Shown here piece after piece: positions 1 through 37,737 of a stretch of DNA of 37,737 nt. The translations under genes were made by a program, and so were the position numbers. The stretch's first letter is position 1, and every line of letters begins with the position of its first letter. Source of the DNA: a bacterium (GTDB lineage: Bacteria > Myxococcota_A > UBA9160 > UBA6930); the NCBI GenBank assembly GCA_024228115.1, contig JAAETT010000085.1, positions 1 through 37,737 of the forward strand. Direction: 5' to 3'. The notes under the pieces were generated by a model, which was not told the DNA's origin, made no database searches, and worked only from the letters and a program-made list of their open reading frames with translations.

Positions 1-183
1 ATCTCGAAGTGACGGGACATCGGGCCGGACCTTCAAGGTCACGTGGCAAGGATGCCGCGAAGCCAACGGCGCTCGCTGGAGATGAGCCACCCGAGGGTTC
101 GGACCGCGCTTACGTCCAGCGCCCTCACGCCTTCCACCCCAACCATGAAGGGGAAGTTCGAGCTGAGGAGTCCGACGCAGCAT
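1..183 (-). CDS. RAYT / Y1 (IS200-like) transposase, N-terminal fragment cut by window edge
   Basis: A minus-strand reading frame starts at the ATG at 183-181 and stays open for 61 codons to the window edge. It begins MLRRTPQLEL, followed by HGWGGRREGAGRK and SRHPCHVTLKVRP. This Trp-Gly-Gly-Arg-Arg...Gly-Ala-Gly-Arg-Lys leader followed by a His-Pro-x-His-Val-Thr strand is the usual start of REP-associated tyrosine transposases, single-strand Y1 enzymes related to IS200/IS605 TnpA. The catalytic HUH motif and tyrosine would lie outside the window, so activity cannot be judged. Such proteins are usually single-copy domesticated transposases tied to short palindromic repeats. An inverted repeat lies about 90 bp upstream of the start. 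Confidence 0.8.
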   Translation of the reverse strand, partial: MLRRTPQLELPLHGWGGRREGAGRKRGPNPRVAHLQRAPLASRHPCHVTLKVRPDVPSLRD

Positions 184-558
184 GGTGTTGATAATGGCAT
201 TGTTTGAATGCGATGTCAAGGAACACCGACGAACACCGCTACCGGCCGCGATCCAGCCGAGAACCCGTACACAGCCCGCCCGACCCACGACCCCAAGCCG
301 ACCTTGGCCCCACCCAGGCGGGCTAAAGCGCCGCGCCCACGCGTCGGCCGGGCGAGAGCCCACCGCAGGATGAAAGGATGCCCTCACCCCCAACCCGTCC
401 GCCCTCAACAGCCCCGCGAAACCCAGGCTGGCCAACCGCCGCGCCCCGCAGGTGGCAATTCCCCGTGAGGCATGCGATCTACATGGGAGGGCTTTGCTCA
501 CCAGGCAGTCCCAAGAAGCCCAATGGCACGCCAAGCAAGTAGCCAAGGACTCTCGCGC
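184..558. other. Gene-free stretch between RAYT fragment and MATE gene
   Basis: I see no convincing gene here. The plus strand is C-rich and T-poor through roughly 240-460, and short open frames in it carry no recognisable domain. The stretch holds the nested inverted repeat at 273-324 and a short direct repeat (GAACACCG twice near 223-236). It lies between the start of the RAYT-type transposase and the end of the MATE gene. Confidence 0.6.
273..324. repeat. Nested inverted repeat upstream of the RAYT gene
   Basis: AGCCCGCC at 273-280 is exactly complementary to GGCGGGCT at 317-324. Inside it, CCAAG at 293-297 pairs with CTTGG at 303-307 around a 5-nt loop. Together they can form an outer 8-bp stem and an inner 5-bp stem separated by unpaired arms. 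RAYT and IS200/IS605 enzymes act on hairpins in single-stranded DNA, so a structure about 90 bp upstream of the transposase start is suggestive. Only one copy is visible, so calling it a REP element is inference. Confidence 0.4.
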
Positions 559-1923
559 CTAACGGCTTCCGCTCCCCGTGAATGCCGCCTCTCCAGCTCG
601 CGAAATCCACACGAGCAGGGCGACGGCCACGAGGGCGAGGCCTCCGGCCAGGCCCCACCACAGGCCCGCCAGGCCTGCGCTCGTCCGCAGGGCCAGCCAG
701 ATGCCGATGGGCAGGCCCAGGATCCAGTAGCCGATCAGATTGAAGACGGCGGCGGGGCGGGGGCGGCCGAGGCCGCGGAGGACGCCGCAGGCGACGACCT
801 GGATGCCGTCGAAGACCTGGAAGGCAGCTGCGATCGGTAGGATGCTCGCAGCCAACGCGATGACGGCGGCATCGGGTGTGTACGCCCGTGGCAGCAGGTC
901 GCGCAGCAGGACGAAGAGGGTGGCTGAAAGCGTCATGACGCCGGCGCCTCCGGCGATGCCCACCCAGCTTGCGCGGCGGGCCCGCTCGGGCCGGCCGGCA
1001 CCGATCAAGTTGCCGACGCGAACGGCGGTTCCCTGGGCGATTCCGAGGGGCATCATGAACGTGATCGATGCCAGGTTGAGCACGATCGTGTGAGCGGCCA
1101 GAGCGCGGGTACCCAGCCAACCTGCCACCAGGTTGGAGCCGCTGAAAGCCCACATCTCGAGACCCATCTGCACGGAGATTGGGATTCCCATCGCGAGCAG
1201 TCGCCGAAGGCCGGCCGGATCCCAGGCGGCGCGGCTCCAGGGGATCCATCCGCCCTGGTGGTATCCGCGAAACCAGACGAGGCCTAACAATGCCAGGCCC
1301 GAGAGGATCCGCGTGAGCGAGGTCGCGATACCCGCGCCCTCCAGGCCCAGGGCGGGGGATCCGAGGTGGCCGAAAATGAAGACCCAGTTGAAGAACACGT
1401 TCCACAGGTTGGCGATCAATACGACCCACATGGCTGGGCGCACGAGTTCGCGGGCCTGGAGGTATTGCCGCAAGGCTGCGGCACCGAGCAGGAAGGGCAC
1501 ACTCGGAAGCTGCACTCGCGTGTAGGTATGTGCACCGGCGGCAAGTTCTGGATCCTGGCCCATCGCGAGCAGCACGTTCTCGCTCAACGACCACAGGAAG
1601 ACGAGGAGCACGGAGAGCACGGCAGCAAGTACGACGCCTTGCTGAAGGGCCAGCCGCGCGCGCTCGCCGTCGCCAGCACCATGAGCCTGGGCGACGATCG
1701 GGTCGAGGCCGAACAAGATGCCCAGCGCCATCTGAAGGGTCGCGAAGATCCAGAAGTTGGCGATTGCGGCTGCAGCGAGGGCTTCGACGCTGACCCGGCC
1801 CACCATCAGTGTGTCGACGAAACCCATCATCATGGTGCCGAGCAGGGCGGTCACCACGGGCACGGCCAGGCGCAGCAGGTGACGAGCTTCGCCGCCGATC
1901 GTCTCCGTGGTGGGCGGGCCCAT
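559..1923 (-). CDS. MATE family multidrug efflux transporter
   Basis: A 454-residue polytopic membrane protein with two repeated MatE halves, the normal size for the family. The N-terminal half shows the typical PVVTALLGTMMMGFVDTLMVG stretch near residues 20-40 and the QLPSVPF loop after helix 4. The second half repeats the pattern with GIPISVQMGLEMW and PLGIAQGTAVRVGN. MATE proteins export cationic drugs or metabolites using a Na+ or H+ gradient across the inner membrane. The gene follows the HAD hydrolase on the same strand with an 11-bp gap, so the two are probably co-transcribed. The substrate cannot be told from sequence. The short hydrophilic C-terminus is unremarkable. Confidence 0.93.
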   Translation of the reverse strand: MGPPTTETIGGEARHLLRLAVPVVTALLGTMMMGFVDTLMVGRVSVEALAAAAIANFWIFATLQMALGILFGLDPIVAQAHGAGDGERARLALQQGVVLAAVLSVLLVFLWSLSENVLLAMGQDPELAAGAHTYTRVQLPSVPFLLGAAALRQYLQARELVRPAMWVVLIANLWNVFFNWVFIFGHLGSPALGLEGAGIATSLTRILSGLALLGLVWFRGYHQGGWIPWSRAAWDPAGLRRLLAMGIPISVQMGLEMWAFSGSNLVAGWLGTRALAAHTIVLNLASITFMMPLGIAQGTAVRVGNLIGAGRPERARRASWVGIAGGAGVMTLSATLFVLLRDLLPRAYTPDAAVIALAASILPIAAAFQVFDGIQVVACGVLRGLGRPRPAAVFNLIGYWILGLPIGIWLALRTSAGLAGLWWGLAGGLALVAVALLVWISRAGEAAFTGSGSR

Positions 1924-1934
1924 GCTGGGTGGGC

Positions 1935-2564
1935 TCAGGAGAGGTCGATGCCGACCAGTTCCGTCAGCGCGGCGAGGGCGGGCTCTGGGGCGTCGACCTT
2001 GATCGTATGCATGCCGAGGCTGCGTGCCGTCTTCAGGTTGCGGCCGATGTCATCCAGGAATACGGCCTCGCGGGGTTGGACGTCGAGTTCCTGGCAGGCG
2101 AGTTCGTAGATGCGCGGGTCCGGCTTGCGCAAACCGGTCTTGGCCGATTCGACCACGACGTGAAAGAGGGCGCTGAATTCGTGGGGGGAGTTTGCCGGCG
2201 CGCTCTCGTCGACCCAGTTGTTGGTCAAGGCGGCGACCAGGAAGTCGGCGGCGCGCAGGCGATCGATCGCGCGCAGCATGCTGGGCCGCGGGGCGCATTC
2301 GCTGATCCGCCGCATCATCTCCCTGGCCGAGAGCGGATGGCCGCCCGCCCGACACTCGGCGTCGAAATCCCGTTCGAAGGTCTCGCGGTCGATCTCGCCT
2401 CGCTCGAGCCGGGACCAGGCTCCTGTGGGGCCCGTCTCGACCACCAGACGGTTCACGAAACCGTCCGGGATGCCGAGATCGCGCTCGTACGCGGCAATCG
2501 TGTGGAGCGGTGAATCGACGACGACTCCGCCGAGATCGAAGATGACAGCCCGGAAATCCGACAT
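1935..2564 (-). CDS. HAD superfamily hydrolase (YihX / epoxide-hydrolase N-terminal-like)
   Basis: A 209-residue HAD-fold protein. Motif I is FDLGGVVVDS near residues 9-18, with the nucleophile Asp followed by Gly at +2, as in YihX-like and soluble epoxide hydrolase N-terminal phosphatases. Motif II is LTNNW, motif III the Lys in TGLRKPDPRIYE, and motif IV FLDDIGRN. The cap is the small helical C1 type. Members dephosphorylate small organic phosphates, and the substrate here is unknown. It lies 11 bp upstream of the MATE gene and is divergent from the EAL gene. No strong ribosome-binding site precedes the ATG, but the frame begins directly with the first beta strand, which supports this start. 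Confidence 0.88.
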   Translation of the reverse strand: MSDFRAVIFDLGGVVVDSPLHTIAAYERDLGIPDGFVNRLVVETGPTGAWSRLERGEIDRETFERDFDAECRAGGHPLSAREMMRRISECAPRPSMLRAIDRLRAADFLVAALTNNWVDESAPANSPHEFSALFHVVVESAKTGLRKPDPRIYELACQELDVQPREAVFLDDIGRNLKTARSLGMHTIKVDAPEPALAALTELVGIDLS

Positions 2565-2668
2565 GGCCGGGCACCGTAGCTCAGCCGTCCGAAGAGAGCC
2601 CCGGGCCCGGGTCGAACGCCCCAGGCTCAGGGCTCAATCCGCACCTCCGAAACGCCGATGACGCACCG

Positions 2669-3961
2669 GTGAGCGAAGCCGAGCTGGAGAAGGACGAGAG
2701 GGACGCTGGAAACCGTCTCCCGCGAACCGCTGTCCTGCCGCGGCTCGGCGACGTCCTGCCGTCCCTCGTCCAACAATACGGCTGCGGGAAGTGCCTTGGG
2801 ATCGTGCTGGTCGATGGCACCTGCCTGAGCGGCATCGAGCGAAACCACGGTTCGGAGGCGAGCAAGGCGGCGCTTCGCAACCTGAGTGCTCTCGTCTATG
2901 ACGTGGCGGCGGATCAGCTCGACGGGGATGAAGTGGTCGTCACGGGAGAAACCGGGCGCTTCGAAATCGCTGTCGCTTTCTTTCGCGGTGACGGAGACGG
3001 AGGCTTCTACCGCAACGAGCTTCCGAGCCTCGCGCGGGGGATCGAGACGGCGATCGAGAGGCAGGGGGTCAAGCTGGTCTACCCCTATTCGCGGCGCATG
3101 CCGCAGTTCTCGGTGGGCTATGCAGCGGTTCAGCGCAATCCCTTCCGCGGTGCGGAGAACCAGATTCGCGAGGCGCTTTCGGAGGCACGGGAAGATGCCG
3201 ATCTTCAGGCGCGAATGGACGCCCGGCATCGGCGCCGGACATTCCAGGCCATGGTACTCGCGGGAGAGGTCTCCTCGGTCTACGAGCCGATCGTCGATGT
3301 CACGACCAAGACCGTCTACGGCTACGAAGCCCTCGTGCGCGGGCCCGAGGGCAGCGCGTTTCGCAGTCCGCTGGCGCTCTTTGATGCCGCCGAAGACGAA
3401 GGCCTGCTCTTCGAACTCGACTGCCTCTGTCGGCGTGCGGGTCTCGAAGGAGCGACGGAAATCCAGACGGGTACGGCCCTCTTCTTGAACGTTCGGCCCA
3501 CCTCGATTCACGATCCCTACTTCGCTCCGGATGAGCTCGTCCACACGCTCCAGCGCACCAATCTCCGGCCGAGTGACGTGGTGTTCGAGATCTCGGAGCA
3601 GGAGTCGATCGAGAATTTCGATGCGTTCCGCGAGGTCCGGGACGCGTACCGCGCACTGGGCTTCCGCTTTGCGCTTGACGATACGGGTGCCGGTTATGCG
3701 AGCCTTCAGGCGGTCATCGAGCTGGAGCCGGAGTTCATCAAGGTGGACCGCGCCCTGGTAACGGGCCTGGATACGGATCCCGCCCGCAAGGCGTTGCTCC
3801 AGGCCCTTCAAGCGGTCGCCAACACGATTGGCGCCAAGATCATCGGCGAAGGGCTCGACAGGCTCGAGGAACTCGAAGTGCTGAAGGAGTTGAACATCTC
3901 CTTCGGCCAGGGTTGGCTCTTCGGCAAGCCCACGCCACTGCGTGCAGGGAGCGAGGGCTGA
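2669..3961 (+). CDS. Degenerate GGDEF / EAL domain protein, predicted c-di-GMP phosphodiesterase
   Basis: 430 residues, starting with GTG. Residues about 25-180 resemble a GGDEF fold, but the signature is replaced by TGETGRF (92-98), so cyclase activity is unlikely. Residues about 195-425 form an EAL domain with the expected catalytic set: E220 in YEALVRG, N274, E307, D337-D338 in DDTGAGY, K358 in FIKVD, E394 in GEGL and Q414 in GQGW. The domain should therefore hydrolyse c-di-GMP to pGpG. There is no membrane segment or sensor domain, so the protein looks cytosolic and may be controlled through the inactive GGDEF part. The DDTG form, rather than DDFG, is a mild deviation. The dienelactone hydrolase gene follows 31 bp later. 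Confidence 0.9.
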   Translation: MSEAELEKDERDAGNRLPRTAVLPRLGDVLPSLVQQYGCGKCLGIVLVDGTCLSGIERNHGSEASKAALRNLSALVYDVAADQLDGDEVVVTGETGRFEIAVAFFRGDGDGGFYRNELPSLARGIETAIERQGVKLVYPYSRRMPQFSVGYAAVQRNPFRGAENQIREALSEAREDADLQARMDARHRRRTFQAMVLAGEVSSVYEPIVDVTTKTVYGYEALVRGPEGSAFRSPLALFDAAEDEGLLFELDCLCRRAGLEGATEIQTGTALFLNVRPTSIHDPYFAPDELVHTLQRTNLRPSDVVFEISEQESIENFDAFREVRDAYRALGFRFALDDTGAGYASLQAVIELEPEFIKVDRALVTGLDTDPARKALLQALQAVANTIGAKIIGEGLDRLEELEVLKELNISFGQGWLFGKPTPLRAGSEG

Positions 3962-3992
3962 ATCCACCAGACGCCCGATGTATGGTCCGGGC

Positions 3993-4766
3993 ATGTTGGA
4001 TGGATTCGAGACTCGCGAGGTGACGCTCGAAGGCGTGACGCGCACGGTTCATCGTCGCGGCGATGGCCCCGGCGTGCTGGTGATGCACGAGATACCAGGC
4101 ATCACGCCGCAGGTCGCGCAGTTCGGACGGATCGTGGCAGACGCCGGATTCACCGTCGAGATGCCGGAACTCTTCGGCGTTCTCAACAAGCCCATTTCGG
4201 GCGGCTATGTGGCGGGCCAGATGCTTCGGGCGTGCATCAGCCGGGAGTTCCACGTGCTCGCTGCCCACGGCGCCAGCCCGATCACGGATTGGCTGCGAGC
4301 GCTTGCGCGTGCGCTCCACGAAGAGATCGGCGGCAAGGGCATCGGCGCGATCGGAATGTGCCTGACGGGCAACTTCGCACTGGCCTTGATGATGGAACCC
4401 GCGCTGATGGCGCCGGTGCTCTCCCAGCCATCCCTGCCGTTCGGGTTCGGCAAGGAGCGGCGTGCCGCGTTGCATGTGACACCAGAGCAGCTTGCGTGTG
4501 TCAAGAAACGCGCGGCCGAAGGCGCCGGGGTTCTTGGGCTGCGTTTTACCCACGATCCCCTGTGTCCGCCGGAACGCTTCGAGACATTGCGACGCGAGCT
4601 GGGTGATGGCTTCGAAGGAATCGAAATCGATTCGGGGCGCGGCAATGCCCATGGGATCAGCCGTATCGCTCATAGCGTGGTGGCCGCAGATTTCGTGGAC
4701 GAAACCGGCCACCCGACCCGAGAGGCCATGGATCGCGTGCTGGGCTTGTTCGCCGAGCGCCTCTAG
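3993..4766 (+). CDS. Dienelactone hydrolase family protein
   Basis: A 257-residue alpha/beta hydrolase of the DLH type. The nucleophile elbow is GMCLTG with C123, and the triad is completed by D188 (FTHDPLCP) and H220 (NAHGISR). E33 in MHEIPG matches the Glu that holds the Cys in dienelactone hydrolases. The family hydrolyses dienelactones in chloroaromatic breakdown, but many members act on other esters, so the substrate is open. I chose the ATG at 3993 because the family fold begins just after it; an in-frame ATG at 3942 would overlap the end of the EAL gene. The next gene, rarD-like, is convergent. Confidence 0.88.
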   Translation: MLDGFETREVTLEGVTRTVHRRGDGPGVLVMHEIPGITPQVAQFGRIVADAGFTVEMPELFGVLNKPISGGYVAGQMLRACISREFHVLAAHGASPITDWLRALARALHEEIGGKGIGAIGMCLTGNFALALMMEPALMAPVLSQPSLPFGFGKERRAALHVTPEQLACVKKRAAEGAGVLGLRFTHDPLCPPERFETLRRELGDGFEGIEIDSGRGNAHGISRIAHSVVAADFVDETGHPTREAMDRVLGLFAERL

Positions 4767-4821
4767 AAACGGGCGGAGACTCCAGCAACGGAAACTGCGG
4801 AAAGAACGTCCCCGCTCTCCG

Positions 4822-5685
4822 CTACCGGCTTCTCCTCCGCCAGGAGTCGTAGGTGAAGAGCGCCAGCGCGAGCCAGATGCACGAGAACGCGATTCCGTGG
4901 GCTCTCGAAAAGGGTTCGGCGTAGACGAACACGGCCAGCAGGAAGCCGATGCTGGGTGCGATGTATTGGAAGAGGCCGAGGACCGAGAGTGTCAAGCGCC
5001 GAGCCGCACTGGCGAACCACAGCAGGGGCAGGGCGGTGGCCGGACCTGCAGCAAGGAGCAGCGTCTCCTCCAGAGGGCTGAGGCCCTCGGCGAGTGCTCC
5101 GCCCGTGGGTTCCACGCCAAATACCAGAAGCAGCACGGCGAGAGGCGCGAGCAGGCCGGTTTCGAACCACAGCCCGGGGATCGGCCGGACGTGGCTCAGC
5201 TTGTGGATCAAACCGTACAGCCCAAAGCTGGTTGCAAGCGCGAGGGAGACCCAAGGCAACCCCGAAAATTGCCAGCCGAGGACTGCGACACCCCCTGCCG
5301 CGATGGCGACCGCCAGCGCCTGCAGGGGCCAGATCCGTTCGCCCAATGCCACGCGGCCGAGAAACACGCTGAACAACGGGTTCAGGTAGTAGCCGAAGCT
5401 CGCTTCGAGCAACTGGTCGTGGTTGACGGCCCAGATGTAGATCAGCCAGTTCGTGCCGATCAGCACGCTGCTCATGCTGAGTCGCACGGCTTCTCGTGGT
5501 TCGCGGAGAAAGATGCGGAGCTCCGGGAGCCGGCGAAGCAACCCGAGCAGCAGCAAGGTGAACGCCACCGTGCCGACGACCCGCCAGGCGAGAATTTCCG
5601 TGGCCGGAACCGCCGCGAGTGCCTTCCAGTAGATCGGTAGGATTCCCCATGCTCCGTAGGCGAGCAGGGCGTAGACGACTCCCAT
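4822..5685 (-). CDS. rarD: RarD-type EamA family permease
   Basis: 287 residues with about ten hydrophobic helices. The sequence matches RarD closely: GVVYALLAYGAWGILPIYWK at the start, then IGTNWLIYIWAVN and SFGYYLNPLFSVFLG in the middle. RarD is an inner-membrane permease of the drug/metabolite transporter superfamily. Its name comes from a chloramphenicol-sensitivity phenotype and its natural substrate is unsettled. A ribosome-binding GGAG (complement of 5692-5695) lies 6 nt before the ATG at 5685. The divergent ABC gene starts only 14 bp away, so each gene's promoter must lie inside the other's coding region or the signals must overlap. Confidence 0.9.
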   Translation of the reverse strand: MGVVYALLAYGAWGILPIYWKALAAVPATEILAWRVVGTVAFTLLLLGLLRRLPELRIFLREPREAVRLSMSSVLIGTNWLIYIWAVNHDQLLEASFGYYLNPLFSVFLGRVALGERIWPLQALAVAIAAGGVAVLGWQFSGLPWVSLALATSFGLYGLIHKLSHVRPIPGLWFETGLLAPLAVLLLVFGVEPTGGALAEGLSPLEETLLLAAGPATALPLLWFASAARRLTLSVLGLFQYIAPSIGFLLAVFVYAEPFSRAHGIAFSCIWLALALFTYDSWRRRSR

Positions 5686-5699
5686 GGTAAGCTCCGCGC

Positions 5700-6473
5700 G
5701 TGATCGTGCTCCACGAGCTCGTGAAGCGCTACGGCGCAGAAGCCGAGACCCGGGCGGTCGAGGGTATCTCTCTTCGTGTGGCGGCGGGCGAGTGCGTATT
5801 TCTGGTGGGCGGCTCCGGTTGCGGCAAGACCACGACCCTGAAGATGGTGAATCGCCTGATCGAGCCCACCTCGGGAAGAGTCGAGATCGACGGGCACGAT
5901 CACCGCGGGCTTCCCGCCCACGAACTCCGCCGCCGGATCGGCTACGGCTTCCAGCAGGTCGGCTTGTTTCCCCATCTCAGCGTGGCGGAAAACATCGCGA
6001 TCACTCCGGAACTCCTGGGTTGGGAGAGGGGCCGAATCAATGCCCGCGTGGACGAACTGCTCGATCGCGTGGAGTTACCCGCCGCCGAATTCCGCAACCG
6101 CGCGCCGTCCGAGCTCTCCGGTGGACAGCAGCAACGAGTAGGCTTGGCTCGTGCCCTGGCGGCGGAACCGGAGATCCTTCTGCTCGACGAACCGTTCGGT
6201 GCGCTCGATCCGCTGACCCGGGATCGTCTCCAGGATTCGTTTCGAGCGCTCCGGGAATCTCTCGGCTTGACCGTGATGTTCGTCAGCCACGACATGGTCG
6301 AGGCGATTCTGCTCGCAGATCGCATCGCGGTGATGCACGCGGGGCGGATCCTGCAGATTGGCACCCCGGCCGAGTTGCTCGCCGCCCCCGCCCACCCGCG
6401 CGTCGCGGAGCTGCTCGAATCGCCGCGTCGTCAGCGCGACGCCGTGGATCGGCTGCTCGAGGGAAGCTCATGA
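5700..6473 (+). CDS. Osmoprotectant (OpuC/OsmU-type) ABC transporter ATP-binding subunit
   Basis: A 257-residue ABC ATPase starting with GTG. It has the Walker A GGSGCGKTT, signature LSGGQQQRVGLARALA, Walker B ILLLDEPFGALD and switch His in SHD. The KMVNRLIEPTSG stretch after Walker A is typical of glycine betaine/carnitine/choline importers (ProV, OpuCA, OsmV). Unlike OpuCA it ends soon after the ATPase domain and has no CBS pair, the module that senses ionic strength in that protein. The stop overlaps the next start as ATGA at 6470-6473, so the two subunits are translationally coupled. It lies 14 bp from the divergent rarD start. Confidence 0.92.
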   Translation: MIVLHELVKRYGAEAETRAVEGISLRVAAGECVFLVGGSGCGKTTTLKMVNRLIEPTSGRVEIDGHDHRGLPAHELRRRIGYGFQQVGLFPHLSVAENIAITPELLGWERGRINARVDELLDRVELPAAEFRNRAPSELSGGQQQRVGLARALAAEPEILLLDEPFGALDPLTRDRLQDSFRALRESLGLTVMFVSHDMVEAILLADRIAVMHAGRILQIGTPAELLAAPAHPRVAELLESPRRQRDAVDRLLEGSS

Positions 6474-8026
6474 GCGAGCAGCTCGCTCTCCTGCCCGAAC
6501 GCCTTACCGCGCACCTGCAGCTCACACTGGTCGCTCTGGCCTTCGGCATGGCCATCGCCATCCCGCTGGGCATCGCCGTCACCCGTCGGCGCAGCCTGGA
6601 AGGGGGCGTGCTCGGCGTGGCGAGCGTCATCCAGACGATCCCCAGCCTGGCGTTGCTGGCGATCATGGTGCCAACGCTCGCGGGGTTGGCCGTGTGGCTC
6701 GAGGGGCTCGGTGTCGAGCTGCGTAGCATCGGCTACCCGCCTGCGATCGTCGCGCTCTCGCTCTACAGCATCCTGCCGATCTTGCGGAACACCGTCGCGG
6801 GAATCAGCGGCGTCGATCCGGCCTTGGTGGAAGCGGCGCGCGGGGTCGGGATGACGCCGCGCCAACAACTGCTTCGGGTGGAGCTGCCACTGGCACTACC
6901 GGTCGTGGTCGCCGGCGTGCGCACGGCTGCGGTCTGGGTCGTGGGCACGGCCACACTCTCGACGCCGGTCGGGGCCACGAGCCTCGGCAACTTCATCTTC
7001 ACCGGGCTTCAGACGCGCAACTTCACGGCGGTCTGGGTCGGTTGCCTGGCGGCTGCCGGCCTGGCGCTCCTCCTGGATGGTCTGATCGCGGCGCTCGAGT
7101 CCGGCGTGCGCAACCGGAGTCGAGCGCGGGTGGGTGCGGTCCTGGCCCTCGTTCTCGGGCTCTACGCCTACGTGGCGTTCGCCTTCGTTGCGGATGGAAG
7201 CCGCACCGGCGACCGGCCCGTCTTGATCGGGTCCAAGACCTTCACGGAGCAATACATCCTCTCCGAGCTGGTGGCCGGCTGGGTTCGCGAAGAAACCGGG
7301 AGGGATTCGCGAGCTCTGGAATCTCTCGGCTCCACCGTGGCATTCGACGCACTCCGCGAAAGCCAGATCGATCTCTACATCGACTACTCGGGCACGATCT
7401 GGGCGACGGTGATGAAACGCCAAGGCCTTCCGGAAAGTCGGGAAGCCGTCCTGCGAGAAGTGGGCGAGTGGCTTGCCGCCGAGCATGGCATCGCGCTCGT
7501 TGCGGCTCTGGGCTTCGAGAACACCTATGCCCTCGGTATGCGCGCGGATCGAGCCCGCGAACTCGGCGTATCGCGCATCGGCGATCTACCGCGCGTCGCC
7601 CCGGGTCTCGAGATCGGCGGCGATCTCGAGTTCTTCAGCCGCGCCGAATGGAAGGCGCTGGAGGCGCGCTACGGCCTGTCGTTCTCCGAGGAGCGGAGCA
7701 TGGACCCGGGCCTCATGTATCAGGCCGTGGCCGGCGGGGAGGTCGATGTGATCAGTGCGTTCTCCACGGATGGCCGGATCGCGGCCTACGATCTGGTGCT
7801 GCTGGAAGATGATCTTGGCGTCATACCGCCCTACGACGCCATCCTGCTCGCGAGTCCGCGCCTCAGCCGGGAGGCCCCGGACGTGCTCGATGCACTCCGC
7901 GCCCTGGAGGGAACGATCGACGAGCCGCGGATGCAGGGCCTCAACTATTCAGTGGATGAGGATGGCGACAGCCCCGCAGCAGTGGCGGCGAAGCTGCTTC
8001 GCGAGATCCGGGAACCCTTGGAGTAG
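6470..8026 (+). CDS. Fused permease and substrate-binding protein of osmoprotectant ABC importer
   Basis: 518 residues. Residues about 1-215 form the permease, with LQLTLVALAFGMAIAIPLGI, then IQTIPSLALLAIM and the EAARGVGMTPRQQLLRVELPLALP loop that contacts the ATPase. A helix near 225-245 then leads to an OpuAC-type binding domain that begins RPVLIGSKTFTEQYIL and runs to the end. Family members bind glycine betaine, choline, carnitine or similar solutes, and fusion tethers the receptor to the membrane. With the preceding ATPase it makes a complete two-gene importer. GAGG lies 7 nt before the ATG and the start overlaps the ATPase stop. The ligand is not resolved. Confidence 0.92.
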   Translation: MSEQLALLPERLTAHLQLTLVALAFGMAIAIPLGIAVTRRRSLEGGVLGVASVIQTIPSLALLAIMVPTLAGLAVWLEGLGVELRSIGYPPAIVALSLYSILPILRNTVAGISGVDPALVEAARGVGMTPRQQLLRVELPLALPVVVAGVRTAAVWVVGTATLSTPVGATSLGNFIFTGLQTRNFTAVWVGCLAAAGLALLLDGLIAALESGVRNRSRARVGAVLALVLGLYAYVAFAFVADGSRTGDRPVLIGSKTFTEQYILSELVAGWVREETGRDSRALESLGSTVAFDALRESQIDLYIDYSGTIWATVMKRQGLPESREAVLREVGEWLAAEHGIALVAALGFENTYALGMRADRARELGVSRIGDLPRVAPGLEIGGDLEFFSRAEWKALEARYGLSFSEERSMDPGLMYQAVAGGEVDVISAFSTDGRIAAYDLVLLEDDLGVIPPYDAILLASPRLSREAPDVLDALRALEGTIDEPRMQGLNYSVDEDGDSPAAVAAKLLREIREPLE

Positions 8027-8053
8027 GGCTCCAACACAAGCGGCGGCCCTCTC

Positions 8054-8932
8054 TCAGTCGTCCTTCGGTTCGGCAGCATTGAACCAATCGGGGGTGCCGG
8101 GCGGCGGCTCACCGATGGGATCACCGCCGTCGAGGATGTTGCGCGTGCGCGCTTCGATCATGTTCTCCCAGCGATGCGGCAACACGTAGAAGAGTTGCTC
8201 CTTGATGGCCGACGCGACGATTCGGCCGACTTCCGCCGGATCCATTCCGCTGGTGATCATGCCTTCGAGAATCTTCTGCATGGCCTCGGCTTCGGGCCCC
8301 ACCGCTGTCGGCTCCCGGGGCGCCTCAGGCCGGTTGCGTTCGGATTCTGCGATCCGCGTCGCGACCCAGCCGGGACACAACACCGAGACACCCACCTTCG
8401 CGCCCTGGGCTTGAAAGCCGCTCCACAGGCTTTCCGAGAGGGCGACACAGGCGTGCTTGGTAACACCGTAGATGCCACGCCCCGGAATCAACCCGGCTAT
8501 CGACGCCGTGTTGACCACGTGTCCCTCCTCCTGTTCGAGCAAGATCGGAACGAAGCTGCGAATGCCATGGACGACGCCCATCAGGTTCGCGCCCATCACC
8601 CAATCCCATTCGTCGAGGCTGGCCTCCCAGATCGGGCCTCCCATTCCACCTGCAACGCCAGCGTTGTTGCACAGGACGTGGGCTGCGCCGTATTCCTCGA
8701 GTGTGCGTTCGGCAAGCTGCGCAACTGAATCCGCCTTCGAGACATCGCACTCCACACCCAGGACGGACGCGCCGGCATCGCGAAGCTCGGAGACGGCACC
8801 CTCGAGGGCCGCGGATTCGATATCCGCGATCACCAGCTTCATTCCTTCCGAGGCAAAGGCCTCTGCCATGCCGCGGCCGATGCCGCTTGCGCCGCCGGTA
8901 ACGACGGCAACCCGGTCACGAAGACGTTCCAT
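8054..8932 (-). CDS. Short-chain dehydrogenase/reductase
   Basis: 292 residues, classical SDR type. The cofactor loop is TGGASGIG, followed by NNAG, the active-site Ser in NTASIAG and the YGVTK catalytic Tyr-Lys pair. It uses NAD(P)H to interconvert an alcohol and a ketone; the substrate is unknown. The C-terminal part (about residues 215-292), with RWENMIEARTRNILDGG, is longer than in the simplest SDRs. I chose the ATG at 8932 because AAGGAG lies 11 nt upstream and the Rossmann fold begins a few residues later. An in-frame ATG at 8989 would add 19 low-complexity residues. It is convergent with the ABC importer. Confidence 0.9.
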   Translation of the reverse strand: MERLRDRVAVVTGGASGIGRGMAEAFASEGMKLVIADIESAALEGAVSELRDAGASVLGVECDVSKADSVAQLAERTLEEYGAAHVLCNNAGVAGGMGGPIWEASLDEWDWVMGANLMGVVHGIRSFVPILLEQEEGHVVNTASIAGLIPGRGIYGVTKHACVALSESLWSGFQAQGAKVGVSVLCPGWVATRIAESERNRPEAPREPTAVGPEAEAMQKILEGMITSGMDPAEVGRIVASAIKEQLFYVLPHRWENMIEARTRNILDGGDPIGEPPPGTPDWFNAAEPKDD

Positions 8933-9058
8933 GCGCGTGAGTTCTCCTTCTGGAGAGGCCACGCTAGCGCCGGCGGCGGTGTCGGGCACCCGCCAGCCGT
9001 AGTGAAGAGAACGCTCACAGCCTTTCTACGCGACGCCGGGGTCGAGATCTGATTCCAC

Positions 9059-10240
9059 TCAGCCCCCCGAGATCGCCAGCTCCGCGTCCGGGTCGACGGG
9101 CGAATCATCCTCCAGGTGGTCGAAGAAGCCTTCCGGCAGGGCGACCTTCTGGGTGCCGGCCTTCTTGCCGCGCGGAACGCGCATGGCTTCCGGGGGGAAG
9201 GGGAGGTTCGGGTCGACGGCTTCGAGAACTTCTTCGAGCCCGGTCAGGGACGTTACTCGTATCAATTCGCCGCGCAGCTGGGCACTACCCGGGAAACCCT
9301 TCGTGTACCAGGTGGCATGGCGGCGAAAGGCGCGCATCGCAGGCGCCTCGCCAAAGAAATCGGCGAGCAGATGCGCATGCTCGAGCATCGTGGCCCGTAC
9401 TTCACCGAAGTTCGGCGGCTCCTGGGGCTCGTGGCCCGCGAAGACCTGGGCGAGATCCCGGAATAGCCAGGGGCGCCCGAGGCAGCCTCGACCTACCACG
9501 ACACCGTCACAACCGGTCGACCGCATCATGCGCAGGGCATCGAAGGCCTCCCAGATGTCGCCGTTTCCGAGCACGGGAATGCCTCGAACGTTCTGCTTCA
9601 ATTCGGCGATCGCTGCCCAATCTGCCTCGCCGTCGTACAGTTGGGCGGCAGTTCGCGCGTGCAGGGCAACGGCCGCGCAGCCTTCTTGCTCGCCGATGCG
9701 CCCGGTGTCGAGAAACGTCGTCAGGCGCTCATCGATCCCGATGCGGAACTTGATGGTCACGGGCACGGCCTCGGCGTGCTTCACGACCGCGCGCACGATC
9801 TTCGCGAGCAGGGCGGGGCGCGCTGGAATGGCTGCTCCCCCTCCCTTGCGCGTCACCTTCCGCACCGGGCAGCCGAAGTTCAGATCGATGTGGTCGACGC
9901 GCCCTTCGCCGACCAACCAGGCGGTGGCCTCCGCCATGCTCTGCGGGTCGACCCCGTAGAGCTGCAAGCTGCGCGGGCTCTCGTCCGGTGCGAAATCGGC
10001 AAGCTTGTGGCTCTTGGTGTTGCCCTCGACCAACGCCCTGGCCGTGATCATCTCGCTGACGAAGAGCCCACCGCCGAATTTCCGGCATAGCCTTCGGAAT
10101 GGCGCATTCGTCACGCCGGCCATGGGCGCAAGCACGATGGGCGAGGCCACCTCGAGGGGGCCGATCCGGAGCGGCGCGAACTCGCCCGCCCGTGCCGGCA
10201 AGACGTCGCGATTCAACGCGCTCCGGTATCGAGGGTCCAT
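9059..10240 (-). CDS. tRNA-dihydrouridine synthase (DusB-like)
   Basis: 393 residues. The TIM-barrel flavoprotein shows APMAGVTNAPFR, SEMITARAL, QLYGVDP, the catalytic Cys in NFGCPVRKV, KFRIGID, VLGNGDIW and the FMN phosphate loop GRGCLGRPWLF. It reduces specific uridines in tRNA D-loops with NADPH and FMN. The motifs fit DusB best. The C-terminus carries about 50 extra residues rich in Pro, Lys and acidic residues. The ATG at 10240 has no clear ribosome-binding site, and the frame stays open further upstream into the BolA gene, so the start is somewhat uncertain. The BolA gene lies 28 bp upstream on the same strand. Confidence 0.92.
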   Translation of the reverse strand: MDPRYRSALNRDVLPARAGEFAPLRIGPLEVASPIVLAPMAGVTNAPFRRLCRKFGGGLFVSEMITARALVEGNTKSHKLADFAPDESPRSLQLYGVDPQSMAEATAWLVGEGRVDHIDLNFGCPVRKVTRKGGGAAIPARPALLAKIVRAVVKHAEAVPVTIKFRIGIDERLTTFLDTGRIGEQEGCAAVALHARTAAQLYDGEADWAAIAELKQNVRGIPVLGNGDIWEAFDALRMMRSTGCDGVVVGRGCLGRPWLFRDLAQVFAGHEPQEPPNFGEVRATMLEHAHLLADFFGEAPAMRAFRRHATWYTKGFPGSAQLRGELIRVTSLTGLEEVLEAVDPNLPFPPEAMRVPRGKKAGTQKVALPEGFFDHLEDDSPVDPDAELAISGG

Positions 10241-10268
10241 TTGTATTGGGCCGCTGGGTGACAACGGC

Positions 10269-10541
10269 TCAGGGCGTACGCGTGACCATCCGGTCGATCG
10301 CATGGACCGGAGCGGTATCGCCCGCCATCAGGTGCTTGATCTTCGCGTAGACGGCCTGCTGCTGCTTCACACGGGAGAGGCCCTCGAAATCGGCAGAGAC
10401 CACCTCGATTTCGAAGTGGCCCGGGCTTACGGCGCGAACCACGACTTCAGCCTCCGGCAGACCCTCACGGATCGCCTCACCCAGCTGACTGGCGATTTCC
10501 TCGGGCTCGGGCGGAGGAGAGCTGAGAATCTGAATGACCAA
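10269..10541 (-). CDS. BolA/IbaG family protein
   Basis: 90 residues. The core EAEVVVRAVSPGHFEIEVVS followed by FEGLSRVKQQQAVYAKIKHL and PVHAIDRMV matches the BolA fold, in particular the IbaG (YrbA) branch. These proteins bind monothiol glutaredoxins with [2Fe-2S] clusters, or act in acid stress and iron-sulfur trafficking. The start codon is TTG at 10541, supported by GGAG 5 nt upstream. It sits between the small Cys-rich membrane protein and the dihydrouridine synthase, all on the minus strand, and is likely co-transcribed with the latter. No monothiol glutaredoxin gene is in the window. Confidence 0.85.
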   Translation of the reverse strand: MVIQILSSPPPEPEEIASQLGEAIREGLPEAEVVVRAVSPGHFEIEVVSADFEGLSRVKQQQAVYAKIKHLMAGDTAPVHAIDRMVTRTP

Positions 10542-10594
10542 GTTGGCTCCAAAGCAAACGGGAGGGTCGGCCTCCGAGTGTAGCGCCCCGTAGG

Positions 10595-10855
10595 CTAGGG
10601 CTCGCAGGTGATCCGCTGGGGTGCCCGGTCCGTGCAGGCCAGTTCGTCGTCCATGGCGCCGGCGGCGGTTCCGCAGGCCGCACGCAGGGCTCCGACCATG
10701 GCCTCCTCACGGTCGGCGCCGGCCGCTCTGGAGCAATGACTGCCCGCCTTGGTCACCACGCAGACCTCGCACTCCACCTGGCCACTGCGCAGCGTCGTCA
10801 TGACGAGAAGACCAATGAACGCGGCCACACCCAGGACGGTCCACAATGCGCGCAT
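10595..10855 (-). CDS. Small Cys-rich membrane-anchored protein of unknown function
   Basis: 86 residues and not recognised. An N-terminal hydrophobic stretch (about residues 3-20, LWTVLGVAAFIGLLVMTTL) should act as a signal anchor, placing the rest outside the inner membrane. The remainder holds six cysteines in the pattern CxxC (CEVC), then single Cys in SHCSR, AACGT, LACTD and ITCEP, compatible with disulfides. It starts 13 bp after the stop of the Prc protease gene, so it may be a co-expressed partner of it. Reading-frame position and spacing favour a real gene, but there is no domain to confirm it. Confidence 0.55.
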   Translation of the reverse strand: MRALWTVLGVAAFIGLLVMTTLRSGQVECEVCVVTKAGSHCSRAAGADREEAMVGALRAACGTAAGAMDDELACTDRAPQRITCEP

Positions 10856-10868
10856 CCGTCCGCCCGCG

Positions 10869-12869
10869 CTATTTCGAGAGGAGGATCAGATCCCCCAAGA
10901 CGCGCAACGCTTCCTGCGCGTGGGGCGTCAGCTCTTCGTCATCCGCCTTGGCTTCCTCGGGCACCGCTGCACTTGCATTGCCCGGAGCGGGGCTGCTTTC
11001 GTTGGCTGCGAGCGGATCGGAATCGTCTTCGTTCTTTTCGGCAACCAGATCCGCGAGGCGAACGATACCTTCCGAGGCCTCCTTCTTGGCGAGTTCCTCT
11101 CGGATCGTCTCGAAGAACTCGTCTCCCGTCTGGCGCGTCTCCGAACGGCGCGCCAGCTCTTTGACCACATCCGGCGAAACGGGCTTCCAGGCTTGCTGGC
11201 GGTTGCCGTTCCCGAGGAAGGCGTCGATCGACGGAGCGCGCAGCGAATAGGAGAGCGCGCTCTCGCCGAACTCATCGGTCGAGAAGAGCGAAGGCGCGAC
11301 CACATCGGCGGCGACGCCCGCATGTTGAGTGGACGTTCCCCCTGGTCGGAAGAACAAGCCGGTCGTCACCTTGAGAGCGCCGAGCCCGGGCCGCAAGGGG
11401 AAGAGGCTCTGGACGGTGCCCTTTCCGAACGTGTGATCATCCCCGACGACGACGGCCCGGCCATAATCCTTGAGGGCCCCCGCCAGGATCTCCGAAGCCG
11501 ATGCGCTCACGCGGGAAGTCAGGATCACGAGGGGCCCGCCGTACAAGACCGAGTTGTCCGGATCGGGCAAGACCCGCCCTCGATCCCCGCCGTCGCGAAC
11601 GGCGACGATGCCGCCATCCTCGATGAAGAAGCCCGAGATCGTGACTGCATCCTCGAGCAGGCCGCCACCGTTTCGCGACAAATCGAGGAGCAGCCCGTCC
11701 AGCTTCTCACGCCGCACCTCTGCCAACAGTCGGCGCACATCGCGGGAGCCCAGCCGCTTGGCTGGATCCCGGTCGCCTCCATAGAACGACGGAAGGTCGA
11801 GAACGCCCAGGCGAAGCTTCTGGTCCCCCACGTCGATGGTTTCGATGCGGAGCTTTGCCGCCTGTTCTTCGAGATCGATCGTGTCGCGTTGGATCGAGAC
11901 CTGGAAGCGCTCGGTCGTGTCGCCCTTGCGCAGCACGGTCAGCTGCACGCGCGTGCCTTTGCGTCCGCGGATCAGGCGCACGACGTCGCGCAATGCCATG
12001 TCGATGATATCGACGGCGTCGCGGCCTTCCTCGGCCACGGCGATGATGCGGTCTGCCGGTTCGAGTGCGTCGATGCGATCCGTCGCGCCGCCTGGAATGA
12101 TCTGTTCGACCACGGCGTAGCCGTCCCGTTCAGTGAGGGCGACACCGATGCCTTCCAGCGAGAGCTCCATCTGGATCTGGAAATCTTCCCACACGTGCGG
12201 GGAGAGGTACGACGTGTGCGGGTCGAGAGCTCCGGCAAACGCGTCGAGGAATTGGGAGTAGAGATCCTCACGGCTCAGCTCGGCGACGCGCTTCGTGCGC
12301 AGCTCGTAGCGATGGACGAGGCGCTTCTTGGCCTCCTCCATACTCACGTCCCCTTCGAGGTAGTTCGAGATCTGGAAGTGGGCGAGGGTGCGCAGCAGCT
12401 CGTCGCGCTCCTCCTTGGTGGCCGGAGATCCACGCTCGTCCGGATCCAGGAGCAGGGTTGCATCCGTATCCAGCACGTAGTCGTCTCGCGCGATGAAGCC
12501 GCGAATGAAGCCCTCGACTTCCCGGTTGCGGCCGAGGATGTCCTGGTGGAGCCGGCGCAACCGACTGCAATCGCTGGAGCGCGTCTCCAGGAACAGGCTC
12601 TTCAGGGAGCTTTGGAGCTCCGAAAGCTCACTCTCCAGGAAGAAGACCCGCTGGGGATCGATCCGTTTCAGATAGGTCTCGACGGTTCGCGTCCGGATGC
12701 CATCGTCCAGCTGGTGGGCGGTGATGTGCTTCTGGAAGAAGAATGTCGTGAGATCGGGGATGTCCCCACAGGTCAACGCCGCCTGGGCGGCCCTCGGCGG
12801 AGCAAGCGGTGCGAGGAAGGTCAGCGCGAGCCCGGCCGCGATCAGGCCAGGCCGAAATCGATTGGCCAT
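10869..12869 (-). CDS. prc: Tail-specific (carboxy-terminal processing) protease, S41A, Prc-like
   Basis: 666 residues, close to the 682 of E. coli Prc. A signal peptide ends near PPRAAQA. The Prc N-terminal helical domain covers about 35-225, with LDPHTSYLSP leading into a PDZ domain at about 230-320. The S41 domain has the nucleophile S457 in SRVSASASEI, D468 and the general base K483 in FGKGTVQ. Prc cleaves periplasmic proteins from nonpolar C-termini and helps control cell-wall hydrolases. The C-terminal tail is acidic and Ala-rich before HAQEALRVLGDLI. The 86-residue Cys-rich protein follows 13 bp downstream. Confidence 0.95.
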   Translation of the reverse strand: MANRFRPGLIAAGLALTFLAPLAPPRAAQAALTCGDIPDLTTFFFQKHITAHQLDDGIRTRTVETYLKRIDPQRVFFLESELSELQSSLKSLFLETRSSDCSRLRRLHQDILGRNREVEGFIRGFIARDDYVLDTDATLLLDPDERGSPATKEERDELLRTLAHFQISNYLEGDVSMEEAKKRLVHRYELRTKRVAELSREDLYSQFLDAFAGALDPHTSYLSPHVWEDFQIQMELSLEGIGVALTERDGYAVVEQIIPGGATDRIDALEPADRIIAVAEEGRDAVDIIDMALRDVVRLIRGRKGTRVQLTVLRKGDTTERFQVSIQRDTIDLEEQAAKLRIETIDVGDQKLRLGVLDLPSFYGGDRDPAKRLGSRDVRRLLAEVRREKLDGLLLDLSRNGGGLLEDAVTISGFFIEDGGIVAVRDGGDRGRVLPDPDNSVLYGGPLVILTSRVSASASEILAGALKDYGRAVVVGDDHTFGKGTVQSLFPLRPGLGALKVTTGLFFRPGGTSTQHAGVAADVVAPSLFSTDEFGESALSYSLRAPSIDAFLGNGNRQQAWKPVSPDVVKELARRSETRQTGDEFFETIREELAKKEASEGIVRLADLVAEKNEDDSDPLAANESSPAPGNASAAVPEEAKADDEELTPHAQEALRVLGDLILLSK

Positions 12870-12913
12870 CCGAGCAAGCTATCAGAACACCCGGGGGGCC
12901 GGAAGCGCCGGAC

Positions 12914-13840
12914 TCACGGCTCCGTGACGCCGGGAAGGCCCAGGGACGCCAGATGGTCTCCGTCGTGGGCGATCGCCAGGCTGAAGCCATGGTCGCGCTC
13001 GAGTCCGGCCAGGAAGCGGCGAATCCGGCTCAGCTGGCCATCGGCCTCCGGAACGATCAGGAGCCGGTAGATCAGCGCCTTGGGCCGGTCGAGACGTGCG
13101 GACTCGATATCGTTGATGACGTCCCCGGTGAAGATCACCCGTTTCGTCCCGTCGGGCCCGGCCAGGGACGCGGCCAGCATCTGGCTGCCCGGGGTGTGCC
13201 CGGCCGCGTGGATCAGGGCCACGCCGGGGAACCCGGGGAGCGCGACGGCACTCCCCGCGGGTACAACGGTCCGGTTCAGGCAACCGACCTCATCGACCAG
13301 CTCGGAGGTGCTTCGGGTTCCGTAGTTGGTCAGCTCCGCCTGGGCGCGGACCTGGAAGATGGGAAGGGCCGCGCCCTCGCGAACCTCGCAGAGCGAACGG
13401 GCTCCCTCCACATGATCGATGTGCAGGTGAGTGATGACGACGCCGGCGACGCGATCCGCTGCGTCACCGAGCATCTCTCCCACCGAACCGAAGACTTCGA
13501 CGGGCCCGGCGCCCAGGCTCTCGAACGGCGCGCCAAACTTGCGAGCGGCCTCCGGGCTCATGCCCAGATCGACGAGCAGGATCCGCCCGTCTTTCCATTC
13601 CAGCGCGAAGGACGGGTGGGAAAGCACGCGGGGCGGAGGCGAGAAGGAAGGCTGTCGGGATGTTTCCATCCAGCCAAGTCGGACGGGACGGTCGGCCTCG
13701 CCGTCCAGGGCAAGCAGCGCCGAGACGGGCGGCGGGTCCGGATCGAGTTCGCGAATCTGCAGGTGGGCTGGTGTGAGCAGCAGGCAGATCAACAGGATCA
13801 GAGCCAGTAGTCCGAATCCAATCCAGCGCAGCCAGCCCAT
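12914..13840 (-). CDS. Membrane-anchored metallo-beta-lactamase-fold hydrolase
   Basis: 308 residues. Residues 5-23 form an N-terminal transmembrane anchor, and the rest is an MBL-fold domain, probably periplasmic. Metal ligands are visible: HLHIDH at 138-143, the His in GHTPGS, the Asp in FTGDVIND and a final His in AHDGDH. The family includes lactonases, esterases and thiol hydrolases; the substrate is unknown. I chose the ATG at 13840 because GGGAG lies 6 nt upstream and the anchor follows at once. The frame is open 78 codons further but that part is Arg-rich and domain-free. The prc gene lies 44 bp downstream on the same strand. Confidence 0.87.
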   Translation of the reverse strand: MGWLRWIGFGLLALILLICLLLTPAHLQIRELDPDPPPVSALLALDGEADRPVRLGWMETSRQPSFSPPPRVLSHPSFALEWKDGRILLVDLGMSPEAARKFGAPFESLGAGPVEVFGSVGEMLGDAADRVAGVVITHLHIDHVEGARSLCEVREGAALPIFQVRAQAELTNYGTRSTSELVDEVGCLNRTVVPAGSAVALPGFPGVALIHAAGHTPGSQMLAASLAGPDGTKRVIFTGDVINDIESARLDRPKALIYRLLIVPEADGQLSRIRRFLAGLERDHGFSLAIAHDGDHLASLGLPGVTEP

Positions 13841-14095
13841 GGGGTTCTCCCGAAGCCTCGTTCCTCGAAACCGCCGTCGGCGCGAGCCGATTCGGGGGGC
13901 AGGAAGCAGACCGATGGAATCTCCGAGGGCCCTTCCAGCGAGGAGAAGGCGGAAGAGTAGGCGGGATTTCGCGCGCTGCCCCGCCCGGAAACCGCCCCGT
14001 GTGGCGTGCTCATGCCGGCTCGGGCGGGCCGTTTGCAGCTCACCGCTACCGGAGCGCCCAATTTCCTCGCGCAAGGGCTCACTCGTTCGGGCAGA

Positions 14096-15253
14096 ATGGC
14101 GGGCGTGGGAGTTGGAGGAGGGGATCAGGTGGTACCGAATCCAGTCCGGGTAGATCTTCGCACCGATGTAGCCGTTTTCGCCTTGTTGAGCGCATGCATG
14201 CTGACGGTGTACACCGCGGCGGTTCGGTTCTCTGAAGGAGCCGTGTTCCTTGCCGGGGTGTTAGGCCTGGTTGGCTTGGTGTTCGGGGTCGCATGGCTCT
14301 GCCTGCGCGGTCGTCCCGCCGGGGTCTGGATCTGTATCCTCGTCGTCAGCTTGCTGGGGCTCTCGAATGCTGGGATGGTCGTGCTGACGGGGGGAGCAGT
14401 GCTCAGCTCGCTGATCACCATGACCGTCATCCCCATTCTGGCCACACTTCTCGTTTCCCCTCGTCTGGGAGGAGTGGTTGCGTTGACGACGTGTGCCGCC
14501 CTGATGATCGCGGCCGTCGTTCCGGCCCAGATTCCTCTTCCAGACGTTTCCCTCGGAGCGACCGACGCATTGGTGGGCGTGGGCGTGCTCACACTGGGCT
14601 TCTGGGGCGGGGCCTCCTACTACGAGCGAGGCAGGCGGACCGCCTATCAGCAGGGAAAGGAACTTCGCGACGAATTGGAGAGGACAGCTGCTCGTTTTCG
14701 GGCCTATACGGAGAACGCCCGCGACATCGTGGCGGAAGTCGCAGACGATGGGACGATCCTGTACGCCAGTCCGGGTCACGAGGGGCTCCTGGGCCGGCCG
14801 CCGTCTGCCCTGCTCGGGAGAACAGAAATCCAGCACGTGCATTCCGAGGATCTTCCGCATGTAGAGGCTTTCTTCGAGGCTCTCGTACGGGGTGACGAGC
14901 CGGCCAGCGTTTCGGCACGTTATGTACGTCCCGATGGAAGCCTGCGCTGGCTCGACTTGCGGGGTCGCCACTATCGGAATGCCGACGGGGAGGGCCGGGT
15001 CGTGGTCTTCGGGAGGGACGAGACCCCGGAGCGGGAGGCTGCCGAGGAACGCGAAGCCCTGATCGGCCGGCTCCGGGACGCACTCGACAGCATCGAGACG
15101 CTTCGCGGCATCGTACCGATCTGCGCCGAATGCAAGAGCGTCCGCCGGGAAGACGGGGCTTGGGAACAGCTCGAGGAGTACGTTGCGTCGCACTCCCTGG
15201 CAGATTTCTCTCACGGCCTCTGCGAGAGGTGCCTGTCCAGGTACGACGTGTAG
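14096..15253 (+). CDS. Membrane PAS-domain protein with C-terminal C4 (putative zinc) module
   Basis: 385 residues. About five to six transmembrane helices cover residues 22-170. A PAS domain follows at about 200-310, with YTENARDIVAEVADDGTILYASP and a PAC end in RVVVFGRDET. A short coiled segment leads to a terminal module with two CxxC pairs, C343/C346 (PICAECKSVR) and C376/C379 (LCERCL). This module is often found at the ends of PAS and response-regulator proteins in former Deltaproteobacteria, and its role is unclear. There is no kinase, GGDEF or EAL output domain, so signalling must go through this tail. A GTG at 14129 with GGAGGAGGGG just upstream is an equally good start. badH follows 27 bp later. 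Confidence 0.82.
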   Translation: MAGVGVGGGDQVVPNPVRVDLRTDVAVFALLSACMLTVYTAAVRFSEGAVFLAGVLGLVGLVFGVAWLCLRGRPAGVWICILVVSLLGLSNAGMVVLTGGAVLSSLITMTVIPILATLLVSPRLGGVVALTTCAALMIAAVVPAQIPLPDVSLGATDALVGVGVLTLGFWGGASYYERGRRTAYQQGKELRDELERTAARFRAYTENARDIVAEVADDGTILYASPGHEGLLGRPPSALLGRTEIQHVHSEDLPHVEAFFEALVRGDEPASVSARYVRPDGSLRWLDLRGRHYRNADGEGRVVVFGRDETPEREAAEEREALIGRLRDALDSIETLRGIVPICAECKSVRREDGAWEQLEEYVASHSLADFSHGLCERCLSRYDV

Positions 15254-15280
15254 GCAGTTTCCGTTCGGACGCGGTACCCC

Positions 15281-16048
15281 TTGGGCGTGGGTCTACGTGG
15301 TCTCGAAGGGTTGCCGGTTCTCGTCACGGGCGCAGCGAGTGGAATCGGGCGTGCGATCGCCCGGCGTCTTTCTGAAGAGGGCGCGGTTGTCGGGATCTTC
15401 GATCTCGACGGGCCCGGTGGGGAGGCGACGGTTTCCGCCATCGCCGAGGCAGGTGGCCGAGGCCGCGCCTGGCAGGTCGACATCACCGATGGAGCTGCCG
15501 TCGAATCTGCGGTCGAGGCGTTCGAGACCGAGTTGGGCCAGGTTGCAGGTCTCGTCAACAACGCAGGTTGGGACGAAGCCGCGGCTTTTCTCGAGACGGA
15601 TGTAGAGCTCTGGCGGAAGGTGATCGACATCAATCTCTATGGGCCGCTGCATGTGACCCAGGCCGTGCTGCGGCGCATGACCCGCCACGGTCGGGGTCGG
15701 GTCGTGAGTATCACCTCCGATGCGGGCCGGGTGGGCTCCAGTGGTGAAGCCGTCTACGCAGCATGCAAAGGGGGTGTCGCCGCGTTCTCGAAATCCGTGG
15801 CCCGCGAGCTGGCGAAGCAGGGGATTACCTTGAACGTCGTTTCGCCAGGCCCCACCGACACCCCCTTCTTCGCCAGCTTCGACGAATCTGGAAAGCTCGC
15901 AGCGGCCCTGGCTCGTTCGATTCCGATGCGGCGCCTGGCCCAGCCCGAGGATTTTCCGGGCCTGGTCGCCTTTCTGCTGTCCGACGACGCGGCCTTCATC
16001 ACGGGCCAGACGATCAGCGTTTCGGGCGGCCTGACCATGCATGGCTGA
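15281..16048 (+). CDS. badH: 2-hydroxycyclohexanecarboxyl-CoA dehydrogenase (BadH-like SDR)
   Basis: 255 residues, classical SDR with TGAASGIG, NNAGWD and YAACK. The region SDAGRVGSSGEAVYAACKGG, then NVVSPGPTDTPF and the ending FITGQTISVSGGLTMHG agree closely with BadH as I remember it from Rhodopseudomonas palustris. BadH oxidises 2-hydroxycyclohexane-1-carboxyl-CoA to the 2-keto compound with NAD+. The next gene encodes the matching ring-opening hydrolase, which strongly supports the assignment. The start is uncertain: TTG at 15281 is used here and GTG at 15287 is possible; neither has a clear ribosome-binding site. The gap to badI is 15 bp. Confidence 0.85.
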   Translation: MGVGLRGLEGLPVLVTGAASGIGRAIARRLSEEGAVVGIFDLDGPGGEATVSAIAEAGGRGRAWQVDITDGAAVESAVEAFETELGQVAGLVNNAGWDEAAAFLETDVELWRKVIDINLYGPLHVTQAVLRRMTRHGRGRVVSITSDAGRVGSSGEAVYAACKGGVAAFSKSVARELAKQGITLNVVSPGPTDTPFFASFDESGKLAAALARSIPMRRLAQPEDFPGLVAFLLSDDAAFITGQTISVSGGLTMHG

Positions 16049-16063
16049 AAAACGAAAGAGATC

Positions 16064-16852
16064 ATGGACTATCAAGACATCCTCTATGAGGCGCGTGATC
16101 ACGTTGCCACCATCACCCTGAACCGGCCCGAGGTGATGAATGCCTTTCGCGCTCGTACCTGCATCGAGTTGGTCGACGCATTCCAGCGGGCGGGCTACGA
16201 CCGCGAGATCGGTGCGATCGTGCTTACCGGTGCGGGCGAGCGTGCGTTCTGCACGGGTGGTGACCAATCGAGCCACGACGATAGCGGTGGCTACGGAGGT
16301 GACCGCGGTGTGATCGGCATGCCGATCGATGAGGTGCACTCGGTGATCCGGGATGTTCCGAAGCCCGTGCTCGCGAAAGTGCGCGGCTATGCCATCGGTG
16401 GTGGAAACGTGTTGGCCACGCTCTGCGATCTCACCCTCGCCGGAGCGAGCGCGGTGTTCGGGCAGGTTGGGCCGAAGATGGGATCGATCGATCCGGGCTT
16501 CGGTACCGCGTATCTCGCCCGGGTGGTTGGCGAGAAGACGGCGCGCGAGATGTGGTACCTGTGCCGGCGCTATTCCGCCGAGGAAGCCTGCGAAATGGGC
16601 CTCGTCAACAAGGTCGTGCCCGATGACGATCTCGATGCGGAGACCGCCGCCTGGTGCATGGAGCTGGTGGAGCGCAGCCCGACGGCGATTGCCCTGGCCA
16701 AGCGCTCCTTCAACGCGGATACCGAATCGATTCGCGGGATCGGTGCGCTGGGGATGCAGGGGCTGGCCCTCTACTACGGCACCGAGGAATCGAAAGAGGG
16801 CGGCGAAGCCGCTCGTGCCAAGCGGAAGCCGGAATTCCGGAAGTACTCATGA
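16064..16852 (+). CDS. badI: 2-ketocyclohexanecarboxyl-CoA hydrolase (BadI-like crotonase)
   Basis: 262 residues, crotonase superfamily. Blocks GDRAFCTGGDQS-type (here GERAFCTGGDQSSHDD), VRGYAIGGGNVLATLCDLT, FGQVGPKMGSIDPGFGTA and the ending KRKPEFRKYS correspond to BadI and separate it from ordinary enoyl-CoA hydratases. The GQVGPKMGS block is also shared with MenB, but MenB lacks the BadI ending. BadI hydrolytically opens the ring of 2-ketocyclohexanecarboxyl-CoA to pimeloyl-CoA. It follows badH by 15 bp. The upstream enzymes of the route (AliA, AliB, BadK) are not in the window, so the substrate must come from genes elsewhere. Confidence 0.88.
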   Translation: MDYQDILYEARDHVATITLNRPEVMNAFRARTCIELVDAFQRAGYDREIGAIVLTGAGERAFCTGGDQSSHDDSGGYGGDRGVIGMPIDEVHSVIRDVPKPVLAKVRGYAIGGGNVLATLCDLTLAGASAVFGQVGPKMGSIDPGFGTAYLARVVGEKTAREMWYLCRRYSAEEACEMGLVNKVVPDDDLDAETAAWCMELVERSPTAIALAKRSFNADTESIRGIGALGMQGLALYYGTEESKEGGEAARAKRKPEFRKYS

Positions 16853-16877
16853 GGCCGATCTTTTCGTGGCCGAAAGC

Positions 16878-16905
16878 TTGACCGGGACTTCGGCTTCGAG
16901 ATAAC
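16878..16905 (+). promoter_or_regulatory. Probable sigma70-type promoter of the ArsR operon
   Basis: A -35 hexamer TTGACC lies at 16878-16883 and a -10 hexamer GATAAC at 16900-16905, with a 16-bp spacer. Transcription would start about 16912-16916, almost at the ATG of the ArsR gene (16916), so the mRNA would be leaderless or nearly so. This fits the lack of any ribosome-binding site before that ATG. Confidence 0.6.
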
Positions 16906-16925
16906 GTTCAACCAGATGGTTGAAC
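16906..16925. promoter_or_regulatory. Palindromic operator over the ArsR start codon
   Basis: GTTCAACCAGATGGTTGAAC is a perfect inverted repeat with 8-bp arms and a 4-bp centre. It begins right after the -10 hexamer and covers the predicted transcription start and the ATG at 16916. ArsR-family dimers bind such palindromes and usually repress their own operon. Binding here would block RNA polymerase. That ArsR is the ligand is inference from position. Confidence 0.65.
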
Positions 16926-17233
16926 AATTGGATCGCACCTTCGCCGCCCTGGCGGATCCCACGCGCCGGGCGATTCTCGGCCGCTTGCGGCGCGGGCCCG
17001 CCACGATCGGGCAGATCGCGGCGCCCTTCGAGATCTCCTTGAACGGAGTCTCGAAGCATGTGCGGGTGCTCGAGGAGGCCGGCCTGGTCGTGCGCAAGGT
17101 GGAAGGCCGCGAGCATCGCCTGCGGCTTCGAGCCGACCCCCTGCGCAAGGTCGCACGCTATGCGGCTGGCTACGCGGATTTCTGGGAGGGGAGGCTCGAC
17201 GCTCTGGAGAAGCACCTTCGGACGAAGCGATGA
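16916..17233 (+). CDS. ArsR/SdpR-family transcriptional repressor
   Basis: 105 residues, a winged-helix protein starting MVEQLDRTFAALADPTRRAIL, the usual opening of the ArsR subgroup paired with SRPBCC proteins. The recognition helix is in the SLNGVSKHVRVLEEAGL region. The protein has no cysteine, so it is not a thiol-based arsenic or metal sensor. It is probably an autorepressor acting at the palindrome over its own start codon. The stop overlaps the SRPBCC start as ATGA (17230-17233), and DUF899 follows, giving a three-gene operon. The effector is unknown. Confidence 0.9.
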   Translation: MVEQLDRTFAALADPTRRAILGRLRRGPATIGQIAAPFEISLNGVSKHVRVLEEAGLVVRKVEGREHRLRLRADPLRKVARYAAGYADFWEGRLDALEKHLRTKR

Positions 17234-17670
17234 CGAATCGGATCGTGCAGGAGCGCTTGATCGACGCGACCGCCGAGGAAGTTTTCGAGGCCTGGAGTGA
17301 TGCGGCCAGTCTCTCCCTGTGGATGTGTCCCGCCGAGGGCATGCGCCCGGCGACGGTTGAACTCGACTTCCGGGTCGGTGGCCGGTTCCGCATCGTCATG
17401 CACGGTTCCGAGCAGGATTTCACGCAGACGGGGGAATACCTGGAGATCGATCCTCCGCGCCGCCTCGCCTTCACCTGGGTCTCCGACTTCATCGCCGAGG
17501 CCGAGGCTCATACCCGCGTCACCGTGACGTTCGTGCCCGCAGGCCCGGGCCAGACCCGCTTGCACCTCGAGCACGACGAACTTCCGGATTCCGACGCCTA
17601 CGCCGGCCACGAAGCCGGCTGGGCGCGGATCCTCGATCTCGTCTCCCAGAACCCCACCAAGGAGGACTGA
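17230..17670 (+). CDS. SRPBCC / AHSA1-like domain protein
   Basis: 146 residues with the START-like fold of the AHSA1/CalC family. The N-terminus IVQERLIDATAEEVFEAWSD and the central VGGRFRIVMHG and YLEIDPPRRLAFTW strands are typical. The fold makes a deep hydrophobic pocket for a lipophilic small molecule; members bind or sequester ligands. Its coupling to ArsR (ATGA overlap) is a very common pairing, and the protein may bind the compound that induces the operon. The DUF899 gene begins 1 bp after its stop. No specific function can be given. Confidence 0.88.
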   Translation: MTNRIVQERLIDATAEEVFEAWSDAASLSLWMCPAEGMRPATVELDFRVGGRFRIVMHGSEQDFTQTGEYLEIDPPRRLAFTWVSDFIAEAEAHTRVTVTFVPAGPGQTRLHLEHDELPDSDAYAGHEAGWARILDLVSQNPTKED

Positions 17671-17671
17671 C

Positions 17672-18334
17672 ATGTCCAGCCGACACCCGAGCGAGTCGCC
17701 CGGCTACGCCAAGCTGCGCGATGAGCTGTTCGAGGCAGAAGTGGCTCTACGCGATCAGCGAGAGCGTGTCGCGGAACTCCGCCGGAGCCTTCCCCAGGAC
17801 ACGGCGGTACCGGACGAAGCCTTCGAAGAATTCCGTGACGGCCAACGGGTTCCGGTGAAGCTCTCCGAGTTGTTCGTCGATCCCACGAAACCGCTGATCC
17901 TGATGCAATTCATGTTCGGCAAGAGCCAGACGAATCCGTGCCCGATGTGCACGCTATGGGCGGACGGTTACGACGGCGTGGTCCCGCATCTGCAGCAGCG
18001 CGCCAACTTCGCGGTGCTGGTCGCTGGCGACGTCGGTGAGTTCTCCGCCTATGCGCGAGGGCGGGGTTGGCAGAACCTTCGATTGGTCTCTGCGGCGGGT
18101 TCGACGCTCAAGTCCGAACTCGGCTTCGAAACGCCCGATGGGGGGCAGTTGCCCGGTGTCTCGATCTATACCCGCCGCACCGATGGTGCGCTTCAGCATT
18201 TCTACTCCCAATGCGCCTTGCTCGGGGAGGCGGGCTTCCGCGGCATGGATCTGCTTTCGCCCGCGTGGCATTTCTTCGACCTGCTTCCGGAGGGCCGCGG
18301 GGATTTCATGCCTCGCAACTCCTACGAGGCATGA
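17672..18334 (+). CDS. DUF899 family thioredoxin-like protein
   Basis: 220 residues. A helical N-terminus (about 10-45, Arg/Glu-rich) leads to a thioredoxin-like domain with LILMQFMFG and a CxxC in NPCPMCTLW. The ending, MDLLSPAWHFFDLLPEGRGDF, is characteristic of DUF899. The family is thought to be redox-active, but its role is not established. AGGAGG lies 6 nt before the ATG, the best ribosome-binding site in this operon, so this product may be the most highly translated. It is the third gene of the ArsR-SRPBCC operon and is probably derepressed by the same signal. Confidence 0.88.
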   Translation: MSSRHPSESPGYAKLRDELFEAEVALRDQRERVAELRRSLPQDTAVPDEAFEEFRDGQRVPVKLSELFVDPTKPLILMQFMFGKSQTNPCPMCTLWADGYDGVVPHLQQRANFAVLVAGDVGEFSAYARGRGWQNLRLVSAAGSTLKSELGFETPDGGQLPGVSIYTRRTDGALQHFYSQCALLGEAGFRGMDLLSPAWHFFDLLPEGRGDFMPRNSYEA

Positions 18335-18381
18335 GCTGAGGGGGCCGGGCACCCGCCGGGTGCCTGAGCGATGCTTCCCTC

Positions 18382-19341
18382 ATGACTCACGCTGCGCGGT
18401 TGGCCGCCCTGGTCTGTGTGCTCGCCTGTGCAGACGCGCCGGATGCCGGGGACGCTCCAATGGGTCTCGACTTCGCCGCGATCGCCGGCTCCTCGGCTCC
18501 CCCTCCCGAGCCGCTGGCCTATCCGACCCGCACCGGAGCCAACCTGCCGGTTCGGCACTATGCGAGCGAGGCTCCCGACGTCTTCGTCCTGCTGCACGGC
18601 TCCGGCTATCACTCCGCCTACCTGGCACCACTCGGCGAACGCCTGGCCGGAGCTGGCGCGGCCCACGTGTATACACCCGATCTGCGGGGCCACGGAGTGG
18701 ATCCGGAGCGGCGCGGTGACATCGACTACGTAGATCAACTGGAAGACGATCTCGTCGATCTGGTCGGATGGGTGGGCGAGCGTCACCCGAGCGGCCGCAT
18801 CTTCGTGGGTGGTCATTCATCCGGCGGAGGGTTGGCGCTGCGATACGCAGGTGGTGGCGGGGAGGCCGCCGGGTTCGTCTTGTTGGCGCCCTACCTGGCC
18901 CATGATGCGCCGACCATGCGCGCAGGCAACAGTTCGGGCGGCTGGGCCCGGCCGAAGATTCCCCGGATCATTCTGCTCTCCATCCTCAATGGCTTTGGCA
19001 TCCACGCCTTCGACGCCGTGACGACCATCGAGTTCTCCATGGCCGAAGACGTCCGCGACGGCACGGAGACGCTGGCCTACAGCCACCGCTTGAACGTCGG
19101 CTTTGCGCCGCGGAACTGGCAGGAGGAACTGGAGGCGACGACCGTACCGCTGCTTCTGGTCGTCGGTTCAGAGGATGAAGCTTTTGCCGCCGACCGCTTT
19201 GGCCCGGCGATCACGCCTCACGCGCCTCAGGCCGAAATCCGAATCGTGGAGGGCGCCGGCCATCTGGGGTTGGTGGGGGAGGAGCGGGTGGCCGGGATCC
19301 TGGGGGCCTGGCAAGCCAGGCTCCGGAACGGAGACCGGTAG
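18382..19341 (+). CDS. Alpha/beta hydrolase, probable lipoprotein
   Basis: 319 residues. The N-terminus MTHAARLAALVCVLACAD looks like a lipoprotein signal with the acylated Cys at residue 16 (VLAC, a slightly atypical lipobox). The hydrolase domain has the oxyanion-side HGSGYHS, the nucleophile elbow GHSSGGG with Ser146, an acidic residue in GSEDEAF and the catalytic His in GAGHLG. It resembles serine lysophospholipases and esterases and would act at the cell envelope. No ribosome-binding site is obvious. It lies 47 bp after the DUF899 gene and may be read from that operon. It is convergent with the methyltransferase gene. Confidence 0.83.
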   Translation: MTHAARLAALVCVLACADAPDAGDAPMGLDFAAIAGSSAPPPEPLAYPTRTGANLPVRHYASEAPDVFVLLHGSGYHSAYLAPLGERLAGAGAAHVYTPDLRGHGVDPERRGDIDYVDQLEDDLVDLVGWVGERHPSGRIFVGGHSSGGGLALRYAGGGGEAAGFVLLAPYLAHDAPTMRAGNSSGGWARPKIPRIILLSILNGFGIHAFDAVTTIEFSMAEDVRDGTETLAYSHRLNVGFAPRNWQEELEATTVPLLLVVGSEDEAFAADRFGPAITPHAPQAEIRIVEGAGHLGLVGEERVAGILGAWQARLRNGDR

Positions 19342-19394
19342 GGCCCTTCGAGGACGGGAAGGCGCGCGGATTCCCGGGTGGATGCGGCGGGGGT

Positions 19395-20159
19395 TCAGTC
19401 GGTCGCAGCCGCAGGCTTCAGATAGCGATGGACGAAGCTGTCCGTGGGCGCCTCCATCTTGAAGAAGGGCTCCTCCCGCGGATCCTCCGGCTGGCGGAGG
19501 AAATCCGCTTCTTCCGCGAAGGTGAAACCGGCGGCCTCGAGTTCGCTGCGCAGGAGCGCAGCGTCCATGCGGTGAAGCGTCTCGGCGATTTCCGGGCCCG
19601 CACCGGGCTTCGCGTGATGATCGATCACGACGAGAGAGCCGCCCGGGCGGAGGGCTGCGAGGAGTTTCGCGTTCATGGCGGGCCGGTCGATCGGTGCGAA
19701 GAGTGTGTCGTGGTAGACGTAGATCATCGTGATCAGGTCGAGCCCCTTGGCTTCCGGGGGCAAGGGGTCGCCGAGTTCGCGGTCGATGCGGTTCACGCCC
19801 TTCATCACGTCTCGTGAGAGCCGCGCCGGCCAACTCTCCTTGACGTACTTCTCGATCACGTAGGGGGAGTTGTGTGCGTAGACCGTGCCCTTCGGGCCGA
19901 CGGCTCGGGCAAGCAGTTCGGTCGTATACCCGTTCCCCGCGCCCAGGTCGGCGACCTTCATGCCGCCCTCGACCTGGCTGAAGACCAGGAGTTCAGCGGG
20001 ATGCCGCCGCCCATCGCGCTCGCGATCTTCCGCAGTGCGGTCCTCCGCCGCGACCAACGCCGTCGCTTCGGCTTCCGAAAGCGCCAAGGCCATCTCGGAG
20101 CCAATTGCGAGGCCAAGAGTGAGAAGAAGGAAGCCGCAGAACCTCGGGAAGATCGTCAT
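19395..20159 (-). CDS. Predicted exported class I SAM-dependent methyltransferase (COG4798-like)
   Basis: 254 residues. A signal peptide (FCGFLLLTLGLAIGSEMALA) is followed by a Rossmann methyltransferase with motif I VADLGAGNGYTTELLA. Later motifs LDLITMIYVYHDT and LRPGGSLVVIDHHA fit the COG4798 group, which often carries such a signal sequence. An exported SAM-dependent enzyme is puzzling because SAM is cytosolic, so the hydrophobic segment may be an anchor. It is the last gene of the ahcY-cupin operon (8-bp gap), which makes sense because AhcY removes the SAH that methyltransferases produce. The substrate is unknown. Confidence 0.85.
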   Translation of the reverse strand: MTIFPRFCGFLLLTLGLAIGSEMALALSEAEATALVAAEDRTAEDRERDGRRHPAELLVFSQVEGGMKVADLGAGNGYTTELLARAVGPKGTVYAHNSPYVIEKYVKESWPARLSRDVMKGVNRIDRELGDPLPPEAKGLDLITMIYVYHDTLFAPIDRPAMNAKLLAALRPGGSLVVIDHHAKPGAGPEIAETLHRMDAALLRSELEAAGFTFAEEADFLRQPEDPREEPFFKMEAPTDSFVHRYLKPAAATD

Positions 20160-20168
20160 CCCGGGATT

Positions 20169-20540
20169 CTAGGCTGGCGGGTTGTCCCGGTGCACGTTTT
20201 CCGGCGAGAACGCAGGAAGACAGACCGCCAGATAGTGTGCGCCGCCCGGCTCCGGGCTGCTGTAGCGGACCCACTCGCCCGGATGAGAGACCACGGCCTG
20301 GCCAGTTCGTACCTCGAGCATGCCGTCCTCGTGGTCGACCCGGACCATGCCGTCGAGAACGACCGTGATCTCCTCGAACTCCGGCCGTTGGCCGGGCTCG
20401 GCCCAGCCTTCCGGTGAGCGCATCCGGGCCACGCTCACGCCGGTATGGCCGGAGCGCACGCGGCCCGCATATTCCTCGATCCGTTTCGGAGGCGTGCCGG
20501 CGGCTTCGACCACCGCCGGCGCCTCGATCAGCTCGGGCAT
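20169..20540 (-). CDS. Cupin domain protein
   Basis: 123 residues forming a single cupin barrel. The first motif region is around PEFEEITVVLDGMVRVDHEDG and the second around HPGEWVRYSSPEPGGAHYLAV. The usual HxH of motif 1 is not present (the segment reads RPEFEE), so metal binding is uncertain, although the Glu and later His residues could serve. The ATG at 20540 is 3 bp after the ahcY stop, and the methyltransferase starts 8 bp after this gene, so all three are one transcript. It could be a small enzyme or a ligand-binding protein of the methyl cycle; no function can be assigned. Confidence 0.82.
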   Translation of the reverse strand: MPELIEAPAVVEAAGTPPKRIEEYAGRVRSGHTGVSVARMRSPEGWAEPGQRPEFEEITVVLDGMVRVDHEDGMLEVRTGQAVVSHPGEWVRYSSPEPGGAHYLAVCLPAFSPENVHRDNPPA

Positions 20541-20543
20541 GGT

Positions 20544-21989
20544 CTAATAACGGTAGTGGTCGGGCTTGTACGGGCCTTCGATCGGCACACCGAGGTATTC
20601 GGATTGCTCGGCCGTGAGCGTGGTGAGCTTCACGCCCAGCTGGCCCAGGTGGAGCCGCGCCACTTCCTCGTCGAGGTGCTTCGGCAGCACGTAGACCTTG
20701 TTCTCGTACTTCTCGGGATGTTGGTGCAGCTCGAGCTGGGCGATCACCTGGTTGGTGAACGAGGCACTCATCACGAAGCTCGGGTGGCCGGTGGCGCAGC
20801 CCAGGTTGAGCAGGCGCCCTTCGGCCAGGACCAGCACGCTATGTCCATCGGGGAAGATCCACTCGTCGTATTGGGGCTTGATGTTCTCGCAGCGCACCCC
20901 TTCCATCTTCTTCAGGCCGGCCATGTCGATCTCGTTGTCGAAGTGGCCGATGTTTCCGACGATGGCTTTGTCCTTCATGCGGGCCATCAGTTCGGCCGTG
21001 ATGATGTTGAAGTTGCCCGTGGTGGTGACGAAGATGTCGGCGGTCTCGACGATGTCCTCCATCGTCGTCACCTGGTAACCCTCCATGGCTGCCTGGAGGG
21101 CGCAGATCGGATCGATCTCCGTGACGACGACGCGGCAGCCCTGGCCGCGGAGGGCCTGGACGCTGCCCTTGCCAACTTCGCCATAGCCGCAGACCACGGC
21201 GACCTTGCCGCCGAGCATCACGTCGGACGCCCGCATCAGGCCATCCGGCAGCGAGTGCCGGCAACCGTAGGTGTTGTCGAACTTGCTCTTGGTGGCTGAG
21301 TCGTTGACGTTGATGGCCGGGAAGAGCAACTCACCGCGTTCCTCCATCTGATACAGCCGATGCACGCCGGTGGTGGTCTCTTCGGACACGCCCTTCATGT
21401 TCGCGTTCAGCCGGCTCCAGCGGCCCGGGTCTCTCTCCTGACCGTCGCGAAGCGTCTTCAGGATGACGCCCCACTCTTCGGCGTCGGTCTCCTCATTGAA
21501 GTCCGGAACCTTCTCGGCCTTCTCGAACTCCAGGCCCTTGTGGAGAAGCAGGGTCGCGTCGCCACCGTCATCGACGAGCAGGTCCGGCCCGGAGCCGTCG
21601 GGCCACTCCATGGCTTCGTCCGTGCACCACCAGTACTCATCGAGGGTCTCACCCTTCCAGGCGAAGACGGCGATGCCCTTCAGATCTTCGGGCGTTCCAT
21701 TCGGGCCGACCGCGACGGCAGCGGCGGCCGAATCCTGGGTCGAGAAGATGTTGCAGCTGACCCAACGCACGTCGGCACCGAGGGCCGTCAGCGTTTCGAT
21801 CAGGACGGCGGTCTGCACGGTCATGTGCAAGCTGCCCATGATCTTCACGCCAGCGAGCGGCTGTTCCTTGCCGTAGCGCTCACGCAGCGACATCAAGCCA
21901 GGCATCTCGTGCTCTGCGAGACGGATTTCTTTGCGGCCAAGCTCGGCCAGGGAAAGGTCGGCGACCTTGTAGGCGGGTCGATCGCTCAT
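20544..21989 (-). CDS. ahcY: Adenosylhomocysteinase (S-adenosylhomocysteine hydrolase)
   Basis: 481 residues, the long bacterial form. It shows [16 protein letters not shown], the active-site block [13 protein letters not shown], the NAD+ site [19 protein letters not shown] and the C-terminal KPDHYRY whose Lys and Tyr reach into the partner subunit's NAD+ site. It splits SAH into homocysteine and adenosine and so relieves product inhibition of methyltransferases. AAGGAG lies 7 nt before the ATG. A promoter with a palindrome in its spacer lies about 55-80 bp upstream. It leads the operon with the cupin and methyltransferase genes. Confidence 0.98.
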
Positions 21990-22040
21990 CGGGAAACTCC
22001 TTGGGTGGGGCGCACGCGCACTGCGGGCTTCAGGTGAAGC

Positions 22041-22069
22041 AGTGTATTCATCCGTTTATGCGGATGCAA
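22041..22069 (-). promoter_or_regulatory. ahcY promoter with palindromic operator in the spacer
   Basis: On the minus strand the -35 is TTGCAT (complement of 22064-22069) and the -10 is TACACT (complement of 22041-22046), with a 17-bp spacer. The spacer region contains CATCCG at 22049-22054 and CGGATG at 22061-22066 around TTTATG, a perfect 6-bp inverted repeat. A repressor bound there would block the promoter. Methionine-cycle genes in many proteobacteria are controlled by SAH-responsive ArsR-type repressors (SahR), a candidate for this site. The identity of the regulator is inference. The same palindrome lies upstream of the divergent peroxidase gene. Confidence 0.55.
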
Positions 22070-22094
22070 TGGTATAGAGCTTGAATCATTCGTC

Positions 22095-22125
22095 TTCCCC
22101 CAGGGGAACAGCTAGATTGGGGGAA
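22095..22125 (+). promoter_or_regulatory. Alternative hairpins in the leader of the peroxidase-like gene
   Basis: TTCCCCC at 22095-22101 can pair with GGGGGAA at 22119-22125, which contains the only ribosome-binding-like sequence and the A of the ATG. The same segment can instead pair with GGGAA at 22104-22108. The two pairings exclude each other, so the leader could switch between hidden and exposed start sites. This is read from complementarity only. Confidence 0.3.
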
Positions 22126-22682
22126 TGAGATCCATATTGCCGGGTCTGTTGGTTCTGGCTCTTTCGTTCGCGGCTTTCGGCGCGTCCGATCGTCCGCTGG
22201 AAGTGTCCGTGGCCCGGTTGGACGGGGTGAACGAATCCCTGGCGCGCTATGCGGGGCAGGTCGTGCTGATCGTCAACGTGGCCAGCAAATGCGATCTCAC
22301 CCGCCAGTACGAGGGCCTCGAGGCGCTCTACGAGCGCTACCGGGAGCGCGGCTTCGTCGTGCTCGGTTTCCCCTCGAACGATTTCGCCGGGGAAGAGCCG
22401 GGCAGCAATCAGGAGATCGCCGAGTTCTGCCGCGCGAACTGGGGCGTGAAGTTTCCGATGTACGGCAAGCTCCACGTCAGCGGGCCCGATCAGCATCCGC
22501 TCTACCGCCGTCTAACCCGGTTGCGCGTGCCGCTCGGCGGCCCGGTCGAGGGAAGCTTCCAGAAGTACCTGGTGGCCCGGGACGGCAGGGTCGTCGATCG
22601 CCTCGCGCCACGGGTCGAACCTCTTTCCGATGAACTCGTCCACAAGATCGAAATCCTTCTCGACGAGTCACCGGAGCCCTAG
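22125..22682 (+). CDS. Secreted glutathione-peroxidase-like (thioredoxin-type) protein with altered active site
   Basis: 185 residues with a signal peptide (LPGLLVLALSFAAFGAS). The GPx fold is clear: VVLIVNVASKCDLTRQYEGL with peroxidatic Cys56, GFPSNDFAGEEPGSNQEI, and FCRANWGVKFP where Cys102 matches the resolving Cys of thioredoxin-dependent GPx. Family enzymes use a Cys-Gln-Trp-Asn tetrad. Here the Gln of QEPG is Glu90 and the WNF block is GSF (143-145), so only the Cys survives. It may be a weak peroxidase or have another thiol role in the periplasm. The gene is divergent from ahcY. GGGGG lies only 1 nt from the ATG, poor spacing for a ribosome-binding site. Confidence 0.87.
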   Translation: MRSILPGLLVLALSFAAFGASDRPLEVSVARLDGVNESLARYAGQVVLIVNVASKCDLTRQYEGLEALYERYRERGFVVLGFPSNDFAGEEPGSNQEIAEFCRANWGVKFPMYGKLHVSGPDQHPLYRRLTRLRVPLGGPVEGSFQKYLVARDGRVVDRLAPRVEPLSDELVHKIEILLDESPEP

Positions 22683-22683
22683 C

Positions 22684-22719
22684 AGGACCGCGGCGCCGGG
22701 CCATCGCGGAACGGGTCCT
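22684..22719. terminator. Possible hairpin between convergent genes
   Basis: AGGACC at 22684-22689 is complementary to GGTCCT at 22714-22719, with GC-rich sequence between. It fills the 40-bp gap between the convergent peroxidase and EthD genes, where a two-way terminator would be expected. There is no T tract on either side, so this is weak. Confidence 0.25.
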
Positions 22720-22722
22720 CAC

Positions 22723-23094
22723 TCAGCTGCGAGTGAAGATGGGATGCTCTTCGGTGAGGAAGATGAATGAGTTCGCGAGGTCTATGAACTCGCGTTCATC
22801 TTCGAGCAGGCGCGCGTGGGCCGCTTGCCCTTCGGGTGTGTTCATTCCAGCGACCAGATCCTCGAGACTGTCCCACCATACCTCCGTGATCCCATCGAAA
22901 GCCTTTCCCATGTTGCGGGACTGAGCGAACTGCTCGTTCAGAGGGGTATCGATCGTGTGACTTTGAACGTAGCGACGGGCCTGAATGGCCTCGGCCACTT
23001 CACTGACGAGTGGACCGTGAGAGAGCCAGCGCTGGTAGAAGTCCTTCTGGGAGAAGTCCGCACGGCGGCGAATCATGTAAACGAGCTTGATCAT
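22723..23094 (-). CDS. EthD domain protein
   Basis: 123 residues, a small alpha/beta dimeric-barrel protein. It begins MIKLVYMIRRRADFSQKDFYQRWLSHGPLV, the EthD pattern in which a conserved strand leads into an F-x-x-x-W segment with His-Gly. The middle has FDGITEVWWDSLEDL and the end FIDLANSFIFLTEEHPIF. EthD proteins accompany oxidative degradation of ethers, aromatics and polyketides, but their biochemical role is mostly undefined. GGAG lies 7 nt before the ATG. It is separated from the SDR gene upstream by 358 bp of gene-free sequence. Confidence 0.85.
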   Translation of the reverse strand: MIKLVYMIRRRADFSQKDFYQRWLSHGPLVSEVAEAIQARRYVQSHTIDTPLNEQFAQSRNMGKAFDGITEVWWDSLEDLVAGMNTPEGQAAHARLLEDEREFIDLANSFIFLTEEHPIFTRS

Positions 23095-23452
23095 GTCGGC
23101 GCTCCTGTTTTGTGTGCCCTGCCAACGCGGTATTGGTTGCCACCCAGCGGATCGCCATCAACCGTCGTGAAATCGTGCCGCCGGACTCAGCCGAAGCTGA
23201 AGAACCCGATACGAGGACGCTACAACGGTCATTTGAACCGTGCTATTCCGGGGCGGGTTCAACCGCTTGTTGAGCGGCGGCGTGTTGTCGGGCACGAACC
23301 GAGTCGATGAGTTGCCAAGGAATGCCTGAGGGTGCTGGGGGATGTGCGCTCGAGCAGGTGAGTTCGAGTGTTTGCACGGCGAGCCACGCGTCGGGGGTCG
23401 TTTCTGTGGGCGCAGGCTGGGAGTCCAGCCGGATTGTGTTTCCCCAGCTGCG
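23095..23452. other. Gene-free stretch between SDR and EthD genes
   Basis: I find no supported gene in these 358 bp. Several short hairpins occur, such as CCGCT/AGCGG near 23263-23277 and ACGGT/ACCGT near 23224-23241, besides the stem at 23415-23430. A repeat GTTCAAC-5 nt-GTTGAGC sits at 23257-23275 and partly resembles the ArsR operator arms. There is no recognisable promoter for the EthD gene. Confidence 0.5.
23415..23430 (-). terminator. Hairpin 23 bp after the SDR stop
   Basis: GGCTGG at 23415-23420 and CCAGCC at 23425-23430 form a perfect 6-bp stem with a 4-nt loop. It lies just beyond the stop of the minus-strand SDR gene at 23453. No U tract follows, so it could be a processing or pause hairpin instead of a true intrinsic terminator. 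Confidence 0.35.
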
Positions 23453-24310
23453 CTACGGGTAGCTGAAGCCGGTGAGTTCTTCGCTGATGGCCCATAGGCG
23501 CCCGGCGGTTTCCTCGTTCGTGGCGTGGGCGGACGGGCGAGATGGACGCTCGTTGGTGAAATAGCGACCGGTTACGTCGGCGACGTCGGGAGAGGTCACC
23601 AGGTGAAGCGAGGTCTTTGCGCCTTGTTCGGTGGTCTTGAAGAACGGATACAGGAGGATGCCAAGGGCGTCGTTGACCCGGTCCAGTGCGGCGCCGTTGC
23701 CGCGGCCCAGGTTGCTCCTGATCATGCCGGGGTGGAGGCAATTCGCTGTGATGTTCGTTCCTTCGAGGCGTCGCGCGAGTTCGACCGTGAAGAGGATGTT
23801 CGCGGCCTTCGATTGGCAGTAGACCCGCAGCATTGCATAACGTCGCTCATTCTGGAGGTCGTCCAGGTCGAGGCTGCTGAAGCGATGGGCGTCGGAGGCC
23901 ACGGTCACGATGCGCGGCGCGCCAGCTTGCTGAAGCAGGGGGAGCAGCAGGCCTGTCAGCAAGAAGGGCGCCAGGTGGTTCACGCCGAAGGTCTTCTCGA
24001 ATCCGTCGTCGGTGAGTTGTCGCGAACTCAGGGTGAGGCCTGCGTTGTTGAGCAGGACATCCAGGTGATCGGTGCGTTCCGCGACGTCCTCGGCGAGGCT
24101 GCGAACGCCGGCCAGTGAGGAAAGATCTGCCTGCAACAATTCGGGCGGCGCTCCGGTGGCGGAACGACGGATCTCGTCCATGGCTTCTTCGCAGCGGTCG
24201 GGTGTCCGGCCTTGGACGAGCAGGCGTGCCCCACGGCGGGCCAGATCTACGGCGGTTGCGCGTCCGATGCCGGAGCTTCCGCCGGTGATCAGGATCGTCT
24301 TGTCCTTCAT
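23453..24310 (-). CDS. Short-chain dehydrogenase (retinol dehydrogenase-like)
   Basis: 285 residues. Cofactor loop TGGSSGIG with ARRGARLLVQGRTPDRC after it (Arg at the NADP-selective position), NNAGLTLS, then YCQSKAAN for the catalytic Tyr-x-x-x-Lys. The later part, NCLHPGMIRSNLGRGN, is typical of the retinol-dehydrogenase/WW-domain-oxidoreductase-like SDR branch. The substrate is likely a lipophilic alcohol or ketone but is unknown. The ATG at 24310 has AAGGAG 6 nt upstream; the frame is open far upstream inside the MFS gene but without domain content. It starts 11 bp after the MFS stop, so the two are co-transcribed. Confidence 0.9.
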   Translation of the reverse strand: MKDKTILITGGSSGIGRATAVDLARRGARLLVQGRTPDRCEEAMDEIRRSATGAPPELLQADLSSLAGVRSLAEDVAERTDHLDVLLNNAGLTLSSRQLTDDGFEKTFGVNHLAPFLLTGLLLPLLQQAGAPRIVTVASDAHRFSSLDLDDLQNERRYAMLRVYCQSKAANILFTVELARRLEGTNITANCLHPGMIRSNLGRGNGAALDRVNDALGILLYPFFKTTEQGAKTSLHLVTSPDVADVTGRYFTNERPSRPSAHATNEETAGRLWAISEELTGFSYP

Positions 24311-24321
24311 GCGGTCTCCTT

Positions 24322-25572
24322 CTACTCCATGTGGATCGCGTCGCTGAACGCGGCGACGGATCCGACGAGTACGAGCATGGCACTGCCCAACACGATCAGC
24401 GAGCCGCTCGGTCCGAGGCTGGCAGTGGTGTAGCCCGCCAGGAGCGAGCCCACGGGTGCGGCGCCGAGGAAGCCGAGCTGGTTCACGGCCAGCACACGGG
24501 CGCGAGCGGGCCCAACCGCGCGTTCCTGGAAGAGTGTTCGGCTCATGTTCATGAAGACAGCGCCGCACAGGCCCCAGTCCAGAGTCGCCAGGACGGCACC
24601 CCAGAACGGCAGGCTCAGACCGGCCGTGATGAGGCAGAGCCCGCCGGTGCCCAGGGCCAGCATCAGGGCGCGGCCCTTGCGCCGGATTCCACCCCGCTTC
24701 AGCAGGACCAGGCTCCCCGCGATGGTCCCGATCGGGAACATCATCATCAACAACGAGAGCTGTTGGACGTTGCCTTGATAGTGGCCGTGAACCAGGTGCG
24801 GGAAGACGACGTGGTAGCTGCCCATGAAGAAGAGGCCGACGCCTGCGATCAGGATGAAGACCGGACGCAGTTCGGAGCTCCATACGAAGCGCACGCCTTC
24901 GGTCATCCCGGAGACCGAAAGCCGACGGTCGTCGTCCCGTTTCTGGGGAGGCCGACCGGGCAGCCGGCGAGCGAAGAGCGAACCGGCGGCGAGCACGACG
25001 GCCTGGGTCACCAGGGTGGCCTCCGTTCCGATCCAGCGGGCGAGGCCGACGATGCTCATGCCGATCGTCTGAGAGCCGAATTGCACGGCGGTCACACCGG
25101 TCACCGCGCGCTCTAGATCGGCCCCCGCCACGTCCGAAAGCAGGCTGTCACGGGCCGGGTTGCTGAAGGCGCTGCTCATGCCGACTCCCAGACCACAGAG
25201 CACCAGGACCGGCAGCGAGAGCCACCCGCCGGTGACGGCGGCGAGCAACAGGCCCACGGGCAGCACGCCGGCGAGGTGCGTCAGGATCAGCAAACGGCGG
25301 GGATCGAATCGATCGGCCACCGCGCCGCCCACCAGCAGGAATGCCAGATTCGAGATCAACACGGACATCTGTGCGATGCCGGTGTTCTCCGCGCTGGTCT
25401 GGAGTACGCCGACGACCAGCCATGGGAAGAGCACCTGCTGCATGCCCCAACCACCGAACCACGAAGAAATCGTCCCCAGATACGCGGGGAAGAGCCCGCG
25501 CCGATCGCTCTCATAGGCGCTATCGGTGCGGGAGGGTGTCGGTGCGCCGAGTCTGGGGTCGCGCTCGGCCAT
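24322..25572 (-). CDS. Major facilitator superfamily transporter (MFS_3 / EntS-like exporter)
   Basis: 416 residues with about 12 helices. FPAYLGTISSWFGGWGMQQVLFPWLV forms the first helix, followed by LVGGAVADRFDPRRLLIL, the MFS motif A loop between helices 2 and 3. The overall pattern, including GPARARVLAVNQLGFLGAAPVGSLLAG late in the protein, resembles the group of EntS-like siderophore or drug exporters. Substrate unknown. It is divergent from the LLM oxidoreductase (65-bp gap) and is followed by the SDR gene at 11 bp. The first 27 residues are hydrophilic and Arg-rich, so the true start could be slightly later. Confidence 0.9.
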   Translation of the reverse strand: MAERDPRLGAPTPSRTDSAYESDRRGLFPAYLGTISSWFGGWGMQQVLFPWLVVGVLQTSAENTGIAQMSVLISNLAFLLVGGAVADRFDPRRLLILTHLAGVLPVGLLLAAVTGGWLSLPVLVLCGLGVGMSSAFSNPARDSLLSDVAGADLERAVTGVTAVQFGSQTIGMSIVGLARWIGTEATLVTQAVVLAAGSLFARRLPGRPPQKRDDDRRLSVSGMTEGVRFVWSSELRPVFILIAGVGLFFMGSYHVVFPHLVHGHYQGNVQQLSLLMMMFPIGTIAGSLVLLKRGGIRRKGRALMLALGTGGLCLITAGLSLPFWGAVLATLDWGLCGAVFMNMSRTLFQERAVGPARARVLAVNQLGFLGAAPVGSLLAGYTTASLGPSGSLIVLGSAMLVLVGSVAAFSDAIHME

Positions 25573-25637
25573 GGGGCCATGGTACCGGTCGACCGAAGGG
25601 TCGCGTAGAGTCGCAGGGCGACAGGAAGGAAGCCCTC

Positions 25638-26519
25638 ATGCGCATTGGTCTGCAGGTTCCGAACTACACCTGGCCCGGGGGCCCCGAAGCCTTGGCCGGG
25701 ACGCTGCGGCAGATCGCCGAGACCGCCGATGAGGGGGGCTTCACCAGCCTGTGGGTGATGGACCACCTCTTCCAGATTCCCATGGTGGGCCCCGCCGAGA
25801 CCGACATGCTCGAGGGCTACGGCGCGCTCCACTACCTGGCGGGAATCACCCGGCGGGTTCGGCTCGGCACGATGGTGAGCGGAGTGACCTACCGCCATCC
25901 GGGCGTGCTGGTGAAGACCGTGAGCACCCTCGACGTCCTCTCCGGCGGGCGGGCGACCCTGGGAATCGGCGCCGCGTGGTTCGACCGGGAGCATCGCGGT
26001 CTGGGCATCCCCTATCCGCCGCTCGGGGAACGCTTCGAGCGCTTGGAAGAGACCCTGCAGATTGCGGAACAGATGTGGTCCGAAGATGACGGGCCCTTCG
26101 ACGGGCACCACTACCAGTTGGCCGAGACCCTCTGCGTTCCCCAGCCGCTCCAGCGCCCCAGGCCGCCGATCCTGATCGGTGGCATGGGCGAGCGGAAGAC
26201 GCTGCGCCTGGTCGCTCTCTACGCCGATGCCTGCAATCTCTTCACCCACGTAGGGATGGATGAGCTGGCCCGAAAACTCGATGTGCTGCGCGGCCATTGC
26301 GAAGACGTCGAGCGGGATTTCGATGAACTCGAGCGCACCAGCCTATCGACGATTCAGATGGGCCCCGAGCATATGAGTATCCCGGACGTCATCGCTCATT
26401 TTCGGGAACTCGCCGATCTCGGCATCCAGCAGGCCATCGTGAACCTGCCCAACGTCCACGACATCGCCCCGCTCGAGACCCTCGCCAAGGAGATCATCCC
26501 CGAAGTCGGGGGCTTCTGA
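25638..26519 (+). CDS. LLM-class (F420-type) flavin/F420-dependent oxidoreductase
   Basis: 293 residues, luciferase-like TIM barrel. It starts MRIGLQVPNYTWPGGPEAL, with SLWVMDHLFQIP, VSGVTYRHPGVLVKTV, DVLSGGRATLGIGAAWF and PPILIGGMGERKTLRL. These blocks match the subgroup usually annotated as F420-dependent (TIGR03560-like). The enzymes transfer hydride between F420H2 or FMNH2 and varied substrates. If F420 is the cofactor, the genome should encode its synthesis, which is not in this window. AGGAAGGA lies upstream of the ATG at a suitable distance. It is convergent with the CrtI-like oxidoreductase, 17 bp apart. Confidence 0.9.
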   Translation: MRIGLQVPNYTWPGGPEALAGTLRQIAETADEGGFTSLWVMDHLFQIPMVGPAETDMLEGYGALHYLAGITRRVRLGTMVSGVTYRHPGVLVKTVSTLDVLSGGRATLGIGAAWFDREHRGLGIPYPPLGERFERLEETLQIAEQMWSEDDGPFDGHHYQLAETLCVPQPLQRPRPPILIGGMGERKTLRLVALYADACNLFTHVGMDELARKLDVLRGHCEDVERDFDELERTSLSTIQMGPEHMSIPDVIAHFRELADLGIQQAIVNLPNVHDIAPLETLAKEIIPEVGGF

Positions 26520-26536
26520 GCGCGAACGAGCGTCCG

Positions 26537-28009
26537 CTACGTCGCGTTCAGGATGGCGCGGGCGCATTGTTGGCCCGAGGTGATGACGCCCGTGATGCCG
26601 CCACCGGGCTGGGTCCAGTGGCCGGCGAGGTAGAGGCCACGTAGGGGAGTCGTAGGGGCCGGGCGGCTGGGGCCCACCTGGGCCGGGCTGAGGGCGAAGC
26701 CGTAGATCGCACCGGATTCGTTTCGGGTGTAGCGCTCCATGGTGCGCGGGCTCGCACCCTCGCAAAAGCGCAGACTGTCTCGTAGGCCCGGAATGCGTGC
26801 GGCCGCCGCGTCGACCAGGGTGTCCGTCAGCACTTTCTTCCGTTCGCGCCAGGGGCCACCACCGGCACCTAACAAGGTCGTCAGCACGAGGAGGTGCTCA
26901 TCCGCGGGCGCAAGGGATGGATCGACGTGGGTTGGGATCGTGGCAGTGAACCAGCGCGGAGTTCCGGCCAATGCCGATGTGTAGGCGGCCTCGTGATCCG
27001 TCTCCTCGTAGAAGAAGGTCTCGTGGCTGGCTGGGGAGAGCGTGCTTCGTTCGACCGCCAGATAGGCGACAAAGGCAGAAATGGAGGGCTGCAAGCGTCG
27101 CAACTGCCGGCGGTAGCCGGCCGGAAGATGCTCCCGACCCACCAGTTCGAAGGCGGTCTGTCGGACGTCCGCATTCGAGATGACGACCGGGGCTTCGATG
27201 GGTTGGCCATTTTCGAGCACGATGCCCCGGACCGTGTCGCCTTCGACCGAGATCCGGCGCACCGGGCTGCGGAGCAGGATCTCACCGCCACGCTCTTCGA
27301 TCCCATGGGCCAGGGCCTTGGCCAGGTTCTGGAAGCTCCCCTGGGCATAGGTGGCGCCGGCTTCCAGGTAGGAGACCAGCATCGTCGACCAATACAGGAA
27401 GGAGAGCTTGGAGGGCGGCAACCCCAGGTAGGGCCAGAGGGTCGTGAGGGCCGCGCGGGTGGTCGGATCCTGGACGTGAGCATCGAGCACGTTGGCGACA
27501 GTGGATCGGCGGTGGCGAAGCAGGGCCGGGAAGCGGCTTGGGTTCCGAAGGACCTCGGTAGGCGACGAAAGACGGGAGGCGCGGTCGGTTTCCCGGGCGA
27601 TGTCCGCACATTCGGTGAGAAAGGAGCGGATGCCTTTTTCTTCCTCGGGAAAGGCTGCGACGTGGGCTTCGGCGAAGCCGTCCGGATCACCGGGAACGGC
27701 CAGGCAAAGGCCCGGAAGATCCACGGTGTAGAACGGCTCGACCGGAAGCCAGTTGCATTGGTCCGCCACGCCGAGATCCTCGAGCAGCGCTTCCACCCCG
27801 GCGCGGCCTACGACATGCACCGCTGAGTCGAAGAGATGCCGGCCTCGGCGAAAGGCGTGGGCGTACCCTCCGACCCGATCGTGGCGCTCGACGACCAGCA
27901 CGCGTCGGCCCGCCTGGGCGAGGAGCGCGGCTGCGGTCAAGCCCCCGATTCCGCTGCCGACGATGGCAACGTCATAGCTCTCTCTCTGCGCTTCCGAGTG
28001 AAATCGCAA
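26537..28009 (-). CDS. CrtI / phytoene-desaturase-like FAD oxidoreductase
   Basis: 490 residues. N-terminal FAD site VAIVGSGIGGLTAAALLAQAG (GSGIGG at 18-23) followed by VVERHDRVGGYAHAF. The C-terminus GLYLAGHWTQPGGGITGVITSG is the second dinucleotide motif of the phytoene desaturase/carotene isomerase/retinol saturase superfamily (COG1233). It probably saturates, desaturates or isomerises a polyene or lipid. The start appears to be TTG at 28009, 15 bp after the halogenase-like gene's stop, so the two are co-transcribed. No phytoene synthase or other carotenoid gene is in the window, so a carotenoid role is not supported locally. Confidence 0.88.
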   Translation of the reverse strand: MRFHSEAQRESYDVAIVGSGIGGLTAAALLAQAGRRVLVVERHDRVGGYAHAFRRGRHLFDSAVHVVGRAGVEALLEDLGVADQCNWLPVEPFYTVDLPGLCLAVPGDPDGFAEAHVAAFPEEEKGIRSFLTECADIARETDRASRLSSPTEVLRNPSRFPALLRHRRSTVANVLDAHVQDPTTRAALTTLWPYLGLPPSKLSFLYWSTMLVSYLEAGATYAQGSFQNLAKALAHGIEERGGEILLRSPVRRISVEGDTVRGIVLENGQPIEAPVVISNADVRQTAFELVGREHLPAGYRRQLRRLQPSISAFVAYLAVERSTLSPASHETFFYEETDHEAAYTSALAGTPRWFTATIPTHVDPSLAPADEHLLVLTTLLGAGGGPWRERKKVLTDTLVDAAAARIPGLRDSLRFCEGASPRTMERYTRNESGAIYGFALSPAQVGPSRPAPTTPLRGLYLAGHWTQPGGGITGVITSGQQCARAILNAT

Positions 28010-28024
28010 GGCAAGGACCGCGGG

Positions 28025-29272
28025 TCAGCGGATCTCCAGCTCGGCTGGATCGTTCCCAGCCAGGCCGTAGCGGCACATGAAATCGACCAGGCCCACGCTG
28101 TAGCGCTTCGTCGTGCCCTCGCCCGTGAAGATGCGCGGCATGTGCTTGCGGAAGTGGAAGTCCATCATTCGGCCGATCGGCGTATTCCGCACGTATTCAC
28201 CGACCCGGAACAGCGTCAGCAGCTGGCCGCTGTAGTAGTAGTCGGCGACGCGCTGCCAGACCGTGAGGTTGCGAAGCACGTAGTCCTGGTATTTCTGCAT
28301 GGCACGGTCGCCGCCTTTCAGCAGGGCCGCAGCCAGGAAATCAGCGCCCTGCATTCCGATCAGCATGCCGCTGGAGAAGACCGGGTCGACGAATCCGAAT
28401 GCATCGCCCACGAGCGACCAATTCGGCCCGAACCCGCGCTCGGTGCGCAGTTGGTAGTTCTTGTAGCGCATGACGGGCGTCACACGCTTCGCGTCCTTGG
28501 ACCACTCACGGGTGTTGGCATCGGCCTGGAGGTAGGCGTCGAATTGCTCCTCGGCGGTCTGCCCGAATTTTCGGATGAACTCGCTGCCGATCACCAGGCC
28601 GACCGAAACACGATCGCGTAGAGGAATCCGCCAGCCCCAGCCGTGCTCGAGGCGATCGGTATGGACATCGCCAGGGATTTTCACCGGGACGCCTTCGAGG
28701 TGGGCGTGCAGGGCGTCGTCCTTTCGCGCGCCTTCGATCGTCGGCAGGTCGAGGAGCCGGGCGATCAAGCGCGTTCGACCGGTTGCGTCGATGATCCAAT
28801 CCGGTTTGCCGCCAAGGACGGGTAGCGCTGCTTCGAGGCTGGCCTCATCCAGGCGCAGATGCTCGCCATCGTCGCGCTCCAGGCCGGCGGAATGTTCGAT
28901 CTGGTGGGCGCCTGCCTTCTTCGCGGCCTCCAGCAGGGTATCGTCGAAACGGGCGCGCGGGACGTTGTAGGAATAGGTCGTCTTGGTAGAGGGGGCTTCG
29001 TAGAATCTGAAGCTCATGCCGTCTTGGAGGCTGAAGGCGAAGGAAGCGCCGCCCTTGAACTGGCTGTAGGAAGAGACTTCCTTCTCGACGCCTAGCTTGC
29101 GCAGGTACGGCACGATCGCCGGCACGAGGGATTCGCCTACGATGATCGGTGGCCGCTTGCCGCGCGTGAAGAGCGCCACCTTAACGCCCGCGCGGGCCAG
29201 GTACGTGGCGACGGCTGAACCCGCCGGGCCGCCACCCAGTACCGCAACCTTTCGGATCGCTTGCTTTGCCAT
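28025..29272 (-). CDS. Flavin-dependent halogenase-like monooxygenase
   Basis: 415 residues. FAD site LGGGPAGSAVATYLARAG (GGGPAG at 13-18), then GESLVPAIVPYLRKLGV as in halogenases. Lys73 in QFKGGASF fits the halogenase active-site Lys. WGWRIP (212-217) matches the WxWxIP signature, and F294-x-x-P297-x-x-S300-x-G302 in GFVDPVFSSG matches the second signature, FxxPxxSxG. The C-terminal helical part resembles the CmlS/PltA branch, which acts on carrier-bound or lipid substrates. A hydroxylating relative remains possible. It faces the ACP gene across 113 bp. No flavin reductase is nearby. Confidence 0.8.
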   Translation of the reverse strand: MAKQAIRKVAVLGGGPAGSAVATYLARAGVKVALFTRGKRPPIIVGESLVPAIVPYLRKLGVEKEVSSYSQFKGGASFAFSLQDGMSFRFYEAPSTKTTYSYNVPRARFDDTLLEAAKKAGAHQIEHSAGLERDDGEHLRLDEASLEAALPVLGGKPDWIIDATGRTRLIARLLDLPTIEGARKDDALHAHLEGVPVKIPGDVHTDRLEHGWGWRIPLRDRVSVGLVIGSEFIRKFGQTAEEQFDAYLQADANTREWSKDAKRVTPVMRYKNYQLRTERGFGPNWSLVGDAFGFVDPVFSSGMLIGMQGADFLAAALLKGGDRAMQKYQDYVLRNLTVWQRVADYYYSGQLLTLFRVGEYVRNTPIGRMMDFHFRKHMPRIFTGEGTTKRYSVGLVDFMCRYGLAGNDPAELEIR

Positions 29273-29285
29273 GGGTATCGACCGC

Positions 29286-29322
29286 CCTCCGTGGCACCGG
29301 AGTCTAGCCTCGGGTACGGAGG
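29286..29322. promoter_or_regulatory. Inverted repeat in the divergent halogenase/ACP control region
   Basis: CCTCCGT at 29286-29292 is the exact complement of ACGGAGG at 29316-29322, with a 23-bp spacer. It sits in the 113-bp region between two divergent transcription units of the putative small-molecule cluster, the expected place for a shared operator. No clear -10 or -35 pairs are visible. Confidence 0.3.
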
Positions 29323-29333
29323 ACGCGAGCGAT

Positions 29334-29348
29334 GGGGCGTGCCGCCCC
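29334..29348 (+). promoter_or_regulatory. GC hairpin in the ACP leader
   Basis: GGGGCG at 29334-29339 and CGCCCC at 29343-29348 form a perfect 6-bp stem with a 3-nt loop, extendable by two further pairs including a G-T wobble. It lies 37 bp before the ACP start and would be in its mRNA leader if transcription starts upstream. Its role is unknown. Confidence 0.3.
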
Positions 29349-29385
29349 GTGCCATTCCCGAGCGGGTGCGCGAAACTCCGCGCCG

Positions 29386-29640
29386 ATGTCGGATTGGACG
29401 CACGAAAAACTGACGGCCCGCGTGTTCGAGATTCTCCGGGATGAGCTGCTGGAAGTCGGCGAAGAGTTTACTCCTCGCTCGGACCTGGTTGGGGCGGGGC
29501 TCGATTCCCTCGCCGTCACCCAACTCATGCTCGCGATCGAAGAGAGCACGGGCGTCTGGGTGGACGAGAGCTTGCTCACGCCGGAGAATCTGGAAACGGC
29601 GGAGACCCTGGCCGCCTGCGTTCACGAGCAGTTGCAGTAG
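29386..29640 (+). CDS. Free-standing acyl carrier protein
   Basis: 84 residues, acidic, with the phosphopantetheine site VGAGLDSLAVTQ; the attachment residue is Ser41 in D-S-L. The surrounding helices (ARVFEILRDELLEVGEEF and ESTGVWVDESLLTPENLETAETLA) are those of a discrete ACP/PCP. The ATG at 29386 places the first helix normally; an in-frame ATG at 29332 would add 18 residues with no domain match. It is the first gene of a four-gene operon (acyltransferase, FAD oxidoreductase, acyl ligase), so it is probably the carrier loaded by that ligase instead of the fatty-acid synthase ACP. Confidence 0.9.
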   Translation: MSDWTHEKLTARVFEILRDELLEVGEEFTPRSDLVGAGLDSLAVTQLMLAIEESTGVWVDESLLTPENLETAETLAACVHEQLQ

Positions 29641-29650
29641 GCCTCGGGCG

Positions 29651-30985
29651 TTGTCCCCCACCGCCGCCTCTTCCATTCCGCTTACCGGCGCCGATTGTTT
29701 CCTGCGCGCGTTCGATGACGAGGTGCGCCGGCGGGCCGGAGCCAGTCATGCCTCGCAGTTGGTCCTGCGCCTCGGGCCGGGCTTCGATCTACCGGCCTTC
29801 GAGAAGACGCTCGCTGAAGCTGCTGCCGCCCATCCGATCCTGCACGCCCCGATTCGTCGGCGGATGGGCCTGGGCGCGCCGGCCTATCAGCTGGACCGTG
29901 CGCGAGCTGAGCATTCGCCGAGGGTGCAGACCCATCCGCATCAGGACGGCAGTGCTCTTCCGGAACTCTTCTTCGAGCGAATGAATGAGCGCTTCCGCGC
30001 CGAGCGCGGCGAACTGCTTCGGGTGGACGTCATCCCGCGTCCTCACGGTACCGATCTGGCCATGACGTGGCTGCACATGCTTCTGGACGGAGCGGGAAGC
30101 GAAGCCTTTGTGGAGTGGCTGGAACTCGTCAACCGGGGCGAACGCAAGATCCATGAGTTGCCACCCGACGACGTCGTCACCTCGCCGGGACTGCCGAAGG
30201 GGCTGACCTCCAAGGAGCGAGGGCGCCGCGCCACTGCGTGGCAAGCCTGGATGGCTTCGATGGCGGATCCTTGCCCGCGCTCCCTGGCCGGGCCGTTGAC
30301 GAACGCGGCCCAGGACCTCCGCTACGACTTGCTCACGTTGGCCGAGGATGAGACGGAGCGCGCCACCGCGCGCGCCAAACAGAAGGCGGGCTTCCTGACT
30401 CCGATGCTCTTCTATCTGGCCTGTGCCATTCGTGCACACGATGCAGTGTTCCGGGCGCGGGGCATCGATCCGGGCGCCTTCGTCGTACCGCTGCCTGTGA
30501 ACATCCGTCCAAAGGGCTCGGAGCACGCGATCTTCAGGACGCGGGTATCGCTGCTTTGGTTTCGGGTGTTGCCGGAGCAGGTCGTGGATCTCGATGGGCT
30601 GATCGGAGAGCTCAAGCGGCAACGGGTGGATGCGATCAAGGCGGGACGCATCGAGGCCGGCGTGATCGCGATGGATTACGCACGTTTCGCTCCCATGCGC
30701 GTCTACGCGCATATGGCACGGCGCGCGAAGAAGGGCGAGCTGTGCTCGTTCTTCTTCGCATTCACTGGAGAATTTGCCGGCGGGATCGATCGCTTCTTCG
30801 GCGCGCCGATCGAGAACGCCTTTCATGCGCCCCCGGTGCCGACATCGCCCGGCAGCAGCGCCGCGATGAGCTTGCGCGGCGGACGCTTGAACGTGAGCCA
30901 CGTGCAGCAAGCGGGTTTGTTCAGCGATGAGGAGAGGGCGCTCTTCCAGCGAACGCTGCGAGCCGATCTGCTCGGCGAGACATGA
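29651..30985 (+). CDS. Stand-alone condensation-domain-type acyltransferase
   Basis: 444 residues, assuming TTG at 29651, which is 10 bp after the ACP stop and directly before the conserved IPLTGADCFLRAFDD opening. It has the two-lobed CoA-dependent acyltransferase fold. The active-site motif is LHMLLDG: His142, Asp146, Gly147, with the first His of HHxxxDG replaced by Leu. The latter half has FVVPLPVNIRPKGSE and FFFAFTGEFAGGIDRFFG. Relatives include NRPS condensation domains, PapA-type and alcohol acyltransferases, which make amide or ester bonds from a carrier- or CoA-bound acyl group. The stop overlaps the next start as ATGA (30982-30985). Confidence 0.78.
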   Translation: MSPTAASSIPLTGADCFLRAFDDEVRRRAGASHASQLVLRLGPGFDLPAFEKTLAEAAAAHPILHAPIRRRMGLGAPAYQLDRARAEHSPRVQTHPHQDGSALPELFFERMNERFRAERGELLRVDVIPRPHGTDLAMTWLHMLLDGAGSEAFVEWLELVNRGERKIHELPPDDVVTSPGLPKGLTSKERGRRATAWQAWMASMADPCPRSLAGPLTNAAQDLRYDLLTLAEDETERATARAKQKAGFLTPMLFYLACAIRAHDAVFRARGIDPGAFVVPLPVNIRPKGSEHAIFRTRVSLLWFRVLPEQVVDLDGLIGELKRQRVDAIKAGRIEAGVIAMDYARFAPMRVYAHMARRAKKGELCSFFFAFTGEFAGGIDRFFGAPIENAFHAPPVPTSPGSSAAMSLRGGRLNVSHVQQAGLFSDEERALFQRTLRADLLGET

Positions 30986-32250
30986 GGGAGCGCTATGACG
31001 TCGGTGTCATCGGTGGTGGTTCCGCCGGCGTGGCAGCGGCCCTGGCGGCCGCGAGCGGCGGAGCGCGTACGCTGTTGGTCGAAGCCAGCGATCGCCTGGG
31101 GGGCAACGCCAGCCTTGCCCTGGTGCATACGATCTGCGGGCTCTACCTGCCAGCAAAGGATGATCTTCCCTATTTCGTTCACGCGGGGTTTCCGCGGAGG
31201 TTCTCCCAGAAGCTCTGTCGCAACGGCGTTGCCGGACTTCCGGAGCGCGCGGGCCGGGTCTTCTACCTGCCGATCGATCCGCTTGGTTATGCCCGCAGCC
31301 TCTCGGAGGAGGTAGCGGCCGAAGCAGGGTTGGACGTCGCGCACGGCGCCCTCGTCGAGAGCGTCGAGGAAACGGCCGCGGGCTTTCATCTGCAATTCGG
31401 CGCGGAGGCCGCGGAGGTGGGTCTGCTCATCGACGCCTCGGGGGACGCGGCGGCTGCATTGCGGCTCGGAGCGGAATGCAGCAACGATCCCGGTGACGGT
31501 TTGCAATCTCCTTCCTACATCGTCGCTCTCGAAGAGGTCGAGACGGCTGGCCTCGAGGGTTTTGCACGGCTGCAGCTGAGTACCGCATTGGCGGGAGCCG
31601 TACGACACGGTGAGCTCCCGGAGGGCTGCGAGTCCGTCGTCATCCGTCCCGGCCTCACGCCTGGCGAGGCCTACATCACGCTCGGAGTGCCGAAGCTCCC
31701 GGATCGTCCCTACGTTCCGCTCGATCCCGGTTACCGAAGTGTGCTCGAAGAGCAGGCCCGCCACGCAGCAGAGACGGTCATCGAGTTCCTGCGGAACACA
31801 CGGGAGCCATTCGAAAAAGCACGTGTCACGGGCTGGCCCGAGCGCGTCGGCCTTCGAGAGACGCGTCGCCTCCGCACGCGCATCGAGCTGGATGCCGAAG
31901 ACGTGCTGCAGGGCCGCCGTCGTGAGGACGAGGTTGCGCTCTCGGCCTGGCCGATCGAGATGTGGCGCGATCATCGCCGTGCGCGCTTCCGGCATCCATC
32001 CGGCCCCTGTGGTGTTCCCCTCGGTTCTCTCGTGAGCCGAAGTCATGAACGACTCGGCTGCGCGGGCCGGTGCATGGGCGGGAGCCAGGAAGCCCTGGGC
32101 GCATTGCGTGTGATCGGTACGGCCCTGGCCACCGGCGAGGCCATCGGTGCGGCCGCGGCGCTGGCGGCCGACGCGGGCAGCACGTTTGCCCAGGTGGATC
32201 CGATAGCCGTCAGGGAACGGACCTTCTCCGGAGCAGGGGGACCGAAATGA
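30982..32250 (+). CDS. FAD-dependent oxidoreductase (FAD_oxidored family)
   Basis: 422 residues. N-terminal YDVGVIGGGSAGVAAALAAASGG (GGGSAG at 11-16) then EASDRLGGNASLALVHTICGLYLP, and a second nucleotide-contact strand VGLLIDASGDAAAA near the middle. The C-terminal GGSQEALGALRVIGTALATGEAIG completes the FAD site. It fits the FAD_oxidored/FAD-binding group of dehydrogenases, of unknown substrate. It overlaps the acyltransferase before it and the ligase after it by ATGA (30982 and 32247), so all are translationally coupled and probably act on the same carrier-bound intermediate. Confidence 0.85.
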   Translation: MRERYDVGVIGGGSAGVAAALAAASGGARTLLVEASDRLGGNASLALVHTICGLYLPAKDDLPYFVHAGFPRRFSQKLCRNGVAGLPERAGRVFYLPIDPLGYARSLSEEVAAEAGLDVAHGALVESVEETAAGFHLQFGAEAAEVGLLIDASGDAAAALRLGAECSNDPGDGLQSPSYIVALEEVETAGLEGFARLQLSTALAGAVRHGELPEGCESVVIRPGLTPGEAYITLGVPKLPDRPYVPLDPGYRSVLEEQARHAAETVIEFLRNTREPFEKARVTGWPERVGLRETRRLRTRIELDAEDVLQGRRREDEVALSAWPIEMWRDHRRARFRHPSGPCGVPLGSLVSRSHERLGCAGRCMGGSQEALGALRVIGTALATGEAIGAAAALAADAGSTFAQVDPIAVRERTFSGAGGPK

Positions 32251-33692
32251 CGGAGTCGGTCCTGGATGCCATTCGGGCGCAAGCGGACGAACACCCGAAT
32301 GCCGTGGCTTGGATCGCCGATCGGGGGGAGGGTGGATCCGAGGCCCGGTGTTATGCCGAAATGATGCAACGGGTCGACGCGATCACGATCGATCTCGTCG
32401 CCGCAGGCATCGGGTCGGGCGAGCGCTGGGGGTTGATCGCGCCCCAGGGCGAGGAATTCATCGAGCAGGCGTTGGCGATTCTCGCCGCGAACGCATGTCT
32501 GGTCCCGATTCCCGAAGATACGGCGGGTCCGGCGCTCGAAGCCTTTGCCGAGCGCGCTCGCCTGCACGGCCTGGTGTGTCTCGGGCGGGACGGGAGCCTC
32601 GAGATGACGGCCCGAGAAGCACCGGGGGCACTCGATGGGCAGGGCGACGAGGCGTTTCGAGCGCTGCATCCGGCCTATCTGCGCTTCACGTCCGGAACCA
32701 CCCACCGGCGGAAGGGAGTCATCCTCGGGCACGCAAGGATTCTGGAGCGTCTCGCGGCGGCCAACCGTGGCCTCGGCATCGGGCCGGGAGATCGCATCCT
32801 CTGGCTTCTGCCGATGGCCCACCACTTCGTGGTCTCGATCCTTCTCTACCTGCGCTTCGGGGCGACGATCCTGTTGCCGAAGAGTTCCCTGGCGAAGGAT
32901 GTGCTGGCGTTTGCCGGGCGCGAAGAGGCGACCGTCTTCTACGCCTCTCCCTACCACTACAACCTGATGGCCAAGGATGCAGGCGAACAGCAGATGCGGG
33001 ATGTCCGCCTGGCGATCTCCACGGCCGAAGGGTTGCGACCCGAAATCGCCGAGCGGTTTCGGGCGCGGTTCGATCTGCCCCTACGCCAGGCTCTTGGCAT
33101 CATCGAGGTCGGTCTTCCCGTGATCGATCTCGCAGATCCGAAGCCGGGTGCGCTGGGCCGGCCCTTGCCTGACTACGATGTCTGGCTTCGTGTGGATGAC
33201 GGCGCTGCCCTCGAGGAATCGTCACCCGAGCGCACCGGCGAAATCTGCATCCGCGGTCCGGGCCTCTTCGATGCCTACCTCGAACCGTGGACGCCTTCGG
33301 CCAGCGTGCTCGAGCCCGACGGCTTCCGCACCGGGGACCAGGGTTTCTTCGATTCTGAAGGCCGCTTGTACCTGGCCGGCCGGCGAACGAATCGCATCAA
33401 CATGGCCGGCATGAAATTCTTCAGTGAAGAAGTCGAGGCGGTGCTCGACCGGCTTCCGGGAGTGCGCCGCAGTCGCGTCTCGGCACAGGCCCATCCCCAC
33501 CTGGGCGAAATTCCCGTGGCGGAGCTCGAACTCGACGAAGGTGCCGACGCGCCGGAGCGCAAGGCTCTGATGGCCCATTGCCGGCAGCATCTCGCGACCT
33601 ACAAAGTGCCGCGAAAGTTCGACGTCGTGGATGCGCTTCCCTTGACCGCGACAGGCAAACTCGAGCGGATTTCGGATTCACGGGAGGAATAA
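32247..33692 (+). CDS. Acyl-adenylating ligase (acyl-CoA/acyl-ACP synthetase family)
   Basis: 481 residues, ANL superfamily. The phosphate loop is RFTSGTTHRRKG (TSGTT 148-152), with His-Arg-Arg where Gly-x-Pro is normal. Other motifs are QALGIIEVGLP in the A5 position, GEICIRGPG, FRTGDQGFFD, GRRTNRINMAGMKFFSEEVE and the catalytic Lys471 in LTATGKLER. All catalytic positions seem present, so it should activate a carboxylic acid with ATP and pass it to a thiol, most likely the ACP encoded in the same operon. The substrate cannot be predicted. GGGGG lies before the ATG, which overlaps the previous stop. It is convergent with the glycosyltransferase gene. Confidence 0.88.
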   Translation: MTESVLDAIRAQADEHPNAVAWIADRGEGGSEARCYAEMMQRVDAITIDLVAAGIGSGERWGLIAPQGEEFIEQALAILAANACLVPIPEDTAGPALEAFAERARLHGLVCLGRDGSLEMTAREAPGALDGQGDEAFRALHPAYLRFTSGTTHRRKGVILGHARILERLAAANRGLGIGPGDRILWLLPMAHHFVVSILLYLRFGATILLPKSSLAKDVLAFAGREEATVFYASPYHYNLMAKDAGEQQMRDVRLAISTAEGLRPEIAERFRARFDLPLRQALGIIEVGLPVIDLADPKPGALGRPLPDYDVWLRVDDGAALEESSPERTGEICIRGPGLFDAYLEPWTPSASVLEPDGFRTGDQGFFDSEGRLYLAGRRTNRINMAGMKFFSEEVEAVLDRLPGVRRSRVSAQAHPHLGEIPVAELELDEGADAPERKALMAHCRQHLATYKVPRKFDVVDALPLTATGKLERISDSREE

Positions 33693-33706
33693 CGAGCCCG
33701 ATTCCG

Positions 33707-35083
33707 TCAGGCGGTACCCGTTGTTTCGATCCGGGCAAGGGCCCGGCGCGTGGAGGCGAGGCTCCACCCTTCACGGAGTGCAGACTCCGGAACGAAGGGC
33801 GCCTTTCGGATCGCCTCCTCCAGCGGGACCATTGGAAAATGACGATCGCGTAGGTGGTGGATGAAGCGAAGCGTGCGCAGCGCGTCGAATCGCTCGTGGT
33901 GGTGGCGGAGGCTCTGCGTGCGTCCGGCTTCGGCTGGACCGAGGGCGCCAAGTTCATCCAGGAGATCATGCAGAAGCGCGGCGTCGACATTGGCGGTGGC
34001 GAGGGTTTCGGCTGCGTGTTCGGAGAGGCAGTCGCGAAGGCTCCGGGTGGTTGAAACAAGGGAGCCCAGGGTACGAAGCCAGACCCCCAGCCACGTGAAG
34101 ATCCGCGGGTCATAGGCGGGGTAGAACTCGTCGGCTTCGATGCGCTCGAGTTCCTTCTTGATCCCGGCGCCGGTACCGAAGGGAACGCGGCTCGAAACGC
34201 GGCCGCTCAGGAGCATGGGTTCGCCCCGCAGCGCGCCAACCGGCCCCAGCTTGGCGAGTTTCGCGAGCATGTGAAAATCTTCCGCCGCCTGCCGCTTCGG
34301 GAATCCGCGCACCTTTGCATAGGCGAGGGGAGAGAGCGCGAGTGTGCTGCCAATCGTGTGGAATGCATAGGGAGAGCCCGCGCTGCGAAGACCGAGAACG
34401 TAATAGCGGAGGAAGATCTCGTAGCGAAGTGCGGCCCGCGCGGTTTCGGGGTCGGGTTCCAGCACGTGACAGAAGTCGTAGGTGAACGCGGCAGGACCAT
34501 CCTCGAGAGGGATCTCGCGAGCGGCCCCGAGCGGTCGGCTGAAGTAGTCGGCCGGAAAGGAGACGTCGGCGTCGCTGCAATGGATCCAGGGAGATTCGAT
34601 TCTTCCGGCCGACCACAAAGCGAGCGCGACATCCGCACCGATCTTTCGCGCCAACCCGACGCCTTGCCCTTCGGGCAGGACTCGACCCGAACGGGTCCGA
34701 TCGATGACCAGCAGATCGCCGCGCGGATGGGGACGGCGCGTCATGAACGTTCGCTGCCCGGTTGCTCCCGGCCCGACGTCGACCAACGCGGCCAGCGAAT
34801 CCTGATTGGCTTCGCATATCCACTCGGGAGATGACTTCGTGTCGTTGACCACGACGATGATCAGGATCTCTCCGCTGGGTCCCTCCGGAACACCAGAAAG
34901 TGTCTGTAGCAGGCCCTCGCCCTCGCCGTGGGAGGGAATGCAGAGCACGTGGCCGTAGCGCCGCGCCTCGGGCAGGCACGCGCGGATCTGTCCAGCCTCG
35001 GGCTCGGCCCACTGCTCCAGGTACTTCCGGACTGGCTTCCAGGCCGCGGCTTCCCTGGCCGACGCTGCAGCAACCGGCTTCAT
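33707..35083 (-). CDS. GT2-type (GT-A fold) glycosyltransferase-like protein
   Basis: 458 residues. Residues about 44-180 show a nucleotide-sugar fold: HVLCIPSHGEGEG, ILIIVVVNDT, GVGLARKIGAD and the metal site HCSDADVSFP (DAD at 171-173). The acceptor-side acidic motif is AAEDFHMLAKL (E268-D269), followed by GRVSSRVPFGTG. Residues beyond about 330 are helical and Leu/Arg-rich with no domain I recognise. It should transfer a sugar to an unknown acceptor in the cytosol. I chose the ATG at 35083; the frame is open upstream inside the MiaE-like gene region. It is third in the minus-strand set after the kinase and MiaE-like genes. Confidence 0.72.
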   Translation of the reverse strand: MKPVAAASAREAAAWKPVRKYLEQWAEPEAGQIRACLPEARRYGHVLCIPSHGEGEGLLQTLSGVPEGPSGEILIIVVVNDTKSSPEWICEANQDSLAALVDVGPGATGQRTFMTRRPHPRGDLLVIDRTRSGRVLPEGQGVGLARKIGADVALALWSAGRIESPWIHCSDADVSFPADYFSRPLGAAREIPLEDGPAAFTYDFCHVLEPDPETARAALRYEIFLRYYVLGLRSAGSPYAFHTIGSTLALSPLAYAKVRGFPKRQAAEDFHMLAKLAKLGPVGALRGEPMLLSGRVSSRVPFGTGAGIKKELERIEADEFYPAYDPRIFTWLGVWLRTLGSLVSTTRSLRDCLSEHAAETLATANVDAALLHDLLDELGALGPAEAGRTQSLRHHHERFDALRTLRFIHHLRDRHFPMVPLEEAIRKAPFVPESALREGWSLASTRRALARIETTGTA

Positions 35084-35115
35084 CGTCTGAGCGTCATCGC
35101 AAAGCCCGTCCCATC

Positions 35116-35688
35116 TCAGTGGAGCGCGGGCCGAATCGCCAGGCCTTGGAGGATCTTTGCTTCCGCGATCACCAGTGCTTCCAGACGTTCTTCGACGGAG
35201 GCCCGGGGGAAATACTCGTTTGCCAGCTCGATGAAGAGAGCATCGTGCCTGGCCTCCGACGCGGTGATCTCGCGATAGAAACCTTGCAGTGGCGGATCTG
35301 TCAGCGCCTCCGCGATCAGGCCGAAGCGTTCGCATCCTCGCGCTTCGACGATTCCGCTCACCAGGAGTCGGTCGAGGAAGTAGTCGTCCCGTCCACTGCG
35401 AATCTCCGCTCGCAACGCCCCGACGTAGGGATCCTTGGTGTCGCTTCCCAGGACGAGTCCGCGCTCCGCGACCCGTAGATAGACCTGGTAGAAGTGCTCG
35501 AGTTCCTCACGCGCCAGATCCATCATCGCTGCCACCAGCCGTTGGCAATCCGGATAGTGGGTGATCAAAGAGAGGGCTACCGCCGACGCCTTGCGTTCGG
35601 CTGCTGCGTGGTCGAGCAGGAACGCATCGAAGTCCGCCAGGACCGCGCTGAGCCAGGCCGGCGATGACGCGGCTCGCAGGGTGATCAT
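35116..35688 (-). CDS. miaE: tRNA-(ms2io6A)-hydroxylase, MiaE-like
   Basis: 190 residues, ferritin-like four-helix protein. The diiron ligands are visible: E31 in HAAAERKA, E62-x-x-H65 in EELEHF, E120 in ARGCERF and E145-x-x-H148 in SEARHDA. The block ITHYPDCQRLVAAMMDLAREELEHFYQVY matches the short MiaE form found in pseudomonads and others. MiaE hydroxylates the isopentenyl side chain of ms2i6A37 in tRNA with O2. The ATG at 35688 has no strong ribosome-binding site. The phosphotransferase gene ends 44 bp upstream and the GT starts 32 bp downstream on the same strand. Confidence 0.87.
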   Translation of the reverse strand: MITLRAASSPAWLSAVLADFDAFLLDHAAAERKASAVALSLITHYPDCQRLVAAMMDLAREELEHFYQVYLRVAERGLVLGSDTKDPYVGALRAEIRSGRDDYFLDRLLVSGIVEARGCERFGLIAEALTDPPLQGFYREITASEARHDALFIELANEYFPRASVEERLEALVIAEAKILQGLAIRPALH

Positions 35689-35732
35689 GACGGGCAGGGT
35701 AATCCAACTGCGCCAAGGGCCGCAGGCGAACG

Positions 35733-36707
35733 CTAGAGATTCCCCATGGCGGCGAGCGCTCCAGCGCGGGCTTCGTCGAAGGTGCCGACGCCCCGGGCAT
35801 CGAAAGCGGGATGCGTTTCCCGCTCGAGCTTCAGGGCGAGTGATACGGCGTGGATGCACTCGAAGACGGCAGCGAGTTCCGGATCCAGGCCCCGTGCTGG
35901 TGCGTAGCCCTTCCAGAAACGCGATCGCAGCGTCGGGAAGCTGGCCCGGTGCTCGCGCCAGATCGTCGGCCCCCATTTCTCGAGATCGAATTCAGCGAAA
36001 GGATGGTCGATGACGGCTGTCTGCCAGTCGATCACGCCCGTCAGCCGGAACCCGTCCTCCGGTTCGACCAGGAGCTGAGCCTCGTGGAGATCACCGTGGA
36101 TGGGAACGAGCGGGAGCGCCCGGGTGCAGGCGAGGGCGTCACGCAGGCGGGAGGTCTCGGTGGCATCCAGCCTCAGGCAGGCGCGGATCTGATCCGCCGT
36201 ATCCGCCACGCTGAAGCGATCTCCGACCAGCGTGTCCATTCTCGTGAACGGCTCCGTGTCGGGAGGTCGTCGTCGCGGCAACGGCCCGGGCTCGACCTCC
36301 TGCCAACGCCCGGCCAACGCACCGAGGCGCTCGGCGATCGCAGCCAGCACGATCAGATCCGCCCCAGCCAGTCGTCTCTCGAGCGGGATCCCCGGCAAGC
36401 GACGAATCGCGACGATGGGGTAGGGCGCCAACCCAACGTCTCGCCATACATCGAGCAGGGTTGGAATCTCGCCGAGGTGGGCGGCAGCAAAGACGCGGAG
36501 ACCTTCGATCTCGCGCTCCATGGCTTCGACCATCGATGCGTTCCGCGGAAAGAGGAACGCGCGATCCGGCGTGAGCAGGACGAGCTTGCTCCATCCGACG
36601 AAATCGGCCGTCAGTTCCTCGTCCGGATCAACGCCGGTGACCTGGAAGAAGCGCTCGACGTGTGGCGGCGAGATGACGGCCAGGAGCGGGTGGTCACGGG
36701 ACAGCAA
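35733..36707 (-). CDS. Aminoglycoside-phosphotransferase-family kinase (APH)
   Basis: 324 residues with a protein-kinase-like APH fold. The catalytic loop is IHGDLHEAQLLVE (D206 catalytic; the usual metal-binding Asn is Gln211, a variant seen in some APH groups), and the metal-binding Asp is D227 in GVIDWQTAVID. Such proteins phosphorylate small molecules; an antibiotic is only one possibility. The start used is TTG at 36707, the only start codon in this part of the frame. Upstream the frame stays open to a TGA at 36738-36740 and encodes a coding-like RVAHHRY, so the true start or a frameshift is unresolved. It leads the kinase-MiaE-GT gene set. Confidence 0.78.
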   Translation of the reverse strand: MLSRDHPLLAVISPPHVERFFQVTGVDPDEELTADFVGWSKLVLLTPDRAFLFPRNASMVEAMEREIEGLRVFAAAHLGEIPTLLDVWRDVGLAPYPIVAIRRLPGIPLERRLAGADLIVLAAIAERLGALAGRWQEVEPGPLPRRRPPDTEPFTRMDTLVGDRFSVADTADQIRACLRLDATETSRLRDALACTRALPLVPIHGDLHEAQLLVEPEDGFRLTGVIDWQTAVIDHPFAEFDLEKWGPTIWREHRASFPTLRSRFWKGYAPARGLDPELAAVFECIHAVSLALKLERETHPAFDARGVGTFDEARAGALAAMGNL

Positions 36708-36846
36708 GTACCGATGGTGGGCGACGCGACGGTTGCGTCAACGCCGGAAGGCATCTCAGCTGACAACGCGGACGGGAACACGAATTCCCCTTTAAATCCA
36801 GCCGGGTGCAGCAATGTGTGACATTTTCGGCCCGCCCGAACCACGC

Positions 36847-36871
36847 TTCTTCTCTGAGACGGAGAGAAGAA
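36847..36871 (+). promoter_or_regulatory. Perfect 9-bp hairpin enclosing the ribosome-binding site of the PEP-CTERM gene
   Basis: TTCTTCTCT at 36847-36855 is exactly complementary to AGAGAAGAA at 36863-36871, with a 7-nt loop. The ribosome-binding GGAGAG (36861-36866) lies in the loop edge and 3' arm, and the arm ends on the A of the ATG at 36871. In mRNA the stem would hide the start site, so translation may depend on melting or a bound factor. Confidence 0.5.
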
Positions 36872-37554
36872 TGCTGAGACGACGGCTGAGAACCGCCCAA
36901 CAGCGGGTCCGAACCATCCACCTTGCTCTGGCGCCTCTGGCGCTATTGGGAACGTTGTTTCTCGCCGCTCCCGGGGCGGCTCTCGTGATCGATTTCGAGG
37001 CGGCGCCGAACGGTTCCGACGCCGCTTCGTTCGATTGGGGCGGGGTCGCAGTCAGCTCCGCGCTGGTCCTCGACGAGACCACCATCGAGGCCCTCACGCT
37101 CCATTCAGCGGTTGGGACCTGGGCGACCTCCGGCAGTCAGGGCCTGTTCAACAGTCTCGCTCCGGATTTGAGCTTCACGTCGGCCGTTCCGTTCACGGCG
37201 TTCTCGCTCAGCTTTCTCAGTCTCCCCAGGCCAGATCAGGGGTACTACCAGTTGCTCGCCCAGCTCTGGTCGAATGGTCAGCTGGTCGACGAGTTCCTGA
37301 GCGATGGGCAGACGACCGGTGACAGCGGTCTGCACGAAGGCGTCTTCTCCGCCAGCGGCTTTCAGGCCGATCGCCTGGTGATCCAGGCCGTCGAGCAGAC
37401 GAGCTGTGCTCTCTGCCTCCAGCCGCCTCTCGCTGTCCGCGACAGTTTCTTCGTGGACGATCTGCAGCTCCAGACCGTTCCCGAGCCGGCAACGGCAATG
37501 ATTCTGCTGCTCGGAGCCGCCGGCGTGGCCGCCCGAGCCAGGAGGCTTCGATGA
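36871..37554 (+). CDS. PEP-CTERM sorting-domain protein
   Basis: 227 residues. The N-terminus is Arg-rich (MLRRRLRTAQQRVRTIH) followed by a hydrophobic signal core ending near APGAALV. The mature part is a beta-rich domain with many Ser, Thr, Asp and Gly and a CxxC (SCALCLQ). The C-terminus is a textbook PEP-CTERM signal: VPEPATAMILLLGAAGVAARARRLR, that is VPEP, a hydrophobic helix and a basic tail. Exosortase would cut at this site and pass the protein to the cell surface or EPS matrix; no exosortase is in the window. The ATG at 36871 has GGAGAG at 8 nt; an ATG at 36814 has only a weak site. Confidence 0.87.
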   Translation: MLRRRLRTAQQRVRTIHLALAPLALLGTLFLAAPGAALVIDFEAAPNGSDAASFDWGGVAVSSALVLDETTIEALTLHSAVGTWATSGSQGLFNSLAPDLSFTSAVPFTAFSLSFLSLPRPDQGYYQLLAQLWSNGQLVDEFLSDGQTTGDSGLHEGVFSASGFQADRLVIQAVEQTSCALCLQPPLAVRDSFFVDDLQLQTVPEPATAMILLLGAAGVAARARRLR

Positions 37555-37601
37555 TTCCGTTGTCCAAACCCTGTCGGCGCTTCAGCAAGGCTGCCATGCT
37601 A

Positions 37602-37704
37602 GTCCCTTGTATCGACCAAAGGCGGAAGTGTTGTCATGCTAAGCACTGCGTCCCCCGCAGCCAATCGGTTCTCGCCGTGTCGCGGGCCGATTCATGGGGC
37701 CCGT
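37602..37704 (+). mobile_element. Possible left end of an IS630-type element
   Basis: The stretch between the PEP-CTERM stop and the transposase start contains a TA dinucleotide at 37600-37601, the target duplicated by IS630 elements. GTCCCTTGTATCGACC follows. The opposite end is outside the window, so terminal repeats cannot be compared and the boundary is a guess. Confidence 0.25.
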
Positions 37705-37737
37705 ATGTCGAAGAAGCGGTATCGGATTGACTTGACG
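37705..37737 (+). CDS. Probable IS630-type transposase, first 11 codons at window edge
   Basis: An ATG at 37705 opens a frame reading MSKKRYRIDLT to the edge. Short Lys/Arg-rich starts of this form, followed by an acidic helix, are typical of the helix-turn-helix N-terminus of IS630-family transposases. Only 11 residues are visible, so this rests on resemblance alone. Confidence 0.4.
   Translation, partial: MSKKRYRIDLT

Follow-up and report, generated by a model that had tools for sequence, protein, structure and literature searches.

Halogenase-like gene and divergent ACP cassette

The window, which is the whole stretch of DNA analyzed (37,737 nucleotides), carries a gene for a FAD-dependent halogenase-like protein (P0001) oriented divergently from a group of genes headed by an acyl carrier protein (ACP; Table 1). 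The ACP, already noticed across the divergent region in the initial annotation, was confirmed by its Pfam match. The genes of the condensation-like protein and the FAD oxidoreductase overlap by 4 bp (30982-30985), and the latter overlaps the ligase gene by ATGA; because of these overlaps the three genes were considered operon-like.

Table 1. Coordinates of the halogenase-like gene, its signatures and the neighboring genes of the cassette in the window
Feature	Position	Strand	Evidence
Halogenase-like gene, FAD-dependent, 415 aa from ATG (P0001)	28025..29272	-	PF04820 1.6e-27; PDB halogenases up to 1.9e-37; motifs
K73 codon, aligned with catalytic Lys of solved halogenases	29054..29056	-	alignment
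WGWRIP (WxWxIP), residues 212-217	28622..28639	-	sequence, alignment
FVDPVFSSG (FxxPxxSxG), residues 294-302	28367..28393	-	sequence, alignment
Divergent intergenic region, 113 bp, between halogenase-like gene and ACP operon	29273..29385	.	coordinates
Acyl carrier protein, 84 aa, GLDSL phosphopantetheine site	29386..29640	+	PF00550 3.9e-8
Condensation-like acyltransferase, HxxxDG, TTG start inferred	29651..30985	+	PF00668 weak, 5.9e-4, below cut-off; motif conserved
FAD-dependent oxidoreductase PF12831	30982..32250	+	E 4.5e-66
Stand-alone AMP-forming carboxylic acid ligase	32247..33692	+	PF00501 1.1e-46, PF13193; LPMAHHF stretch
CrtI-like (phytoene desaturase family) flavoprotein, directly downstream of halogenase-like gene	26537..28009	-	TIGR02734 191 bits, below cut-off 238.1; 4dgk 1.2e-24

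P0001 matched the Pfam Trp_halogenase model (PF04820) with 96.9 bits (cut-off 21), whereas all its NCBIfam matches were below cut-off (109.6 bits for QhpG, NF049967, against a curated cut-off of 240; 104.1 for CmlS; 91.5 for geranylgeranyl reductase, TIGR02032, against a curated cut-off of 158.8; and 74.0 for LodB). The top PDB matches were halogenases (8zop, 1.9e-37; ChlB4, 7.2e-31; PltA, 7.3e-30), followed by 3nix, a flavoprotein, and Mpy16. In addition to the signatures of Table 1, the protein contains GESLVP and a Rossmann GxGxxG FAD site (GGGPAG, residues 13-18), G13 and G15 being invariant in the family alignment. An AF2 model of P0001 was unusable (pLDDT 34.1). Substitution rates were dN 0.062 and dS 0.433 against the closest orthologue and dN 0.116 and dS 0.689 against the next one (dN/dS ~0.14-0.17); dN was thus far below dS in both comparisons, indicating that the gene is under purifying selection. 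Given this selection, the Pfam match and the retention of the signatures throughout the family, the motif set of P0001 is more than a chance occurrence.

The cassette formed by the CrtI-like, halogenase-like, ACP, condensation-like, FAD oxidoreductase and AMP ligase genes was kept together in relatives, according to tblastn maps. The ACP and halogenase-like genes were adjacent and divergent in 17 genomes (the window, L017, L018, L057, L061, L021-L026, L032, L083-L086, and L092), in some of which the contig ends inside the cassette; the region between them measured 113 bp also in G003, 156 bp in G004, and 123 bp in G002. The other 17 of the 34 family genes did not face an ACP: two had one at ~7 kb (L027 and L034) and 15 were of other types, located beside a 518-aa halogenase-like gene (5/34), near KS/CLF genes (5/34), or alone. 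The ACP site GLDSL was intact in 20/20 loci; HxxxDG of the condensation-like protein was present in 18/20 and LP(M/L)AHHF of the ligase in 16/20, the corresponding stretch being cut off or unaligned in the others. In one genome (G350, L088) the cassette occurred without an ACP-facing halogenase-like copy, a different family copy being located 4 kb away, as for a tailoring step. There, the ACP (L088:5071-5508) directly faces the CrtI-like gene, through either natural loss or ancestral absence of the halogenase-like gene.

The ligase LPMAHHF stretch presumably resembles those of aryl-acid ligases. A substrate could not be predicted from this enzyme, whose PDB matches were unspecific (oxalate-, succinylbenzoate- and malonyl-CoA ligases and salicylate-AMP ligase). 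No description of the cassette was found in the literature titles and abstract openings covered, subscription journals being mostly outside that scope.

Other genes were observed around the cassette. A luciferase-like monooxygenase (25341-26519, +) lies beside the CrtI-like gene and was kept beside the cassette in 4/4 same-genus relatives (L017, L018, L057, and L020). At the other end, the ligase gene is adjoined by an ORF of ~540 aa (33707-35335, -) with no match in Pfam or NCBIfam, and beyond the ligase there are a MiaE-like diiron protein (35116-35706, -; PF06175 6e-43, with the NCBIfam score below cut-off), which may be an oxygenase with another function, and a protein that has a PEP-CTERM sorting motif at its end (36814-37554, +). 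An RPE65-type carotenoid oxygenase is encoded downstream of the CrtI-like gene in one relative (L025:12162-13496).

Aryl-polyene genes in the surroundings of the family

Aryl-polyene (APE) pigments are known from Proteobacteria and Bacteroidetes. Of the 17 loci in which the halogenase-like gene faces the ACP, 12 carried APE-type genes (KS, CLF-like KS, aromatic amino acid lyase, MMPL exporter, DUF3261, PEMT, and ligase-ApeI fusion), considering the fetched stretch and, for G002 and G004, also the neighboring stretch of the same contig. The five loci without them were the window, L017, L083, L086, and L092, the contigs of L017 and L083 being only 3.8 and 9.1 kb long. Neither KS, CLF, lyase, MMPL, DUF3261 nor ligase-ApeI genes were found in any of the eight non-ACP-facing family loci of 13-20 kb (L028, L029, L031, L033, L035, L087, L089, and L090); L087 gave two acyltransferase-type matches. 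A P0001 orthologue and the full APE core were present on a single contig in G002 and G004, which belong to the same genus.

The genome of the window has its own APE core, on contig C491 (L056), where type II KS and CLF, KR, ligase-ApeI dehydratase, ACP, and acyltransferase genes, by which such clusters were recognized, were found together. This core comprises KS, CLF, a second KS, a 518-aa halogenase-like protein, KR, acyltransferases, GT2, ligase-ApeI, ACP, lyase, and PEMT. The window constitutes the whole of contig C85, C491 is a separate contig of the same 700-contig draft, and the genes flanking the two stretches differ. A flavin reductase (PF01613) is also encoded in this genome, unlinked to P0001. 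The 518-aa protein represents a second, longer halogenase-like type (~515-525 aa where complete; KNG Lys, YWIWxIP, and FPDPxYSPG), found at L056:4502-6058 (C491) and at L028:10821, L029:8329, L034:268, and L035:8308; it is located in the APE core and beside the 55%-identical P0001 paralogue on C371.

Surroundings were also inspected for nine outside relatives. Five of them were located in APE clusters (L037, L039, L040, L042, and L045), L038 adjoined MMPL and CrtI-like genes, and L041, L043, and L044 were outside such context. A weak RPE65 match (25% identity) was seen at L041:15250, ~5 kb from the Variovorax relative.

Halogenase genes in APE clusters have been described before. In the parts of the sources seen, the clusters for xanthomonadin, a brominated pigment, hold a halogenase gene in Xanthomonas, whereas those of Lysobacter, whose pigment is non-brominated, are without one (PMC3691225), and arcA is listed as a halogenase of the arcuflavin cluster in Azoarcus (PMC3949708). 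For E. coli, no such halogenase gene appears in the consulted part of the table of APE genes (PMC8253772), and nothing on aryl polyenes was found in the part seen of PMC8269204. Because of the Xanthomonas and Azoarcus examples, a halogenase in an APE cluster is an already known kind of thing. Compared by description only, and as far as these sources were seen, the xanthomonadin and arcuflavin clusters share with our loci a halogenase gene in an aryl-polyene setting but, unlike the cassette, are described with neither a CrtI-like gene nor a second ligase/ACP module (PMC3691225, PMC3949708). The clade and cassette found here are a variant of this kind, and the aryl-polyene context was missed in the initial annotation.

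The arrangement of the loci also bears on the substrate. A halogenase whose substrate is the polyene, complete or still being extended, or a free aryl acid, instead of one on the adjacent ACP, would overlap in chemistry with the explanation that we prefer, halogenation of an ACP-bound acyl group, and would differ in the substrate. Such an enzyme would fit the family members that do not face an ACP and lie near KS/CLF or beside the 518-aa gene, as well as the A. baumannii and Roseomonas relatives, which occur inside APE clusters without the cassette. However, the same ACP was maintained in divergent pairing in 17 genomes and was better conserved between genera (~65-80% identity) than the halogenase-like protein (51-62%). 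A substrate other than the ACP-bound one was thus considered possible but doubtful, and an acyl group on the ACP remained the preferred candidate. The initial annotation had also proposed a carrier-bound substrate, as for PltA or CmlS; the conserved ACP pairing supports the carrier, whereas the phylogeny (see below) does not make P0001 an orthologue of those enzymes.

Signature residues and phylogenetic placement

The family set consisted of 34 extracted genes, P0001 included, with 45-88% identity to P0001. One of these (L091) is split in two, with each piece spanning part of the alignment, so that 35 alignment rows correspond to 34 genes. Further family genes were found outside the extracted set (G002:C69 and the short fragments G001:C182, G010:C87, G027:C79, G019:C247, and G019:C56). 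The family was common in 60 related genomes, often with 2-3 copies per genome; in the phylum, 24 of 377 genomes gave matches with E values no higher than 1e-80, and these comprised 20 from the same order, 2 from elsewhere in the class, and 2 from another class. Plasmid relatives with names were all below 60% identity to P0001, with best rows at ~28-33%.

WGWRIP, FVDPVFSSG, and the lysine in QFKGG (K73), reported in the initial annotation, are present in the 415-aa ORF, and the lysine, WxWRIP, and FxDPxxSxG were kept in 34/34 family genes (for L091, through its two partial pieces). All three signatures occurred in 8/8 solved halogenases aligned and none of them in the controls, namely a bona fide QhpG (Trp hydroxylase) of the same phylum (L093, 426.5 bits against the cut-off of 240) and two geranylgeranyl reductase (GGR)-like proteins of the window's own genome (L068 and L069). 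A total of 61 positions were invariant in the family, 26 of which were identical in all eight solved halogenases; among these 26, K73, A187, I216, P217, S223, G225, V227, F294, and S300 differed in QhpG L093. By alignment only, K73 corresponds to RadH K74 and CndH K76. K74, D325, and F328 are reported as essential in RadH in the part of the source seen (PMC10377541); in the alignment they correspond to K73, D296, and F299 of P0001, the equivalent of F299 being Leu in two family members (L033 and L083). The part seen of a further source proposes WxWxIP as a guard against hydroxylation by halogenases (PMC10696468). Since the signatures were invariant in the family and absent from QhpG L093, they separate halogenases from the known hydroxylase here, and the earlier preference for a halogenase over a simple hydroxylase held at the sequence level. 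The signatures fall short of proving activity, because 3nix and the A. baumannii APE flavoprotein carry them too, and we know of no evidence that the products of these proteins are halogenated. Together with the Caballeronia (L040) and B. multivorans (L042) proteins, which, like that of A. baumannii (L037), come from APE clusters, 3nix has the lysine and both motifs as P0001 does, but this group shows ~29-31% identity to P0001, belongs to a separate clade, and presents GNA in place of GDA ahead of the F of FxxPxxSxG.

Three trees were built, with 49, 57, and 50 rows. The 57-row tree was without the two L091 pieces, Bmp2, and GGRlike_L069, and the 50-row tree additionally without five rows of the 518-aa type, L020_4926, L090_9145, L085_9075, and L023_7079 (L020_4926, L023_7079, and L085_9075 being fragment rows). 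The QhpG-like proteins L079, L080, and L082 and the GGR L094 were outside the trees, and the sole QhpG-like row included (L081) fell among halogenases. In all three trees the family was a single clade (97-100% bootstrap), apart from PltA/ChlB4/Mpy16, from CndH/CmlS/RadH/8zop, from the 3nix/A. baumannii group, and from the Roseomonas/Variovorax/C. zhejiangensis group. This rules out P0001 as a PltA or CmlS orthologue. The last of those groups was the weak sister of the family in the 50-row tree (67/66); its proteins (L039, L041, and L045) have the same one-residue-shorter Lys loop, and two of the three are in APE clusters, but they show 30-33% identity to P0001 and no cassette.

The best 57-row tree placed the family with the halogenases (support 82/92), and in the 50-row tree all halogenase-type rows, P0001 included, split from QhpG and GGR (78/90). 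Outgroup branches were long in the trees. AU tests did not reject joining the family with QhpG (p 0.367), with GGR (p 0.431, or 0.255 with two GGR rows), or with both (p 0.413). A grouping with geranylgeranyl reductases had been named in the initial annotation as evidence against a halogenase; the best trees favor the halogenases, whereas the AU tests leave joining with GGR or QhpG unrejected (p 0.26-0.43). Since these groupings are unrejected, the trees are suggestive rather than decisive of a placement with halogenases.

These results also allow weighing a hydroxylase or monooxygenase of the superfamily that, with the same fold and motifs, would hydroxylate an acyl or aryl group carried by the ACP or the polyene. 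The aryl heads of APEs are often oxygenated, QhpG gave the top NCBIfam score of P0001, although below its cut-off, and the AU tests tolerate the family together with QhpG, alone or with GGR. QhpG, a dihydroxylase, is of the same fold class (PMC7876137, seen in part), but the same-phylum L093 lacks the lysine and both motifs that are invariant in the family, and hydroxylation therefore appeared rather unlikely as compared with halogenation. A flavoprotein of the geranylgeranyl reductase type, saturating double bonds of the polyene, would suit a polyene substrate, the CrtI-like neighbor, the TIGR02032 match, and the unrejected AU grouping, but it was judged very unlikely from the motifs, all three of which are absent from L068 and L069, from the model cut-off, and from the position of the family with halogenases in the best tree.

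Predicted role in a halogenated aryl-polyene pathway

Taken together, the catalytic residues, the ACP pairing, the conserved cassette, and the linkage to APE genes in related genomes point, with moderate confidence, to P0001 as a FAD-dependent halogenase of the two-component type, belonging to a clade of its own and predicted to work on an ACP-bound acyl group in an APE (xanthomonadin/flexirubin-like) pathway. Its activity and substrate are predicted from these genomic features. Most likely, P0001 would chlorinate or brominate a building block that is bound to a carrier and belongs to a carotenoid-like aryl polyene pigment of these uncultured, myxobacteria-related bacteria.

The AMP ligase would load a carboxylic, probably aryl, acid onto the ACP, and a general flavin reductase encoded elsewhere would supply FADH2. 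On P0001, FADH2, O2, and halide would give HOX, which would pass to K73, and this residue would steer the halogenation of the substrate on the ACP. The acyl group may be adjusted by the FAD oxidoreductase (PF12831) and would then be transferred by the condensation-like enzyme to an acceptor, which may be the polyene, whose saturation the CrtI-like enzyme could adjust.

More tentatively, and with low confidence, these uncultured Myxococcota may produce a halogenated aryl-polyene hybrid, in which a second ligase-ACP module, apart from that of the polyene itself, would load, oxidize, and halogenate a block that the condensation-like enzyme joins to the polyene, with the CrtI-like desaturase acting on a polyketide polyene. 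Flexirubin, where a dialkylresorcinol is joined to a polyene, serves as the model for joining by the condensation-like enzyme; to our knowledge, CrtI-like desaturases are so far known from carotenoids.

Among known systems, the carrier-bound pyrrole halogenases PltA, ChlB4, and Mpy16 have in common with P0001 the lysine, the motifs, and the logic of an ACP partner; as in the PltA type, the P0001 locus includes genes for a stand-alone carrier protein and an adenylating enzyme, here the AMP ligase. They differ in belonging to another clade and in the oxidizing partner. In the PltA system this is PltE, of the acyl-CoA-dehydrogenase type, whereas the P0001 locus has the PF12831 flavoprotein and no partner of the PltE type was seen. 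CmlS, CndH, RadH, and 8zop display the same motif set as P0001, with the essential RadH residues conserved, but were in a different clade in the three trees.

The family constitutes a distinct clade of predicted halogenases linked to a defined ACP and ligase, and this link opens the way to an assay with an ACP-bound substrate. The findings suggest that uncultured Myxococcota may have aryl-polyene pigments, supplemented by halogenation and a flavoenzyme of the carotenoid type.
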